64,000 bases of DNA. Origin: Kineococcus rubinsiae. Lineage in GTDB: Bacteria > Actinomycetota > Actinomycetes > Actinomycetales > Kineococcaceae. Position 1 is the first letter of the stretch. Each line of letters opens with the position of its first letter. Shown in pieces: positions 1 through 64,000 of the stretch. The notes below the pieces were generated by a model. The model saw nothing but the letters and a program-made list of their open reading frames with translations, was not told the DNA's origin and ran no database searches. Position numbers and translations under genes: made by a program. The stretch spans positions 1 through 64,000 of the forward strand of contig NZ_VWPY01000002.1 of assembly GCF_011839805.1 (NCBI RefSeq). Direction: 5' to 3'.

Positions 1-960
1 GTGCAGCGGCAGCTCGCTCTCGGGCACGGCCGCGCCGCGCTCGACGGCCGCGGCCCACGTGGCCAGGGCGCTGCGCGCGGCCCGGCCCACGAACCCGGGG
101 GTCGCGGCGAGGGCCTGCGGGGTGGTGGGCATGGCACGGGCCGCCGCCACGACCGCGGAGTCCGGCAGGAGGCGCCCGGGGGAGGTGTCGCGGCGGCGGG
201 CCTCCGCGTCGCGGGCCAGCCAGAGCTCGCGGACCACGGCGAGCTGGCGGCGGGAGCGCACGGCGTGCAGCCCCGACACGCGCCGCCAGGGTTCCGCCGG
301 CGGGGTGGCCGGGGGAGCGTCGACGACCGCGGCGAACTCCTCCTCGGCCCACGCGAGCTTGCCCTGCTCGGTGAGGCGCTCGGCGAGGGCGTCGCGCAGC
401 TCCAGGAGGACCTCGACGTCGAGGGCCGCGTAGTTCAGCCAGGGTTCCGGCAGGGGGCGGGTCGACCAGTCGACGGCCGAGTGCTCCTTGGCCAGGCGGA
501 TGCCGAGGAACTCCTCGACGACGGCGCCGAGGCCCACGCGGGGCAGCCCCGCGATGCGGGAACCGAGCTCGGTGTCGAACAGGGTGGTGGGGCGCATGCC
601 GACCTCGGCCAGGCACGGGAGGTCCTGGTTCGCCGCGTGCAGCACCCACTCGACGTCCGTGAGGGCCTCGCCGAGGGAGGACAGGTCCGGCAGGGCGTCC
701 GGGTCGACGAGGTGGGTGCCGGCACCGCGGCGGCGCAGCTGCACGAGGAAGGCCCGCTGGCCGTAGCGGTAGCCGGACGCCCGCTCGGCGTCGACCGCGA
801 CGGGGCCGGTGCCCGCCGACAGCGCGGCCACCACGTCGGCCAGGGCCTCGGGGGTGGTGACGACGTCGGGGACGCCCTCGGCGGGGCTGCTCAGCAGGGG
901 CGCCTCGGGAACCGGGTCCGCCGGTTCCTCCGCTGCCGCACTGCTCGCGTCCGCTGCCAC
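1..960 (-). CDS. rnd: Ribonuclease D (3'-5' exonuclease with HRDC domain), C-terminus cut by window edge
   Basis: Read from a GTG at 960, the frame is open for 320 codons to the left edge, so the C-terminus lies outside the window. DEDDy exonuclease motifs are present: D57-A-E59 in 'VAVDAERA', N111/D113 in 'AANQDL', and Y177/D181 in 'YAALD'. An HRDC-like helical region follows from about residue 225 ('PWRRVSGLHAVRSRRQLAVV'). The family trims 3' ends of tRNA precursors and other structured RNAs in the cytoplasm. An in-frame GTG at 969 is an alternative start. It lies head-to-tail with the LuxR-type gene and, further on, DUF3000 and heme genes, a neighbourhood common in Actinobacteria. Seen: the motifs and the truncation. 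Family knowledge: the function. Confidence 0.85.
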   Translation of the reverse strand, partial: MAADASSAAAEEPADPVPEAPLLSSPAEGVPDVVTTPEALADVVAALSAGTGPVAVDAERASGYRYGQRAFLVQLRRRGAGTHLVDPDALPDLSSLGEALTDVEWVLHAANQDLPCLAEVGMRPTTLFDTELGSRIAGLPRVGLGAVVEEFLGIRLAKEHSAVDWSTRPLPEPWLNYAALDVEVLLELRDALAERLTEQGKLAWAEEEFAAVVDAPPATPPAEPWRRVSGLHAVRSRRQLAVVRELWLARDAEARRRDTSPGRLLPDSAVVAAARAMPTTPQALAATPGFVGRAARSALATWAAAVERGAAVPESELPLH

Positions 961-1054
961 GCCGCCCACCGTACGGGGCGCCCGCGCGGCGGTGTCCCCG
1001 CCCCGCCGCCCGGCCCCTCCCGGCTGCTCTCCCGGGGACCGGCGGCGGTCCGGA

Positions 1055-1657
1055 CTACTGGATGACGCCGGCCCGCAGGGTGATGGCGACCATCTCGGCG
1101 CGGTCACCCGTGCCGAGCTTGCGGGCGATGCGCGCCAGGTGGCTCTTGACCGTCAGCGCGGACAGGCCGAGCAGGGCGCCGGTGTCCTTGTTGGAGCGGC
1201 CGTCGGCCACGTGCTGCAGGACCTCGATCTCGCGCTCGGACAGGCTGTCCACGCCGGACTCGCCGCCGCGGCCCTCGAAGCCGACGCCCTCGGGGCGCGT
1301 CGTCACGAGGTAGCAGCGGACCCCGGCGGCGACCGCACCGCGGACCGCGAACGGGTCGGCGCTGCTGGACAGCACGACGCAGCGGTTCCAGCCGGCCGAG
1401 CGCAGCTCGGACACGAGCGCGGCGCCGGAGCCGTCGGGCAGGCCGGCGTCGGCGATGAACAGGGCGCGCGGCCCGGTCCGGGCCAGCGCGCGGGCCTGGG
1501 CGACGCTCGTGGCGTGCTCGACGCTGACGGCGCCGAGCAGGCGCAGCGTGCGCGTCACCGACTCGCGGATCGCGGGGTCGGCGACGGCGACGAGCGCGGC
1601 GAAGCGGCCGAGTCGTGACGGAACGGCCATCCCTGGCCGCTCGACGAGTGCAGTCAC
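1055..1657 (-). CDS. LuxR-family response-regulator-like transcription factor
   Basis: The 200-residue protein has a receiver-like domain (about 18-120) and a C-terminal LuxR/FixJ helix-turn-helix (about 138-200, 'LSEREIEVLQHVADG' then 'LSALTVKSHLARIARKLG'). GTG at 1657 is chosen because AGGAGG stands 5 nt before it; the frame remains open further upstream but without such a site. D70 in 'FIADAGLPDG' is the likely phospho-acceptor position. The lysine normally ending the receiver ('GYLLK') is replaced by threonine ('CYLVTT'), so phosphorylation may be atypical or lost. No histidine kinase gene is adjacent, so it is an orphan regulator here. Its target cannot be told from the sequence. Confidence 0.8.
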   Translation of the reverse strand: MTALVERPGMAVPSRLGRFAALVAVADPAIRESVTRTLRLLGAVSVEHATSVAQARALARTGPRALFIADAGLPDGSGAALVSELRSAGWNRCVVLSSSADPFAVRGAVAAGVRCYLVTTRPEGVGFEGRGGESGVDSLSEREIEVLQHVADGRSNKDTGALLGLSALTVKSHLARIARKLGTGDRAEMVAITLRAGVIQ

Positions 1658-1801
1658 GTGGTCCTCCTGCAGCAGGTGGGGCGCCCGCCTCCTGCGGCAC
1701 GCCTCTGTCTTCTGCAGAGTGATCGGCGGGGACGCACCCGACCTTGACCCCGAACGGCGCACCGGGGGTGACGCAGCCGGGCCGCTGCGGGCCGCCTCCG
1801 A

Positions 1802-2410
1802 TCAGCGGTGGCGGCGGCCGAGGGACGCGACGCCCTCGGGCAGCGGGGGCAGCCCCGCCACGGTGCACAGCAGCTCGCCCCACGCGTGCAGGTGGGTGGT
1901 GACGTCGACGTGGCCCGCCGCGTCGGGCTCGGCCGTCCACGACGCCCGCAGCTCCACGTCCACGGACGGCTCCCGGTCGGCCAGGTCGCCGTAGCTCTCC
2001 GACAGCACGCGGGTGACCGTGCCGCCGACGCGAGCCGCCCGGGCCCCGGCGCTCGCCAGCCCGTCCTCCAGCCACGTCCAGCTGACCTGCCCGAGCAGGG
2101 GGTCGGAGCCCAGGTCGGCCTCGAGGTCGGCGCGGGCGTAGGTGACGACGCGGAACGTGCCGTCCCACTCTGCGGGCGCGGACGGGTCGTGCAGGAGGAT
2201 GAAGCGGCCCGTGGCGAGCTCGTCCTCGCCGAGCAGCACGTCCCCGGCGAGCGCCACGGCGTGCGGGGCGATGCGGGCCGGGGCGGGGACCTCGGTGAGC
2301 TGGACCTCCGCGCGCAACCGGACGTCGCGCAGGGCCGCGACGGCCTCGACGAAGGCGGTCGGCCCTCCGCTGGAGACGCGGTGGACGCTCACGACACGGA
2401 GAGTAGGCAC
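1802..2410 (-). CDS. DUF3000 family protein
   Basis: The 203-residue protein matches, from memory, the actinobacterial DUF3000 family, which has no known function. Recognisable parts are '[39 protein letters not shown]' broken across about residues 17-55 and a C-terminal half rich in beta-type sequence ('[10 protein letters not shown]', '[10 protein letters not shown]'). No signal peptide or membrane segment is visible. GTG at 2410 is chosen because a G-rich GGGGGGA sits just upstream. It is divergent from hemE, with only 46 nt between the two start codons, so both promoters must share that gap. The position between RNase D and heme genes is conserved in related genomes as far as I recall. 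Confidence 0.75.
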
Positions 2411-2456
2411 GGTGGTCCCCCCGTGGCGTGACGGCACGCCGTGCGACCATCGGGCA

Positions 2457-3575
2457 GTGCCGAGCACCCCCCCGTCCACCCCGCCCACCGCCCCCGCGAC
2501 GACCTCGGTCCCGGCGAGCGCGCCCTACCTGCAGGCGACGCGGGGTGAGGTCTCCGACCACGTGCCCGTGTGGTTCATGCGCCAGGCCGGGCGGTCGCTG
2601 CCGGAGTACCGGGCGGCCCGCGAGGGCACCGCGATGCTCGACTCCTGCCGCACGCCCGAGCTGGTCACCGAGATCACCCTGCAGCCCGTGCGGCGCTACG
2701 GCGTGGACGCGGCCATCTTCTACTCCGACATCGTCGTGCCGCTGAAGGCCGCGGGCGTCGACCTCGACATCGTCCCGGGCACCGGCCCCGTCGTGGCCGA
2801 GCCGTTCCGCACCCGCGCCGACCTCGACCGCCTGCCGGAGCTGGCCCCCGAGCAGGTCGGGTTCGTCACCGAGGCCGTCGGCCTCATCACGGCCGAGCTC
2901 GGCGCCACCCCGCTCATCGGGTTCGCGGGCGCCCCGTTCACCCTCGCCAGCTACCTCGTCGAGGGCGGCCCGTCGCGGGACCTGCTGCGCACCAAGGCGC
3001 TCATGCACGCCGACCCCGGGCTGTGGCACGACCTGCTGGACCGCCTCGCGCAGATCACCGGGGAGTTCCTGCGCACGCAGGTCGCCGCCGGCGCCTCCGC
3101 CGTGCAGCTCTTCGACTCCTGGGTCGGGGCCCTCTCGGTCGCCGACTACCGCACCTCCGTCGCCCCGCACTCGGCGCGCGCGCTGGCCGCGGTGCGCGAC
3201 CTCGGCGTGCCGCGCACCCACTTCGGCACCGGCACCGGCGAGCTGCTGGGCGACCTGGCCGCCGTCGACGGGGGCGTCGACGTGCTCGGCGTGGACTTCC
3301 GCGTCCCGCTCGACGAGGGCGCCCGCCGCGGGCGCGAGGGCCTGGCCGCGGCCGGCCTCGACCGCGGCGTCGCGGTGCAGGGCAACCTCGACCCCGCGCT
3401 GCTGTTCGCCCCGTGGGACGTGCTGCGCCCCGCGGTGCACCGCGTGCTCGAGGCGGGCGAGGCCGCGGGCGGCGGGCACGTCTTCAACCTCGGCCACGGC
3501 GTCCCCCCCACGACGGACCCCGACGTCCTGCAGCGCGTGGTCGACGAGGTGCACGCCTGGCGGGCGGGTGCCTGA
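2457..3575 (+). CDS. hemE: Uroporphyrinogen decarboxylase
   Basis: HemE removes four carboxyl groups from uroporphyrinogen III to give coproporphyrinogen III in cytosolic heme synthesis. The 372-residue protein has the signature '[14 protein letters not shown]' (about residues 39-52) containing the substrate-binding arginines, plus '[13 protein letters not shown]', '[12 protein letters not shown]' and C-terminal '[15 protein letters not shown]'. Length is normal for the family after a proline/threonine-rich N-terminal tail of about 22 residues. GTG at 2457 is the last plausible start before the conserved region. No Shine-Dalgarno is visible and the message may be leaderless. It overlaps hemY by 8 nt, implying translational coupling, and is the first gene of the hemE-hemY-hemQ operon. 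Confidence 0.95.
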
Positions 3576-5004
3576 GCAGCCGCCCGCCGCGACGGCGGGG
3601 GCGCCCCCGCTCGTCGTGGTCGTCGGGGGAGGCGTCAGCGGGCTGAGCGCCGCCTGGCGCCTGGCCAGCGCCGGGGTCCGCGTCCAGGTCCTCGAGGCCT
3701 CGCCCCGCCTCGGCGGGGTGCTGGACCGCGTCGAGGTCGGCGGGGTCGTCGTGGACACCGGGGCCGAGTCGGTCCTCGCGCGCCGCCCCGAGGCCGTCGA
3801 GCTGGTCCGCGCCGTCGGCCTCGGCGAGGACCTGGTCCACCCGGAGACCGCCCGCGCCTCGGTGCGCACCGAGGGCGCGCTGCGGCCCCTGCCGACGGGG
3901 ACGGTCATGGGCGTGCCCGGCAGCGCCGCCGCGGTCGAGGGGCTGCTCGCCCCGGCCGACGTCGAGCGCGTCGCCGCCGAACCCGGCCTGCCCGCCCCGC
4001 CCCTGGACGCCGACGTGTCCGTGGGCGACTACGTCGCCTCCCGCGTCGGGCGGGCCGTCGTGGACCGCCTCGTCGAACCGCTGCTGGGCGGGGTCTACGC
4101 CGGGCACGCCGCCCGGCTGTCCCTGCAGGCCACCGTCCCCGCGCTGTGGAAGCACGCCCGCGCGGGCGGCTCCCTGCTCGAGGCCGTCAGCGCCGCCGCC
4201 GCCCGCCCCGCGGCGACGACCCCCGTCTTCGCGGGCATCCGCGGCGGGGTGTCCCGGCTGCCCGAGGCGCTGGCCGCGGCGGTCGAGGCCCGCGGGGGCA
4301 CGCTGCGCCGCTCGGCGCCCGTCACCGCGCTGACCCGCACGGCCACGGGCTGGCGGCTGCAGACCCCGGACGGAGGCGTCGACGCCGACGCGGTCGTCCT
4401 CGCGGTCCCCGCGCCCGTCGCCGCCCGGCTGCTGCGCGGGCCCGTGCCCGCGGCCGCGACCGAGCTGGCCGGCGTCGAGACCGCGAGCATGGTCATCGCG
4501 GCGCTCGCCGTCCCCACCGGCCAGCTCGCCGGGCTGGCCGGCTCCGGCGTGCTCGTCCCGCCCGTCGTCGGCCGCGCCGAGGGCCTGCAGGTCAAGGCCC
4601 TGACCCTGTCGGCGAACAAGTGGGCGTGGGTCGCCGCGCAGGACCCGGACGTCCGGGTGGTGCGGGTCTCGCTCGGGCGCGCGCGGGAGACCGCCGTCCT
4701 CGAGCGCGACGACGCCGACGTCCTCGCCACCGCCGCGGCCGACGCCTCGCTCCTGCTCGGGCGCCCCCTGACCGCCGTCGCAGGCTCCGTCACCCGCTGG
4801 GTCGACGGGCTGCCGCAGTACGCCGTGGGGCACGTCGACCGGGTCGCGCGGGTGCGCGCCGCCGTCGCGGAGGCCGGGGCGCTCGCGGTGTGCGGGTCCG
4901 TCCTGGACGGCGTCGGGGTACCCGCCTGCATCGCCGCCGCCGACCGCGCGGCCGCCGACGTCCTCGCCGCCCTCGCCACCTCCGGCGGGGCCGCGCCGGG
5001 GTGA
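3568..5004 (+). CDS. hemY: Coproporphyrinogen III oxidase / protoporphyrinogen oxidase (HemY/CgoX type)
   Basis: This FAD-dependent amine-oxidase-fold enzyme has 478 residues. An N-terminal dinucleotide-binding motif is clear at about residues 15-45 ('[20 protein letters not shown]', ending in an acidic 'VLEA'). A C-terminal FAD-contact segment reads '[22 protein letters not shown]'. In organisms that also carry HemQ, this family oxidises coproporphyrinogen III to coproporphyrin III in the coproporphyrin-dependent branch. With HemQ encoded just downstream, that role is preferred over protoporphyrinogen oxidation. The GTG start at 3568 lies inside the end of hemE. Ferrochelatase (hemH/cpfC), needed between this step and HemQ, is not in the window. 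Confidence 0.9.
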
Positions 5005-5060
5005 GCGGGCTCACCGCACCCGGGGCGGTGGGCGCGGCGCGGGCGCGGGAGGATGGGGGC

Positions 5061-5774
5061 ATGACGCAGCCAGCCGAAGCCCCCGCAGCACCCACGGCCG
5101 AGGAGATCAACGCGACCATCCGGTACACGATGTACTCGGTGTTCGCGGTGCGGGACACCCTCGGCGACGCCGACCGCGCGGAGCTCACGGCCGAGGTGCA
5201 GTCGCTGCTCGAGGAGCTCGCCGGCAAGGGCCTCGTCGTGCGCGGCTTCTACGACGTCGCCGGGCTGCGCGCCGACGCCGACCTGCTCGTGTGGTGGCAC
5301 GCGGAGACCGTCGAGCTCGTCCAGGAGGCCTACCGACGGCTGCGCCGCACGCGCCTCGGGCGCCACCTCGTGCCCGTCTGGTCCGTCGTCGGGCTGCACC
5401 GCCCCGCGGAGTTCAACCGCGGCCACGTCCCGGCGTTCCTGTCCGGCGAGCGCGCCCGCGACTACGTGTGCGTGTACCCGTTCGTGCGCTCCTACGAGTG
5501 GTACCTGCTGCCCGAGGCCGAGCGCCGCACCATGCTGCGCGACCACGGCCTCGCCGCCCGCCCCTACGAGGACGTGCGCGCCAACACCGTCTCCGCCTTC
5601 GCCCTGGGCGACTACGAGTGGGTCCTCGCCTTCGAGGCCGACGAGCTGCACCGCATCGTCGACCTCATGCGCGACCTGCGGGCCACCGAGGCCCGCCACC
5701 ACGTGCGCGAGGAGCTGCCGTTCTACACCGGCCCGCGCGTCGAGCTGCCGGAGCTCGTGGCCCAGCTGCCCTGA
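5061..5774 (+). CDS. hemQ: Coproheme decarboxylase (HemQ/ChdC, chlorite-dismutase fold)
   Basis: HemQ performs the last step of the coproporphyrin-dependent pathway, oxidatively decarboxylating coproheme III to heme b with peroxide. The 237-residue product shows family segments '[17 protein letters not shown]' (about 21-37), '[21 protein letters not shown]', '[21 protein letters not shown]', and '[33 protein letters not shown]', the last probably bearing heme-contact residues. ATG at 5061 is preceded by GGGAGGATGGGGGC. It lies 56 nt after hemY on the same strand and is closed by a strong hairpin. The trio identifies the actinobacterial type of heme synthesis. Confidence 0.93.
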
Positions 5775-5807
5775 GCCGCACCTCGGCACCCGCGAGAGCC
5801 CGCACGC

Positions 5808-5846
5808 ACGAGAGCCGCCGTCCCCTCAGGGGGCGGCGGCTCTCGT
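5808..5846. terminator. Strong hairpin terminator between convergent hemQ and acidic-protein genes
   Basis: A perfect 13-bp stem (5808-5820 with 5834-5846, arm ACGAGAGCCGCCG) encloses a 13-nt loop, tcccctcaggggg, that can itself form CCCC/GGGG pairs. No T-run follows, as is usual in very high-GC actinobacteria. It lies between two convergent genes and could serve both directions. Confidence 0.75.
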
Positions 5847-5865
5847 CGCGTGCGGTGCTGAGCGG

Positions 5866-6228
5866 TCAGAGGCGCTCGGGGTCCTCCGCGTCGGCGGCGG
5901 CCACGTGGTCGGACAGGCCCGACGCCCCGGTGCCGCCCGACTCGTCGGGCACCTCCTGCGTGATCCGCTCGTCGATCGTCTCGTTGTCCGCGTCGACGTC
6001 GTCGCTCATGAGCTCCTCCGTCGCGTGGCTCACCGCCCGCGTCGTGTCGTACGTGTCGTCGTCGTCGTCCGCGAGGAGCGTGTCGGTCCCGAGGGCCCCG
6101 ACCTCGTCGAGCGCGTCGGCGTCGTCCTCACCCGCGAGCTCGGCGTTCTCGGCGCGCAGGTCCGGGTCGTCCAGCGGGTCCAGCTCGCGGTCGGTGTCCT
6201 GGTAGCTCTCGGCGTACGGCTCGGTCAT
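5866..6228 (-). CDS. Small highly acidic protein, DUF5709-like
   Basis: The 120-residue product is strongly acidic (runs such as 'LLADDDDDTYD' and 'DDVDADNETIDERI') with no cysteine, signal peptide or membrane segment, and is probably disordered and cytoplasmic. 'DPLDDPDL', 'TLLADDD' and the 'ETIDERITQEVPDE' segment near the C-terminus recall DUF5709 proteins common in Actinobacteria, which have no assigned function. ATG at 6228 is used because the upstream extension is low-complexity. The gene lies 46 nt downstream of msrB on the same strand and is convergent with hemQ. The family assignment is from memory and moderately certain. Confidence 0.65.
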   Translation of the reverse strand: MTEPYAESYQDTDRELDPLDDPDLRAENAELAGEDDADALDEVGALGTDTLLADDDDDTYDTTRAVSHATEELMSDDVDADNETIDERITQEVPDESGGTGASGLSDHVAAADAEDPERL

Positions 6229-6274
6229 GCCGCCCACTCTGCCCGGGCCGGGGCCGGGACGCACGTCGCCGGGA

Positions 6275-6727
6275 TCAGCTCGCGGAGCTGGTGGGGCGCA
6301 GCGACAGGCTGATCGAGTTGATGCAGTAGCGCTGGTCCGTCGGCGTCGGGTAGCCCTCGCCCTCGAAGACGTGGCCCAGGTGCGAACCGCAGCTCGCGCA
6401 GCGCACCTCCGTGCGGACCATGCCCATCGAGCGGTCGGAGATCAGCTCGACCGCCGCGGAGTCCTTCGGGTCGAAGAAGGACGGCCAGCCGCAGTGCGAG
6501 GCGAACTTCTCGCTGCTCGTGAACAGCTCGGCGCCGCACGCGCGACAGGCGTAGACGCCCTCGGTGGTGGTGTCCTCGTACTCGCCCGTGAACGGGCGCT
6601 CGGTCCCGGCCTGGCGCAGGACGGCGTACTCCTGCGGGCTCAGCTCCTCGCGCCACTCGGCCTCGCTCTTGGTGACGGCGTAGCGGTCGTCGGTGCCCTC
6701 GGGAGTGCTCGTGCCGTGGTTCCTCAT
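6275..6727 (-). CDS. msrB: Peptide-methionine (R)-S-oxide reductase
   Basis: MsrB reduces methionine-R-sulfoxide in damaged proteins, drawing electrons from thioredoxin. The 150-residue product has two zinc-binding CxxC pairs ('CRAC' near residue 61 and 'CASC' near 110), the core 'SHCGWPSFFDP', 'GHVFEGEGYPTPTDQRYCINS' with the catalytic cysteine in 'RYC', and a normal length. ATG at 6727 gives a 17-residue tail before the conserved 'KSEAEWREELSPQEYAVLRQAGTE'. It is a free-standing msrB; no msrA is nearby. Oxidative repair would suit the desiccation- and radiation-tolerant lifestyle suggested for the host, but that link is inference. Confidence 0.93.
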   Translation of the reverse strand: MRNHGTSTPEGTDDRYAVTKSEAEWREELSPQEYAVLRQAGTERPFTGEYEDTTTEGVYACRACGAELFTSSEKFASHCGWPSFFDPKDSAAVELISDRSMGMVRTEVRCASCGSHLGHVFEGEGYPTPTDQRYCINSISLSLRPTSSAS

Positions 6728-6741
6728 GCCCGTTCCAACCG

Positions 6742-7290
6742 TCAGCCGAGGCGGGACGTTCCCGCGTACAGGTGCAGGACGGGCACGCCGAACTCGTCGC
6801 GCGCCCGCGACGCCCAGTCGCGGTGGAAGGTGTCCTCCACGGCGTGCGGGCGGGTCACGACGACGAGCTCGCGCACGCCCCCGCCGGCGGCCAGGACGCG
6901 CCGCACCTCGGGCAGCGGGTCGTCGTCGGTGGTGCGGCCCTCAGCCTGCAGGCCCTCCGCGCGCAGCGCCGCCAGGGTCGCGGCCAGCGCCGTCTCGGCC
7001 TCGGCGCGCGCGGCCGTCGCGTCGGGCTGCCCCTCGCGCACGGAGCCCAGGGCCTCGCGCAGCTCGCCCAGGCTCAGGTGGTCCAGCAGGTCGGCCAGGA
7101 CGCTGCGGTGCGTGTCGGCGGGGACCAGGACGAGGTGCTGCACGTCAGCGGCGTCGCCGCCCCCGTCGCCACCGTCGCTGCCGTCCTCCGCGCGGTGCAG
7201 CTGCGCGAGGTTGCGGGCGTCCACGTCGCCGAACGCCTCCTCCGTCAGGACGAGCACGGTCGGGCGGGCGGTCGTCAGGTCCTCGGGCAC
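6742..7290 (-). CDS. Conserved hypothetical protein, possible universal-stress/Rossmann-like fold
   Basis: I do not recognise a named family. The 182-residue product begins with a beta-strand-like 'PTVLVLTEEAF', has 'HLVLVPADTHRSVLADLLDHLSLGELREALG', an alanine-rich helical middle (about 90-115), then 'VRELVVVTRPHAVEDTFHRDWASRARDEFGVPVLHLYAG'. Alternating hydrophobic strands and helices ending in a 'VPVLHLY' strand suggest a universal-stress-protein-like alpha/beta fold. A glycine/aspartate-rich loop ('EDGSDGGDGGGDAAD') interrupts it near residue 40. The GTG start at 7290 has TAGCGT exactly 6 nt upstream, predicting a leaderless transcript. It is divergent from the DoxX-like gene. Confidence 0.65.
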   Translation of the reverse strand: MPEDLTTARPTVLVLTEEAFGDVDARNLAQLHRAEDGSDGGDGGGDAADVQHLVLVPADTHRSVLADLLDHLSLGELREALGSVREGQPDATAARAEAETALAATLAALRAEGLQAEGRTTDDDPLPEVRRVLAAGGGVRELVVVTRPHAVEDTFHRDWASRARDEFGVPVLHLYAGTSRLG

Positions 7291-7296
7291 GGGGCC

Positions 7297-7302
7297 ACGC
7301 TA
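7297..7302 (-). promoter_or_regulatory. -10 hexamer TAGCGT, leaderless arrangement
   Basis: On the minus strand TAGCGT ends 6 nt before the GTG at 7290, so transcription would begin at the start codon itself. No TTGACA-like -35 is evident. Confidence 0.5.
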
Positions 7303-7350
7303 GCGGGGGCGGGGTCCCGGTCCGCGCGCCGCTCGGGCAGGATGCCGAGC

Positions 7351-7743
7351 ATGTCCTCCCGCACCGCACCCGGCGGCCCCTGGGTGCCCCTGGCGGTGCT
7401 GCTCGGCGTCGCGGGGACGGCGCACTTCGTCCACCCGGCGACCTTCGACGGCATCGTGCCGCGGGCCCTGCCGCTCTCCGCGCGCACCTGGACGCTGGCC
7501 TCCGGGGTGGCCGAGCTGGGCCTCGCGGCGGGCCTCGCCGCCCCGGCGACCCGCCGCGCGGCCGGCTGGGGGACCGCCGCGCTCTTCCTCGCGGTGTGGC
7601 CCGCCAACGGCCAGCAGGCGCTGGACGCCTGGCGCCGGCGCGGGCGCAGCCCCGCCCACGCGCGCCGGGCCGCCGCGGCCCTGGTGCGGCTGCCGATGCA
7701 GGTGCCGCTGCTCGTGGCCGCGGTGCGGGTGGCCCGCGCGTGA
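7351..7743 (+). CDS. DoxX-like integral membrane protein
   Basis: The 130-residue product has about four hydrophobic segments ('VPLAVLLGVAGTAHFV', 'WTLASGVAELGLAAGLAA', 'WGTAALFLAVWPANGQQ', 'VRLPMQVPLLVAAVRVA'). It carries the DoxX-type 'H-x2-P-x2-F-x2-I-x-P-x2-LP' element in 'HFVHPATFDGIVPRALP'. DoxX-like proteins are small membrane proteins of mostly unknown function, some linked to oxidative stress. ATG at 7351 is preferred over ATG at 7342 because GCAGG stands 9 nt before it. The gene overlaps the next by GTGA, so the two are translationally coupled. Confidence 0.75.
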   Translation: MSSRTAPGGPWVPLAVLLGVAGTAHFVHPATFDGIVPRALPLSARTWTLASGVAELGLAAGLAAPATRRAAGWGTAALFLAVWPANGQQALDAWRRRGRSPAHARRAAAALVRLPMQVPLLVAAVRVARA

Positions 7744-8897
7744 AGGGCCGTCGCCGGGCCGCGGTGGGTGCCGCCGCCTCGGTGGGGACCGCCGCCCTCG
7801 GCCTGGTCGGGGTCACGGCGGTCGCGACGGCCTTCGCCCGGGCGGTCGTGACCCCCGCGCGGCACAAGCCCGACGACGTGGAGGTCCTGCAGGTCGGGCC
7901 GTCCCGCGTCGTGCTCGCGCGCAGCCCCGACACCGTCGTCCCGGGGCGCTACGGCGTGTGGACCGACGACGGGCGCGGGCACTTCCGCGTCGGCGAGGTC
8001 CTCGCGGTGACCGACGAGCACGTGGTCCGCGAGCTGCTCGGCGTGGACGCGGGGGTGGTCCTTCCGGGCGCGGCCCGCTGGAACCAGTACTACTTCTCGG
8101 GCGACCCCGGCTCCGCGCTCGGCCTGGCGCACGAGGACGTCCTCGTGCCCGGCCCCGTCGGTGACCTGCCGTGCTGGTCGGTGCCGGGCGCGGGGGAGTC
8201 CGACGGCACCTGGGCGGTCCTCGTGCACGGGCGCGGAGCGACCCGGGAGGAGGCGCTGCGCGCGGTCGGCGTGCTGCACGCCGCGGGGCTGACCTGCCTG
8301 GTGCCCAGCTACCGCAACGACGCCGACGGACCGGTCTCGCCCGCGCGCACCTACGGCCTCGGCGACACGGAGTGGCCCGACGTCGAGGCCGTCGTGCAGC
8401 ACGCGCTGGACGCGGGCGCGCGCCGGGTCGTGCTCGTGGGGTGGTCCATGGGCGGCGCGATCGTGCTGCAGCTGCTCGCCCGCTCCCCGCTGGCCCCGGC
8501 CGTCTGCGCGGTCGTGCTCGACGGCCCCGTCGTGGACTGGGGCGACGTCCTCGACCACCAGGCGAGGACCCGCGGGCTGCCCGTGCGGCTCGGCCGCTAC
8601 GGCGTGCGCCTGCTGCGCCACCCCCTCGCCCGCCGGCTCGTCGGGCTGGAGGGACCCCTGGACCTGCGGCTGATGGACTGGGTGGCGCGGGCGGAGGAGC
8701 TCGAGCTGCCGATCCTGCTGCTGCACTCCGACGACGACGACTACGTGCCCTCCGGGCCGTCCCGGCGCCTGGCGCAGGCCCGGCCGGACCTCGTCACCTA
8801 CGTCGCGAGCGACCGGGCGCGCCACACCAAGGAGTGGAACGTCGACCCGCAGGGCTGGGAGCGGGCGGTGCGCGACTTCGTCGCCGCCCACCGGTGA
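7740..8897 (+). CDS. Alpha/beta hydrolase, membrane-anchored, prolyl-oligopeptidase-like
   Basis: The 385-residue product begins with a basic stretch and one hydrophobic segment (about residues 8-35), suggesting an uncleaved anchor with the hydrolase outside the membrane. The alpha/beta-hydrolase core starts near residue 160 ('WAVLVHGRGATREEALR'). The nucleophile elbow is G-W-S-M-G in 'VVLVGWSMGGAIVLQLLA', the acid is probably in 'LLHSDDDDYVP', and the catalytic histidine in 'RARHTKEWNVDP'. The substrate is unknown. GTG at 7740 overlaps the preceding TGA (GTGA). The pairing of a DoxX-like protein with an anchored hydrolase suggests envelope work, which is inference only. Confidence 0.8.
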   Translation: MKGRRRAAVGAAASVGTAALGLVGVTAVATAFARAVVTPARHKPDDVEVLQVGPSRVVLARSPDTVVPGRYGVWTDDGRGHFRVGEVLAVTDEHVVRELLGVDAGVVLPGAARWNQYYFSGDPGSALGLAHEDVLVPGPVGDLPCWSVPGAGESDGTWAVLVHGRGATREEALRAVGVLHAAGLTCLVPSYRNDADGPVSPARTYGLGDTEWPDVEAVVQHALDAGARRVVLVGWSMGGAIVLQLLARSPLAPAVCAVVLDGPVVDWGDVLDHQARTRGLPVRLGRYGVRLLRHPLARRLVGLEGPLDLRLMDWVARAEELELPILLLHSDDDDYVPSGPSRRLAQARPDLVTYVASDRARHTKEWNVDPQGWERAVRDFVAAHR

Positions 8898-8941
8898 CGA
8901 CCCGCCGGTGAGAGCGCGCTCGCTGCGGCGGTGCGCGTCCG

Positions 8942-8947
8942 TACACT
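8942..8947 (+). promoter_or_regulatory. -10 hexamer TACACT, leaderless arrangement
   Basis: TACACT ends 6 nt before the GTG start of the TetR gene at 8954, so the transcript would start at or next to the start codon. No convincing -35 is visible. Confidence 0.5.
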
Positions 8948-8953
8948 CGCGCC

Positions 8954-9673
8954 GTGGCTGGTCGCTGGATCCCGGGTGACGGACTGCCGGGACCCGGCAG
9001 CTCGGCCGACCGGCTGCTGGACTCCGCCGAGCGCCTCGTCGCCGTGGAGGGTCTCCTGGGGGCCTCCTCGCGGGCCATCACGCTCGCCGCGGGGCACCGC
9101 AACAGCAACGCGATCGCCTACCACTTCGGCGACCGGCGGGGTCTGTTCACGGCGGTCTGGTTCCGCCGCACCACGGAGATCGACCGCCACCGCGCGCGCG
9201 AGGTCACCGCCCTCGAGCGGAGCGGCCGAAGCGCGGACCCGGCAGCGCTGGTCGCGGCCCTCGTGGTCCCGGTCGCGGCCGAGCTGGTGCGCCGCACCCC
9301 CAGCTACTGGGCGCGCTTCAACGAGGCGGTCCTCAGCGGCTACCCCCTGGACGCGCTGACGCGCCTGGAGAGCGACGGCGCCGGGGACCCGGCCACGAGC
9401 CTGCGGGCGCTGACGCGCACGCTCACGCTCCTGCGGGCGGTGTCCGCGCAGGGCCGCGAGCCCGTGGCGAGCCGCCGCGTCGTGCAGGTCATCCGCACGG
9501 GCGTCACGACCCTCGCCTGCTGGGAGCGCGACTGCGACGGGGGGCTGCTGGACCCCGGGTCGCTCGCCGGTCTCTGCGCGGACCTCGTGCAGACCGGGGC
9601 CGCGGTCCTGACGGCGCCGGTGGAGGAGCGCTCCGGCGCGGACGTCGCGGACGTCCCCGGGTGCGTCGCCTGA
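8954..9673 (+). CDS. TetR-family transcriptional regulator
   Basis: The 239-residue protein has an N-terminal TetR DNA-binding domain: 'ADRLLDSAERLVAVEGLLGASSRAITLAAGHRNSNAIAYHFGDRRGLFTAVW' spans about residues 18-70, with the recognition helix in 'RNSNAIAYHFG'. The rest is an all-helical ligand/dimer domain with no family-specific motif I recognise. GTG at 8954 is used because a TACACT -10 ends 6 nt upstream. A 22-bp inverted repeat lies 15 nt after its stop in the promoter of the next gene (9772), a likely operator for this protein. Its ligand is unknown. Confidence 0.85.
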   Translation: MAGRWIPGDGLPGPGSSADRLLDSAERLVAVEGLLGASSRAITLAAGHRNSNAIAYHFGDRRGLFTAVWFRRTTEIDRHRAREVTALERSGRSADPAALVAALVVPVAAELVRRTPSYWARFNEAVLSGYPLDALTRLESDGAGDPATSLRALTRTLTLLRAVSAQGREPVASRRVVQVIRTGVTTLACWERDCDGGLLDPGSLAGLCADLVQTGAAVLTAPVEERSGADVADVPGCVA

Positions 9674-9688
9674 CGCGCGGGCCGCGAC

Positions 9689-9710
9689 CTCTAATACACT
9701 CGCGTTAGAG
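9689..9710. promoter_or_regulatory. Inverted repeat CTCTAA-N10-TTAGAG overlapping a TACACT -10
   Basis: CTCTAA (9689-9694) and TTAGAG (9705-9710) are exact inverse complements around a 10-nt centre that starts with a -10-like TACACT (9695-9700). A palindrome of this size on a -10 is typical of a TetR-family operator. The upstream gene encodes a TetR protein and the downstream gene a LuxR-type HTH protein. Confidence 0.55.
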
Positions 9711-9771
9711 CGTCACCCGGCGACGACCGCCGCCGGGTCCACGTCCCGAGGCCACGAGTGGAGATCCCCGC

Positions 9772-10173
9772 GTGAGTGCACTCCCCGGACGGTCCGGGCC
9801 GAGAACCGGCGGGCCCGCCGACGACCATGACGACGCCGCGGCGCCCCCCTCCTTCGACGCCCTCCTCGAGGCCGCGGCGCGCGACGGGGTGGCGGTCGTG
9901 GAGACCGCGGCCGGCCGCCTCGTCTGCCTCCCCGAGGAGCGCTACGACGCGCTGCGGGGCGCGGACGGCCGCGGCTCGCTGGTGACCCTCACCCCGCGCG
10001 AGGCCGAGATCCTGGGCCGCGTCGCCCGCGGCGACGCCATGGTCACCGTCTCCACCGACCTCGGGGTCGCGCTGAACACCGTCGCCCAGCACCTCGTCGC
10101 CGTGCGCCGCAAGTACGGGGTCCGCAGCACGGCGCTCGCCGTGGAGGCCGCCCGCGCGGACGGGCTCATCTGA
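9772..10173 (+). CDS. Small LuxR-type helix-turn-helix protein
   Basis: The 133-residue protein has a short N-terminal domain ('SFDALLEAAARDGVAVVETAAGRLVCLPEERYDALRGA') and a C-terminal LuxR/GerE helix-turn-helix from about residue 73 ('LTPREAEILGRVARGDAMVTVSTDLGVALNTVAQHLVAVRRKYG'). It has no receiver domain. The N-terminal piece resembles a prevent-host-death or antitoxin-like strand/helix segment, but that is weak. GTG at 9772 follows GGAGA. The gene stands downstream of the palindrome at 9689-9710, so it is likely controlled by the neighbouring TetR protein. Together they may form a two-step regulatory relay; the targets are unknown. Confidence 0.7.
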   Translation: MSALPGRSGPRTGGPADDHDDAAAPPSFDALLEAAARDGVAVVETAAGRLVCLPEERYDALRGADGRGSLVTLTPREAEILGRVARGDAMVTVSTDLGVALNTVAQHLVAVRRKYGVRSTALAVEAARADGLI

Positions 10174-10195
10174 CGCGCTCGTCTGACGGGCGGGG

Positions 10196-10870
10196 TCAGG
10201 GCATCCCGGGCAGCCGGTGGCCCATCCGATCCCGCTTGGTGCGCAGGTAGCGGACGTTGTCCGCGGTCGGCGCGACCGGCAGGTCGCGCCGGCGCAGCAC
10301 CTGCACGCCGTGTGAGCGCAGCGCCTCGACCTTGACCGGGTTGTGCGTCAGCAGCTCCACGTCGCGCACGCCCAGGTCCCGCAGGACGGCCACCGCCCCG
10401 GTGTAGTCGCGGGCGTCGGCCGGGAACCCCAGGTCGAGGTTGGCCTCGACCGTGTCGCGGCCCTGCTCCTGCAGCGCGTAGGCCGCGATCTTCTCGGCGA
10501 GGCCGATGCCGCGGCCCTCCTGCCCGCGCAGGTACAGGACGACGCCGCGCCCCTCGGAGGCGACCAGGTCCAGGGCGGCGTCCAGCTGCGGCCCGCAGTC
10601 GCAGCGCAGCGAGCCCAGCACGTCGCCCGTGAGGCACTCCGAGTGCAGGCGGACGAGGACGTCGTGCCCGTCGCCGATCTCGCCGGCCACCAGCGCGAGG
10701 TGCTCGACGCCGTCGGCCTGGCGGTAGGCCACGGCCCGGAAGGTGCCGTGGGTCGTGGGCAGCCGCGCTTCGGCGACCCGGACCACCGGCAGGTGGGGGT
10801 GGGCCGCCGGCGTCGTCGCGGGGACGCGCTCCGGCACGGGGGTCACGTCGTCCTCTCGCAGGGTGCTCAC
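10196..10870 (-). CDS. ribA: GTP cyclohydrolase II
   Basis: RibA opens the imidazole ring of GTP to give 2,5-diamino-6-ribosylamino-4-pyrimidinone 5'-phosphate, the first step of riboflavin synthesis. The 224-residue stand-alone enzyme has the zinc site '[21 protein letters not shown]' split across about residues 76-96 (three cysteines), the GTP/catalytic segment '[12 protein letters not shown]', and C-terminal '[19 protein letters not shown]'. There is no DHBP synthase (RibB) fusion. GTG at 10870 overlaps the sufE stop by 4 nt, making this the last gene of a sulfurtransferase-sufE-ribA operon. Confidence 0.93.
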
Positions 10871-11328
10871 GACGTCGCGGTCGCCACCCGGACCTGACGC
10901 TTGACGCGCGCCAGCATCCCGGCCAGCCCGCGCATCCGCAGGGGGCTCACGGCCTGGTCCAGGCCGAGGCGCGAGCCGACGTCACCGGGCACGGCCAGGA
11001 CCTCCTGCGCCGAGAGCCCCTCGAGGCCCTCCGCGAGGATGCCCGCGAAGCCGCGGGTGGTCGGCGCCTCGCGCGGGGCCGAGAAGTGCAGGTGCGTCGT
11101 GGCGTCGTCGTCGACCTCGACGTCCACGAACACCGGGGACTGGCACTCCTCGACCTTCTCCATCAGCTCGGGGTGACCCTCGAGCCGCGGGGGCAGGGGC
11201 GGCAGGCCCTGGCTGAACTCCAGGAGCAGCTGCAGCCGGTCGGCGACCGCGAGGGCGTTGAAGTCCTCGACGATCTCGGCCAGCGCGGGCGGCAGCCCCG
11301 CCGTCAGGTCCTCGGTCCCGGCCGTCAT
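10867..11328 (-). CDS. sufE: SufE-family Fe-S/sulfur-transfer protein
   Basis: SufE accepts persulfide sulfur from a cysteine desulfurase and passes it to Fe-S assembly. The 153-residue product shows the SufE fold signature: '[35 protein letters not shown]' (about 12-46), then '[16 protein letters not shown]' with the conserved acceptor cysteine, and '[25 protein letters not shown]'. Length is typical. ATG at 11328 overlaps the upstream sulfurtransferase stop (ATGA). Coupling to a rhodanese points to joint sulfur trafficking; the exact partner desulfurase is not in the window. Confidence 0.9.
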
Positions 11329-12224
11329 CGCGCGGCGACCTCACCGCGTTCGGCGCCGCGCGCGATCGGCACCCGGACGCTGTTGCCCCACTCGGTCCAG
11401 GAGCCGTCGTAGTTGCGGACGGTGGCGAAGCCCAGCAGCGCGGACAGCACGAACCAGGTGTGGCTCGAGCGCTCCCCGATGCGGCAGTAGGCGATCACGT
11501 CGTCGGAGGGGTCGAGGCCCTTCTCCTGCTGGTAGATCGCCTCGAGCTCGGCCCGCGGCTTGAAGGTGCCGTCCTCGGCGGCCGCCCGCGCCCACGGCAC
11601 GCTGTCCGCGCCGGGGATGTGCCCGCCGCGCACGGTGCCCTCCTCCGGGTAGTCGGGCATGTGGGTGCGCTCGCCCGTGTACTCCTGCGGGGAGCGGACG
11701 TCGATGAGCTTGCCGCCCAGGTGCGCGAGCACGTCCTCCTTGAAGGCGCGCACGGCGGTGTCGGAGCGCTCCACGACGGGGTAGTCGCCCGGCGCGGGGG
11801 TGGGGGCGTCGGTGGTGAGCTCACGGCCCTCCGCGGCCCACTTCGCGCGGCCGCCGTCGAGGAGCCGGACGTCGGGGTGGCCGAAGAGCGTGAACACCCA
11901 CAGGGCGTACGCGGCCCACCAGTTGTTCTTGTCGCCGTAGATGACGACCGTGTCCTCGCGCGAGATGCCCTTGCGCCGCATCAGGGCGGCGAACGCGTCG
12001 CCGTCGACGTAGTCGCGGGTGACCTCGTCGTTCAGCTCGGTGTGCCAGTCGACCTTCACGGAGCCCGCGACGTGACCGGTGTCCCAGAGCAGGACGTCCT
12101 CGTCGCTCTCGACGACCCGCAGGCCGTCCTCGCCCAGGTGCTCGGCCAGCCACGCGGTGGTGACGAGCTTCTCCGGGTGCGCGTACTCGGCGAGCTTCGG
12201 GTCGGGGTCCAGCGGCAGGGTCAC
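11325..12224 (-). CDS. sseA: Thiosulfate sulfurtransferase (tandem rhodanese, SseA/CysA type)
   Basis: The 299-residue protein consists of two rhodanese domains (about 20-140 and 160-290). The second carries the active-site loop '[11 protein letters not shown]' (catalytic cysteine then R-I-G-E-R), the signature of actinobacterial thiosulfate sulfurtransferases. The first domain has '[16 protein letters not shown]', lacking a cysteine, as normal for the inactive half. It transfers sulfane sulfur from thiosulfate to cyanide or a protein acceptor. GTG at 12224 is preceded by GGAGGA at about 7 nt. It heads the operon with sufE and ribA and is divergent from zapE. Confidence 0.92.
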
Positions 12225-12432
12225 GGTCGTTCCTCCAGGGCTCGTCTCGCACCACCGCGGGGCACGGGTGCCGTGGCGCGTCGTCAGCGGCAACACCCCG
12301 GCTCCCGCGGACGTTCCCGGGGGCGTTCCCGGGCGGCGATCCTGCCACGCCGCCCGGGCCCGCCCGTGCGCGCGTGACCAGCACCACCCGCCGCCGCGGG
12401 CCACCGGCCGGGTGGTGCCCGCGGTGCCTCAC

Positions 12433-12438
12433 TACGCT
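12433..12438 (+). promoter_or_regulatory. -10 hexamer TACGCT, leaderless arrangement
   Basis: TACGCT ends 6 nt before the GTG at 12445 of zapE. No -35 consensus is seen. The remaining divergent gap (12225-12432) holds a tandem CGTTCCCGGG at 12312 and 12324 whose role is unknown. Confidence 0.5.
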
Positions 12439-12444
12439 CGCGGG

Positions 12445-13509
12445 GTGAGCAGCCCCGAGGAGACCGCCGTGCAGTCCCTGGCCGCGCGCAGTCCCCGCGT
12501 CCCGCCCGAGCAGCTGGTCGCCGAGCTGGTCCCCCCGCCGCGCTTCGGCGACGTCCGGTTCGCGACCTACGTGCCGGCCCCGGACCAGCCGACCCAGGCG
12601 GGCGCCGTGCAGGCCATGGACGCCTTCGGCTCAGGCGTCCTCGCCGGGGGGCAGGAGAAGGGCGGCGGCCTCGCCGGGCTGTTCAAGCGCCGCAGCGCCA
12701 CCCCCGCCGGGCCGTCCGGGATCTACCTCGACGGCGGGTTCGGCGTCGGCAAGACCCACCTGCTGTCCTCGCTGTACCACCAGGTCGTCACCGACGGTGG
12801 CCGCCGGGCCGCCTACGGCACCTTCGTGGAGTACACGAACCTCGTGGGCGCGCTCGGGTTCCTGCCCGCCGTCGAGGCGCTCGCGGACAACGCCCTCGTC
12901 TGCATCGACGAGTTCGAGCTGGACGACCCGGGCGACACCGTCCTGATGTCGCGGCTGATGCGCGAGCTCGTCGACCGCGGCGTCCGCCTGGCCGCGACGT
13001 CGAACACGCTGCCCGGCGCGCTGGGCGAGGGCCGCTTCGCCGCGCAGGACTTCCAGCGCGAGATCCAGGCGCTCGCCGGCCGCTTCGACGTCGTGCGCGT
13101 CGACGGCGAGGACTACCGCCACCGCGGCCTGCCCGCGGCCCCCGAGCCGCTGGACGACGCGGCCGTCGAGCGCGTCGCCGCGAGCCGCGAGGGCGCGACG
13201 CTGGACGACTTCTCCGCCGTGCTCAGCCACCTCGCCGACGTCCACCCCAGCCGCTACGGCGCGATGGTCGCCGGCACGAGCGCCGTCTGCCTGCGCGGGG
13301 TGAGCACGGTGAGCGACCAGATGGTCGGCCTGCGGATGGTGGTGCTGGCCGACCGGCTCTACGACCGCGACGTGCCGGTCGTGGCCTCGGGCGTGCCCTT
13401 CGACGAGGTCTTCACCACCGAGCTCGTCGAGGGCGGCTACCGCAAGAAGTACCTGCGGGCCGTCTCACGCCTCTCGGCCCTGGCCCGCGACGGCGCCGCC
13501 CTCGCCTGA
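12445..13509 (+). CDS. zapE: ZapE/AFG1-like AAA ATPase
   Basis: The 354-residue P-loop ATPase has Walker A 'GGFGVGKTH' (about residues 95-103) preceded by 'GIYLDG', Walker B 'ALVCIDEFELDDPGD', sensor 'LAATSNTLPG', and the C-terminal family segment 'YRKKYLRAVSRL'. In E. coli ZapE affects Z-ring stability; mitochondrial AFG1 acts in protein quality control. The actinobacterial role is less clear. GTG at 12445 is supported by TACGCT ending 6 nt upstream. Its last 45 nt overlap the end of the convergent nickel/cobalt permease gene, an unusual tail-to-tail overlap of two intact genes. Confidence 0.88.
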   Translation: MSSPEETAVQSLAARSPRVPPEQLVAELVPPPRFGDVRFATYVPAPDQPTQAGAVQAMDAFGSGVLAGGQEKGGGLAGLFKRRSATPAGPSGIYLDGGFGVGKTHLLSSLYHQVVTDGGRRAAYGTFVEYTNLVGALGFLPAVEALADNALVCIDEFELDDPGDTVLMSRLMRELVDRGVRLAATSNTLPGALGEGRFAAQDFQREIQALAGRFDVVRVDGEDYRHRGLPAAPEPLDDAAVERVAASREGATLDDFSAVLSHLADVHPSRYGAMVAGTSAVCLRGVSTVSDQMVGLRMVVLADRLYDRDVPVVASGVPFDEVFTTELVEGGYRKKYLRAVSRLSALARDGAALA

Positions 13510-14598
13510 GGCGTCGGCGGGGCTGCGGCGGCCCGCCCCGGTGACGCGCCACCACACGAGGGCGCCGAGCCAGACGAGCAGGAACAGCGCGGCCACGGCG
13601 TAGCCGACGACGCCGGTGTCCAGGCCCGAGATCCAGGTGCTCGCCGCGTCGCCGAGGTGGAGCTCGTCGTGGGCCACCGAGACGAGCTGGATGGTGCCGA
13701 TGGCCAGCGCCACGGCCACCGAGACGCCCGTCACGACGCCGTTGTAGGCCAGGCGCCGCAGCGGGTTCGCCAGCGCCCAGTCGTAGGCCAGGTTCATGAA
13801 GGCGCCGTCGAGGGTGTCGAACAGGGACATCCCCGCGGTGAACAGCACCGGCAGGACGAGCACGGCGTACCAGGGCAGCGTCACGGCCGCGGTGCCCGCG
13901 AGCACCAGCAGCGCGACCTCGGTGGCGGTGTCGAAGCCGAGGCCCATGAGCAGCCCGACGGGGTAGATCTGGCGCGGCGAGCGGATGCGGCGCGTGAACC
14001 GCGCGAGCAGCCGCGCGAGCGCGCCGTCGAGGGCGAGGCGCTGGTGCAGCGCGGCGTCGTCCAGCTCGCCGCGGCGGCGCTGGCGGGCCGTGCGCAGGAT
14101 CCCCAGCAGGGCCGCGAGGTTCACCAGGCCGATGACCCACAGGAACACGCCGGCGGCCGTGGTGCCGAACACGCCCAGGGCGTCGTGGGCGGCGCTGCCC
14201 TCCGTCACGAGCCCGCTCGCGAACCTCGCCCCCGTGGCGATGACGACGGCCATGGCGACCACCACGCTGGAGTGGCCGAGGGAGAACCAGAACCCGACCG
14301 AGAGCGGGCGCTGCCCGTCGGCCGTGAGCTTGCGGGTGGCGCCGTCGATGACCGCGATGTGGTCGGCGTCGAAGGCGTGCCGCACGCCGAAGACGTAGGC
14401 CGTCAGGCCCAGGCCCCAGCCGAAGACCTGCGCCCCCACGGTGTGCCCGGCGGGGACGACGACGAACCCGAGCACGCCCCAGCCCAGCACGTGCAGGCCG
14501 AGGACGACGGCGAGCAGGCGCGTGAGGCGCCGGCTGTCGGTGCGGTCCCAGCGGCGGCCCGCGGCCCGCGTGGCGGAGGTGAGCAGGGCGTCGGACAT
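13465..14598 (-). CDS. Nickel/cobalt permease, NiCoT (HoxN/NixA) family
   Basis: The 377-residue inner-membrane protein has about eight hydrophobic segments and the NiCoT signature 'RHAFDADHIAVID' in the second membrane segment, containing the metal-binding H-x4-DH. Further family elements are 'GFWFSLGHSSVV' and 'LGFDTATEVALL'. Loops are rich in His and Asp, and a basic cytoplasmic loop 'RTARQRRRGELDDAALHQRL' lies mid-protein. It imports Ni2+ and/or Co2+ driven by the membrane potential. ATG at 14598 is preferred over ATG at 14640 because GAGGGAG precedes it. A 29-bp near-palindrome just upstream suggests metal-dependent repression. No urease, hydrogenase or B12 gene lies in the window to show which metal. 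Confidence 0.9.
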   Translation of the reverse strand: MSDALLTSATRAAGRRWDRTDSRRLTRLLAVVLGLHVLGWGVLGFVVVPAGHTVGAQVFGWGLGLTAYVFGVRHAFDADHIAVIDGATRKLTADGQRPLSVGFWFSLGHSSVVVAMAVVIATGARFASGLVTEGSAAHDALGVFGTTAAGVFLWVIGLVNLAALLGILRTARQRRRGELDDAALHQRLALDGALARLLARFTRRIRSPRQIYPVGLLMGLGFDTATEVALLVLAGTAAVTLPWYAVLVLPVLFTAGMSLFDTLDGAFMNLAYDWALANPLRRLAYNGVVTGVSVAVALAIGTIQLVSVAHDELHLGDAASTWISGLDTGVVGYAVAALFLLVWLGALVWWRVTGAGRRSPADASGEGGAVAGQGREA

Positions 14599-14614
14599 GC
14601 AGGCTCCCTCGGGT

Positions 14615-14643
14615 GGCTTGTTGCGCCTGAGTCGCAACAAGCC
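14615..14643. promoter_or_regulatory. 29-bp near-perfect palindrome, candidate metalloregulator operator
   Basis: Arms GGCTTGTTGCG (14615-14625) and CGCAACAAGCC (14633-14643) are perfect inverse complements. Even the 7-nt centre is nearly symmetric, with one mismatched pair. It lies 16 bp before the permease ATG and just outside its Shine-Dalgarno. TTGCG...CGCAA half-sites resemble those bound by Fur-family nickel/zinc regulators, but I cannot assign the protein. It could also act as a hairpin ending the upstream NUDIX transcript. Confidence 0.6.
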
Positions 14644-14656
14644 GGCAGCCTAGCCC

Positions 14657-15358
14657 TCAGTCCCACTCCGTCGGCAGGTCCGGGTCGCGGTGGTGCAGCA
14701 GCACCCGCTCGAGCTCCTCGCGCACGACGCGGATCGTCGACAGCTCCGGCAGCTCGTCGAGGGAGAACCAGCCGACGTCGAGGGTCTCGAGGTCCTGCGG
14801 CGCCACGGGTTCCCCGACGACGCGGCACAGGAAGAACAGGTGGAACACGGACACGGGCAGCGGCGGCTGCAGCCCCCGCGCGTCGCGCTCCCACACCGCG
14901 ACGAGCTTCACGGCCGCGACCGGGTAGCCCGTCTCCTCCAGCACCTCGCGCACCGCGGCCTCACCGGGCCGGTCGCCCGGGTCGGCCCACCCGCCCGGGA
15001 GCGACCAGCGGCCGTCGCTGCGCTCGCGCAGCATGAGGAAGCGCTCGCGCTCGTCGACGACCGCCGCGCGCACGTCGACCTTGGGGGTGGCGTAGCCCGT
15101 GCCGCCGCCCAGGTCGAGGCGGAGGGCGGCGGGGTCCGCGCCGGACACGGCGGCCAGCAGCTCCGTCGCGAGGTCCGCGACCTGCCGGTAGCGGGCGGCG
15201 TCGTAGTCCTTCGACGGGTCGGCGTCCGCGTAGGAGAGACCGGTCTGCGCGATCGCCGCCAGCCGCACGGCGGCGCGCCGCACGCGGTCGGCCGCGTCGA
15301 GCTCCTCCTGCGCGCCCCCGCCGTCCGTGCCCTCGCCGCTCGCGCCGGGGCCGCTCAC
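14657..15358 (-). CDS. NUDIX hydrolase with N-terminal Nudix_N-type domain
   Basis: The 233-residue product has an N-terminal helical domain (about 20-85, 'AAVRLAAIAQTGLSYADADPSKDYDAARYRQVADLATELLAAV' in parts) as in ADP-ribose-type Nudix_N proteins. The NUDIX core follows from about 100. The NUDIX box 'GGWADPGDRPGEAAVREVLEETGY' is intact except that the first conserved Glu is Asp. The family hydrolyses nucleoside diphosphates linked to another moiety; this one may act on a sugar nucleotide such as ADP-ribose. GTG at 15358 overlaps the treZ stop (GTGA), so the gene is translated together with treZ. Confidence 0.85.
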   Translation of the reverse strand: MSGPGASGEGTDGGGAQEELDAADRVRRAAVRLAAIAQTGLSYADADPSKDYDAARYRQVADLATELLAAVSGADPAALRLDLGGGTGYATPKVDVRAAVVDERERFLMLRERSDGRWSLPGGWADPGDRPGEAAVREVLEETGYPVAAVKLVAVWERDARGLQPPLPVSVFHLFFLCRVVGEPVAPQDLETLDVGWFSLDELPELSTIRVVREELERVLLHHRDPDLPTEWD

Positions 15359-17124
15359 GCCCCGGGGTTCGCGACGCGCACGACCGCGACGGACTCGCCG
15401 ACCAGGCGCACGCCCTCGCTGAGCAGCTCGGGGGTGTGCGGGGCGTCGGTGTGGGCCAGGACGACCTCGACGGGGTTGCCGGCGACGGGCACGTCGGCGC
15501 CGGAGCCGGTGCTCACCACGACGCGGAAGGCGCCGCGGTGCAGGACGACCCAGTTCTCGTCGACGTCGACCCGCACGTCGCGCAGGTCGTCGGCGCGCAG
15601 GTCCGGCTCGGCGCGGCGCAGCGCGAGGAGGTCGGTGTACCAGCGCAGCACGCGCGCGTGCCCGCCGTCGCCGACCTCGTCCCAGCGCAGCACGGAGCGC
15701 TCGCGCGTGGCCGCGTCCTGCGGGTCGGGCACGTCCTCGGCGGACCAGCCGTGGTCGCCGAACTCCGAGCGGCGGCCCTTGCTGACCGCGGCCCCGAGCT
15801 CGGGGTCCGGGAAGTCCGTGAAGAACTGCCACGGCGTGGAGGCGTCCCACTCCTCGCCCATGAAGATCATCGGCGTGAAGGGCCCCAGCAGGTACAGGGC
15901 GGCGCCCGCGGCGAGGCGCGCCTGCGGGACCAGCGCGCCGATCCGCTCGCCCACGGCGCGGTTGCCGACCTGGTCGTGCGTCTGCAGGTAGCCCAGGAAG
16001 GAGTGCCCGCCGACGCGCGCGCGGTCGACCCTGCGGCCCCAGTCCTCGCCGCGGAAGGAGGAGAACCGCTCCGCGTGCCAGAAGGCCTCGGTGAACGTCG
16101 TGGCCAGGACCTCCGGCGAGCCGAAGTCGGCGTAGTAGCCCTGCCGCTCGCCCGTCAGCCAGGCGTGCAGGGCGTGGTGCACGTCGTCGTCCCACTGCGC
16201 CGTCATCCCGCGCCCACCCTCGGCGGTGGGGGTGACCATGGCGGCGTCGTTGAGGTCGCTCTCGGCGACCAGCGACAGGGGCCGGCCGAGGTGTGCGGAC
16301 AGCTCCGCAACCTCGTCGGCGAGCTGCTGCAGGACGTGGACAGGGGAGTCGTCGACCAGCGCGTGCACGGCGTCCAGGCGCAGGGCGTCGACGTGGAAGT
16401 CGCGGAACCAGCGCAGCGCGTTGTCGACGATCCAGCGGCGCACCTCCACCGACCCCTCGTCGTCGAGGTTCACCGCGGCGCCCCACGGCGTCTCGTGCTT
16501 GTCGGTGAAGTAGGGGCCGAACTCGCCCAGGTAGTTCCCGCTGGGCCCCAGGTGGTTGTAGACGCAGTCCAGGGCCACGGCGAGACCCTTGGCGTGGCAG
16601 GCGTCGACGAAGGCCGCGAACGCCTCCGGCCCGCCGTAGGGCTCGTGCACCGCGTAGGGGGCGACGCCGTCGTAGCCCCAGCCCCAGCGGCCGTCGAAGG
16701 CGGACACGGGCAGCACCTCGACGACCTCGACGCCCAGGTCCACGAGGTGGTCCAGGTGCGCGGCGGCCGCGGCGAAGGTGCCCTCGGGCGTGAAGGTGCC
16801 GACGTGGAGCTCGTAGAACACGGCGCCGCGGGCGTCGCGGCCGCTCCAGCCGGAGTCGCTCCAGCGGAACGTCAGCGGGGCGACGACCGCGCTCGGGCCG
16901 TGCACGCCGTCGGGCTGCCAGCCCGAGCGGGGGTCCGGCCGCGGGTCGGAGCCGTCGAGGCGGAAGGAGTAGCGCGTCCCGTGCCCGGCTCCCGGGACCT
17001 GCCGGTGCCACCAGCCCTCGCGGGGCAGGTCCGTGCGGGTCATGGCGTGCGCCTGCGACCCCTCCTCGGACTCGACGACGACCTCGACCTCGTGCGCTCC
17101 CGGCGCCCACACCCCGAACTCCAT
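15355..17124 (-). CDS. treZ: Malto-oligosyltrehalose trehalohydrolase
   Basis: TreZ releases trehalose from the maltooligosyl-trehalose made by TreY. The 589-residue protein has an N-terminal beta-sandwich ('FGVWAPGAHEVEVVVE', residues 3-18), a GH13 barrel with 'LDCVYNHLGP', nucleophile region 'ALRLDAVHAL', acid/base 'LVAESDLND' and 'LQTHDQVGNR', and a C-terminal beta domain. ATG at 17124 is chosen because the fold begins immediately; a G-rich GGTGGGGGC precedes it. treY and treX lie upstream, separated by an oppositely oriented DUF1905 gene. Trehalose made this way protects against drying and osmotic stress. Confidence 0.95.
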   Translation of the reverse strand: MEFGVWAPGAHEVEVVVESEEGSQAHAMTRTDLPREGWWHRQVPGAGHGTRYSFRLDGSDPRPDPRSGWQPDGVHGPSAVVAPLTFRWSDSGWSGRDARGAVFYELHVGTFTPEGTFAAAAAHLDHLVDLGVEVVEVLPVSAFDGRWGWGYDGVAPYAVHEPYGGPEAFAAFVDACHAKGLAVALDCVYNHLGPSGNYLGEFGPYFTDKHETPWGAAVNLDDEGSVEVRRWIVDNALRWFRDFHVDALRLDAVHALVDDSPVHVLQQLADEVAELSAHLGRPLSLVAESDLNDAAMVTPTAEGGRGMTAQWDDDVHHALHAWLTGERQGYYADFGSPEVLATTFTEAFWHAERFSSFRGEDWGRRVDRARVGGHSFLGYLQTHDQVGNRAVGERIGALVPQARLAAGAALYLLGPFTPMIFMGEEWDASTPWQFFTDFPDPELGAAVSKGRRSEFGDHGWSAEDVPDPQDAATRERSVLRWDEVGDGGHARVLRWYTDLLALRRAEPDLRADDLRDVRVDVDENWVVLHRGAFRVVVSTGSGADVPVAGNPVEVVLAHTDAPHTPELLSEGVRLVGESVAVVRVANPGA

Positions 17125-17279
17125 GCCCCCACCCAACCGGACGCGGGAGCGGGCCACCACCGCAGCCCGCGAGCGGCGATGAGTTCCGGCCCGCGGGCCG
17201 GTCTCGGGTGCAGGGCAGCGCCGCACGCACCGGTGTCGTGGCAGCGCCGGAGCGAGGGACGGGCAGGGGAGGAGCGAGC

Positions 17280-17570
17280 ATGGCCGCTGAGCGGGAGGGC
17301 CGCGCGATCGAGGCGGCGTTCACGGCGCGCATCCGCAAGGACGGGGCCTTCGCGACCTACGTCGAGCTCGCGGGCTCCGACGAGGTCCTCGGGACGCGGC
17401 GCGCGGTGCGCGTGGCGGGCACCCTGGACGGGCACCCGTTCGCCGCGACGCTGATGCCGTCGGGCACCGGCCCGCACTGGCTGCCGCTGCGGGCGGGGCT
17501 GTGCACGGTCACCGGCAAGGACCGGGCCGGGGAGGAGCTGACCGTGCTGCTGCTGCAGCGCTTCAGCTGA
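17280..17570 (+). CDS. DUF1905 domain protein
   Basis: The 96-residue product is a small beta-barrel-type protein ('FTARIRKDGAFATYVELAG', 'VRVAGTLDGHPFAATLMPSGTGPHWLPLRAGL') matching DUF1905, which has no settled function; some larger versions are annotated as YdeI-like bacteriocin-protection proteins. ATG at 17280 follows GGGGAGGAGCGAGC. It is oriented opposite to the flanking trehalose genes, so it breaks the treXYZ cluster and probably has its own promoter. Confidence 0.8.
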   Translation: MAAEREGRAIEAAFTARIRKDGAFATYVELAGSDEVLGTRRAVRVAGTLDGHPFAATLMPSGTGPHWLPLRAGLCTVTGKDRAGEELTVLLLQRFS

Positions 17571-17580
17571 GGAGCGCGAC

Positions 17581-17625
17581 GAGCCGGTGCCGCCGGCCCC
17601 GGGGCGGGGTCGGCGGCACCGGCTC
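17581..17625. terminator. Long hairpin between convergent DUF1905 gene and treY
   Basis: A perfect 15-bp stem (17581-17595 with 17611-17625, arm GAGCCGGTGCCGCCG) has a 15-nt GC-rich loop. It lies between two gene ends, so it can terminate from both sides. No T-tract is present. Confidence 0.75.
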
Positions 17626-17648
17626 GCGGTGCTGGTCGTGCGGACGGC

Positions 17649-20104
17649 TCAGACGCGGACGAGCAGCGCCACGGGCAGGCCGTCGAGCACGTCGGCGAAG
17701 CGTGCGCTGCCGCCGGGGACCTCGACGCCGGTGAAGGCGTTGCGCCACGTCCCGGCCGGCAGGGCCAGCGTGTGCTCGCCCCACCCGCCGAGGCGCTCGA
17801 GCGAGCCGGGCAGGCGGGTGGCGACGGCGACGACGACCGGGGCGTCCAGCGGGCCCCGGGCGAAGGCGACGGCGTTGCCCGTCGACGTCGGCACCGCGGC
17901 GTAGGCGGCGGTCTCGCCGAGGAAGGCCTCCGGGTGCTCGCGGCGCACCCGCAGGGTGCGCGAGACGACGAGCAGCTTCTCGTCGTCGACGTCGGCCGGG
18001 CGCTCGCCCGCGTCCAGCGCGGCCAGGCGCCGCGCCCGCTCGTCGTAGTCCACCTCGCGGCGGTTGTCCGGGTCGACGAGGGAGAGGTCGACGAGCTCGG
18101 TGCCCTGGTAGACGTCGGGGACGCCGGGCATCGCGAGCTGGACGAACTTCTGCCCGAGGACCGCCACGCGCGACGCGTCGGCCGTGCGCTCGACCCACGC
18201 GCCGACGGCGGCCAGCACCGCCTCGTCGCCCAGCACGCCGCGCGCGAAGTGCTGCACCGCCGCCTCGTAGGCCTCGTCCGGCGCGGTCCACGTCGTGTGG
18301 TCCTTGGCCTCGCGGGTGGCCTTCTCCAGGTAGGCGAGCAGGCGCTCCTCGGCGAGGGGGCCGCTGCGGCCCCACGTGCCGACGAGGGTCTGCCACACGA
18401 GCAGCTCGGTCCGGACGTCGAGCTCGGCGTCGCGGTGCGCGGCCGCGAGCTCGCGCCAGCCCGCCAGGGCCGCCGCGAACTCGTCGGGGTGCTCCGACAG
18501 CGGTGTGAGGTGGGCGCGGACGTCCTCGCTGCGCTTGGTGTCGTGCGTGGACAGGGTGGTCATCGCCGACGGCCAGGTCCGCGACAGGACGCCCGCGAAG
18601 TTGTGGAACTCCTCCGGCGAGGTCCCGAAGCGGGTCGGGTCGCCGCCCACCTCGTTCAGCGAGGACAGCCGGAACCAGCGGTAGAACGCCGTGTCCTCGA
18701 CGCCCTTGGCCATGACGGGCCCGCAGGTCTGCTGGAAGCGGACGACGAACTCCGCGAGCCGGGGGTCGTCGGGGCTGCCGGCGCGCCCCAGCGCGAGGTC
18801 GACGACCACGGCGAGGGTGTCGTGGCGCTCGGGGGCCAGGTGCGCGCGGGCGGCCGTGGCGGCCTCCTCGAGCACCTCGACGGCCTCCGCCGGGGTTGCC
18901 TCGCCGGGCACGACGTAGGCGCGGTAGCGCGGGAACGCGACGAGCAGCTCCACGACGGACTCGTGCAGCCCGCGGCGGGTGTGGTCGCGCAGGTCGACGT
19001 CGTCGTGGCAGATCGCCGCGAGCAGGTCGACGAGGCGGTGCACCTCGGCGTAGAGGCCGTGCTCGACGACCTCCCGCTTGGCCTGCTCGACGACGGCCGA
19101 GAACGGCTCGGAGTCGCCCGTGAGGGAGGCGTACAGCGACGTCAGGGGCTCGGCGCCGGCCTGGTCGAGGAAGAGCCCGCCGACCTCGTGCAGGGCGTCG
19201 TAGCCGGTGGTCCCGGCGGTCGCCCAGTCCGTGGGCAGCGTCTCGCCGCCCTCGAGGATCTTCTCCACGACGACCCAGGCGCTGCTGCCGTCCCGCTCGG
19301 TCGCGGCGGCCAGGCGGGCCAGGTAGCCGCGGGGGTCGGCCAGGCCGTCCGGGTGGTCGATGCGCAGGCCCTGCAGCTCGCCGGCGCGCAGCAGCTCCAG
19401 GAGCAGCGCGTGGGAGGCGTCGAAGACCTCCGGGTCCTCCACGCGCACGGCGGCGAGGGTGTCGACGTCGAAAAAGCGCCGGTAGTTCAGCTCCTCGTCG
19501 GCGACGCGCCAGTGCGCGAGGCGGTACCACTGCCGGTCGACGAGCTGCGCGAGCGGCAGGTCCTCGGTGCCGGGGCGGACGGGGAAGACGTGGTCGTAGT
19601 AGCGCAGGACGGGCTCGTCGCCCGTGACGTCGAGCGTCAGCTCGCCCGCGGCGAGGACCTGCCCGATCCGCTGGCCGAGCACGGCCATGAGGATCGCGCG
19701 GTCGGGGACCGACCAGTCGACGTCGAACCAGCTCGCGAACGGCGACTCGGGGCCCTCGCGCAGCACCGACCACAGCTGGGCGTTGTCGGAGGCGGGGGTC
19801 GGGACGGCCATGTGGTTCGGCACCACGTCGGCCACGGCGCCCAGACCGGCGGCCTCCAGCGCGGCGCTGAGGCGGTCGAAGGCCGGGCGGCCCCCGGCCT
19901 CGGGGTTCAGCCGCGAGTGGTCGATGACGTCGTAGCCGTGCGTCGAGCCCTTGGCCGGGGCCAGGACGGGCGACAGGTAGGCGTGCGTCACCCCGAGGTC
20001 GGCGAGGTAGGCCGCCCGGGCGGCCGCGTCGTCGAAGGTGAAGGCCGGCTGGATCTGCAGGCGGTAGGTGCTCGCCGGCACGACGGCCGGTCGGTACTCG
20101 TCGT

Positions 20105-20108
<4 letters not shown>
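17649..20108 (-). CDS. treY: Malto-oligosyltrehalose synthase
   Basis: TreY converts the reducing-end maltose unit of debranched glycogen chains to a trehalose unit by intramolecular transglucosylation. The 819-residue GH13 protein starts 'VPASTYRLQIQPAFTFDDAAARAAYLADLGVTHAYLSPVL' (in parts, residues 10-50). It has the nucleophile region 'GLRIDHPDGLADP', acid/base 'VVVEKIL', and 'TTLSTHDTKRSEDVRAHL', the last a TreY hallmark. GTG at 20108 overlaps the treX stop (GTGA). It works with treX and treZ in the TreXYZ route from glycogen to trehalose. Confidence 0.95.
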
Positions 20109-22246
<2,138 letters not shown>

Positions 22247-22405
22247 CTCGCGAGTCCTCCGCAGCACGTGGGGGCGTCGTGCCTGGTCGTCCAGGTGGCG
22301 GGCGCCGGCTGTCGCGGCGCCCGTCGGGTCCCGGTCATCATGGCGGCTGACGTGCCGGACGACGAACGGGGACGGTCGCGGCCCGCCCGGGGGCGGGGAC
22401 GACGA

Positions 22406-22434
22406 AGGCCGGACCCCCGAGGGGGATCCGGCCT
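22406..22434 (-). terminator. Hairpin terminator downstream of the tRNA cluster
   Basis: AGGCCGGA-CCCCC pairs with GGGGG-(A)-TCCGGCCT around a minimal GA turn, with one bulged A. It begins 13 nt past the 3' end of tRNA-Val on the minus strand, as expected for the end of the tRNA transcript. Confidence 0.65.
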
Positions 22435-22446
22435 GCGTCGTTCAGG

Positions 22447-22518
22447 TGGGCGATACTGGGATCGAACCAGTGACCTCTTCCGTGTCAGGGAAGCGCGCTA
22501 CCGCTGCGCCAATCGCCC
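22447..22518 (-). tRNA. tRNA-Val (GAC)
   Basis: The minus-strand 72-nt cloverleaf has acceptor GGGCGAT/ATCGCCC, D-arm 'GGCGCAGCGGTAGCGC', anticodon stem CTTCC/GGAAG with loop CTGACAC (anticodon GAC), and T-arm 'CTGGTTCGATCCCAG'. The discriminator is A, and CCA is not encoded. It is the last of three tandem tRNAs transcribed Gly-Cys-Val. Confidence 0.95.
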
Positions 22519-22558
22519 GCGACCTCACCAGGCGGACGAGCTGCCTGGTGCCGTGCCG

Positions 22559-22629
22559 AGGTGGAGACGGGATTCGAACCCGTGTGGACGGCTTTGCAGG
22601 CCGTTGCCTCGCCTCTCGGCCACTCCACC
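22559..22629 (-). tRNA. tRNA-Cys (GCA)
   Basis: The cloverleaf has acceptor GGTGGAG/CTCCACC, anticodon stem ACGGC/GCCGT with loop CTGCAAA (anticodon GCA), and T-arm 'ACGGGTTCGAATCCCGT'. The discriminator base is U, the known identity element of tRNA-Cys. CCA is not encoded. Confidence 0.95.
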
Positions 22630-22664
22630 GTGAGGCGGATGCCTCGGAACAGCTCGTGCACCCG

Positions 22665-22736
22665 AGCGGACGACGGGATTCGAACCCGCGACCCTCACCT
22701 TGGCAAGGTGATGCGCTACCACTGCGCCACGTCCGC
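22665..22736 (-). tRNA. tRNA-Gly (GCC)
   Basis: The cloverleaf has acceptor GCGGACG/CGTCCGC, D-arm 'GGCGCAGTGGTAGCGC', anticodon stem TCACC/GGTGA with loop TTGCCAA (anticodon GCC), and T-arm 'GCGGGTTCGAATCCCGT'. The discriminator is U, and CCA is not encoded. It is the first gene of the tRNA transcript. Confidence 0.95.
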
Positions 22737-22783
22737 ATGTCTGACCGTTCCGGGCCTCGCGGCCGTTCCTGGTGACGTCGTAG

Positions 22784-22813
22784 ACAGTAGCCGACCCGCA
22801 CTCCCGGAGCCAA
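22784..22813 (-). promoter_or_regulatory. Promoter of the tRNA-Gly-Cys-Val transcript
   Basis: On the minus strand TTGGCT (22813-22808), an 18-bp spacer and TACTGT (22789-22784) form a sigma70-like promoter about 47 nt before tRNA-Gly. The -35 lies directly beside the terminator hairpin of the upstream oxidase gene (22817-22847), a very compact arrangement. Confidence 0.6.
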
Positions 22814-22816
22814 ACC

Positions 22817-22847
22817 GCCCCCGTCCGGCGTGCCGCCGGACGGGGGC
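22817..22847 (-). terminator. Hairpin terminator of the hydroxy-acid oxidase gene
   Basis: Perfect 13-bp arms GCCCCCGTCCGGC (22817-22829) and GCCGGACGGGGGC (22835-22847) flank a 5-nt loop, 14 nt past the stop codon. No T-run follows. Confidence 0.75.
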
Positions 22848-22860
22848 GCGGCCGCTCAGC

Positions 22861-23982
22861 TCAGTGCCAGAGCAGGTCGGGCGTGAGGGAGGCGAGGTCC
22901 GGGGCGCCGCAGAGGCCCATGGCCATCCGCAGCTCCGTGTCAAGCATGTGCAGCGCCATGAGGGCGCCCTCGCGCCCCGCGGCGGCGAGGCCGTAGAGGT
23001 AGGGCCGGCCGACGAAGACGGCGTCCGCGCCCAGGCACAGCGCCTTCAGGACGTCGGTGCCCCGCCGCACGCCCGAGTCGACGATGACGGGCGCGCGCCC
23101 GGCCACCTCCGCCGCGACCGCGGGCAGGGCCTGCGCCGTCGGGACGACCGTGTCGAGGTTGCGCGCCCCGTGGTTGGAGACCCAGACGCCCGCGGCGCCG
23201 TGGTCGAGGGCGCGGGCCGCGTCGTCGGCGCGCAGGACGCCCTTGACCACCACGGGCAGGTCGGTCAGCTCGGCCAGCCAGGTGATGTCCTTCCAGCGCA
23301 GCGTCGGGTCGAGGCGCTCGACGTAGACGCGGCGGTGGGCCGGCAGGTCGTCCTCGACGCGGGCCGTGAGGGCCGGGAGGTTGGCGAAGGCCATGCCCGA
23401 GGGCAGGCGCACGCTGCGGCGGCGGTCGGTGTCGCGCGCCCCGAGCACGGGGGTGTCCACCGTCACGACCAGCGCCTGGTAGCCGGCGGCCGCGGCGCGC
23501 TGCGCGAGGCTCGCCGTGAGGTCGCGGTCGCGGCGCACGTACAGCTGGAACCACAGCGGGCTCGTCGCGGCGGCGGCGACGTCCTCCATCGACGTCGTGC
23601 CCAGGGTGCTCTGGCAGTAGACCATCCCGGCCTCGCCGGCGGCCGCGGTCACGCCGAGCTCACCGTCCGGGTGCCAGATCTTGTGGCTGGCCGCCGGGGA
23701 CAGGCCGATGGGGGAGGCCAGGCGGGAGCCGAAGAGGGTCGTGGAGGTGTCGATGTCCTCGACGCCCACGAGGCAGTGGGGCGAGAGGCGGATCTCGCCC
23801 CAGGCCTCCTCGTTCCACCGCAGGCTGCGCTCGTCGCCGCTGCCGCCCTCGAGGTAGTCCCACATGGGCTGCCCGAAGGCACCGGCCCGGAGCTGCTGCA
23901 GGGCGGCCTCGCGCAGCTCGCGGATGTTGAGGGCGGGGTCCGCGGCCGGCTCGACGTGGGGTCGCTCGACTGTGTCCGTCAT
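22861..23982 (-). CDS. FMN-dependent alpha-hydroxy-acid oxidase/dehydrogenase (lactate type)
   Basis: The 373-residue TIM-barrel flavoprotein has 'MWDYLEGGSGDERSLRWNEEAW' broken across about residues 42-65, 'GLSPAASHKIWHPDGE', 'WFQLYVRRDR', 'VVKGVLRADDAARALDHGAAGVWVSNHGARNLD' with the catalytic His in 'SNHG', and 'VDSGVRRGTDVLKALCLGADAVFVGRP'. The motif is usually SNHGGRQLD or SNHGARQLD; here N replaces Q. It oxidises a 2-hydroxy acid (lactate, glycolate or mandelate) to a 2-keto acid; the acceptor cannot be told. ATG at 23982 has no Shine-Dalgarno and may be leaderless (TACTCC ends 6 nt before). Confidence 0.88.
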   Translation of the reverse strand: MTDTVERPHVEPAADPALNIRELREAALQQLRAGAFGQPMWDYLEGGSGDERSLRWNEEAWGEIRLSPHCLVGVEDIDTSTTLFGSRLASPIGLSPAASHKIWHPDGELGVTAAAGEAGMVYCQSTLGTTSMEDVAAAATSPLWFQLYVRRDRDLTASLAQRAAAAGYQALVVTVDTPVLGARDTDRRRSVRLPSGMAFANLPALTARVEDDLPAHRRVYVERLDPTLRWKDITWLAELTDLPVVVKGVLRADDAARALDHGAAGVWVSNHGARNLDTVVPTAQALPAVAAEVAGRAPVIVDSGVRRGTDVLKALCLGADAVFVGRPYLYGLAAAGREGALMALHMLDTELRMAMGLCGAPDLASLTPDLLWH

Positions 23983-24139
23983 GGGACGGGAGTACCAGAC
24001 GCGCGGGCCCGCGCGCGCCCGGACCCCCGGATCCGCCCCCGATGGACGCACGAGAGCCCGCGTCCGGACCCTCGTCGGGGCCTCGCGCGGGCTCTGCGGT
24101 CCAGCGGTGCTGTGGTCTCGCGGTGCTGCGGGGGACCGG

Positions 24140-24631
24140 TCAGGAGACCAGCCGGTGGACCAGGTCGTCGAGGTCCAGGTGCCGGGTCTCGCGGCCCGGG
24201 GGGACCAGGGCGTCGGCCCGGCGCAGGAAGCGCCGCACGTCGGCCTCGTCGGCCTCCAGCTCGGCGTTGCCGTCGGGGGAGGACAGGCGCAGCAGGACGC
24301 GGGCCCGGCCGTCGGCGGCGTGGGGACAGGGCCGGACGTGGACGTCGCCGTCGCCCGCGGGGGCGACGAGCCCCTCCCTCAGGAGGTCCCGCGCGAAGAC
24401 CCACTCGACATCGGTGTCGCCGCCGCGGAACACGGCGTGGATCGCGTACGGGTCGTCGGCGCCGTAGTGGAGGCTGGCGGGGACGGGCAGTCCAGGACCG
24501 CTGGTGGTCCGCAGGCGCAGCGACACGTCGACGTCGACCTCGGTCTTGCGGTGCGGCAGTGCGGGCACGTCGACCTCCGTGTGCTCATGGCCGCTGACGG
24601 GCTCCAGCGACCGTGTCAGGAACTTTCCCAC
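24140..24631 (-). CDS. ssgB: SsgA-like (SALP/SsgB-type) sporulation and cell-division regulator
   Basis: The 163-residue protein matches the actinomycete-specific SsgA-like family: 'TEVDVDVSLRL', 'LPVPASLHYGADDPYAIHAVFRGG' (about 49-72), 'VEWVFARDLLREGLVAPAGDGDVHVRP', 'VLLRLSSPDGNAELEADEADVRRFLRRADALVPPG'. In Streptomyces, SsgA/SsgB position FtsZ rings during sporulation septation. It is somewhat long (most are about 130-145) because of an N-terminal 'GKFLTRSLEPVSGHEH' tail. GTG at 24631 follows GAGGGTGA. The gene stands alone, divergent from a TIGR02611 gene across a 249-nt gap that shows no clear promoter motif. Confidence 0.85.
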   Translation of the reverse strand: MGKFLTRSLEPVSGHEHTEVDVPALPHRKTEVDVDVSLRLRTTSGPGLPVPASLHYGADDPYAIHAVFRGGDTDVEWVFARDLLREGLVAPAGDGDVHVRPCPHAADGRARVLLRLSSPDGNAELEADEADVRRFLRRADALVPPGRETRHLDLDDLVHRLVS

Positions 24632-24880
24632 TGTTCACCCTCTTGAAACACCCGAACGTGGCGATTGGGACGTTCCTGTGATCGGTCCGGTTCCCTCCGG
24701 GCTCCCCGGGGCCCTCCGGAGGCCGGATCCGGTGTCCTCGGCGAAGGAGTTCCGGGCCTGCGGGGCCTCCCCGGTGTGCGCAGAACCTCCACCCGGATGC
24801 CGGGAGCACTCCGGCGCCCCCGCGCGTTGGCACCGGGGAGACGGGTCGGACGCGGGGTCGGCACCCCGGGGCGGAGCACG

Positions 24881-25474
24881 GTGACGGTGGAGCGGGGTGG
24901 ACGCGTGCGCACGGACGGCACGACGCACGGTGGAGCGCACGAGGCGGAGCGCGCGGGCGCACCCGCGGACCCCCCGGCGGCCCCGGAGTCCGTGCGCTCG
25001 GCGCTGGTGCCCCGGCCCGCCGACCCGGGCGAGCGCGCCCGCACCGCCCGCCCCCACCCCGACCACGGGTGGCGCGGCTCCGTGCGGCGCCGCCGCGAGG
25101 CCCTGCGGGCGAACCCCAAGCGCAACCACCTCTACCGGATGGTCGTCGGCGCGGTCGGGACCGTCGTGGTCGTCCTCGGCCTGGTCCTCGTGCCGCTGCC
25201 CGGCCCCGGCTGGCTCGTCGTCTTCCTCGGCCTCGCGGTCCTCGGCTCGGAGTTCTCCTCCGCGCGGCGCCTGAACGCCTTCGGCCAGCGGCAGCTGCAC
25301 CGCTGGGTGCGCTGGGTCGAGCGGCGGTCGTGGCGCACGCGCATCGCGCTCGGCGGCGGCACGGGGGCCGTCGTGCTCCTCGCCGTCTGGGGCTGGTTCG
25401 CGTGGCAGGGCGTGCCGTCGTGGAGCCCCGAGGTCGTCACGGCCCAGCTGCAGCGGGTGCCGGGCGTCCGCTGA
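24881..25474 (+). CDS. TIGR02611 family membrane protein
   Basis: The 197-residue protein has a disordered, charged N-terminal third. Then comes 'WRGSVRRRREALRANPKRNHLYRMVVGAVG', membrane segment 1 ('VVVVLGLVLVPLPGPGWLVVFLGLAVLG', about 108-135), an amphipathic 'EFSSARRLNAFGQRQLHRWVRWVERRSWRTR', and membrane segment 2 ('LGGGTGAVVLLAVWGWFAW'). This is the actinobacterial TIGR02611 pattern with its 'PLPGPGW' turn; the function is unknown. The start is uncertain: GTG 24881 (GGAG 6 nt before) or in-frame GTG 24905 (GGGGTGGA). Confidence 0.78.
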   Translation: MTVERGGRVRTDGTTHGGAHEAERAGAPADPPAAPESVRSALVPRPADPGERARTARPHPDHGWRGSVRRRREALRANPKRNHLYRMVVGAVGTVVVVLGLVLVPLPGPGWLVVFLGLAVLGSEFSSARRLNAFGQRQLHRWVRWVERRSWRTRIALGGGTGAVVLLAVWGWFAWQGVPSWSPEVVTAQLQRVPGVR

Positions 25475-25521
25475 GCGGCGGCGCCGGTCAGGGGGTGTCG
25501 TGAGCGCGGCTCGCGAGACGC

Positions 25522-25527
25522 TATGGT
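25522..25527 (+). promoter_or_regulatory. Probable -10 (TATGGT) of tRNA-Val(CAC)
   Basis: TATGGT lies 30 nt before the mature tRNA 5' end, a plausible -10. No clear -35 is seen. Confidence 0.35.
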
Positions 25528-25557
25528 TCTCAGGCCGGTCGCGGTCCGCCGCAGCCC

Positions 25558-25629
25558 GGGCGATTAGCTCAGTGGTAGAGCACCTCGTTCACACCGAGGG
25601 GGTCACTGGTTCGAACCCAGTATCGCCCA
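25558..25629 (+). tRNA. tRNA-Val (CAC)
   Basis: The 72-nt cloverleaf has acceptor GGGCGAT/ATCGCCC, D-arm 'TAGCTCAGTGGTAGAGC', anticodon stem CCTCG/CGAGG with loop TTCACAC (anticodon CAC), T-arm 'CTGGTTCGAACCCAG' and discriminator A; CCA is not encoded. Acceptor and T-arm are almost identical to tRNA-Val(GAC) at 22447-22518, so the two are paralogues decoding GUG and GUC/GUU. Confidence 0.95.
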
Positions 25630-25656
25630 CCCGAACACCTCCCCCGAGGACCCGCC

Positions 25657-26247
25657 GTGACCTCTCCCCGTGCCGGCGTCCTCGTCGCCCTGGCCCTCTT
25701 CCCCGTGAAGTCCGTGGCCGGTCTGCGCCCCGACGAGGCGCTGCTGGAGCCCGTCGGCCTGCGCGGCGACCGCGGCCACGTCCTGGTCACCGCCGAGGGC
25801 ACCGTCCTGACCGCCAAGACCGCGCCGCTGCTGCGGACCCTGACCCTCGCAGGCACCGCGGAGGACCCGCTGCTCGCGGCCCCGGGGCAGCGCCCGGGCG
25901 ACCTCGCCGCCGTCGCGGCCCACCTCGGCACCTCCCCGCTGCGGCTGCGCGCCGAGGCCGCGGGCGCGCGCCAGGTCGCCGCCGTCCACGTCGTCTCCCT
26001 CGCCCAGCGCGCGGACCCGGCCGCCGGGGACTCCTCGCGCGCCAACCTCGTCGTCGACCTCGACCCGGCGGCCGAGGCCGCGGCCGTCGACGGTGCGCAC
26101 CTGCTCCTCGGCGGCCTGGGCGAGGCGCCCGTGCGGCTGCGCCTGGGGCTGCGGCCCCGGCACTGCGCCGGCTGGTTCGCGGAGGTCGTGACCCCCGGGC
26201 GCGTGCGCCGGGGCGCGCCCGTCCAGGTCCTCGCGGCACCCGGATAG
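25657..26247 (+). CDS. MOSC-domain protein
   Basis: The 196-residue protein has a short MOSC_N-like beta domain ('VALALFPVKSVAGLRPDEALLEPVGLRGDRGHVLVTAEG', in parts, about 10-48) and a MOSC domain ('VHVVSLAQ', 'SRANLVVDLD', 'LLLGGLGEAPVRLRLGLRPRHCAGWFAEV'). MOSC domains carry molybdenum-cofactor sulfur or act in amidoxime-type reductions. A single cysteine near the end ('RPRHCAGW') sits near the place of the usual sulfur-binding cysteine. GTG at 25657 follows CGAGGA. It is shorter than mARC-type proteins, and no molybdenum enzyme is adjacent. Confidence 0.78.
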   Translation: MTSPRAGVLVALALFPVKSVAGLRPDEALLEPVGLRGDRGHVLVTAEGTVLTAKTAPLLRTLTLAGTAEDPLLAAPGQRPGDLAAVAAHLGTSPLRLRAEAAGARQVAAVHVVSLAQRADPAAGDSSRANLVVDLDPAAEAAAVDGAHLLLGGLGEAPVRLRLGLRPRHCAGWFAEVVTPGRVRRGAPVQVLAAPG

Positions 26248-26250
26248 AGT
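26245..26250 (+). promoter_or_regulatory. Probable -10 (TAGAGT) of thrS
   Basis: TAGAGT lies 51 nt before the thrS GTG and overlaps the end of the MOSC gene, giving a leader of about 45 nt. The leader is too short for a T-box. Confidence 0.4.
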
Positions 26251-26301
26251 CGGCGCGCCGGGACGACCGTCCCGCCGTCGTCCGCGTCCCCGGAGGCCCG
26301 C

Positions 26302-28272
26302 GTGTCCGCGCAGCTCACCGTCCACCGTTCCGGCGAGCCCGTCGTGGTGGCCGTCGGCACGACGGCCGCGGAGCTGTTCGCCGACGACCGGGACGTCGTG
26401 GTGGCCCGCGTCAACGGCGAGCTGCGCGACCTCAGCCGCGTCCTGGCCGAGGGCGACGAGGTCGAGGGCGTCCTCATCTCCTCCGAGGACGGGCTGGCCG
26501 TGCTGCGCCACTCCACCGCGCACGTCATGGCGCAGGCGGTGCAGCAGCACTTCCCCGAGGCCAGGCTCGGCATCGGCCCGCCCATCCGCGACGGGTTCTA
26601 CTTCGACTTCGACGTCGAGCGTCCCTTCACCCCCGAGGACCTCAAGACCGTCGAGAAGACCATGCAGCGCATCGTCAAGGAGGCGCAGCGCTTCGAGCGC
26701 CGCGTCGTCACCGACGACGAGGCGCGCGCCGAGATGGCGGACGAGCCCTACAAGCTGGAGCTCATCGGGCTGAAGTCCTCCGCGGGCGACGCGGCCGACG
26801 GCGCCGACGCCGAGGTGGGCGCGGGCGAGCTGACGATCTACGACAACGTCCGGCGCGACGGCACCGTGGCGTTCAAGGACCTGTGCCGCGGCCCGCACCT
26901 GCCGACCACGCGCCTGTCGGGCAACGGCTACAGCCTGCTGCGCTCGGCGGCCGCGTACTGGCGCGGCAGCGAGAAGAACCCGCAGCTGCAGCGCATCTAC
27001 GGCACCGCGTGGCCGACGAAGGACGAGCTGAAGGCGTACCAGGAGCGGGTGGCCGAGGCCGAGCGCCGCGACCACCGCCGCCTCGGCACCGAGCTGGACC
27101 TCTTCTCCTTCCCCGACGAGATCGGCTCCGGCCTGGTCGTCTTCCACCCCAAGGGCGGGGTGGTGAAGCGGGAGATGGAGGACTACGTCCGCCGCCGCCA
27201 CATCGAGGAGGGCTTCGACTACGTCGGGACCCCGCACATCAGCAAGGGCGGGCTGTTCGAGACCTCGGGGCACCTGCCCTACTACGAGGACACGATGTTC
27301 CCGGCGATGGAGCTGGAGAACTCGAAGTACTACCTCAAGGCCATGAACTGCCCCATGCACAACCTGATCTTCCGCTCGCGCGGGCGGTCCTACCGCGAGC
27401 TGCCGCTGCGGTTCTTCGAGTTCGGCTCGGTGTACCGCTACGAGAAGAGCGGCGTCGTGCACGGCCTGACCCGCGTGCGCGGGCTCACCCAGGACGACTC
27501 GCACAGCTACGTGACCACCGAGCAGGCGCCGGCGGAGATCCGGCACCTGCTGGACTTCGTGCTCGGCCTGCTGCGCGACTTCGGCCTGGACGACTACTAC
27601 CTGGAGCTGTCCACCCGCGGCGACTCCGAGAAGTTCATCGGCTCCGACGAGGAGTGGGCGCAGGCCACCGCCGTCCTCGAGGAGGCCGCGCTCGGCACCG
27701 GGCTGGAGCTGCGGCCCGACCCGGGCGGCGCCGCGTTCTACGGCCCGAAGATCTCCGTGCAGGCCCGCGACGCCATCGGGCGCACCTGGCAGATGTCGAC
27801 CATCCAGTACGACTTCAACCAGCCCGCGCGCTTCGGCCTGGAGTACACCTCCGCGGACGGCTCCAAGCAGCAGCCGGTCATGATCCACTCGGCCAAGTTC
27901 GGGTCCATCGAGCGGTTCTTCGGGGTCCTGACCGAGCACTACGCGGGCGCGTTCCCCCCGTGGCTGGCGCCGATCCAGGTCGTGGGGATCCCCGTCGCCG
28001 ACGCGCACGTCGACCACCTGCAGGCGGTGGCCGCGAAGCTCAAGGCGCGCGGGATCCGCGTCGAGGTCGACGCGGCCGACGACCGGATGCCCAAGAAGAT
28101 CCGCACCTGGACCAAGCAGAAGGTGCCGTTCCTGCTCATCGCGGGGGAGGAGGACGCCGCTCACGGCGCCGTCTCCTTCCGCCTGCGCGACGGCAGCCAG
28201 GACAACGGCATCCCCGTGGACGAGGCCGTCGAGCGCATCGTCGACGCGGTGCAGCGCCGGGTCCAGGTCTGA
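26302..28272 (+). CDS. thrS: Threonyl-tRNA synthetase
   Basis: The 656-residue class II synthetase has an N-terminal TGS domain (residues 1-60), an editing domain with H-x3-H in '[23 protein letters not shown]', and a catalytic core with motif 2 '[32 protein letters not shown]' (in parts) and '[20 protein letters not shown]'. The zinc cysteine is in 'KAMNCPMH', and an anticodon-binding domain follows from about 555. Length is normal. GTG at 26302 follows CGGAGG. The HIT gene follows at 2 nt, a pair seen in many actinobacterial genomes. Confidence 0.96.
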
Positions 28273-28274
28273 GC

Positions 28275-28859
28275 GTGGGCGACGAGCCGGCGGTGGAGGC
28301 GGCGCAGGTGGAGCAGGCCGCGTCCTTCGCCGGCGACCCCGACGGGTTCGAGCGGCTCTGGACGCCGCACCGCCTCGCCTACATCAAGGGCGACCGGAAG
28401 CCCTCGGACCCGGACGACTCGGCGCAGTGCCCGTTCTGCCGCGCACCGGGTCTGGACGACGCGGAGGGGCTCGTGGTGCACCGGGGCCGCACGGCCTTCG
28501 TGGTGCTGAACCTGTTCCCCTACAACCCGGGTCACCTGCTCGTGTGCCCCTACCGGCACGTGTCCTCCTACGTGGACCTGCGCGCCGACGAGCTCGCGGA
28601 GTTCACGGCCCTGACGCGCGCGGCGGTCCTGTCCCTGCAGGCCGCCTCGAACCCGGCGGGCTTCAACCTGGGCATGAACCAGGGGGGCGTCGCGGGCGCC
28701 GGGATCGCCGCCCACCTGCACCAGCACGTCGTGCCCCGCTGGGAGGGCGACGCGAACTTCCTGCCGGTCGTCGCGCGCACGAAGGCGCTGCCGGAGCTGC
28801 TGGAGGACACCCGCCGGCGCGTCGCCGCGGCCTGGACGACGGCGGAACCGCCCGCCTGA
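28275..28859 (+). CDS. HIT-family hydrolase / AP4A phosphorylase-like
   Basis: The 194-residue protein has the HIT motif 'HLHQHVVPRW' (H-x-H-x-H, near residue 153), a 'CPFCRAPGLDD' zinc-type element near residue 53, and 'FVVLNLFPYNPGHLLVCPYRHVSSY'. This matches the AP4A phosphorylase/HIT proteins found after thrS in Actinobacteria. They split dinucleoside polyphosphates, side products of aminoacyl-tRNA synthetases. GTG at 28275 lies 2 nt after the thrS stop, so the two are co-translated. Confidence 0.88.
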   Translation: MGDEPAVEAAQVEQAASFAGDPDGFERLWTPHRLAYIKGDRKPSDPDDSAQCPFCRAPGLDDAEGLVVHRGRTAFVVLNLFPYNPGHLLVCPYRHVSSYVDLRADELAEFTALTRAAVLSLQAASNPAGFNLGMNQGGVAGAGIAAHLHQHVVPRWEGDANFLPVVARTKALPELLEDTRRRVAAAWTTAEPPA

Positions 28860-28908
28860 CGGCCCTGCGGGTGCGTGCGCGGCGTCCCCGGTCGAGGATC
28901 GTCGGACC

Positions 28909-29238
28909 ATGACCCGCGAGCCCGCCCTGACGACCCCCGACGGCCGCTACCTCGTCGTGCGGGGCCGGTTGTGGCGCTGCTCGGACCCGGGGCTGGACCC
29001 GGAGCACCGCCAGGAGCTCGTCGAGCGGCTCATGACCGCGCGCCGCGACAAGCGGACCGCGATGGCCGCCGACGACGCGGCGGCCCGGGAGGACGCGCGG
29101 GCCCGCGTCGACCAGGCCAAGCACGAGCTCGGCGAGCGCGGGCCGGTGTGGTGGGACGACGGCGCCCCCGACCTGACGCGCCACCTCGCGCGGAACACCG
29201 ACTACGCCGACTGGTACGCCACGACGACGCAGGGGTAG
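28909..29238 (+). CDS. Small conserved hypothetical protein
   Basis: The 109-residue product is charged and soluble, with 'TTPDGRYLVVRGRLWRCSDPGLDPEHRQELVERLMTARR' and an arginine/alanine-rich helix ('DKRTAMAADDAAAREDARARVDQAKHELGERGPVWWDDGAPDLTRH', in parts). I recall near-identical short proteins annotated only as hypothetical in many Proteobacteria and Actinobacteria; no function is established. ATG at 28909 is preceded by a GAGGAT that could be a -10 or a weak Shine-Dalgarno. Its end is 10 nt from the convergent membrane-protein gene. Confidence 0.72.
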   Translation: MTREPALTTPDGRYLVVRGRLWRCSDPGLDPEHRQELVERLMTARRDKRTAMAADDAAAREDARARVDQAKHELGERGPVWWDDGAPDLTRHLARNTDYADWYATTTQG

Positions 29239-29248
29239 GGCCCGCGGC

Positions 29249-30214
29249 TCAGCCCCGGGCGGCCGCGCGGTCCCGCCGCGCAGAGCGGGGGAGCGTCCGC
29301 GCGCGCCACGCCTGCGGCAGCCGCTCCAGCGGCGCGAAGGCCAGCAGGCACACCACCGTGGGCAGGAAGTGGATGCCGATGGTCAGGTACGTCCCGAGGT
29401 GGAACACCAGCCAGAACCCCACGGCCGCGGCGAGCGCCCGCCCGCGCAGCCACAGCATCAGCGGGCTGAGGAACTCCGCGACCAGCACGCCCCACTGCAT
29501 GACCACGACCAGGTGCGGCACGGCGAGCAGCGCGTCCGTCAGGGTGCTGCCCCGCCTCGAGAAGGCCCACGTGAAGATCGCGCCGTTCGCCCAGTCCCAG
29601 CCGCCGAAGCGCATCTTGGCCAGGGCCGCGAGGAAGTAGGTGCAGACCGCGGCGACCTGCACGCAGCGCACGGCCCAGCCCGCGGCCTCGCTGCGCAGGA
29701 ACGGGTCCCGGGCCGCGCCGACCGTCGGGAGCACCAGCAGCGCGACCAGCAGGGCCACGTGGTCGTGGTCGATCTTGGAGTAGCTGAAGCCGTTGCTGAT
29801 CCACTCCAGGTACGCGGCTGCGCAGACCCAGCCCGCCGCCCGCGGCAGCCGCCCCAGCGCCGCGACCACGGCGCTGAGCACGAGGACGACCAGCACGACG
29901 CGCACCGACGTCTCCGTCGGGGCGGGCAGGTCCAGCAGGCGGCGCAGCAGGATCGGGCGGTACAGCACGGCCGGCACGTCGCCGTGCCCGAGCGGCCACG
30001 TCGTGATGTGCAGGGCGTCGAGGACCACGAACGCGTAGAGCACGAACCGCAGGACGGCGACGCGCCCCAGCGCGACGGGCGGCGCCCACCACGAGCGCCA
30101 CGCGCCCGCCCTCCCCGTCCCTCCCGCGGTCGTCCCTCCCGCGGTCGTCCCTCCCGCGGTCGTCCCTCCCGCGGTCGTCCCGCCGAGGGCCGGTCGGCGC
30201 GTCGTCGAGCTCAC
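29249..30214 (-). CDS. HTTM-like polytopic membrane protein with GGTTA repeats
   Basis: The 321-residue protein has an N-terminal low-complexity tail of four GGTTA-type repeats (residues 11-31), then about six or seven membrane segments. Recognisable parts are 'RFVLYAFVVLDALHITTWPLGHGDVPAVLYRP', 'SYSKIDHDHVALLVALLVLP', 'TYFLAALAKMRFGGWDWANGAIFTWAF' and 'FWLVFHLGTYLTIGIHFLPTVVCLLAF'. These fit the HTTM (horizontally transferred transmembrane; vitamin K-dependent carboxylase-like) family. GTG at 30214 overlaps the upstream gene stop (GTGA). The substrate is unknown. Confidence 0.72.
   Translation of the reverse strand: MSSTTRRPALGGTTAGGTTAGGTTAGGTTAGGTGRAGAWRSWWAPPVALGRVAVLRFVLYAFVVLDALHITTWPLGHGDVPAVLYRPILLRRLLDLPAPTETSVRVVLVVLVLSAVVAALGRLPRAAGWVCAAAYLEWISNGFSYSKIDHDHVALLVALLVLPTVGAARDPFLRSEAAGWAVRCVQVAAVCTYFLAALAKMRFGGWDWANGAIFTWAFSRRGSTLTDALLAVPHLVVVMQWGVLVAEFLSPLMLWLRGRALAAAVGFWLVFHLGTYLTIGIHFLPTVVCLLAFAPLERLPQAWRARTLPRSARRDRAAARG
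30121..30180. repeat. Four perfect 15-bp tandem repeats
   Basis: Unit CTCCCGCGGTCGTCC is repeated exactly four times (30121, 30136, 30151, 30166). It lies inside the HTTM-like gene, and because 15 is a multiple of 3 it encodes repeated Gly-Gly-Thr-Thr-Ala. Confidence 0.95.
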
Positions 30215-30705
30215 CGGCAGCACCCCAGCGGGTGCCGCGGGTCCGCGACGTCCCACGCGGCCAGCTCGACGTCGCGGGGCGCGCCGGTCAGCTCGCCGCC
30301 CACGAGCCGGGTGACGTCCTGGTGGACCTCGAGGTGGGCGTAGCGGGCGCGGCCCGGGTGCCGCTGCGCGTACGCGGCGGCGACGGCCTCCAGCAGCGCC
30401 GGGTCGTCGACGAAGCGCTGCAGCTGCCCCTCGACCTCGGCGCGCCGCAGCCCGACGCCGCCGGGAGTCAGGGGCACCACCGTGCGGACACCGCCCGTCG
30501 TCACCGCCTCGATCCGGGTGGAGCGGACCTCGCCGTCGAGGTGGACCGCGAAGGCGTACTGCGACATGGGCGCGAACGGCCAGCGGTCGTCGTTGCCCTG
30601 CACGGTGCCGAGCACCAGCAGCCCCAGGAAGGCGACGGCGGCGACGCTGCGCCAGGCCAGGCCCGCGCGGGGCAGGCGGCGGATCCCCGCGGCGGGCTCG
30701 AGCAC
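30211..30705 (-). CDS. Membrane-anchored partner protein of the HTTM-like gene
   Basis: The 164-residue product has one N-terminal membrane segment ('AWRSVAAVAFLGLLVLGTVQG', about 17-37) followed by an extracytoplasmic domain with 'NDDRWPFAPMSQYAFAVHLDGEVRSTRIEAVTTGG', 'YAQRHPGRARYAHLEVHQDVTRL', and a C-terminal 'GCCR'. I recognise no named family; the 'WPFxPMSQY' motif is reminiscent of partner proteins found beside HTTM genes. GTG at 30705 is supported by a -10 TAGGCT (30717-30712) exactly 6 nt upstream. The GTGA overlap with the HTTM-like gene indicates a two-gene unit. Confidence 0.65.
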   Translation of the reverse strand: MLEPAAGIRRLPRAGLAWRSVAAVAFLGLLVLGTVQGNDDRWPFAPMSQYAFAVHLDGEVRSTRIEAVTTGGVRTVVPLTPGGVGLRRAEVEGQLQRFVDDPALLEAVAAAYAQRHPGRARYAHLEVHQDVTRLVGGELTGAPRDVELAAWDVADPRHPLGCCR

Positions 30706-30711
30706 CTCGGC

Positions 30712-30717
30712 AGCCTA
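30712..30717 (-). promoter_or_regulatory. -10 hexamer TAGGCT, leaderless arrangement
   Basis: On the minus strand TAGGCT ends 6 nt before the GTG at 30705. A TAGGGT (30732-30737) on the plus strand close by is a likely -10 for pgsA, so this gap is a divergent promoter. Confidence 0.5.
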
Positions 30718-30795
30718 GGGGCGCGACCCCCTAGGGTGAGGGCGCCTCGGCGGTGACCGCCGGGCCCCGCCCGCCCCCGCACAGAAGACGGACCG

Positions 30796-31416
30796 ATGCT
30801 CAACCGCTTCGCGCGCGCCTTCGTCACCCGGGTGTTCACGCCGCTGGCCCACCTGCTGCTGCGCCTCGGCGTCGGGCCGGACCTCGTGACGACCGTCGGG
30901 ACGGTCGGCGTCTGCGCCAGCGCGCTGGTCCTCTTCCCCCTCGGGCACCTGTTCTGGGGCGCCCTCGCGGTGGCCGTGTTCGCCCTCTCGGACACCCTCG
31001 ACGGGATCATGGCCCGCGCCTCGGGCCGCTCCGGCAAGTGGGGCGCCTTCCTCGACTCCACCCTGGACCGCTTCGCCGACGCGGCCGTCTTCGGCGGCCT
31101 GGTCGTCTGGTACGCCCGGGGCGGCGGGAGCCAGCTCACCGCGGGCCTCGCGCTGCTGTGCCTGGTCCTCGGCAGCATCGTCCCCTACGCCCGGGCCCGC
31201 GCCGAGGGCCTCGGCCTGCGCGCGAACGTCGGCATCGCCGAGCGCTCCGACCGCCTCGTCGCCGTCCTCGTCGGGGCCGCGGCCGTCGGCGTGGGCGCCC
31301 CGCGCGTCGTGCTCACGGTCGTGCTGGCCCTGCTGGCGGTCGCGAGCCTCGTCACCGTCGGCCAGCGCATGGCGCTCGTGCGGCAGCAGGCGCTGGCCGG
31401 GTCGCCGCCCGCGTGA
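30796..31416 (+). CDS. pgsA: Phosphatidylinositol phosphate synthase (CDP-alcohol phosphatidyltransferase)
   Basis: The 206-residue membrane enzyme carries the CDP-alcohol phosphatidyltransferase signature D-G-x2-A-R-x8-G-x3-D-x3-D in '[30 protein letters not shown]' (in parts, about 68-98) and about five membrane segments. Because it is followed by PatA and PimA genes it is PgsA1, which joins CDP-diacylglycerol to inositol-1-phosphate. ATG at 30796 follows a weak purine stretch. GTGA overlap with patA starts a tightly coupled four-gene PIM operon. Confidence 0.9.
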   Translation: MLNRFARAFVTRVFTPLAHLLLRLGVGPDLVTTVGTVGVCASALVLFPLGHLFWGALAVAVFALSDTLDGIMARASGRSGKWGAFLDSTLDRFADAAVFGGLVVWYARGGGSQLTAGLALLCLVLGSIVPYARARAEGLGLRANVGIAERSDRLVAVLVGAAAVGVGAPRVVLTVVLALLAVASLVTVGQRMALVRQQALAGSPPA

Positions 31417-32369
31417 GCCGCGCGCACGACGTCGCGGTCGGCCTCGCCTTCCGCGCGGGCTGGCGGGTGCTGCGCGTGCTGCCCGAGGCCGTCGTCCTCG
31501 CGGGCTCCGAGCGGGTCGCCGCGCGCCTGCACCGCGGTGACGGCCCGCGCGTCCGGCAGCTGCGGGAGACCCTGCGCCGCGCCCGGCCCGACGCGGCGCC
31601 GACGGAGCTGGAGGGCGTCGTGCGCGCCGGGCTGGCCTCCTACGCCCGCTACTGGTGCGAGACGTTCCGGCTGCCCTCCTTCTCGCGCGAGCGCATCGTC
31701 ACCACCGTCAGCACGTCCGGGCTGGAGCCCGTCCGGGCCGCGCTCGCCGAGGGCCGCGGTGTCGTCCTGGCGCTCGGGCACCTCGGCAACTGGGACCACG
31801 CGGGGGCCTGGGCGACGCTGGAGCTCGCGCCCGTCGTCACCGTCGCCGAGCGGCTGCGGCCCGAGGCCGTCTACGACGCCTTCCTCGCCTTCCGCGCGTC
31901 GCTGGGGATGACCGTCCTGCCGCTGGGGGAGGCCGCCACGTCGGCCACGCTCGTGCGCCGGCTGCGCGCCGGGGCGCTCGTGCCCCTGCTGGCCGACCGC
32001 GACCTGACCGGCCACGGCGTGCCCGTGCGCTTCCTCGGCGAGGAGCTGCGGATGGCCGCGGGGCCGGCGTCGCTGGCGCTGGCCACGGGCGCGGCCCTGT
32101 TCACCACCGCGGTGACGTCGGTGCCGCTGCCGCCGGGGCACCCCGCCCGGCGCACGGGGGCCCGCTGGGGCCTGCACCTCGCGTTCGGCCCGCGCCTCAC
32201 CGTGCCTCCCGCCGTGCGCGGAGCCGGACGCCCGGCTGCCGTCGCCGCGCTCACGCAGGAGCTGGCCGACGGGCTGGCCGCCGCGGTCGCCGCGCGGCCG
32301 GAGGACTGGCACGTCCTGCAGCCCGTGTTCACGGCCGACGTCGAGCGGGCCCGGCGGGCCGCGCCGTGA
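31413..32369 (+). CDS. patA: Phosphatidylinositol mannoside acyltransferase
   Basis: PatA moves an acyl chain from acyl-CoA to the 6-position of the first mannose of PIM1/PIM2 on the inner face of the membrane. The 318-residue protein belongs to the LpxL/HtrB-type family, with catalytic H-x4-D in 'LALGHLGNWDHAGAW' (about residues 118-132), 'VAERLRPEAVYDAFLAFRASLGMTVLPLG', and 'PLLADRDLTGHGVPVRFLGEE'. GTG at 31413 overlaps the pgsA stop and its own stop overlaps the pimA start (both GTGA). Confidence 0.93.
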   Translation: MSRAHDVAVGLAFRAGWRVLRVLPEAVVLAGSERVAARLHRGDGPRVRQLRETLRRARPDAAPTELEGVVRAGLASYARYWCETFRLPSFSRERIVTTVSTSGLEPVRAALAEGRGVVLALGHLGNWDHAGAWATLELAPVVTVAERLRPEAVYDAFLAFRASLGMTVLPLGEAATSATLVRRLRAGALVPLLADRDLTGHGVPVRFLGEELRMAAGPASLALATGAALFTTAVTSVPLPPGHPARRTGARWGLHLAFGPRLTVPPAVRGAGRPAAVAALTQELADGLAAAVAARPEDWHVLQPVFTADVERARRAAP

Positions 32370-33532
32370 GGATCGGCATCGTCTGCCCGTACTCCTTCGA
32401 CGTCCCCGGCGGCGTCCAGTTCCACGTCCGCGACCTCGCGCAGCACCTGCTGTCCCTCGGCCACCACGTGCGGGTCCTCGCGCCCGCCGACGACGACGCC
32501 GCGCTACCGCCCTTCATCGACAGCGCGGGGCGCGCGGTCGCCGTGCCCTACAACGGCTCCGTCGCGCGGCTGTCCTTCGGGCCGCTCACCGCGGCCCGCG
32601 TGCGCCGGTGGCTCACCGAGGGCGCCTTCGACGTCCTGCACCTGCACGAACCGCTGTCCCCGAGCGTGTCGATGCTCGCGCTGTGGGCCGCGGAGGGGCC
32701 GATCGTCGCCACCTTCCACACCGCGAACCTGCGCTCGCGCGCCATGCAGGCCGCGTTCCCGCTGCTGCGCCCCAGCCTGGAGAAGATCGCCGCCCGCATC
32801 GCGGTCAGCGAGGACGCCCGCCGGACCCTCGTCGAGCACATCGGCGGCGACGCGGTCGTCGTGCCCAACGGCGTCTTCGTCGACGACTTCGCGGGCGCCG
32901 CCCCGCGGCCGGAGTGGTCGGGCACGCCCGAGCGCCCCGTCGTCGCCTTCGTCGGCCGCCTGGACGAGGCGCGCAAGGGGCTGCCCGTGCTGTGCGAGGT
33001 CGTGCCGCGCGTGCGGGCCGTCCTGCCCGGCGCGCGCTTCCTCGTCGCGGGCCGCGGCGACCTGGCCGCGGCCCGGGCGCTGCTGGCCGACCCCGCCGGC
33101 GTCGAGTTCCTCGGGCCCGTCGACGACGCCGCGAAGCAGGCCCTGCTGGCCTCCGCGGACGTCTACCTCGCCCCGCACACGGGCGGGGAGAGCTTCGGCA
33201 TCGTCCTGGTCGAGGCCATGGCCGCGGGCACGGCCGTCGCGGCGAGCGACCTCGGCGCGTTCCGGCGCGTGCTCGACGACGGCGACGCGGGCGTGCTCTT
33301 CGCCACGGGGGACGCCGACGCCGCGGCGGCCGCCGTCCTCGGCCTGCTCACCGACCCCTCGCGCCGGGCGGAGGTCGCGGCCGCGGGCCAGCGGGTGGCG
33401 CGCCGCTACGACTGGCCCGTCGTCGCGGGGGAGGTGCTGGCCGTCTACGACACGATCCGCACCGGTGTCGCCGCCCACGCGCGCGTGGTCGCCGACCGGC
33501 GCCTGCCGGCGCCGCGCGGGCCGGGCGCGTGA
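32366..33532 (+). CDS. pimA: Phosphatidylinositol mannosyltransferase PimA
   Basis: PimA transfers the first mannose from GDP-mannose to phosphatidylinositol. The 388-residue GT4 enzyme begins 'RIGIVCPYSFDVPGGVQFHVRDLAQHLLSLGH' with the Gly-Gly loop, has 'LHLHEPLSPSVS', 'VPNGVFVDDF', 'AFVGRLDEARKGLPVL', and the E-x7-E element in 'GGESFGIVLVEAMAAGT' (about 272-288). GTG at 32366 overlaps patA by GTGA. Together with PgsA and PatA this gives acylated PIM1, the precursor of PIM and lipomannan-type glycolipids. Confidence 0.94.
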   Translation: MRIGIVCPYSFDVPGGVQFHVRDLAQHLLSLGHHVRVLAPADDDAALPPFIDSAGRAVAVPYNGSVARLSFGPLTAARVRRWLTEGAFDVLHLHEPLSPSVSMLALWAAEGPIVATFHTANLRSRAMQAAFPLLRPSLEKIAARIAVSEDARRTLVEHIGGDAVVVPNGVFVDDFAGAAPRPEWSGTPERPVVAFVGRLDEARKGLPVLCEVVPRVRAVLPGARFLVAGRGDLAAARALLADPAGVEFLGPVDDAAKQALLASADVYLAPHTGGESFGIVLVEAMAAGTAVAASDLGAFRRVLDDGDAGVLFATGDADAAAAAVLGLLTDPSRRAEVAAAGQRVARRYDWPVVAGEVLAVYDTIRTGVAAHARVVADRRLPAPRGPGA

Positions 33533-34092
33533 CGAGCCTCGCCTGGGCCCTGCTGGCGCTGCTCGTGGTCTGCGCGCTCGCGGGCTACCTCTCCGCCACC
33601 GCGCAGCGCCTGGACCGGCTGCACCACCGCGTCGAGACCAGCCGCGCCGGCCTCGAGGTGGAGCTGACCCGCCGGGCGTCCGCGGCGCTGGAGCTCGCGA
33701 CGTCCGGCGAGCTCGACCCGGCGACGTCGCTCATCCTCGCCGACGCCGCGACCGCCAGCCTCGACGCCCCGCGCACCCCCGCCGCGCTGCGCGACGCCAC
33801 CGACGCCGACGACGCGGCCCGCTGGGCCGCCGAGAGCGGCCTCTCCCGGGCGCTCGCGGTCGTCCTGCCGGCCGCGGACGGGCTGGGGGAGGCCGGGGGA
33901 GCGCCCGCGACCGGCCGCGTCGGCGACGCCGCGCACCGCGTCGCCCTGGCCCGCCGCTTCCACAACGACGCCGTCGTGCAGACCCGGCGGCTGCGCGCCA
34001 AGCGCGTCGTGCGGTGGGGGCGCCTCGCGGGCCACGCGCGGCTGCCGGAGACCGCGGACTTCGACGACGGGGCCTCTTCCTACGACTCGTAG
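33529..34092 (+). CDS. Membrane-anchored LemA-like protein of unknown function
   Basis: The 187-residue protein has an N-terminal membrane segment ('SLAWALLALLVVCALAGYLSA', residues 3-23), then a long helical domain ('RLDRLHHRVETSRAGLEVELTRRASAALELA') and 'HRVALARRFHNDAVVQTRRLRAKRVVRWGRLAGHARLPETADFDD'. The pattern of a single N-terminal anchor, helical body and 'ARRFHNDAV' before the end resembles LemA, but the match is remote. GTG at 33529 overlaps the pimA stop (GTGA), making it the fourth gene of the PIM operon. A 17-bp palindrome runs across its stop codon. Confidence 0.7.
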   Translation: MTSLAWALLALLVVCALAGYLSATAQRLDRLHHRVETSRAGLEVELTRRASAALELATSGELDPATSLILADAATASLDAPRTPAALRDATDADDAARWAAESGLSRALAVVLPAADGLGEAGGAPATGRVGDAAHRVALARRFHNDAVVQTRRLRAKRVVRWGRLAGHARLPETADFDDGASSYDS

Positions 34093-34095
34093 GAT
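34078..34095. promoter_or_regulatory. 17-bp perfect palindrome overlapping a TAGGAT -10 upstream of pdxS
   Basis: TCCTACGA (34078-34085), one central C, and TCGTAGGA (34087-34094) form a perfect palindrome. Its right arm merges with TAGGAT (34090-34095), a good actinobacterial -10 for pdxS at 34180. This placement is typical of a repressor operator. It also spans the last codons and stop of the upstream gene. Confidence 0.55.
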
Positions 34096-34179
34096 GGGGC
34101 CCAGGTGCTCCTCCGGGGGCGCCGCAGCCGCCGGGTCAGCCGGGCGGACCGACGAGACGAAGCGCGAGGCGGGACCACC

Positions 34180-35121
34180 GTGAGCACCGACGTGGGCAGC
34201 AACCTGAGCACCGGGACGAGCGACGGGCGGAACGGCACGCCCGCCGTGGGCACCATGCGCGTCAAGCGCGGCATGGCCGAGATGCTCAAGGGCGGCGTCA
34301 TCATGGACGTCGTCAACGCCGAGCAGGCGAAGATCGCGGCCGACGCGGGCGCCGTCGCCGTCATGGCGCTGGAGCGCGTGCCCGCCGACATCCGCGCCGA
34401 GGGCGGCGTGAGCCGCATGAGCGACCCGGACATGATCGACTCGATCATCGCGTCGGTGTCGATCCCCGTGATGGCCAAGGCCCGCATCGGCCACTTCGTC
34501 GAGGCGCGCGTCCTGCAGTCCCTGGGCGTCGACTACATCGACGAGTCCGAGGTCCTCACCCCCGCGGACTACGCCCACCACATCGACAAGCACGACTTCA
34601 CCGTGCCGTTCGTGTGCGGCGCCACCAACCTCGGCGAGGCCCTGCGCCGCATCACCGAGGGCGCGGCGATGATCCGCTCCAAGGGCGAGGCCGGCACGGG
34701 TGACGTCTCCAACGCGACCAAGCACATGCGCACCATCCGCGCGGAGCTGAACCGCCTGCGCTCCATGTCCCCCGACGAGCTGTTCGTCGCGGCCAAGGAG
34801 CTGCAGGCCCCCTACGAGCTGGTCCGCGAGGTCGCGGCCGCCGGCAAGCTGCCCGTCGTCCTGTTCACCGCGGGCGGCATCGCCACCCCGGCCGACGCGG
34901 CGATGATGATGCAGCTCGGCGCCGACGGCGTGTTCGTCGGCTCGGGCATCTTCAAGTCGGGCAACCCGGCCCAGCGCGCCGAGGCGATCGTCAAGGCCAC
35001 CACGTTCCACGACGACCCCGACGTCATCGCGAAGGTCTCCCGCGGTCTCGGCGAGGCCATGGTCGGCCTGAACGTCGAGGCCATCCCGGAGCCGCACCGG
35101 CTGGCCACGCGCGGCTGGTGA
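34180..35121 (+). CDS. pdxS: Pyridoxal 5'-phosphate synthase, PdxS (lyase) subunit
   Basis: PdxS condenses ribose 5-phosphate, glyceraldehyde 3-phosphate and ammonia (from PdxT) to PLP in a 12+12 complex. The 313-residue barrel shows '[47 protein letters not shown]' (in parts, 26-72) with the catalytic lysine in '[10 protein letters not shown]', '[15 protein letters not shown]'-like '[15 protein letters not shown]', and '[33 protein letters not shown]'. GTG at 34180 follows GAGGCGGGA. Unusually, pdxT is four genes downstream, beyond an accessory cassette. Confidence 0.96.
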
Positions 35122-35663
35122 CCTCTTCTCCCGCAGCGGATCCGCTCGGCCCCGAGTGGGCCGTGGAACCGGACGGGACCCGCACGCGCGCCGCGGCCCG
35201 CGTCGTCCTGCTGGACGGCGCGGGCCGCGTGCTGCTGGTGCGGGGGACCGATCCCGAGCGCCCCGGGCAGCGGTGGTGGTTCACCGTCGGCGGCGGTCGC
35301 GGCGCGGACGAGCCGGCCCGCGAGGCGGCGGTCCGGGAGCTGCGCGAGGAGACCGGCCTGCTCGCGGCGCCCGCGGACCTCGACGGTCCCGTGTGGGTGC
35401 GCACGGCGGAGTTCCCGTTCTACGGCCGCTCGTGCCGCCAGACCGAGGAGTTCTTCGTGCACCGCGTCGCCGCGGGCGCCGCGCTGACCCGCGAGGGGTG
35501 GACGCAGCTCGAGCACGACACCCTGACCGACGTGCGGTGGTTCACCCCGGCCGAGCTCGCGGGCGTGGCCGGGGCCGGCGAGGCCGTGTACCCACCGGAC
35601 CTGCCGCGCCTCGTGGCCGACCTGCCCGATCGCTGGGACGGACCCCCGCTGCCGGTGCGCTGA
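35118..35663 (+). CDS. NUDIX hydrolase
   Basis: The 181-residue NUDIX protein carries an intact NUDIX box: '[23 protein letters not shown]' in the order G-x5-E-x7-R-E-x2-E-E-x-G (about 58-80). The flanking strands are '[20 protein letters not shown]' and '[36 protein letters not shown]'. The substrate is unknown. GTG at 35118 overlaps the pdxS stop (GTGA), so it is coupled to PLP synthesis, possibly as housecleaning. It is convergent with the PIG-L gene. Confidence 0.88.
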
Positions 35664-35668
35664 GGCGG

Positions 35669-35685
35669 CCCCCCGGCGAGGGGGG
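35669..35685. terminator. Short GC hairpin between convergent NUDIX and PIG-L genes
   Basis: CCCCCC-GGCGA-GGGGGG makes a 6-bp all-GC stem directly beside both stop codons. It is weak evidence for a bidirectional terminator. Confidence 0.4.
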
Positions 35686-36567
35686 TCAGCGCCCGCGCAG
35701 GCTCGCGAACACGTCGTCGAGGAGCGTGGGGCCGGGAGCCCGGCCGCGCTCGGTGAACCACTCCCGGCCCAGCGCCCGCCGGAACACGGGGCGCGGCAGC
35801 AGCAGCAGCGCGCCGATGCCCCGGACCCCGCGGCGGCCCCCCGTCTCGGACTGGCTGGCGTGGGCCGCGAGCGCGGCCCGCTTGGCGCCCGCGTGCGCCC
35901 GCACGTCCACCCGGTGCGTCAGGTCACCCCGGGCCGTGAACCCCTCGCCCACGCGGTCGGCGGTCACGTCGCCCACCAGCCCCGGCACGCGCGCGGCCAC
36001 GCGCAGCGCCCGCCGCACCCACGTCCGGTCGATCGTGGCCTCCAGCACCACGGGGGTCCCCGCGAGCGCGGCGGCCGCCACGCCCACGGCGTGCACGTGG
36101 ACGTGGTCCGGGTGGCCGTACCCGCCTCGCGCGTCGTACGTCGTGAGGACGTCGGCTCCCTCCTCGCGCAGCACGGCGGCGACCTCGGCCGCGAGCTGCC
36201 CCACGCTCAGGGCGCTGAACACCGGCACCGCGTCGCCGTCGGCGCCCGCCGGTTCCAGGTAGCCGCTGTCGCGGTGGCCCAGCCGCACCACGCGGGCCAC
36301 GCCCAGCGCGGCGGCCGACGCGGCCAGCTCGCGGGTGCGCCGCTGCGCGAGGTCCGCGCCCGGGCCGGCGTCGGCGAGGCCCGCGGCACCGTCCGTGGCG
36401 ACCACGAGCACGACCCGGTGCCCCTCCGCCGCCGCGCGCGCGAGGGTGCCGCCGGTCAGCAGGGCCTCGTCGTCGGGGTGGGCGTGCAGCGACACCAGCA
36501 CGAAGCGGGGACCCGGACGCTCGCGCGGGAGACGCTCGCGCGGGACGGGGTTCCGGGCGCCGACCAC
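35686..36567 (-). CDS. PIG-L/LmbE-family deacetylase
   Basis: The 293-residue protein has the PIG-L zinc motif 'HAHPDDEALLTGG' (about residues 28-40) and the second histidine element 'GHPDHVHVH' (about 140). The family removes N-acetyl groups from GlcNAc-type sugars (GlcNAc-PI, GlcNAc-inositol, or antibiotic and glycan precursors). GTG at 36567 is tentative: no Shine-Dalgarno is clear, and in-frame GTG codons lie just upstream. It is divergent from a UPF0104 membrane protein and a GT4 gene, suggesting work on a hexosamine-containing lipid or glycan. The 215-nt divergent gap shows no recognised motif. Confidence 0.82.
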   Translation of the reverse strand: MVGARNPVPRERLPRERPGPRFVLVSLHAHPDDEALLTGGTLARAAAEGHRVVLVVATDGAAGLADAGPGADLAQRRTRELAASAAALGVARVVRLGHRDSGYLEPAGADGDAVPVFSALSVGQLAAEVAAVLREEGADVLTTYDARGGYGHPDHVHVHAVGVAAAALAGTPVVLEATIDRTWVRRALRVAARVPGLVGDVTADRVGEGFTARGDLTHRVDVRAHAGAKRAALAAHASQSETGGRRGVRGIGALLLLPRPVFRRALGREWFTERGRAPGPTLLDDVFASLRGR

Positions 36568-36782
36568 GGCCGCAGCCTGGCACACCCGCCCGCGCAGGGA
36601 CGCCCTCCCGCAGGGGGACCCGGGACCCCCAGCGGACCCCCCGTGGTCGGGCAGCTCACGCTCAGGATCATGCCCTGGGATGAGGGTGGGTTCGCTCTGG
36701 CGCGCGATGACCAGGGCTCCCCGCCCCGGCCACGCTGGCCGGGTGGCCGCCGACCAGGCGGCGGGCGGGGAAGGGGCTACCG

Positions 36783-37913
36783 GTGCAGGCGATCGACGAG
36801 CGTGAGGGGACGGCCCCCCCACCGCTGCTCCCACCCCTGCGGCGGCCCGCGCTGCCACCCGCGCGCACCGCGGTGGGGGCGCTGACGACGGCGGCCGCGC
36901 TGGCCGCGGTCCTCCTCCTGCCGCGCCTGGTGGGCACGACCTGGCACGACGTCCGGGGCGCCGTCGGCCACCTCGGGGCGGTGGACGTGCTCGGGCTGCT
37001 GGTCCTCTGGGTGGCCGGGCTCTGCTGCTGCTCGAAGGTGCTCACCGCGTCCCTGCCGGGCCTCACGTCCGGCCGCGCGCTGCTGCTGAACCTCACGGGC
37101 AGCGCCGTCGCCGGGGCGGTCCCGCTGGGCGGGGCGCTCGGGATGTGGCTGAACACGTCGATGCTGCGGCGCTGGTCCTTCCGGGGCCGCGACATCGCCT
37201 CCTTCACCGTCACCAGCAACGTCGTCGACGTCGTCGGCAAGCTGCTGTTCGTCCTGCCCGTCCTGGTCGCGGCCCTGGCCGCGGGCGGGCTGCCGCAGGT
37301 GCCGGGCGCCACCGGGTGGGCGCTCGCGCTGGCCGCGACGATGGTCGTCATGGCCGCGGGCACGCTCCTCGCCGGCACCGACCGCGGGCTGGACCGGCTC
37401 GCCGCGCTCACCGCCGCGGCGGCGGCGCTCGCGGCCCGGCTGCGCCGGCGTCCGGGGCGGGCGGAGGTGGCGGCGCGGACCCGCGGCCGGCTGCTCGACG
37501 TCCGGACCGCGGTGGGGGAGCGGCTGCGCTCCGCCTGGCGGCCGCTGATGACCGCGGTCCTCGCCTACGTCGGCCTGCAGGCCCTGCTGGCCGTCCTCTG
37601 CCTGCACCTCGCGGGCGTCCGGCTGCCGGTGGTCACGCTCCTGGCCGCCTTCGCGGTCGACCGGGTCGTGAGCGCCGTCCCGATCACCCCCTCGGGGGCC
37701 GGGTTCGCCGAGGCGGCCGCGTGCGCGGTGCTCGTCGGGGCCGGCGGCGACCCGCGCCACGTCCTGGCCGGGGTCCTGCTCTACCGCCTGTTCCTCGTCG
37801 TGCTCGAGGTGCCGGTCGGGGGCGTGCTGCTCGGCGGCTGGCTGCTGGCCGGCCGGGCCGTCCCCGCCCGCACCGCCTCCGCGCTCGCCGTCGCCCGCGG
37901 GGGCCTGCGGTGA
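36783..37913 (+). CDS. UPF0104/LPG_synthase_TM-type integral membrane protein
   Basis: The 376-residue protein has about seven or eight membrane segments ('AVGALTTAAALAAVLLLPRLVG', 'VDVLGLLVLWVAGLCCCSKVL', 'KLLFVLPVLVAALAAGG', 'WALALAATMVVMAAGTLLAG', 'VLAYVGLQALLAVLCL', 'LLYRLFLVVLEVPVGGVLL'). It carries the family motif 'DRVVSAVPITPSGAGFAEAA', the P-G-G/G-x-G-E region of lysylphosphatidylglycerol synthase transmembrane domains. It lacks the cytoplasmic aminoacyl-transfer domain, so it is not MprF; stand-alone versions are suspected lipid flippases or permeases. GTG at 36783 follows GGAAGGGG. Coupled (GTGA) to a GT4 glycosyltransferase. Confidence 0.8.
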   Translation: MQAIDEREGTAPPPLLPPLRRPALPPARTAVGALTTAAALAAVLLLPRLVGTTWHDVRGAVGHLGAVDVLGLLVLWVAGLCCCSKVLTASLPGLTSGRALLLNLTGSAVAGAVPLGGALGMWLNTSMLRRWSFRGRDIASFTVTSNVVDVVGKLLFVLPVLVAALAAGGLPQVPGATGWALALAATMVVMAAGTLLAGTDRGLDRLAALTAAAAALAARLRRRPGRAEVAARTRGRLLDVRTAVGERLRSAWRPLMTAVLAYVGLQALLAVLCLHLAGVRLPVVTLLAAFAVDRVVSAVPITPSGAGFAEAAACAVLVGAGGDPRHVLAGVLLYRLFLVVLEVPVGGVLLGGWLLAGRAVPARTASALAVARGGLR

Positions 37914-39139
37914 GCCTCGCGACGCCCCTGGCCCCACCCGCCGGGCCGGCCGCCGTCCCGCCGCCGCGGCCCGGACGGGCCCTCACCGTCGTCCTCGTGA
38001 CCGACAGCTACCTGCCCCGGCTCGGCGGCATCGAGCTGCACGTGCGCGACCTCGCCGGCCGGCTGGCGGCGCAGGGCCACCACGTCCGCGTCGTCACCGC
38101 GACGGGCGGCCCGGGCACCGCGGCCGCGGACCCGTTCGTCGTGCACCGCCTCCAGCCCGCCGGGGCCCCCGGCCCCGTCGACCCGGCGCTCTGGCGCGGG
38201 GCGGACCGGGCGGGCCTGACCCGGGCGGTCGCGGACGCCGACGTCGTCCACGTCCACTCCTCCGTCGTGTCGCCGCTGGCCTGGGCCGCGGCGCGCGCCG
38301 CGCACCTCGCGGGCGTGCCCGCCGTCGTGACCGTGCACTCGATGGTGCCGCTGGGCACGGGGGTGGCCCTGGCCGCCGCCCTGCACCCGCGGTGGGTGGG
38401 CGAGGTGCGGTGGACGGCCGTGAGCGAGGCCGTCGCCGCGCCGCTGCGGCGCCTCACGGGACGACCCGTCGCGGTCCTGCACAACGGCGTCGACCCGGTG
38501 CCCTGGCGTGGCGGGCCCCCGGCTGCGGGGTCGTCCGGCGCGTTCACGGTCGTCAGCGCCGGTCGCTTCACGGCCCGCAAGCGGGTCATCCCGCTCGTGC
38601 GGGTCCTGCGCTCGGTGCGCGCCCGGGTGCCCGCGGACGTGCCGCTGCGCGCGGTGCTGGTGGGGGACGGGCCCCAGCACGCGGCCGTCGCGGCCGCCGT
38701 GACCCGCCTCGGGATGGCGGACTGGGTCGAGCTGCCGGGGCGCACGACGCGCGACGGGCTGGCGCGCTGCTTCGCGGCGGCGGACGCCTACGTCGCGCCG
38801 GCGGTGTGGGAGTCGTTCGGGCTGGCCGCGCTCGAGGCCCGCTGCGCGGGGCTGCCGGTGGCGGGCCGGGCGGGCAGCGGCCTCGCGGAGTTCGTCGCCG
38901 ACGGCGTGGAGGGCCGGCTCGCGCGCGACGACCGCGACCTCGCGCGCGTGCTCGCCGGCTGGGCGGTGGACCGCGCGGAGGTCGGGCGCCTGGCCCGCCA
39001 CAACGCGGCGACGCTGCCGTCGGTGACGTGGGACCGCGTGCTGCCCGCCACCCTCGCCGCCTACCGCGCCGCGGGGGCGGGGGCGGGCGTCCCGGGGGCG
39101 CGCCGGACCCGGCGGGAGCTGCCGGTCCTCGCCTCCTAG
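37910..39139 (+). CDS. Glycosyltransferase family 4 protein
   Basis: The 409-residue GT-B enzyme has the donor-side N-terminal loop 'LVTDSYLPRLGGIELHVRDLAGRLAAQGH' (about 28-56), 'VVHVHSSVVSPLAWAAARAAHLAGVPAVVTVHS', 'AVLHNGVDPVPW', 'VVSAGRFTARKRVIPLVRVL', and E-x7-E in 'WESFGLAALEARCAGLPV' (about 302-319). The acceptor and sugar are unknown. GTG at 37910 overlaps the UPF0104 stop. With PIG-L nearby it could build a glycolipid that is later N-deacetylated; this is inference from context. Confidence 0.85.
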   Translation: MSLATPLAPPAGPAAVPPPRPGRALTVVLVTDSYLPRLGGIELHVRDLAGRLAAQGHHVRVVTATGGPGTAAADPFVVHRLQPAGAPGPVDPALWRGADRAGLTRAVADADVVHVHSSVVSPLAWAAARAAHLAGVPAVVTVHSMVPLGTGVALAAALHPRWVGEVRWTAVSEAVAAPLRRLTGRPVAVLHNGVDPVPWRGGPPAAGSSGAFTVVSAGRFTARKRVIPLVRVLRSVRARVPADVPLRAVLVGDGPQHAAVAAAVTRLGMADWVELPGRTTRDGLARCFAAADAYVAPAVWESFGLAALEARCAGLPVAGRAGSGLAEFVADGVEGRLARDDRDLARVLAGWAVDRAEVGRLARHNAATLPSVTWDRVLPATLAAYRAAGAGAGVPGARRTRRELPVLAS

Positions 39140-39142
39140 GCT
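39137..39142 (+). promoter_or_regulatory. -10 hexamer TAGGCT, leaderless arrangement before pdxT
   Basis: TAGGCT begins at the stop codon of the GT4 gene and ends 6 nt before the pdxT GTG at 39149, so pdxT can be transcribed separately from the cassette as a leaderless message. Confidence 0.5.
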
Positions 39143-39148
39143 CCCCGG

Positions 39149-39808
39149 GTGACTCCCGCACGGCCCACCATCGGTGTCCTCGCGCTGCAGGGCGACGTCC
39201 GCGAGCACCTCGCGGCGCTCGAGGCGGGCGGCGCGCACGCCGTGACGGTCCGCCGCCTCGCCGAGCTCGCGGCCGTCGACGGCCTCGTCCTGCCCGGCGG
39301 GGAGTCCACGACCATCGACCGCCTGCTGCGGACGTTCGAGCTGCGCGAACCCCTGCGCGAGCGCATCGCCGGGGGTCTGCCGGTCTACGGCTCGTGCGCC
39401 GGGATGATCCTGCTCGCCGACCGCGTGCTGGACGGCGCCCCGGACCAGGAGACCCTCGGGGGGCTGGACATCACGGTGCGCCGCAACGCCTTCGGCCGCC
39501 AGGTGGAGAGCTGGGAGGAGGACCTCCCGCTCGAGGGCGTCACGGCGGCGGGCGAGGACGTCCGTGCCGTCTTCATCCGCGCACCGTGGGTGGAGGAGGC
39601 GGGGCCGGACGTCCGGGTGCTCGCCCGGGTGGGCTCCGGACCCGCCGCGGGTAGGATCGTCGCCGTGCGACACGGCGGTCTGCTGGCCACGTCGTTCCAC
39701 CCCGAGATCACCGGGGACGACCGGGTGCACCGCTACTTCGTGGAGATGGTGCGCTCGCAGGACGGCCCGCCGGTGGACCGTCCGGGCGGCACCACGAGCA
39801 CCGAGTAG
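39149..39808 (+). CDS. pdxT: Pyridoxal 5'-phosphate synthase, PdxT (glutaminase) subunit
   Basis: PdxT hydrolyses glutamine and channels ammonia to PdxS. The 219-residue class I amidotransferase has '[22 protein letters not shown]', '[15 protein letters not shown]' (oxyanion loop), the nucleophile cysteine in '[12 protein letters not shown]' (about 85), '[20 protein letters not shown]', and the His-Glu pair in 'TSFHPEIT'. GTG at 39149 has a -10 ending 6 nt before it. It precedes yebC, ruvC as usual, but is 4 kb from pdxS. Confidence 0.95.
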
Positions 39809-39874
39809 GGCGAGCAGCAGCGGGCAGCACGAGCAGCACCGACGACGGCGATCGAGAAGGCGAAGGGGGACAGG

Positions 39875-40636
39875 ATGTCCGGCCACTCCAAGTGGGCGAC
39901 GACCAAGCACAAGAAGGCTGTCGTCGACTCACGGCGCGCCAAGAGCTTCGCGCGCCTGATCAAGAACATCGAGGTCGCGGCACGGACGGGTGGCGGCGAC
40001 GTCGCCGGCAACCCGACGCTGTTCGACGCGATCCAGAAGGCCAAGAAGACCTCGGTCCCGGCCGACAACATCGACCGCGCCGTCAAGCGCGGCTCCGGTG
40101 CGGAGGCCGGCGGTGCCGACTGGCAGACGATCATGTACGAGGCCTACGGGCCCAACGGCGTCGCGCTGCTCGTCGAGTGCCTCACCGACAACAAGAACCG
40201 CGCGGCCATGGAGGTGCGCACGGCGATGACCCGCAACGGCGGCACCATGGCCGACCCGGGCAGCGTCGCGTACATGTTCACCCGCAAGGGCGTCGTCGTG
40301 GTCGGCAAGGAGGGCACCACCCTCACCGAGGACGACGTCCTCATGGCGGTCCTGGAGGCGGGGGCCGAGGAGGTCACCGACCAGGGCGACACCTTCGAGG
40401 TCGTCTGCGAGCCGACGGACCTCCTCGCGGTCCGCGAGGCGCTGCAGGGCGCGGGGATCGACTACGACTCCGCCGACGCGACGTTCGTCCCGAGCGTGCA
40501 GGTGCCGCTGGACGCCGACGGCGCCGCCAAGGTGTTCAAGCTGATCGACGCGCTCGACGACTGCGACGACGTCCAGAACGTCATCGCCAACTACGACGTC
40601 TCCGACGAGATCATGGCGGCCCTCGAGGACGCCTGA
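39875..40636 (+). CDS. yebC: YebC/PmpR-family protein (transcription or translation factor)
   Basis: The 253-residue YebC protein begins with the invariant '[25 protein letters not shown]' (in parts) and has '[11 protein letters not shown]', '[24 protein letters not shown]', '[18 protein letters not shown]' and an acidic C-terminus. Members were first called transcription regulators; recent work on some YebC proteins indicates a role in relieving ribosome stalling at polyproline. ATG at 39875 follows GGGGGACAGG. The order pdxT-yebC-ruvC is widely conserved. Confidence 0.95.
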
Positions 40637-40694
40637 CACGCGCACGCCGATCGCCTCCCGGCCCCTGCCCCCGCCGAGTGCGAGGGTGGGGGCC

Positions 40695-41285
40695 GTGCGC
40701 GTGCTGGCGGTGGACCCCGGCCTGACCCGGTGCGGGATCGGCGTCGTCGACTCCACGGGAGGCCGCCGCGCCACGATGGTGGCCGTGGGGGTCGTGCGGA
40801 CCCCGGCCACCGACCCCGTCGAGGCGCGGCTGCTCGCCATCAGCGAGGGCCTCGAGAGCTGGCTCGACGAGCACGCCCCCGACGTCGTCGCCGTCGAGCG
40901 GGTCTTCGCCCAGGCCAACGTGCGCTCCGTGATGGGCACCGCCCAGGCCGCCGGCCTCGTCCTCGTGGCCGCGGCCCGCCGCGGGCTGCCGGTCGCCATG
41001 CACACGCCCAGCGAGGTCAAGGCCGCCGTGACCGGCTCCGGGCGCGCCGAGAAGGAGCAGGTGACCGTGATGGTCACCCGCATCCTCGGGCTCGCCGAGG
41101 CGCCCCGGCCGGCCGACGCCGCCGACGCCCTCGCCCTCGCGCTGTGCCACCTGTGGCGGGGCGGGGCGTCGTCGCGGCTCGAGGCCGCGGCGCACTCGGC
41201 GCTCGTCACGGGCCGCCGCAACGCCTACGCGGAGGCCGAGGCGGCCGCGCGCCGCCCCCGCCCACCGGTCGCCCGCGCCCGCTGA
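40695..41285 (+). CDS. ruvC: Crossover-junction endodeoxyribonuclease RuvC
   Basis: RuvC cuts Holliday junctions held by RuvAB. The 196-residue protein shows catalytic acids in '[13 protein letters not shown]' (D7), '[24 protein letters not shown]' (E near 69), and '[14 protein letters not shown]' (two Asp near 140). GTG at 40695 is chosen since GGTGGGGG precedes it at about 3-9 nt; an in-frame GTG at 40686 adds three residues. It is separated from ruvAB by a gene on the other strand, and no LexA-box-like sequence is visible before it. Confidence 0.95.
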
Positions 41286-41306
41286 GGCGGGTGCGGGCCG
41301 CCGGGG

Positions 41307-42017
41307 TCAGCCCAGGCGGCTGCGCAGGAACGTCGTCGTGCGCTCCCACGCGAGCTCGGCGGACTCGCGGTCGTAGCTCGGCCGCTCGTCGTTGTAGAAG
41401 GCGTGCCCCGCGGGGTAGACGTGCAGCTCGGGCTCGACGCCGGACTGGGCGCGGATGCGCTCCGCCGTCGCGTGCACGGCCTCGACCGGGATCGACTGGT
41501 CGCTCTCGCCGTAGTGGCCCAGCACGGGGGCCGTGAGGGAGGAGAAGTCCGTCTCCTCGGCGGGCAGGCCGTACCAGGGCACCGCCGCACCGATGCGGTC
41601 GCCCTGCTGGGCGGCCAGCGAGAGGACGAACGCCCCGCCCATGCAGAAGCCGACGGCGCCGACGGTGCGCGACGTCACGGCGTCGTGGCCCTCGAGGTAG
41701 GTGACGGCGCCCGCGAGGTCGCGCGCGGCGCGCTCGGGCGGCAGCTCGGTGAGGAAGGTCATGGCCTCGGCGGAGTCGTGCGTCGTGCGGCCGCCGTAGA
41801 GGTCCGGCGCGAGGGCGACGAAGCCCTCGGCGGCGAGGCGGTCGACGATCGCGACGATGTGGTCGGTCAGGCCCCACCACTCCTGGATGACGACGACGCC
41901 CGGGCCGCTGCCCGAGGCCGGCACCGCGAGGTAGCCGTGCGCGTGGTCGGCGCCGGCCGCGTCGGTGGCGGGGAAGGTGACGTTCTGACGGGGGTTCTCG
42001 TGCTCTTCGTGGCTCAC
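41307..42017 (-). CDS. Dienelactone hydrolase family protein
   Basis: The 236-residue alpha/beta hydrolase has '[39 protein letters not shown]' (in parts, about 31-70), the cysteine nucleophile in '[13 protein letters not shown]' (about 118), '[10 protein letters not shown]' (Asp) and '[10 protein letters not shown]' (His), the Cys-Asp-His triad of dienelactone hydrolases. It may cleave dienelactones from chlorocatechol breakdown, but most such genes are uncharacterised esterases. GTG at 42017 has CAGAGT 7 nt upstream. It is inserted antisense between ruvC and ruvA. Confidence 0.88.
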
Positions 42018-42101
42018 CCGGCCGACTCTGCCCCGTGGCCCGCCGCCCCGCACCGGCGGGGTGGCCCGGCGCGCCGGGCGACGGGCCCCGGGACGGCTGG
42101 G

Positions 42102-42128
42102 TAGCGTGACCCTCGTACAGGTGTTCGG
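42102..42128 (+). promoter_or_regulatory. ruvAB promoter (-10 TAGCGT) with candidate LexA box
   Basis: TAGCGT (42102-42107) is followed by TCGTAC-AGGT-GTTCGG (42113-42128), which matches the actinobacterial LexA consensus TCGAAC-N4-GTTCGA at 10 of 12 half-site bases. The box would cover the transcription start, about 20-35 nt before the ruvA GTG. Confidence 0.6.
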
Positions 42129-42147
42129 TGGTGGAGGAGGTCGTTCG

Positions 42148-42777
42148 GTGATCGCGTCGGTGCGCGGCACGGTCCTGTCGGTGCGGCTGGACTCGGCCGT
42201 CGTCGAGGTCGGTGGCGTGGGGATGCTCGTCCAGGCCGCGCCGGCCACGCTGGCGCCGCTGCGGGTGGGGGAGGAGGCCACGCTCGCGACCAGCCTCGTG
42301 GTGCGCGAGGACTCCCTCACCCTCTTCGGCTTCGCCGACGCTGACGAGCGCGAGGTGTTCGAGGTGGTCCAGACCGTCTCGGGCGTCGGGCCCCGGCTGG
42401 CGCTGGCGATGCTCGCGGTGCACCGCCCCGACGGGCTGCGCGCGGCCGTCGCGGGGGAGGACCAGACCGCGCTCATGCGGGTCCCGGGCATCGGGCGCAA
42501 GGGCGCGCAGCGCCTCATCCTCGAGCTCGGCGACCGCCTCGGCCCGCCCAGCGGCGCGACCGCGACCCCGGTGGCGGCGGCTCCCGCGGCCGCCGACGTC
42601 CGGCGCCAGCAGGTCGTCGACGCCCTCGTCGGGCTCGGCTACCCGGTGAAGCAGGCCGGGGACACCGTCGACGCCGTGCTGGACGCGGACGACACCGACC
42701 CCGCTGCCGACCCCGCCGCCGACCTGGACGTCGCCGGGGCGCTGCGCGCGGCGCTGCGGCACCTGAGCGGCCGCTGA
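42148..42777 (+). CDS. ruvA: Holliday-junction DNA-binding protein RuvA
   Basis: RuvA binds four-way junctions and loads RuvB. The 209-residue protein has the N-terminal OB-fold ('[28 protein letters not shown]'), two helix-hairpin-helix motifs ('[16 protein letters not shown]' and '[19 protein letters not shown]'), an acidic/proline linker, and a C-terminal RuvB-binding domain ('[17 protein letters not shown]'). GTG at 42148 follows GGAGGTCGTTCG. The stop overlaps the ruvB ATG. A likely LexA box precedes it. Confidence 0.95.
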
Positions 42778-43835
42778 TGCAGTCCGACCGGATCGTCACG
42801 ACGGGCGCCGACGACCACGAGCGCGCGGCCGAGTCCGCCCTGCGCCCGCACGGGCTGGAGGAGTTCGTCGGGCAGAAGGTCGTCCGCGAGCAGCTCTCGC
42901 TCGTCCTGGACGCGGCCCGCGCCCGCGGGGCGGCCAGCGACCACGTCCTGTTCTCCGGGCCGCCCGGGCTCGGCAAGACCACCCTGGCGATGATCGTCGC
43001 GTCCGAGATGGGCGCACCCCTGCGCCAGACCAGCGGCCCGGCCATCCAGCACGCGGGCGACCTCGCGGCCGTGCTGAGCTCCCTCGACGAGGGCGAGGTG
43101 CTCTTCGTCGACGAGATCCACCGCATGGCCCGGCCCGCGGAGGAGATGCTCTACATCGCGATGGAGGACTTCCGCGTCGACGTCGTCGTCGGCAAGGGCC
43201 CGGGCGCGACCGCGATCCCGCTGGAGCTGCCGCGCTTCACCCTCGTGGGCGCCACCACGCGCGCGGGGCTGCTCCCCGCCCCGCTGCGCGACCGCTTCGG
43301 CTTCACGGGCTACCTGGACTTCTACTCCCCGGAGGAGCTCGTCCAGGTCCTGCGCCGCTCGGCGAGCCTGCTCGACGTCCAGCTCACCGCCGAGGGCGCC
43401 GAGGAGATCGGCCGCCGCTCGCGCGGCACCCCGCGCATCGCCAACCGGCTCCTGCGGCGCGTGCGCGACTGGGCGCAGGTGCGCGGGTCGGGCATCGTCG
43501 ACCGCCGCGCGGCGCGCGCGGCCCTGCTGGTCTACGAGGTGGACGAGCGCGGCCTCGACCGCCTGGACCGCGCCGTGCTGGAGGCGCTCTGCAAGCGCTT
43601 CGGGGGCGGGCCCGTGGGCCTGTCCACGCTCGCCGTCGTGGTCGGGGAGGAGGCGGAGACCGTCGAGACGGTCGCCGAGCCGTTCCTCGTCCGCGAGGGC
43701 CTGCTGGGCCGCACCCCGCGCGGTCGCGTCGCCCTGCCCGCCACGTGGGCGCACCTCGGGCTGACGCCGCCGCGCGACGCCGTCTGGCAGCTCCCGCTCG
43801 ACGACGCCGCCGAGGACGGGCCGGCGCCGGCCTGA
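42777..43835 (+). CDS. ruvB: Holliday-junction branch-migration ATPase RuvB
   Basis: The 352-residue AAA+ motor has Walker A '[12 protein letters not shown]' (about 59-70), Walker B '[10 protein letters not shown]', sensor 1 '[11 protein letters not shown]', arginine finger region 'PLRDRFGF', and a C-terminal winged helix ('[25 protein letters not shown]'). ATG at 42777 shares its A with the ruvA TGA, so translation is coupled. It drives branch migration with RuvA. Confidence 0.96.
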
Positions 43836-43861
43836 GCGCCGGCCCGGTGCCGCACTGCTCG

Positions 43862-43895
43862 CGGACACGTTGCGCGCGCGCCGGACACGCTGCGC
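43862..43895. repeat. Two near-identical 14-bp direct repeats, 20 bp apart
   Basis: CGGACACGTTGCGC (43862) and CGGACACGCTGCGC (43882) differ at one base and are spaced by 20 bp, two DNA turns. They sit between ruvB and yajC, upstream of a -10-like TAGACT (43925-43930). The rest of the 227-nt gap shows nothing else I recognise. Confidence 0.6.
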
Positions 43896-44062
43896 AGGCG
43901 CGAGGGCCGTCCGGGTGAGCCGTCTAGACTCCCGGGCGCGGGTCGGCCGGCGCGTGCGGGCGGGAACCTCCCGCGCGAGCGTGCCGTTGCCCCCGCGGTG
44001 CCGGCACGAGGCCGGCGCAGCACCGGTGAGCCGTCGAACGCACCGGTGCGGAGAGGGATGTC

Positions 44063-44425
44063 GTGGGTGGTGGAGGCAGCCAGCTGGTCTTCCTGCTGCT
44101 GATGGTCGCGCTGCTGGTGTTCATGTTCAGCCGCACGCGCAAGCAGCAGAAGGCGCAGCAGCAGATGCAGAGCGGGGTCGGCCCCGGGGCCGAGGTGATG
44201 ACGACGTCCGGCACGTACGGGCGCGTGGTCTCGATCGACGGCGACGTCGTGACCCTCGAGATCGCCCCCGGTGTGCAGACCCGGTGGACGCGTCGTGCGG
44301 TCTCGCGCGTCGTGACCTCCGCGCCCGTCGAGGCGGGCGACGGTGACGTCGTCGGCGGCCCCGAGCACGGGTCCCTGGACCTGCGCAAGGACGTCGACGG
44401 GAACAGCGACACGCCTCGCGCGTGA
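44063..44425 (+). CDS. yajC: Preprotein translocase accessory subunit YajC
   Basis: YajC accompanies SecDF at the Sec translocon. The 120-residue protein has one N-terminal membrane segment ('QLVFLLLMVALLVFMFS', residues 7-23), the basic 'RTRKQQKAQQQMQ', and the YajC core 'GPGAEVMTTSGTYGRVVSIDGDVVTLEIAPGVQTRWTRRAVSRVV'. GTG at 44063 follows GAGAGGGATGTC. It leads the yajC-secD-secF group. Confidence 0.92.
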   Translation: MGGGGSQLVFLLLMVALLVFMFSRTRKQQKAQQQMQSGVGPGAEVMTTSGTYGRVVSIDGDVVTLEIAPGVQTRWTRRAVSRVVTSAPVEAGDGDVVGGPEHGSLDLRKDVDGNSDTPRA

Positions 44426-44495
44426 CGGTCCGCACGAACACGAGGACCCTTGGTGACTGATAAGACAGCACCCGTCCACGTGCAGTGACAAGCTT

Positions 44496-44531
44496 GGGCC
44501 CGCCGGGGGACAGCAGTCTCCCGGCGAGCCC
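44496..44531 (+). other. Stable hairpin in the secD 5' region
   Basis: GGGCCCGCCGGGGGA (44496-44510) pairs with TCTCCCGGCGAGCCC (44517-44531) over 15 positions with one mismatch and one G-T pair, around loop CAGCAG. It lies between yajC and the secD Shine-Dalgarno (GAGGT) and could be an attenuator, a processing site, or a terminator of yajC. Confidence 0.55.
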
Positions 44532-44547
44532 CGTCCCGAGGTAGCGA

Positions 44548-46545
44548 GTGTCCAACGACAGGCCCCAGCGAGTGCGCCACGGCGCACCCATCCGCCGACC
44601 CCACCCGGGCCGCACGCTCGCCGTGCTGGCCGTGATCGTCGTCCTCCTCTTCGGGGCGGTGGGTGCGGGGTCCGTCTGGGGCGCCGCGAAGTGGTCACCC
44701 GGCCTGGCGCTCGACCTCGAGGGCGGCACGCAGGTCGTCCTGCAGGCGCGCGCCACGCAGGGCGACGCCCCGGTCGACGCCACGCAGATGGAGCAGGCCG
44801 CGGCGATCATCCGCCAGCGCGTCGACGCCACCGGCCTCAGCGAGTCCGAGGTGCAGGTCCAGGGCGGCCGGAACATCTCCGTGTCGATCCCCGGCCAGGC
44901 CACCCGCGAGCAGCTCGACCTGATCGCCCAGTCCGCGCTCCTGCGGATGCGCGTGGTCCTCTTCGAGGCCGCCGGGGCGCCGACGCCGAGCAGCGCCGCG
45001 ACGGACCCCGCCGCGACGGACCCCGCCGCGACGGACCCTGCCGCCACGGACCCGGCCACGCCGGCTCCGACGACCCCCGCACCGGACGCGACCGCCTCCG
45101 CCCCGGCCACGCCGGACGCCTCGCCGTCGACCAGCGCGACGGGCGCCGCGGCCCCGCAGGCGCTGCGCCAGGCCACCACGCCCTCGGCGACGCCCAGCGC
45201 CGCCCCGACGAGCGCGTCGACGACGGCCCCCGCGGGCGCCGACGCCACGCCGACCACGGGCACCGGCCCCGGTCAGCCCACGGACACGCCCTCGCCCGCG
45301 CCGACCGACGCGAGCGACCAGGTGCAGCTGCAGTCGGCCGACGTCCAGCGCCTCTTCACCCAGCTCGACTGCTCGAACCCGGCCAACCGCACGGGCGGCA
45401 TCGTCGACGACCCGGCCAAGGTCCTCGTGACCTGCAGCCAGGACGGCTCGGCCAAGTACGTCCTCGGGCCGGCCGAGATCGAGGGCACGCAGCTCACGAA
45501 CGCGTCCTCGGGCCAGCAGACCAACCAGCAGGGCCGCATCACGGGCGGCTGGCAGGTCAACCTGGAGTTCGACTCCTCGGGCGCCACGGCGTTCCAGAAC
45601 CTGACCCAGCGCATCAGCGCGCTGACCCAGCCGGCCAACCAGTTCGCGGCCGTGCTCGACGGCCTCGTCGTCACCGCCCCGAGCGTCAGCTCCGTGATCC
45701 CGGGCGGCAAGGCCCAGATCACCGGCAACTTCACCGAGGCCAGCGCCGACGCGCTCGCCCAGCAGCTCAAGTTCGGTGCGCTGCCGCTGAGCTTCGAGGT
45801 GCAGACCGAGGACCAGGTGTCCGCCACGCTCGGCAGCGAGCAGCTGCGCAACGGGCTCATCGCGGGCCTCATCGGCCTGGTCCTGGTCGTCGGGTACTCG
45901 CTGCTGCAGTACCGCGGCCTCGGCCTCGTCACCGTCGGCAGCCTGGTGCTCGCCGCGGCGCTGAACTGGGGCGTGATCCTGCTGCTCAGCTGGCTGCAGG
46001 GCTTCCGCCTCAGCCTCGCCGGGGTGGCCGGCCTCATCGTCGCGATCGGCGTCACCGCGGACTCGTTCATCCTGTTCTTCGAACGCGTGCGCGACGAGAT
46101 CCGCGACGGGCGCATCCTGTCCTCCGCCGTGGAGGCGGGCTGGCGCCGGGCCCGGCGCACGATCATCATCTCGGACGCGGTCAGCCTGCTGTCGGCCGTC
46201 GTCCTCTACGTCCTGGCCACGGGCAACGTGCGCGGGTTCGCGTACACGCTGGGCATCACGACGGTCATCGACGTCGTCATCGTCTTCCTGTTCACCCACC
46301 CCGTCGTCGCCCTGCTGGGGCGCACGAAGTTCTTCGGCGGCGGGCACAAGTGGTCCGGCTTCGACCCGGAGCACCTCGGCAGCGTCGTCGCCCGCGGCGC
46401 CCTGCACAGCGGCGCACCCCGCCCGACGCTGGCGAGCCTGCGGGCGCAGGAGCGCGAGCGCGCCCGGGCCGGCGGCGGGACGACCGTGGTCGAGGACCAC
46501 GACGGTCCCGCCCGACACGACGAGCACGACGGAGGCAACGCCTGA
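44548..46545 (+). CDS. secD: Protein translocase subunit SecD
   Basis: SecD uses the proton gradient to pull exported proteins through SecYEG. The 665-residue protein has TM1 ('TLAVLAVIVVLLFGAVGAG', about 24-42), the 'GLALDLEGGTQVVLQA' element, a first periplasmic domain ('AAAIIRQRVDATGLSESEVQVQGGRNISVSIPG', in parts), 'GRITGGWQVNLEFDSSGA', and five C-terminal membrane segments with 'LAGLIVAIGVTADSFILFFERVRDEIR'. An Ala/Thr/Pro/Asp-rich insert of about 110 residues (147-256) interrupts the outside domain. GTG at 44548 follows GAGGT. ATGA-type overlap with secF. Confidence 0.94.
   Translation: MSNDRPQRVRHGAPIRRPHPGRTLAVLAVIVVLLFGAVGAGSVWGAAKWSPGLALDLEGGTQVVLQARATQGDAPVDATQMEQAAAIIRQRVDATGLSESEVQVQGGRNISVSIPGQATREQLDLIAQSALLRMRVVLFEAAGAPTPSSAATDPAATDPAATDPAATDPATPAPTTPAPDATASAPATPDASPSTSATGAAAPQALRQATTPSATPSAAPTSASTTAPAGADATPTTGTGPGQPTDTPSPAPTDASDQVQLQSADVQRLFTQLDCSNPANRTGGIVDDPAKVLVTCSQDGSAKYVLGPAEIEGTQLTNASSGQQTNQQGRITGGWQVNLEFDSSGATAFQNLTQRISALTQPANQFAAVLDGLVVTAPSVSSVIPGGKAQITGNFTEASADALAQQLKFGALPLSFEVQTEDQVSATLGSEQLRNGLIAGLIGLVLVVGYSLLQYRGLGLVTVGSLVLAAALNWGVILLLSWLQGFRLSLAGVAGLIVAIGVTADSFILFFERVRDEIRDGRILSSAVEAGWRRARRTIIISDAVSLLSAVVLYVLATGNVRGFAYTLGITTVIDVVIVFLFTHPVVALLGRTKFFGGGHKWSGFDPEHLGSVVARGALHSGAPRPTLASLRAQERERARAGGGTTVVEDHDGPARHDEHDGGNA
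44995..45054. repeat. Four 15-bp tandem repeats in secD encoding AATDP
   Basis: Unit GCCGCGACGGACCCC occurs four times (44995, 45010, 45025, 45040), the first two identical and the later ones with one and two changes. It encodes repeated Ala-Ala-Thr-Asp-Pro inside the SecD insert. Confidence 0.9.
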
Positions 46546-47558
46546 TGGGCATGGCGCAGCTGGGCAACCAGCTCTACACGGGCGAGAAGAGCTTCGACTT
46601 CGTCGGCCGCCGCAAGCTCTGGTACCTCGTCGCGGTCCTGCTGATCGCGGTGTCGGCGCTCCTGCTGGTCAAGCCCGGCCTGACCTTCGGCATCGAGTTC
46701 GAGGGCGGCTCGCAGTTCAGCGTCAGCTCGCCCGCGGACGGGCCCCGCATCACCGACGAGGCCCCCGCGCGGGAGGCCGTCGCCACCGTGCTGCCCGACG
46801 TGACCCCCGAGGTGACCAAGCTCGGCACGGACGCGATCCGGGTCCAGACCTCCACGGTGACGACGGACCAGCTGGACGAGATCCGGACGGCCCTGGCCTC
46901 GGCCTACGACGTCTCGCCGGACCTCATCACGTCCTCGAGCATCGGGCCGAGCTGGGGCGCGGACGTCACCGACAAGGCCATCACGGCGCTCGTGGTGTTC
47001 TTCGTCCTGGTCTCGCTCGTCATGGGCCTGTACTTCCGGACCTGGACGATGGCGCTCGCCTCGCTTCTGGCGCTGGTGCACGACCTCGTCATCACCGCGG
47101 GCGTCTACGCGGTCGTGGGGTTCGAGGTGACGCCGGCCTCGGTCATCGGGTTCCTGACGATCCTCGGGTACTCCCTCTACGACACGGTCGTCGTCTTCGA
47201 CAAGGTCCGCGAGAACACCGCCGACGCGTTCACCAAGCGGGACCGGACGTTCGCGGAAGCCGCCAACCTGGCCGTGAACCAGACGGTCGTGCGCTCGGTG
47301 AACACCACGGTCGTCGCGCTGCTGCCCGTGGCCGCCATCCTCTTCATCGGCGACCTGCTGCTGGGCGCGGGGACCCTGCGCGACATCAGCCTCGCGCTGT
47401 TCGTCGGCATGCTCGTGGGCGCGTACTCCTCGATCTTCGTGGCGACGCCGCTGCTCGTGGACCTGCGCCGCCGCGACGGGCGCGTGAAGGACCTCGCGCA
47501 CGACGTCGACGAGCGCCCCGCGACCCGGGGCCCGGTCACCGAGCCGAGCTCGGCCTGA
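46545..47558 (+). CDS. secF: Protein translocase subunit SecF
   Basis: The 337-residue partner of SecD has TM1 ('LWYLVAVLLIAVSALLL', about 24-40), the 'GLTFGIEFEGGSQF' element, a small outside domain, and five membrane segments including 'ASVIGFLTILGYSLYDTVVVFDKVREN' and 'RSVNTTVVALLPVAAILFIG'. ATG at 46545 shares its A with the secD TGA and has GGAGG 9 nt upstream, better than the in-frame ATG at 46551. It acts with SecD at the membrane. Confidence 0.95.
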   Translation: MGMAQLGNQLYTGEKSFDFVGRRKLWYLVAVLLIAVSALLLVKPGLTFGIEFEGGSQFSVSSPADGPRITDEAPAREAVATVLPDVTPEVTKLGTDAIRVQTSTVTTDQLDEIRTALASAYDVSPDLITSSSIGPSWGADVTDKAITALVVFFVLVSLVMGLYFRTWTMALASLLALVHDLVITAGVYAVVGFEVTPASVIGFLTILGYSLYDTVVVFDKVRENTADAFTKRDRTFAEAANLAVNQTVVRSVNTTVVALLPVAAILFIGDLLLGAGTLRDISLALFVGMLVGAYSSIFVATPLLVDLRRRDGRVKDLAHDVDERPATRGPVTEPSSA

Positions 47559-47576
47559 GGGTCACCGCGCCGCCGG

Positions 47577-47582
47577 TAGCGT
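47577..47582 (+). promoter_or_regulatory. -10 hexamer TAGCGT, leaderless arrangement before apt
   Basis: TAGCGT ends 6 nt before the apt GTG at 47589, suggesting a separate leaderless transcript despite the short distance from secF. Confidence 0.5.
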
Positions 47583-47588
47583 GACGGC

Positions 47589-48158
47589 GTGGACTCCTCG
47601 CACGACCAGCACCCGCACGACGAGCACGTCTCCGCCTCCGTCGCGGCCCTCGTGGCCGCGGCGGTGCGCGACGTCCCGGACTGGCCCTCGCCCGGCATCG
47701 GGTTCAAGGACATCGCCCCGCTGCTGGCCGACCCGACCGCCTTCTCCGCCGTCGTGGCCGAGCTCTCCCGGGCCGCCCGAGCCAGCGGCGCGACGGCCGT
47801 GGCGGGCATCGAGGCCCGCGGCTTCATGCTCGCGGCCCCCGTGGCCGAGCGCTGTGGGCTGCCGTTCCTGCCCGTGCGCAAGGCGGGCAAGATGCCGCCG
47901 CCCGTCCTGCACCGCGAGTACGAGCTCGAGTACGGCACCGCGGCCGTGGAGCTGCGCAGCGACCTCGTCGGCGCCGGGGACCGGGTCTTCGTCGTCGACG
48001 ACGTGCTCGCGACGGGCGGGACCGCCGAGGCGGCGTGCGCCCTGGTGACCGAGGCCGGCGCGAGCGTCGCCCAGGTCGCCGTCCTGATGGAGCTGCGGGC
48101 CCTCGGCGGCCGCGACAAGCTGCCCGGCCTCGACGTGCTCGCCCTGCTCACCGTCTGA
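47589..48158 (+). CDS. apt: Adenine phosphoribosyltransferase
   Basis: Apt salvages adenine with PRPP to give AMP. The 189-residue enzyme shows 'VRDVPDWPSPGIGFKDIAPLLADP' (about 27-50), 'VAGIEARGFMLAAPVA', 'PVRKAGKMPPPVLHREYELEYG', and the PRPP motif 'VFVVDDVLATGGTAEAA'. A His/Asp-rich N-terminal tail ('DSSHDQHPHDEH') of about 15 residues is unusual. The order secF-apt-relA is conserved in Actinobacteria, here broken by a symporter gene. No SD precedes GTG 47589, consistent with a leaderless message. Confidence 0.94.
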   Translation: MDSSHDQHPHDEHVSASVAALVAAAVRDVPDWPSPGIGFKDIAPLLADPTAFSAVVAELSRAARASGATAVAGIEARGFMLAAPVAERCGLPFLPVRKAGKMPPPVLHREYELEYGTAAVELRSDLVGAGDRVFVVDDVLATGGTAEAACALVTEAGASVAQVAVLMELRALGGRDKLPGLDVLALLTV

Positions 48159-48204
48159 GGGTCGCGGCCTCCGTCCGCGCGGCGGGCGGGAGGTCGCACC
48201 GCAC

Positions 48205-48241
48205 GACCGGGCACCCCGCGGTGCCCGGTCGCGGGGTGCCC
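48205..48241. terminator. Competing hairpins between convergent apt and symporter gene
   Basis: GACCGGGCACC (48205-48215) pairs with GGTGCCCGGTC (48220-48230) around a 4-nt loop. GGGCACCCCGC (48209-48219) can instead pair with GCGGGGTGCCC (48231-48241). The two folds exclude each other, each likely serving one strand. Confidence 0.65.
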
Positions 48242-48242
48242 G

Positions 48243-49925
48243 TCAGATGACGGCGAAGAGGACGTAGCCGGCGACGGCCAGCGTCAGGACGAGGACGGAC
48301 AGGACCACGGGGGAGCGGTACCAGCCCGCCTCCCGCGGCACGGCGCGCACCTCGGCCGGGGTGAGCGACCAGACGAGCCCCTTCAGGTCGTCCTCCGGCT
48401 TGGCCCGGCCGCGGGTCGCGACGACGAACCCGACCGCGATGGCGACCACGGTGGCCACCCCGCCGCCGATGAAGCTCGAGCCCTGGCCCGACAGCGACAG
48501 CACCCCGACCTGGTTGAGCACGAAGATCGTGACCGCCCCGAGCGTGCCGCACAGCAGGCCCCAGAACCCGCCGTTGCCGTTGAGGCGCTTCCAGAACAAC
48601 CCGAAGATGAAGACCGCGAACAGCGGGACGTTGAAGAACGAGAACAGCGTCTGGATGTAGTCCATGATGTTGGTGAAGCCGGCTGCGATGAACGCCGTGC
48701 CGATCGCCAGCGCGGTGCCGACGACGGTGACCGTCCGGCCCACCTTGAGGTAGTAGCGGTCGTCGCGGTCGGGGCGCAGCCAGTCCTGCCACAGGTCGTA
48801 GGTGAAGACCGTGTTGAAGGAGCTGACGTTGGCGGCCATGCCCGCCATGAACGCGGCCAGCAGGCCGGCGAGGGCGACCCCGAGGAAGCCGCTGGGCAGC
48901 AGCTCACGCAGCAGCAGCGGGACGGCGTCGTTGTAGGTGGTGTCGCTCGGCAGGCCCCGCTTGAGGTCCTCGATGCCGGGGATGAGGACCGCAGCGATCA
49001 TCCCGGGGACGATGATGACCAGCGCCACGAGGACCTTGGGGATGGCCGCGATGAGCGGGGTGCGCTGCGCGGCGGCGGCGTTGCGCGCCGAGAAGGCGCG
49101 CTGCACCTCGGTGAAGTTGGTCGTCCAGTAGCCGAAGCTCGTGACGAACCCGAGCCCGAGGACCACGCCGATCGTCGAGGCGATCGGGGAGTCGATGCCC
49201 GTGAGCTCCTGCGCGGGGAAGGGCTCGAGCATCGCGCCGCTGCCCTGCGCCGTGAGCTTGTCGACCAGGCCGCCCCAGCCGCCGACCCGGTGCAGGCCGA
49301 TCAGCGTGATCGGCACCATCGTCACGACGATGACGAAGAACTGCAGCACCTCGTTGTAGATGGCCGCGGACAGCCCGCCGAGGAACGTGTAGGCGAGCAC
49401 GACGACGCCGGCGACGATGATGGCCAGCCACGTCGGCCACCCGAGCAGCGCGTTGACGACGATGGCCATGGCGTAGAGGTTCACCCCGGCCAGCAGGACG
49501 GAGGCCACGGCGAAGAGCAGGCCCTGCAGCCGCTGGGTCTTCGCGTCGAAGCGCCGGCCGAGGAACTCGGGCACGGAGCGGACCTTCGAGCCGTAGTAGA
49601 ACGGCATCATCACCAGGGCGAGGAACACCATCGCGGGGATGGCGCCGATCCAGTAGTAGTGGAACGTCTGCTCGCCGAACTGGGCGCCGTTGGCGGCCTG
49701 GCCCAGCAGCTCGGTGGCGCCGAGGTTCGCCGAGACGAACGCCAGCCCCGTCACCCACGCCGGCAGGCTGCGCCCGGAGAGCAGGAAGTCCAGGCTCGAG
49801 GAGACGCTGCGGCGGGCGATGAGGCCGATGCCGAGGACGACGAGGAAGTAGAACCCGACCAGCAGGTAGTCGACGAGGTGGGCGTCGATGCGCAGCGAGG
49901 ACTCGCTCGCGAGGGCGGTGAGCAT
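48243..49925 (-). CDS. Sodium/solute symporter (SSS/SLC5 family, SGLT-like)
   Basis: The 560-residue permease has about 14 membrane segments. Family elements are 'GRSLPAWVTGLAFVSANLGATELLGQAANGAQFGEQTFHYYWIGAIPAMVFLALVMMPFYYGSKVRSVPEFLGRRF' (in parts, about 46-125), 'AIYNEVLQFFVIVVTMVP', 'GYWTTNFTEVQRAFSARN' and 'AAFMAGMAANVSSFNTVFTYDLW'. It resembles vSGLT-like sugar symporters, but the substrate is not provable. ATG at 49925 overlaps the stop of the small upstream membrane-protein gene. It is an insertion between apt and relA. Confidence 0.9.
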   Translation of the reverse strand: MLTALASESSLRIDAHLVDYLLVGFYFLVVLGIGLIARRSVSSSLDFLLSGRSLPAWVTGLAFVSANLGATELLGQAANGAQFGEQTFHYYWIGAIPAMVFLALVMMPFYYGSKVRSVPEFLGRRFDAKTQRLQGLLFAVASVLLAGVNLYAMAIVVNALLGWPTWLAIIVAGVVVLAYTFLGGLSAAIYNEVLQFFVIVVTMVPITLIGLHRVGGWGGLVDKLTAQGSGAMLEPFPAQELTGIDSPIASTIGVVLGLGFVTSFGYWTTNFTEVQRAFSARNAAAAQRTPLIAAIPKVLVALVIIVPGMIAAVLIPGIEDLKRGLPSDTTYNDAVPLLLRELLPSGFLGVALAGLLAAFMAGMAANVSSFNTVFTYDLWQDWLRPDRDDRYYLKVGRTVTVVGTALAIGTAFIAAGFTNIMDYIQTLFSFFNVPLFAVFIFGLFWKRLNGNGGFWGLLCGTLGAVTIFVLNQVGVLSLSGQGSSFIGGGVATVVAIAVGFVVATRGRAKPEDDLKGLVWSLTPAEVRAVPREAGWYRSPVVLSVLVLTLAVAGYVLFAVI

Positions 49926-50131
49926 CAGCGCTCCTCCCCGGCGGCGGGCTGCTGCGCGTCGGAGCCGGCGGCGTCCTCGGCGGGGTGCAGGGGGCGGCTC
50001 AGGGTCCAGACGATGAAGACGGCCGCCAGCACCAGCATCCCGATGCCGGACCAGAGGTTGAGGTTCACGCCCCCCGTCTTCGCGCTGTCCGCGGCGCTGA
50101 AGGACACCAGCCCCGCGACGAGGCAGACCAC
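49925..50131 (-). CDS. Small membrane protein upstream of the symporter; 5' part interrupted by TAG
   Basis: As drawn, 68 residues start at GTG 50131, with a second membrane segment 'LWSGIGMLVLAAVFIVWTLS' and an acidic tail. The same frame, however, is clearly coding for 30 codons further up. A GTG at 50221 with AGGAGG in front opens the expected N-terminus ('[26 protein letters not shown]...'), but its fourth codon is TAG (50212-50210). So the full 98-residue two-helix protein is either broken, read through, or rescued by re-initiation at 50131. The gene overlaps the symporter start (ATGA). It looks like the small partner commonly found before such symporters; its function is unknown. Confidence 0.55.
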   Translation of the reverse strand: MVCLVAGLVSFSAADSAKTGGVNLNLWSGIGMLVLAAVFIVWTLSRPLHPAEDAAGSDAQQPAAGEER

Positions 50132-50442
50132 GCCGTAGACGGCGAACAGGCCGCCGATGACGGTGCGGATGTCGAAGAGGACGTCGGCTGTGCGGGAGCC
50201 GCTCTTGTCCTAGGGCGTCACGGGACCTCCTGTGCTGCTGCGGGAACGCCGTGCTGCCGGGACACGGGTCGTGCCCCCGGGACGGACGGGGGGAACCCTG
50301 GCACGCAGCGCAGGGCGCCGCACCCGGGGCGGTGCCGCCGCCGGGACGGGCGCGGCCCCGCCCGCCCGGCCGTCGCGGGGCCGACCGGGTGCCGCGACAC
50401 CCCGCGGGGGGCCACCGGGTCACGACCGGGGCAGGCTGCTCC

Positions 50443-50448
50443 TACACT
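50443..50448 (+). promoter_or_regulatory. Probable -10 (TACACT) of relA
   Basis: TACACT lies 27 nt before the relA GTG at 50476, giving a leader of about 20 nt that contains the GGAGGGG Shine-Dalgarno. No strong -35 is seen. Confidence 0.45.
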
Positions 50449-50475
50449 CGATCTCAACCAGGACGGAGGGGTGCC

Positions 50476-52968
50476 GTGGCGGACGGGACGGACATCGAGG
50501 GTCGCGCCGTCGGCGTGCGCCCGCAGACCCCTCCGGAGGCGCCCGGCGCCGACGAGGCGGTCGCGGACCCCGGCACGACTCCGACGCCCGCCCCCGTGGT
50601 CGGTCCCGGGGCGGGTGCGCCCCCGCCCGCCGCTCCCGGTCCCGGTTCCGCCGTGGTCGTGCCCGCGGGCCGCGCCGAGCCCGGCCGGGGCCCCGAGCTC
50701 CCTCCGCGCCCCGACCCCGCCCACACCGGCCCCGTCACCGCGGGCCGGATGCTCACGCGCCTGGCGCGATTCGGGCAGCACCGCTCCTCGACGGTCTCCC
50801 CGGTCCTCGAACCGCTGCTGCGCACGGTGCGCGGCACCCACCCCAAGGCGGACCTCTCGGTCGTCGAGCGGGCCTACGAGCGCGCCGAGCGCGCGCACGA
50901 CGGCCAGCGGCGCAAGAGCGGCGACCCCTACATCACCCACCCCGTGGCGGTGGCGACGATCCTCGCCGAGCTCGGCATGACGCCCCCGACGCTCGCCGCG
51001 GCGCTGCTGCACGACACGGTCGAGGACACCGACTACTCCCTCGCCGCGCTGCGCCAGGAGTTCGGCGACGAGATCGCCCTGCTGGTCGACGGCGTGACCA
51101 AGCTCGACAAGGTCACCTACGGCGATGCCGCGCAGGCCGAGACCGTCCGCAAGATGGTCGTGGCGATGGCCAAGGACATCCGCGTCCTCGTCATCAAGCT
51201 GGCCGACCGCCTGCACAACGCCCGCACCTGGCGCTACGTGTCCGCCGCCTCCGCCGAGCGCAAGGCGCGCGAGACGCTGGAGATCTACGCCCCGCTGGCC
51301 CACCGCCTCGGCATGAACACGATCAAGTGGGAGCTGGAGGACCTGTCGTTCGCGACGGTCTACCCCAAGCGCTTCGACGAGATCGTGCGGCTCGTGGCCG
51401 AGCGGGCCCCGGCGCGCGAGGACTACCTGACCGGGGTCCGCGAGCAGATCGAGGAGGACCTCAAGGCCGCGCGCGTGCGCGCCGCCGTGAGCGGCCGCCC
51501 CAAGCACTACTACTCGATCTACCAGAAGATGATCGTGCGCGGCCGCGACTTCGCGGAGATCTACGACCTCGTCGGGGTGCGCGTCCTGGTCGACTCGGTG
51601 CGCGACTGCTACGCCGTCCTCGGCGCGCTGCACGCGCGGTGGAACCCGGTCCCCGGCCGGTTCAAGGACTACATCGCGATGCCCAAGTTCAACATGTACC
51701 AGTCGCTGCACACGACGGTCATCGGGCCCGAGGGCAAGCCCGTCGAGATCCAGATCCGCACCCACCTCATGCACCGTCGCGCCGAGTACGGCGTTGCGGC
51801 GCACTGGAAGTACAAGGACGACCCGAACTCCACGGGGGACCAGCAGAACGCCTGGCTCAAGCAGGTCGTCGACTGGCAGCAGGAGAACAAGGACCCCAGC
51901 GACTTCCTCGACAACCTCCGCTTCGACCTCACGGCGAGCGAGGTCTTCGTCTTCACGCCCAAGGGCGACGTCCAGGCGCTGCCCGCCGGGTCGACGCCCG
52001 TGGACTTCGCCTACGCCGTGCACACCGAGGTCGGGCACCGGACCATGGGCGCCCGCGTCAACGGCCGGCTCGTCCCGCTGGAGTCGACGCTCGACAACGG
52101 CGACCTCGTCGAGATCTTCACGTCCAAGGCCGACGGCGCGGGTCCCAGCCGCGACTGGCTGACGTTCGTCAAGAGCCCGCGCGCCCGCAACAAGATCAAG
52201 CAGTTCTTCTCGAAGGAGCGTCGCGAGGAGGCCATCGACAACGGCAAGGACGCCATCGCCAAGGCGATGCGCAAGCAGCACCTGCCGCTGCAGCGCCTCC
52301 TCTCGCACGAGTCGCTCGTGGGTGTGGCCCGTGAGCTGCGCTACGCCGACGTGTCCTCGCTGTACGCGGCGGTGGGGGAGAGCCACGTCTCCGCCCAGCA
52401 CGTCGTCGAGCGGCTCGTCGTCGCCGTGGGCGGCGAGGTCGGCGCCGAGGAGGACATCGCCGAGGCGACGACCCCCGGCCAGCCGCGCCGCGGGCCGCGC
52501 AGCGCGGACGCCGGCGTGGTCGTCAACGGCAGCGACGACGTGTGGGTCAAGCTGGCCCGCTGCTGCACGCCCGTCCCGCAGGACCCGATCGTCGGCTTCG
52601 TCACCCGGGGCGCGGGCGTCTCGGTCCACCGCGAGGACTGCGAGAACGTGGCCCGGCTGCGCGCCGAGCCCGAGCGGATCGTCGACGTCGCGTGGGCGGC
52701 GGTCGCGTCGCGGCTGTTCCTCGTGCAGATCCAGGTCGAGGCGCTGGACCGCGCACGACTGCTCTCCGACGTCACCCGCGTCCTGTCGGACAACCACGTC
52801 AACATCCTCTCCGCGACCGTGAGCACCAGCCGCGACCGCGTCGCGGTGTCGAAGTTCTCGTTCGAGATGGCCGAGCCGAACCACCTGGGGCACGTGCTGT
52901 CCGCCGTGCGCCGCGTGGACGGCGTCTTCGACGCCTACCGCGTCATGGCGTCGCGCTCGCGGGACTGA
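50476..52968 (+). CDS. relA: Bifunctional (p)ppGpp synthetase/hydrolase (Rel)
   Basis: The 830-residue RSH enzyme makes and degrades (p)ppGpp for the stringent response. An N-terminal disordered, Pro/Ala-rich tail of about 90 residues is followed by the HD hydrolase ('[13 protein letters not shown]', '[15 protein letters not shown]', '[16 protein letters not shown]'), the synthetase ('[56 protein letters not shown]' in parts), a TGS domain ('[27 protein letters not shown]'), and a C-terminal ACT domain. Both active sites look intact, so it is bifunctional. GTG at 50476 follows GGAGGGG. Its 3' end overlaps the convergent gene by 34 nt. Confidence 0.95.
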
Positions 52969-53546
52969 GCGCCGGCCGGGGCGGGCGCCTCGGGTCGCGC
53001 CCCGGCCTCCAGCAGGGCCCGGCGCACCCGGGCGGTGCGCTGCGGAGAGGCGCGGGCGACGTCCAGCAGCGTCCGCGCGGGCGAGGTCACCCGCAGCGGG
53101 CCGACGTCGACCAGGTCGCCGGCGGGTGGGACTGCGCGGGTCGCACGGACCGGGACGCCCGCACCGCACCCGTCGCGCTGCAGCCGCCGCACGGCGGGCG
53201 CCTCGACCGCCACCTCCAGCACGGCCGGGACGCCCGCGAGCGCGCCGGCGTGCACCCAGGCGGCCGTGGCCCCGAGGGCGACGGCGCCGGGCGGCATCAG
53301 CAGGGCGAGCGCGGCGGCGCGGCCCGCCGGGCCCAGCTCGACGTCCGCGGCGACGACGACGTCGCCGACCACGCGGCGCAGCAGGCCGTCCCGCACATCG
53401 CGCTCGGCCGCGCGCCGCTCGGCGGCACCCGGACCGGGCCGGTGCGGAAGGGCGGGGTCGACGGCCACCGCGGGGTGCAGCAGGTGCCGCAGCCAGGTGC
53501 GGGTGGCGGGCGCGAGGTCCGACGAGGGGCCGGGGAGGAGGGGCAC
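52935..53546 (-). CDS. AbiEi-like (type IV antitoxin family) protein, orphan
   Basis: The 203-residue product has the pattern of actinobacterial AbiEi-related proteins: '[35 protein letters not shown]' (about 82-116), a strand pair '[38 protein letters not shown]' with the characteristic '[10 protein letters not shown]', and a basic end. AbiEi antitoxins repress and neutralise the nucleotidyltransferase toxin AbiEii, but many such orphan proteins in Actinobacteria lack a toxin, and none is present here. The usual C-terminal DUF559 nuclease-like domain is also missing. GTG at 53546. Its end overlaps relA. Confidence 0.65.
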
Positions 53547-53610
53547 GGACGCAGTCCACCCGCCCGCGCCGGGGACCGGGGCAGGTCAGCGCTCCCCTGT
53601 GGACGACGAA

Positions 53611-53643
53611 CGCCGCCGCGGGTCGGTGGACCCGGCGGCGGCG
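53611..53643 (-). terminator. Hairpin terminator of the DUF349 gene
   Basis: CGCCGCCG-CGGGTC (53611-53624) pairs with GACCCG-(G)-CGGCGGCG (53629-53643) around loop GGTG, leaving one bulged G. It starts 28 nt past the stop of the minus-strand gene. Confidence 0.65.
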
Positions 53644-53670
53644 TCGGTCGTGCGACTCCTCAGCGGTGCT

Positions 53671-55425
53671 TCAGCGGGCGACGTCGCGCAGGGTCGACCG
53701 AGCGGAGTCGAGCCACTCCTGGCGCGCGCGCAGCGCCTCCTCGGCCTTGGCGAGGCGACGGGCGTCGCCGCGCTGGCGCGCCTTCTCGACGTCCTCCTCG
53801 AGGCCGCGGATCGCGCCCTCGAGCTGGCTCACGACGCCCTGCGCGCGGACCTCGGCGTCGGAGGTGACGCGCGGCTTGCGGGTCTCCTCGACGTCGCGGA
53901 CCGCGGTCTCGACGGCGCGCAGGCGCGCCTCGATGCGCTGCAGGTCGCCCCGCGGCACCTTGCCCGCGGCCTCCCACCGGTCCTGGATGCTGCTGAGCGC
54001 CTTCTTCGCGGCGCCCAGGTCGCGGACCGGCACGAGCGCCTCGGCCTCGGTGAGCAGCTGCTCCTTGACCGTGAGGTTGGTGCGGAACTCCTCGTCGACC
54101 TCGTCGGTCGCCGCGGTGCGGGCGGCGAAGAACACGTCCTGCGCCGCGCGGAAGCGGTCCCACAGGGCGTCGTCGTCCTTGCGCCCGAGGCGACCGGCCG
54201 CCTTCCAGCGGTCCATGAGCGCCCGGTAGGCGTTCGTGGTGCCCCGCCAGTCCGTCGAGCTCGACAGCGCCTCGGCCTCGGCGACGAGCTTCTCCTTGTC
54301 GCCGCGGATGCTCGAGCGCTCCTCGCCCAGCGCCGCGAAGTGGTGGCGGCGGACCTTGTCGAAGCTGCTGCGCGCGTGGCTGAAGCGCTTCCACAGCTCG
54401 TCCTCGGTCCGCTTGTCCAGCCGGCCCTCGCGCTGGGCGGCCTTCCACTCCTCGAAGAGGGTGCGCAGCCGCTCGCCCGAGCTGCGCCACTGCACGCGCT
54501 CCGGGTCCTGGCCGGCGATCGCCTCGGCCTCCTCGACGATCGTCACGCGCGCCGCGCGCAGCCGCTCGCGGTTCTCCGCGCGGGCGCGGTCGGCCGCGGC
54601 GCGGGCCTCGTCGGCCACGGTCGCGAGCGCCTCGACGCGGGCCGCGAGGGCGTCGACGTCCCCGACGGCGTGCGTCTCGGCGATGGCCGTCCGCAGGGCG
54701 CCGACGCCGGCGACGATGTCCTTGCCGGCGAGCTCGGTGCTGCGCAGCCGCTGCTCGAACAGGTCGACCTGGGCGACGACCTCCTCGAACTTGCGGACGA
54801 AGTAGGCGATCGCCTCCTCGGGCGTGGCGTCGGGGTACTGCCCGACCTCGTGCTCGCCGTCGCCGCGCCGCACCCAGACGGTGCCGGCCTCGTCGACGCG
54901 GCCGAAGGCGGCGGCCGCCGCGCGGTCGACGCTCGTGGTGTGCGGGACCTCCGCCGGGGCGTCACCCGTGGTGGCCGCCTGGGCGGGCACCGAGGGGGCC
55001 GGGCGGGGCGTCGGGCGCGCGGGCATGCCCGCGGGCGTGGGCCGCGGCGCGGGCTCCGGGGTCTCCCCCGGCACCGCGGCCGGAGCGTCGCCCGCAGCGG
55101 CGCCACCGTCCGACGGCTGCTCCTCCGACGGCTGCCCGGTGCTGGGCTCCTCGGTGGACGGCTCAGCGGCCGCCGCGGAGACGTCCGCGGCCTCGGCCTC
55201 GGGGCTCGCGTCCACCTCCGCCGCGGGGTCGGCGGCGTCGCCCACCGGCTCCGCGTCCGGGGCCGCCGCAGGCTCCGTCGCGGGTGCGGCCTCCGCCTCC
55301 GGGGCCGTCACGGGCTCCGGCACGGCCTCGCTCTCGGGGGCGCCGTCGCCCGGTTCGGTGGTCGCAGTGGTCGGGGTGTCCTGAACGTCCTCGTCGGACG
55401 CCGGCTCCTGGGGTCGCTCGCTCAC
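53671..55425 (-). CDS. DUF349 repeat protein
   Basis: The 584-residue protein has a long disordered N-terminal region (about 1-165) of Pro, Ala, Glu and Ser. Then come helical DUF349 repeats recognisable by 'W-K-A-A-Q/G-R' cores: 'TLFEEWKAAQREGRLDKRTEDELWKRFSHAR', 'ALMDRWKAAGRLGRKDDDALWDRFRAAQDVFF', 'SIQDRWEAAGKVPRGDLQRIEARLRAVE'. A coiled-coil tail ends it. No function is firmly established for the family; it is common next to relA in Actinobacteria. GTG at 55425 has TAGACT (55438-55433) 7 nt upstream. Confidence 0.88.
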   Translation of the reverse strand: MSERPQEPASDEDVQDTPTTATTEPGDGAPESEAVPEPVTAPEAEAAPATEPAAAPDAEPVGDAADPAAEVDASPEAEAADVSAAAAEPSTEEPSTGQPSEEQPSDGGAAAGDAPAAVPGETPEPAPRPTPAGMPARPTPRPAPSVPAQAATTGDAPAEVPHTTSVDRAAAAAFGRVDEAGTVWVRRGDGEHEVGQYPDATPEEAIAYFVRKFEEVVAQVDLFEQRLRSTELAGKDIVAGVGALRTAIAETHAVGDVDALAARVEALATVADEARAAADRARAENRERLRAARVTIVEEAEAIAGQDPERVQWRSSGERLRTLFEEWKAAQREGRLDKRTEDELWKRFSHARSSFDKVRRHHFAALGEERSSIRGDKEKLVAEAEALSSSTDWRGTTNAYRALMDRWKAAGRLGRKDDDALWDRFRAAQDVFFAARTAATDEVDEEFRTNLTVKEQLLTEAEALVPVRDLGAAKKALSSIQDRWEAAGKVPRGDLQRIEARLRAVETAVRDVEETRKPRVTSDAEVRAQGVVSQLEGAIRGLEEDVEKARQRGDARRLAKAEEALRARQEWLDSARSTLRDVAR

Positions 55426-55561
55426 CCGCGGCAGTCTAGGTGCCAGCCTCCCCGGACGGCGCGGAGCGCCACCCGGCGTCGCCTGACGAGGGCTCAGCGT
55501 GAGGACCGGCGTGGAGACGCGGCGTCCGGACGGCCGACCGACTCCCCGCCCGGGCAGGCCC

Positions 55562-55567
55562 TAGGCT
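55562..55567 (+). promoter_or_regulatory. -10 hexamer TAGGCT, leaderless arrangement
   Basis: TAGGCT ends 6 nt before the GTG at 55574 that opens the MBL-hisS operon. Confidence 0.5.
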
Positions 55568-55573
55568 CGCCGG

Positions 55574-56275
55574 GTGCTGGTGGAGTCCTTCGAAGCGACC
55601 GTGTTCGGCACCAACTGCCACGTCCTGGCCCCCGCGGCCGGCGAGGAGTGCGTGGTCGTCGACCCCGGCATCGGGGTGGAGGACCGGCTGCTGGAGGTGC
55701 TGCGGCGGCACCGCCTGCGGCCCGCCGCGGTCCTGCTGACCCACGGCCACCTCGACCACACCTTCTCCGTCACCCCGGTCTGCGGCGCGCACGGCATCGC
55801 CGCCACCGTGCACACCGAGGACCGCTACCGCCTGACCGACCCGCTGGCCGACCTGGGCCCGGCGCTGCTGGCCGCGCTGACGGCCGAGTACGGGCGGCTG
55901 CAGTGGCGCGAGCCCCAGGAGGTGGTGACGGTCGAGCACGCGCAGCGCCTGGCCGTCGCGGGCCTCGACGTGACGGTCTCGCACGCCCCCGGCCACACCG
56001 AGGGCTCGGTGATGTTCTCCGTGGCGCGGCCCGGCGAGCCGGACCTCCTGCTCTCCGGGGACGTCCTCTTCGCGGGCTCCATCGGGCGCACGGACCTGCC
56101 GGGGGGCGACTCCGCGGCCATGGTCCGCAGCCTCCTGACCCGGGTCCTGCCCCTGCCCGACGCCACCGACGTGCTGCCCGGGCACGGTCCCGCCACGACC
56201 ATCGGGCGCGAACGCGCCACCAACCCCCACCTGCTGCAGCTGGCGCGGAGCACCGCGCCCGGAACGGAGTCCTGA
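55574..56275 (+). CDS. Metallo-beta-lactamase-fold hydrolase (glyoxalase II-like)
   Basis: The 233-residue protein has the zinc motif 'LTHGHLDHTFS' (H-x-H-x-D-H, about residues 56-66), 'APGHTEGSVMF', 'LLSGDVLFAGSIGRTDLPGGD' and 'LPGHGPATTIG'. The family includes hydroxyacylglutathione hydrolase-like thioesterases; in mycothiol-using Actinobacteria the natural thiol ester is uncertain. GTG at 55574 has a TAGGCT -10 ending 6 nt upstream. hisS follows after 3 nt, a pairing frequent in Actinobacteria. Confidence 0.88.
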   Translation: MLVESFEATVFGTNCHVLAPAAGEECVVVDPGIGVEDRLLEVLRRHRLRPAAVLLTHGHLDHTFSVTPVCGAHGIAATVHTEDRYRLTDPLADLGPALLAALTAEYGRLQWREPQEVVTVEHAQRLAVAGLDVTVSHAPGHTEGSVMFSVARPGEPDLLLSGDVLFAGSIGRTDLPGGDSAAMVRSLLTRVLPLPDATDVLPGHGPATTIGRERATNPHLLQLARSTAPGTES

Positions 56276-56278
56276 CCC

Positions 56279-57625
56279 ATGGCACGCCCCCGCCCGCTCT
56301 CCGGCTACCCCGAGTACTCCCCGGCCGAGCGCATCGTCGAGCAGCAGGTCCTCGACGGCCTGCGCCGGGTGTTCGAGCTGCACGGGTTCGCGAGCGTCGA
56401 GACCCGGGCCGTCGAACCCCTCTCGCAGCTGCTGCGCAAGGGGGAGATCGACAAGGAGGTCTACGTCGTGCGCCGCCTGCACGAGGCGGGTGACGCCGAG
56501 GTGGGCGACGACACCCTCGCGCTGCACTTCGACCTCACGGTCCCCTTCGCGCGGTACGTGGTCGAGAACTCCGGCACGCTGCAGTTCCCGTTCAAGCGGT
56601 ACCAGGTGCAGAAGGTGTGGCGCGGTGAGCGCCCGCAGGAGGGCCGCTACCGCGAGTTCTGCCAGGCCGACATCGACGTCGTCGGGCGCGACGTGCTGCC
56701 CGCGCACTACGAGGCCGAGATGGCGCTCGTCATGTCCGAGGCGCTGACCGCCCTGCCGCTGCCCCCGCTGCGCATGCAGGTGAACAACCGCAAGCTCATC
56801 GAGGGGTTCTTCCGCGGCGTGGGGGCGAGCGATCCCGCGGCCGTCATGCAGGCGGTCGACAAGCTGGACAAGGTGGGCGCCGAGGGCGTGCGGACCCTCC
56901 TGACCGGCCCGGCCGGGCTGGACGCCGAGCAGGCCGAGGCGTGCCTCGCCCTCGCCGCGATCAGCGGGTCCGACCCGTCGGTGCTCGAGCGGGTGCGCGC
57001 GCTGGGCGTGCAGGACCCGCTGCTGGACGAGGGGATCGCCGACCTCGGGGCGGTGCTGGAGGCCACGGCCGGGCTGACGAGCGACCGCTTCAGCCTCGTC
57101 GCGGACCTGAGCATCGCCCGCGGCCTCGACTACTACACGGGCACCGTCTACGAGATGCGCATGGAGGGCTTCGAGTCGCTCGGCTCGATCTGCTCGGGCG
57201 GGCGCTACGACGCCCTGGCGAGCGACGGGAAGACGACCTACCCCGGCGTCGGCATCTCCTTCGGCGTGACGCGCGCGCTGGCCCCACTGCTCGCCCGCGG
57301 GGTCCTGACGGCCTCGCGCAGCACCCCGACGTGCGTCCTCGTGGCGCTGGGCGAGGAGGCCGGGCGCCCCGCGGCGGCCCGCACCGCGGCGGCCCTGCGC
57401 GCCCGGGGGATCGCGACGGAGGTCTCGCCGGACGCGGCGAAGTTCGGCAAGCAGATCCGCTTCGCCGAGCGCCGCGGCATCCCCTTCGTCTGGTTCGCGG
57501 GGGCGGGCGAGGACGGCGGGGACCAGGTCCGCGACATCCGCTCCGGCGAGCAGGTGGACGCGGACGCGTCGGGCTGGGCGCCGCCCGCGGCCGACCTGCG
57601 GCCCGCGGTGGTTCGCGCCGGCTGA
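56279..57625 (+). CDS. hisS: Histidyl-tRNA synthetase
   Basis: The 448-residue class II synthetase has 'GYPEYSPAERIVEQQVLDGLRRVFELHGF' (in parts), motif 2 'FPFKRYQVQKVWRGERPQEGRYREFCQADIDVVG', the histidine-specific loops 'ARGLDYYTGTVYE' (HisA-type) and 'GGRYDAL', motif 3 'GISFGVTRAL', and a C-terminal anticodon-binding domain from about 345. ATG at 56279. It is coupled to the MBL-fold gene and ends 4 nt from a convergent pentapeptide gene. Confidence 0.95.
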   Translation: MARPRPLSGYPEYSPAERIVEQQVLDGLRRVFELHGFASVETRAVEPLSQLLRKGEIDKEVYVVRRLHEAGDAEVGDDTLALHFDLTVPFARYVVENSGTLQFPFKRYQVQKVWRGERPQEGRYREFCQADIDVVGRDVLPAHYEAEMALVMSEALTALPLPPLRMQVNNRKLIEGFFRGVGASDPAAVMQAVDKLDKVGAEGVRTLLTGPAGLDAEQAEACLALAAISGSDPSVLERVRALGVQDPLLDEGIADLGAVLEATAGLTSDRFSLVADLSIARGLDYYTGTVYEMRMEGFESLGSICSGGRYDALASDGKTTYPGVGISFGVTRALAPLLARGVLTASRSTPTCVLVALGEEAGRPAAARTAAALRARGIATEVSPDAAKFGKQIRFAERRGIPFVWFAGAGEDGGDQVRDIRSGEQVDADASGWAPPAADLRPAVVRAG

Positions 57626-57629
57626 GGCT

Positions 57630-58295
57630 TCAGCGGCCGGGCGTGCGGACGCCGAGGTGCTCGGCGAACGCGGGGGCGAGCTGCAGCAGCTGCACGTCGC
57701 TGATGCGGGCGCCGCGCAGCCCGCCCACGCCCGCGACGCCCTCGAGCTCGGCCGCGCTCAGGTCGACCGCCGTGAGCGTCGCCGCGTGGACGTCGAGGTG
57801 ACCGATCCGGCAGTCCTCGAACCGCACGCGCGTCCAGCGGGCGCCTGCGGCGTCGAGCTCGCGCAGGTCGCAGCCGGCGAAGACGACGTCGGTGAAGGTC
57901 GTGTCGCGCAGGTTGGCGAAGTCCACCCGGCCGGCGCTGAAGCGGACGCGGGTGAGGTCGGCCGCGGGCAGGGCGAGCGCGCCGAAGCGGAAGCCGTCGA
58001 CCGTGACGTCCTGCCAGGTCGTCGAGCGCCACGCCGCGGTGGTCGCCGTGGTGGCGTCGAGGGTGCAGTCGACGAGCCGCGCCCCGGCGAGGTCGAGGTC
58101 GTCGCATCGGCAGCCGGTGAAGGCGCAGCCGAGGAAGCGCGCGTCGCGCGCGTCCACCCCGGAGAGGTCCACGTCGCGGTACTCGAGGCCGTCGTGGGAC
58201 CGGGTGGCCGCGGGCGGGCCCGGCGCCGGCACGAGCTCGCCCACGTCGGGGCTCGGGGGCCGGGGGGTCTCGCGGTCGGGGCGTCGGGTCACCAC
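57630..58295 (-). CDS. Pentapeptide-repeat protein
   Basis: The 221-residue protein contains degenerate A(D/N)LxX-type repeats over about residues 38-190: 'YRDVDLSGVDARDARFLGCAFTGCRCDDLDLAGARLVDCTLD', 'VDFANLRDTTFTDVVFAGCDLRELDAAGARWTRVRFEDCRI'. They would fold as a right-handed square beta-helix. Some family members mimic DNA and protect gyrase; no such role can be claimed here. GTG at 58295. The C-terminus ('ISDVQLLQLAPAFAEHLGV') is a capping helix. Confidence 0.85.
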   Translation of the reverse strand: MVTRRPDRETPRPPSPDVGELVPAPGPPAATRSHDGLEYRDVDLSGVDARDARFLGCAFTGCRCDDLDLAGARLVDCTLDATTATTAAWRSTTWQDVTVDGFRFGALALPAADLTRVRFSAGRVDFANLRDTTFTDVVFAGCDLRELDAAGARWTRVRFEDCRIGHLDVHAATLTAVDLSAAELEGVAGVGGLRGARISDVQLLQLAPAFAEHLGVRTPGR

Positions 58296-58332
58296 GGGCA
58301 GCAGCGTCGCAGGTGCGGCCGGCGCGGCCCGG

Positions 58333-59004
58333 TCACCGCAGCGTGTCGTCGGGCGCGGAGAACCCGAGGATGCGGACGCCGCCGCCGGGGACCGTCAGCA
58401 CTCGCCCGCGGGACACGACGGCGGCCCGGCGGGGTGGCGGCACGCGGAAGCGCGCCTCGCAGGGCAGCCCGGTGGTGGCCGAGACGCGCACGGCCGTGTC
58501 CACCGAGGCCCGGTCCTCCTCGTGCACGCTGCGCTGCAACCACTCCGGCCACGGCGCGGTGCCGGGGCGCTGGCCCAGGCCCCACACCACCGCGGCCCGG
58601 GCGTCCCAGCTGACGGTCCCGGTCGACAGGTCGTACTCCCACGCGCCGGACGCGTCGCTGGGCAGCGCCTCGTCGCCGCTGGTCCGCAGGTCGACGAGCC
58701 GGGTCGCGGAGGGCAGCAGCCGCGCGATCCGCGCGCGGAGCTCGGGCGGCAGGCGGTGCAGCACGGCGGGGGAGCGGACGTCGGCCACGATCCGCGCCAG
58801 CGCCGCGCAGCTCAGCCCGTCGCCCTGCACGACCAGGCCGTCGTCGAGGCCCAGCTGGTCGTCGACCGCGACGGCGTCCACGAGCACGGTGGTCACGGGG
58901 TCGGGTGAGTCGGGGAGCTGGTCGCCCCACAGGGCCTCCAGGGCGGCCCGGACCCCCTCGGCCCGCACTCGCAGCAGGTGCTCGCGGGACAGGTGGTCGC
59001 TCAC
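58333..59004 (-). CDS. ANTAR/PAS-type regulatory protein, PAS-like domain
   Basis: The 223-residue product has an N-terminal part ('VTTVLVDAVAVDDQLGLDDGLVVQGDG', 'LHRLPPELRARIARLLPS') and a C-terminal PAS-like domain ('GAWEYDLSTGTVSWDARAAVVWGLGQRPGTAPWPEWLQRSVHEEDRASVD', in parts, about 120-170), similar to PAS_3 domains with 'VHPEDR'-type motifs. No kinase, output or HTH domain is visible, so despite the label I see only a sensor fold; ANTAR is not detected. GTG at 59004. Divergent from the SOS-controlled radical SAM gene. Confidence 0.6.
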   Translation of the reverse strand: MSDHLSREHLLRVRAEGVRAALEALWGDQLPDSPDPVTTVLVDAVAVDDQLGLDDGLVVQGDGLSCAALARIVADVRSPAVLHRLPPELRARIARLLPSATRLVDLRTSGDEALPSDASGAWEYDLSTGTVSWDARAAVVWGLGQRPGTAPWPEWLQRSVHEEDRASVDTAVRVSATTGLPCEARFRVPPPRRAAVVSRGRVLTVPGGGVRILGFSAPDDTLR

Positions 59005-59140
59005 GCACCGCCTCCTGCCCCGGGTCGTCGAGGTCGGCGCCGACCACGCGGGGGCCGGGGTCCTTCCGCTGGGCTCCGAGTCAAGCGGGCGCGGGGCCCG
59101 GAGGGCAGCCCCCTTCCGGGGGACGCGGGTGGGGCGCCGC

Positions 59141-59169
59141 TTGACAGCTCCTCGAACGCCTGTTCGACT
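59141..59169 (+). promoter_or_regulatory. SOS promoter: TTGACA, perfect LexA box, -10-like TCGACT
   Basis: TTGACA (59141-59146), 17 bp, then TCGACT (59164-59169), which ends 6 nt before ATG 59176. Within this lies TCGAAC-GCCT-GTTCGA (59152-59167), a perfect match to the actinobacterial LexA box. Binding would cover the spacer and -10. Confidence 0.8.
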
Positions 59170-59175
59170 GCGGGC

Positions 59176-60267
59176 ATGCGGTGGTCGGGGCAGGAGCTGG
59201 ACGCGGAGCAGGCGGCGGGGGGTGCCCTGGCGCTGCCGGGCATGGCCAAGGTCCGCGGGTTCCTGCGCACGGTGACGACGCCGGAGTTCGCGGGCATCCG
59301 CTTCCACGAGGTCACGGCCCGCACCGTGCTCAACCCGGTGCCGGCCGGTTCGGCCATGCCGTTCCGGCACACGGTCAACCCCTACCGCGGCTGCTCGCAC
59401 GCGTGCGTCTACTGCTACGCCCGCGGCACCCACAGCTGGCTGGAGCTGGACACCGGCGTGGGCTTCGACCGCGAGGTCGTCGTGAAGGTCAACGCGGGGG
59501 AGGCGTTGCGCCGGGACCTGGCCCGCCCGTCGTGGGCGCGCGAGCACGTGGCCCTGGGGACCAACACCGACCCCTACCAGCGCGCCGAGGGCCGCTACCG
59601 GCTCATGCCGGGGATCATCGAGGCCCTCACCGAGGCGCGGACCCCGTTCAGCATCCTCACCAAGGGCACGCTGCTGCGCCGCGACGTCGCGCTGCTCCAG
59701 GCCGCCGCGGAGCGGGTGCCGATCGGGCTCGGGGTCAGCCTGGCGATCTACGACGACGCGCTGCAGGAGTCGCTCGAACCGGGGACGCCCGGCGTCGCGG
59801 CGCGGCTGGCGATGGTCCGGCACCTGCGGGCGTCCGGCCTGCCGTGCGGGGTGATGCTCGCGCCGGTGCTGCCGTGGCTCACCGACTCCGTCGCCGCCCT
59901 CGACGACGCCCTCGCGCAGCTGGCCGACGCGGGCGCCACGGGGGTGACCGTCCTGCCGCTGCACCTGCGGCCCGGGGCGAAGGAGTGGTTCCAGCAGTGG
60001 CTGCAGCGCGAGCGGCCGGACCTCGTGCGCGGCTACGCGCAGCTGTACGGCCGCGGGTCCTACGTCGGGCAGGAGTACCGGCGCTTCCTGGCCGACCGGG
60101 TCGCGCCCCTGCTGCGCCGGCACGGCTTCGCCCCCGGCAGCGCCGGGGTCCAGGTGCGGGGGATGCCGGGCGACCCGGACGGGGAGTTCCCCGCGGGCAG
60201 CATGCCCGAGGGCACGGGAGCCCCGGTGGTGGCGGAGCCGCGCGACGAGCAGCCCGCGCTGTTCTGA
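59176..60267 (+). CDS. Rv2578c-family radical SAM protein
   Basis: The 363-residue protein carries the radical SAM cluster motif C-x3-C-x2-C in 'YRGCSHACVYCYARGTH' (about residues 74-90), 'GTNTDPYQRAEGRYRLMPGIIEAL', 'SILTKGTLLRRD' and 'GLGVSLAIYDDALQESLEPGTP'. It is the SplB-like family typified by M. tuberculosis Rv2578c, distantly related to spore photoproduct lyase; its substrate is unknown. ATG at 59176 lies 6 nt past a -10-like hexamer, so the message is probably leaderless. A perfect LexA box in the promoter places it in the DNA-damage response. Confidence 0.9.
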   Translation: MRWSGQELDAEQAAGGALALPGMAKVRGFLRTVTTPEFAGIRFHEVTARTVLNPVPAGSAMPFRHTVNPYRGCSHACVYCYARGTHSWLELDTGVGFDREVVVKVNAGEALRRDLARPSWAREHVALGTNTDPYQRAEGRYRLMPGIIEALTEARTPFSILTKGTLLRRDVALLQAAAERVPIGLGVSLAIYDDALQESLEPGTPGVAARLAMVRHLRASGLPCGVMLAPVLPWLTDSVAALDDALAQLADAGATGVTVLPLHLRPGAKEWFQQWLQRERPDLVRGYAQLYGRGSYVGQEYRRFLADRVAPLLRRHGFAPGSAGVQVRGMPGDPDGEFPAGSMPEGTGAPVVAEPRDEQPALF

Positions 60268-60305
60268 CCGGCTGCCCCGGGGGGACCGCCGGGAGGCGCG
60301 GGGCG

Positions 60306-61859
60306 CTAGCTGCCGGCGGGCAGCAGCATCAGCTTGTCCTGGCGCTGCCACGTCCCCGCGGTCGTCGGCCACCAGCGCGTGCCCGCGGGGGGCTCGGTGC
60401 CCGGTGCGGTCCAGCGCATCACCTGCTGCACCGGCTGCTGCTCCAGGTGCTGCCGGCGGGCGTAGTTGGCGCGCAGCAGCGCCTGCAGCACCGGGCCCGC
60501 CTCCTGGGTGCGTTCCTCGATCTGGCCCTGGACGGCCGCGGGGTCGGAGAAGGCGTCGACGATCTCGCACCGGCAGCTGTAGGCCAGGGTGCCGATCTCG
60601 CCCGGTGACGCGACCCGCTCGTCGCCCACGAGCTTCCCGACCTGCAGCCCGATGGTGCGGTACTGCGCGGGGGTCGCGAAGTTGCCGAACACCGGGGGGT
60701 AGCCCCACGGCACGGGCAGGGCGGCCGCCGGGACGCTGAGGGCCAGGCCGACCACGGAGGCGGGGGCCAGGAGCGACAGCCAGGCGCGCACCGGCCACCG
60801 GTGCCGCGCGCCCCGCGCCAGCACCGCGGTGCCCAGCACGGCCACGTAGGAGAGCGACGCCATGGGCGGCACGTAGTACCACTGGTAGGGCGGCACGCCC
60901 AGGACGCTGTAGACGCCGAAGTACACGACGCCGCCGAGGCCCAGGCCGAGCAGAGGGCCCGCGGCGGGCCGCCGGGTGGGCCCGGCCTCCGGGGAGCGCC
61001 AACGGGTGACGGCGCGGCGCAGGCCCTGCGCGGCCGCGGCCACGAGCAGCGCGAGGAGCACGAGCAGCCCCAGGACCGCGGGCACCACCCCGACGACCAC
61101 GGCGGTCGTCATGAGCGGGTGGTAATGCGTCCACAGGCCCTGCAGGTAGGTGCGTCCCGGGCCGAAGGTGTGCTGGAGCGTCTTGATGACGAAGGTGTCG
61201 GGGATCGCCGAGCCCAGCTGGAACCAGCTGAAGGCGAACCAGGGCAGCGAGACCGCGGCGCACAGGCCGACGGCGACGTGCAGCCGGCGCAGCACGCCGG
61301 GCGCGGTCAGGGCGATGAGGACCACGAAGACGACCATGTCGAGGCGCGCCAGCAGCGCGGCCCCCGCGACGACCCCGTACAGCGCCGGCCGGCGCGCCAG
61401 GGCCGTGGCCAGCAGCGCCGCCATCGCCGTCGCGAGCAGCACCACCTCCAGCCCCAGGGCCGAGACGAGGAAGGGGTTGGCGAGCACCACGACGAGGGCG
61501 ACGCCCGCCCACGCCGTCGACACGCCCAGCCGCACCGCCGCCCGGGCCGCGCACCAGCCCGCCACGGCGCACAGCACCGTGGTCAGCACCCCGAGCGCGA
61601 GCACGGGGTCGACGCCGGCGACGGGCCGCAGGAGCACCGTGAACCCCGCCAGCAGCAGGACGTTCAGGGGCGACGTCGCCGCGTTCGACGTCATCCCGGG
61701 GGTCAGCCCCCAGTGGGCGTGCTCGGCGACGTTCCGCGCGTAGGACAGCGTGATGTAGGTGTCGTCGGTGAGCCCGTCGGAGGCCACCCAGCTGAGGGCG
61801 GCCCCCAGGAGCGCACCGAGCAGCAGCACGGTGCGGACGGGGGTGATCAGGCGAGGCAC
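60306..61859 (-). CDS. Polytopic membrane glycosyltransferase-like protein (GT87/GT39-like)
   Basis: The 517-residue protein has about ten to twelve membrane segments and an extracytoplasmic C-terminal domain (from about 410, 'FGNFATPAQYRTIGLQVGKLVGDERVASPGEIGTLAYSCRCEIVDAF'). The first outside loop reads 'SDGLTDDTYITLSYARNVAEHAHWGLTPG', with the Asp-Asp pair expected of GT-C polyprenyl-phosphate-dependent mannosyltransferases. It may use decaprenyl-phosphate-mannose or -arabinose outside the membrane. GTG at 61859 is the best start before TM1. No neighbour clarifies its acceptor. Confidence 0.7.
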   Translation of the reverse strand: MPRLITPVRTVLLLGALLGAALSWVASDGLTDDTYITLSYARNVAEHAHWGLTPGMTSNAATSPLNVLLLAGFTVLLRPVAGVDPVLALGVLTTVLCAVAGWCAARAAVRLGVSTAWAGVALVVVLANPFLVSALGLEVVLLATAMAALLATALARRPALYGVVAGAALLARLDMVVFVVLIALTAPGVLRRLHVAVGLCAAVSLPWFAFSWFQLGSAIPDTFVIKTLQHTFGPGRTYLQGLWTHYHPLMTTAVVVGVVPAVLGLLVLLALLVAAAAQGLRRAVTRWRSPEAGPTRRPAAGPLLGLGLGGVVYFGVYSVLGVPPYQWYYVPPMASLSYVAVLGTAVLARGARHRWPVRAWLSLLAPASVVGLALSVPAAALPVPWGYPPVFGNFATPAQYRTIGLQVGKLVGDERVASPGEIGTLAYSCRCEIVDAFSDPAAVQGQIEERTQEAGPVLQALLRANYARRQHLEQQPVQQVMRWTAPGTEPPAGTRWWPTTAGTWQRQDKLMLLPAGS

Positions 61860-61938
61860 ACCGCGAACCCTGGCACACGCCCGGGGGTGGCCCGCCCGGT
61901 GCGCCGCGAGGGTGGCGGCGCGGGCGCGAGGACGTCCG

Positions 61939-61944
61939 TAGGAT
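61939..61944 (+). promoter_or_regulatory. Probable -10 (TAGGAT) of aspS
   Basis: TAGGAT lies 43 nt before the aspS GTG; the leader holds the GAGGACCTCCT Shine-Dalgarno region. Confidence 0.45.
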
Positions 61945-61986
61945 CGTCGGCGCGCACTCCCGCGCCCGACGACGAGAGGACCTCCT

Positions 61987-63774
<1,788 letters not shown>

Positions 63775-63798
63775 GGCGTGGAGAAGGGGAGGGTGGCG

Positions 63799-64000
63799 GT
63801 GCGGGCGGCCCTGGCCTGCGCCGCCGCCGTCGGCCTCCTCACGGTGGCCGTGCTGCGGGGCTGGACGGGCGGGGTCGACGGCCCCGTCTCCCGGGCGGCC
63901 GTCGCGGCGGCCCTGCGGTCCCCGGCGGTCACGACGGGCTGGCAGGTCCTCGAGCAGGTGACGCAACCGGTGTGGTTCCACACGGCCGGGGTCCTCGCCC
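63799..64000 (+). CDS. PAP2-like membrane phosphatase, N-terminal fragment
   Basis: The right edge cuts this gene after about 67 codons. The visible part has TM1 ('ALACAAAVGLLTVAVLRGW'), then 'GVDGPVSRAAVAAALRSPAVTTGWQVLEQVTQPVWFHTAGVLA', which resembles the start of PAP2 phosphatases (short outside loop, 'D-x-P/A-V', then 'T-Q-P-V-W'). The catalytic motifs would lie beyond the window. GTG 63799 is preferred (GGGAGG 6 nt before); in-frame GTGs at 63778 and 63793 are alternatives. Confidence 0.5.
   Translation, partial: MRAALACAAAVGLLTVAVLRGWTGGVDGPVSRAAVAAALRSPAVTTGWQVLEQVTQPVWFHTAGVLA

Follow-up and report, generated by a model that had tools for sequence, protein, structure and literature searches.

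The vitamin-K-dependent gamma-carboxylase (VKGC), GGCX, activates clotting factors. In Bacillus, SdpA and SdpB mature a toxin. The genes sdpABC produce a secreted toxin and have a paralogous set, yitPOM (PMC6818787). The term HTTM domain has also been used in work on human GGCX (PMC5343777), and a homologue of glutamyl carboxylase has been mentioned for Leptospira (PMC4555120). The human enzyme uses K218 as the base that takes a proton from vitamin K hydroquinone; its N159, H160 and Y395 coordinate Glu, and H160, W223, F286, F294, F299 and M401 line the naphthoquinone (PMC12589487). Three residues, S398, M401 and M402, belong to the linker that connects its membrane and lumenal domains (PMC12589487). 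Another setting is that of the linaridin clusters, where a study of corynaridin, in its passage on the HTTM protein and the accompanying hydrolase, calls their mechanism unclear (PMC9927463).

The locus analyzed here lies in a 64,000-nucleotide stretch of Kineococcus rubinsiae DNA (contig NZ_VWPY01000002.1, positions 1 to 64,000; hereafter the window). It consists of two overlapping genes on the minus strand. The first (positions 30705 to 30211; GTG at 30705, TGA at 30211) encodes a protein of 164 aa, the partner, and the second (positions 30214 to 29249; GTG at 30214, TGA at 29249) encodes a multi-pass protein of 321 aa that is HTTM-like, with a predicted GGCX TM1–8 fold. A first-pass annotation of the DNA had placed both open reading frames correctly and had noted the GTGA junction between them; its two-gene layout stands, with the order corrected so that the partner gene precedes the HTTM-like gene. 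The reading we prefer, with a probability of about 0.5, is that the pair is one membrane enzyme of the VKGC/GGCX type split in two genes, in which the partner would complete the active site and the cofactor would probably be menaquinol.

Organization and Coupling of the Gene Pair

The partner stop and the HTTM-like start share the four bases GTGA (30211 to 30214, minus strand). A scan of public genome contigs yielded 155 relatives. The best 80 loci, titled as actinobacterial and skewed toward Actinomadura (22) and Kribbella (15), were retained. These loci hold 84 HTTM-like copies, one of which lies at the start of the available DNA, and the partner is found directly upstream of all 83 copies that have upstream DNA. 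When the start codon nearest the partner stop is taken for each pair, the overlap is 4 bases in 70 pairs, 16 bases in 7 and 1 base in 3, and in the remaining 3 the start lies 76 bases downstream. Because a start codon giving the 4-base overlap is present in 70/83 homologous pairs from the best 80 of 155 relatives, the GTGA coupling goes beyond chance. The beginning of the HTTM-like coding region contains a perfect tandem repeat of 15 bp in 4.4 copies (30116 to 30181, minus strand), which is absent from the N-termini of three near relatives (L003, L004 and L006).

The same picture emerges from 296 sampled genomes of the class. HTTM-like genes occur in 49 genomes and partner genes in 47, all of them within the 49, and by their listed coordinates 52/52 partner copies adjoin an HTTM-like copy. 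In one of the two partnerless genomes (G047) the HTTM-like copy is cut by the contig start, and in the other (G025) it is a distant paralogue with a divergent upstream partner of its own. The partner is thus an obligate, overlapping and anchored companion of the HTTM-like gene, and the pairing that the first-pass annotation had read from a single locus recurs at every homologue with upstream DNA in the kept loci and in 47 of the 49 HTTM-like-bearing genomes of the class sample. Within the same taxonomic family (12 genomes, including that of the window), HTTM-like genes are present in nine and partners in eight. The ninth HTTM-like gene, in a congener (L170; G004:C6:51339-51787), has internal stops and is accompanied by only a remnant of the partner; from this broken copy, the pair looks dispensable in some species. 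Searches of both proteins against plasmids gave no match.

The whole pair is duplicated in four loci (L039, L044, L046 and L059). In the three from Kineosporia (L039, L044 and L046), the two pairs differ by 57–61% in the HTTM-like protein and by 70–76% in the partner, and each half clusters with the equivalent half from the other species, so that the halves are never swapped. At L059 the two halves point to different nearest relatives, and this duplicated pair therefore adds nothing to the evidence for co-inheritance. Distances between partners and between HTTM-like proteins correlate at 0.72 over 71 pairs, a figure that ignores shared species history and that would also be compatible with two co-transcribed membrane proteins having unrelated roles. 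The unfailing adjacency, the 4-base overlap in 70 of the 83 pairs and the duplication of the pair as a unit make such independence highly improbable.

The two genes had also been ascribed to one leaderless-type promoter, and this is supported by the relatives. A −10-like box, TAGGCT (30712 to 30717, minus strand), precedes the partner GTG by 6 nt, and a TANNNT box is found 5–8 nt before a candidate partner start in 45/83 loci of the best 80 of 155 relatives; single-base shuffling of the upstream DNA, with identical candidate starts kept, predicts 3.4. The counts support a leaderless promoter as a probable property of the whole family and not of the window alone. Between the partner gene and a divergent PIP synthase gene lies an inverted repeat with 11-nt arms of 91% identity (30711 to 30738), with the cores CCTAGGGG/CCCCTAGG; it overlaps the likely −10 box and could be an operator.

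Fold and Family Relations of the HTTM-Like Protein

The HTTM-like alignment comprises 71 of 85 sequences, including that of the window, after 14 near-duplicates were dropped. The AlphaFold2 model built from these 71 rows has a mean pLDDT of 91.4 and a pTM of 0.85. In a Foldseek search of the PDB with this model, ranks 1–16 are all GGCX (best E 8.8e-5; probability 1.00 for ranks 1–15). VIA aligns the model with GGCX residues 43–327 at Z 17.8 (263 residues, rmsd 3.6), compared with Z 8.5 for the best unrelated row. On the strength of the model, the HTTM-like protein clearly has the GGCX TM1–8 fold, and the HTTM assignment made from the sequence withstands structure prediction.

Profile–profile comparison with single-chain VKGC homologues also gives a significant match (E 6.8e-10, 245 columns, score 74.2, compared with at most 28.1 in 60 column shuffles). 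The VKGC set was collected through the lumenal domain PF22777, which is found in 11/296 genomes of the phylum; L122 was omitted, having no full open reading frame, and L119, whose HTTM slice was mis-cut to 35 residues and kept in the profile, is absent from the residue alignment. PF22777 itself has no match in the window proteins and none in the genome from which the window comes.

Simpler searches by sequence detect less. The Pfam HTTM family (PF05090) matches 20/71 homologues at E≤0.01, a threshold on E and not the curated cut-off, with a best value of 1.2e-11. The window protein itself matches no Pfam family, PF05090 included, and a PDB sequence search with it returns no GGCX (best E 0.12); both results count against a split carboxylase-type enzyme. 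PDB searches with the profiles of both families likewise return no GGCX. What came up, dTor_9x57R (E 5.3e-6 as the sum of nine short repeats), PPL3 and the cowpea mosaic virus coat, was rejected as consisting of repeat chains or unrelated ones.

The only NCBIfam match of the window HTTM-like protein is to SdpB (TIGR04033), and it is weak (E 4.6e-4; 19.9 bits, with the cut-off of 178.4 not reached). At the profile level, the likeness to SdpB is strong, with E 5.1e-11 and a score of 82.9 compared with at most 22.5 in 60 shuffles. These matches, together with a shared gene order in which a small one-helix protein comes first and an HTTM-type protein second, favor a maturation pair of the SdpA–SdpB type, which would help to cleave, fold or export a peptide or protein that leaves the cell, with neither quinol chemistry nor carboxylation. 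Several observations speak against such a pair. The SdpA family is present in only 1/296 genomes of the phylum, and no SdpC-like gene was recognized among the conserved neighbors read by eye. The partner and SdpA profiles align at E 0.13, a result equaled by 5/60 shuffles, and SdpB differs at a key residue of the presumed active site (see below). We regard a maturation pair as unlikely, although it is the strongest of the competing explanations. By sequence, comparisons of SdpA with the partner and with the VKGC lumenal domain failed shuffle or reversal controls, and the SdpA model TIGR04034 has no match at E≤0.1 among the 71 partners and none in the window's own genome.

SdpA family genes were found in 12/199 genomes of one genus (that of G029; L124–L135), with an HTTM-type gene recognized in 12/12 loci; at L124, a gene for a secreted-looking protein, read as SdpC-like by eye, lies just upstream. 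The genome that carries the window also encodes a second, distant HTTM-type protein (L001, 1486-2559; G000:C32), which has an SdpB-like GHDGADQ site and a GLKK...W motif.

Conserved Residues and the Presumed Active Site

The spacing of the human GGCX residues (K218–W223; F286, N290, F294 and F299; N159–H160) fits the motifs KLNxDW, FHxxNxxxFxxxxFP and LNH of bacterial VKGC proteins. In the window protein, the counterparts are encoded on the minus strand by H150–D151–H152 (29759 to 29767; conserved in 71, 71 and 67 of 71 rows), with H150 aligned to GGCX His160; by K200 (29615 to 29617; 71/71), aligned to the catalytic base Lys218; by W208 (29591 to 29593; 71/71), aligned to Trp223; and by F271–H272 (29399 to 29404; 71/71 each), with F271 aligned to Phe286. 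Two alignment methods place H150, K200, W208 and F271 opposite the corresponding VKGC residues. The correspondence is incomplete, and to this extent counts against the preferred reading: Phe294 and Phe299, which hold the naphthoquinone in GGCX, are not conserved and are I279 and L284 in the window. Across the alignment, position 279 is L, I or M (T in two rows) and position 284 is mostly L (63/71).

The same columns discriminate between the two known relatives. SdpB keeps the Lys and the Trp but has Gly-Asp at the His site in 12/12 rows, where the window family and VKGC have His; at the site that handles Glu, the window family is therefore nearer to VKGC than SdpB is. As the K...W and FH residues are kept in SdpB too, they are no proof of carboxylation.

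The Anchored Partner

The partner sequence has one predicted helix (residues 13–36), followed by DDRWPFAPMSQYAF, an outer domain and the end HPLGCCR. From the model, the transmembrane helix (30598 to 30669, minus strand) would occupy a position equivalent to GGCX TM9, and the WPFAPMSQY motif (residues 42–50; 30556 to 30582, minus strand) the position of the GGCX TMD–PBD linker. The outer domain spans residues 52–154 (30244 to 30552, minus strand) and has weak matches to GGCX. We infer that the partner is a single-pass anchor in N-in orientation carrying an outer domain, in agreement with the first-pass annotation, which had described an anchored protein with a WPFxPMSQY motif. In the partner alignment (71 of 84 sequences, including that of the window, 13 near-duplicates having been dropped), P43 is conserved in 71/71 rows, Q49 in 66/71 and Y/F50 in 71/71, and R19, near the helix start, in 68/71.

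The Cys-Cys near the C-terminus (30217 to 30222, minus strand) had been listed as a feature of the system as well. It is present in the window, but it is a Kineococcus trait found in only 3/83 relatives, and a second type of partner within Kineococcus lacks it; it is thus not part of the system. Thiol chemistry by this end was set aside on the same count.

Structural evidence on the partner is weaker than on the HTTM-like protein. Its model has a mean pLDDT of 89.8, but the motif stretch, residues 41–50, averages 62 and is of low confidence, and a Foldseek search of the PDB gives nothing convincing (best E 0.063); both points count against the partner being the missing part of a carboxylase. 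Scattered weak matches, and no family, were found in Pfam and NCBIfam. When the Foldseek candidates were compared by VIA, rows 1–13 of 996 chains were all GGCX, at Z 3.4–4.5, and the next row had Z 3.2. The best match (Z 4.5, 81 residues, rmsd 4.1, 5% identity) may reflect a common arrangement. Nine of the 13 rows place partner residues 52/58–154 on GGCX residues from about 396 to 491, after TM9 and starting in the linker; the other four align a different, longer range (GGCX 271–491) at rmsd 8.4–8.8. Profile–profile comparison with the VKGC lumenal domains failed its control (E 0.076, with 2/60 shuffles equally good). Adding divergent partners to the profile gave a result equaled by 3/40 shuffles, and with the divergent partners alone only 14 helix columns align. 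Since GGCX is also the match of the neighboring gene, and since helix, link, motif and outer domain come in the right order, the modeled resemblance of the partner to the lumenal part of GGCX is suggestive.

Wider Distribution in the Phylum

A search of the phylum with the HTTM-like profile found matches in 25/296 genomes. The standard partner lies just upstream in 9/9 loci with strong matches (L142–L149 and L168). Seventeen loci encode divergent HTTM proteins. In 11 of them an upstream gene on the same strand specifies a one-helix protein bearing a motif after the helix, of the pattern [WYF]P[FLMI]xx[WFYMLP]x[MLIQ][YF], and in six none was found; a motif protein on the opposite strand was found in none of the 17. 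The pattern was drawn from seven of the 11 cases, the new ones being L161, L165 and L169, plus L158, which duplicates L157. A profile of nine divergent partners (L158 and L161 omitted) aligns with the window partner over 130 columns (E 2.4e-4, hhalign probability 43.7), with a score of 31.6 compared with at most 19.6 in 40 shuffles and with the WP motifs in register. In the 16 divergent HTTM proteins that were aligned, the His is kept in 13 and the Lys in 14. As divergent HTTM proteins have homologous upstream partners, the anchored partner is a habit of this HTTM branch and not of one genus.

Genomic Neighbors and Quinone Recycling

In 39/80 loci (best 80 of 155), at least one of the genes that flank the window pair (thrS, HIT, pgsA and acyltransferase) is kept within the available DNA. 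In the 15 Kribbella loci the pair lies with glnA, and there too the partner immediately precedes the HTTM-like gene. A functional link with the phosphatidylinositol-mannoside genes was set aside: the pair runs on the opposite strand and is found in other settings elsewhere. Between HIT and the pair, the window has a small convergent gene (28909 to 29238; 109 aa, LTTPDGRYLVVRGRLWRC...), with a weak match to PF09720 (E 0.016) that is below acceptance. No substrate gene was recognized beside the pairs among the conserved-neighbor clusters read by eye, which counts against the split-enzyme reading.

A gene for a thiol oxidoreductase of the DCC type (DGDCxFC) lies beside the pair in 36/80 loci (e.g., L032, L034 and L041), in several genomic settings and under 11/30 genus-level labels, all raw counts; the motif was used for counting because the DCC profile was contaminated by an out-of-frame HIT sequence. 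This neighbor lends some weight to a quinone/thiol redox relay, in which the HTTM-like protein would move electrons between the quinone pool and the adjacent DCC oxidoreductase without modifying any substrate. Such a relay appears improbable, less likely than a maturation pair: the DCC gene is on the opposite strand in 36/36 cases, the motif is absent in 44/80 loci, the window's own genome has no DCC1-like match, and no cysteine is found among the invariant or near-invariant positions of either protein in the 71-row alignments. Two VKOR genes are present in the window's own genome.

A Possible Split Enzyme

Menaquinol is the usual actinobacterial quinone. In the split enzyme that we favor, the HTTM-like protein would form an eight-helix core with K200, H150 and W208, and the partner would stand in for three elements of GGCX: TM9, the linker embedded in the membrane and the first lobe on the lumenal side. 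The WPFxPMSQY motif would close the active site against H150 and K200, and K200 would deprotonate menaquinol. While the outer domain of the partner holds an exported substrate, the resulting base could then activate a site on it, acidic or otherwise, so that the substrate would be carboxylated or modified in a related way outside the membrane. VKOR-type proteins might regenerate the quinone, as might the neighboring DCC thiol oxidoreductase in many relatives.

More tentatively, and with the odds against it, the pairs may represent a large, so far overlooked, Actinomycetota-wide class of two-subunit VKGC-type enzymes, composed of an eight-helix catalytic HTTM subunit and a separately encoded one that joins TM9 to a lid, whose [WY]P[FL]-type motif would close off the active site. 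Menaquinol would drive the modification of exported proteins in this class, and the single-chain animal GGCX could have arisen by fusion, or the reverse could have taken place. If the split enzyme is real, quinol-driven modification of proteins outside the membrane would extend across a major bacterial class, and the pair would offer a small and tractable model of GGCX in two subunits, so that the lumenal half could simply be omitted to test what it does. VKGC, SdpAB and possibly the linaridin HTTM proteins would then join one mechanistic group.

Comparison with Known Systems

The first-pass annotation had called the substrate and chemistry of such bacterial pairs undescribed. For this family the statement holds insofar as full-text literature searches, whose coverage mostly excludes subscription papers, found no study of an actinobacterial pair of partner and HTTM-like protein. 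For the layout it is too strong, because Bacillus SdpA–SdpB, in which a small protein goes with one of HTTM type, has already been described. The actinobacterial pair could be a hitherto unstudied form of the carboxylase in two parts.

The linaridin clusters (e.g., corynaridin crdG and crdE) share with the window pair an HTTM-type protein, there set in an actinobacterial peptide-modification cluster, but the partner there is an alpha/beta hydrolase and the cluster context differs (PMC9927463). SdpA–SdpB and YitP–YitO share with the window pair the gene order, with a small one-helix protein ahead of one of HTTM type, and their HTTM halves are clearly homologous to that of the window, whereas SdpB lacks the His and SdpA has no detectable homology to the partner. 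GGCX and VKGC differ in being single chains, whereas the window system has two genes with the anchor and outer domain encoded first; the outer domain of the window partner is small, about 100 residues, without a PF22777 match, and Phe294 and Phe299 are replaced in the window family. What the carboxylases and the window pair have in common is the TM1–8 fold, the equivalents of Lys218, His160, Trp223 and Phe286, and an anchor with an outer domain beside the eight-helix core.
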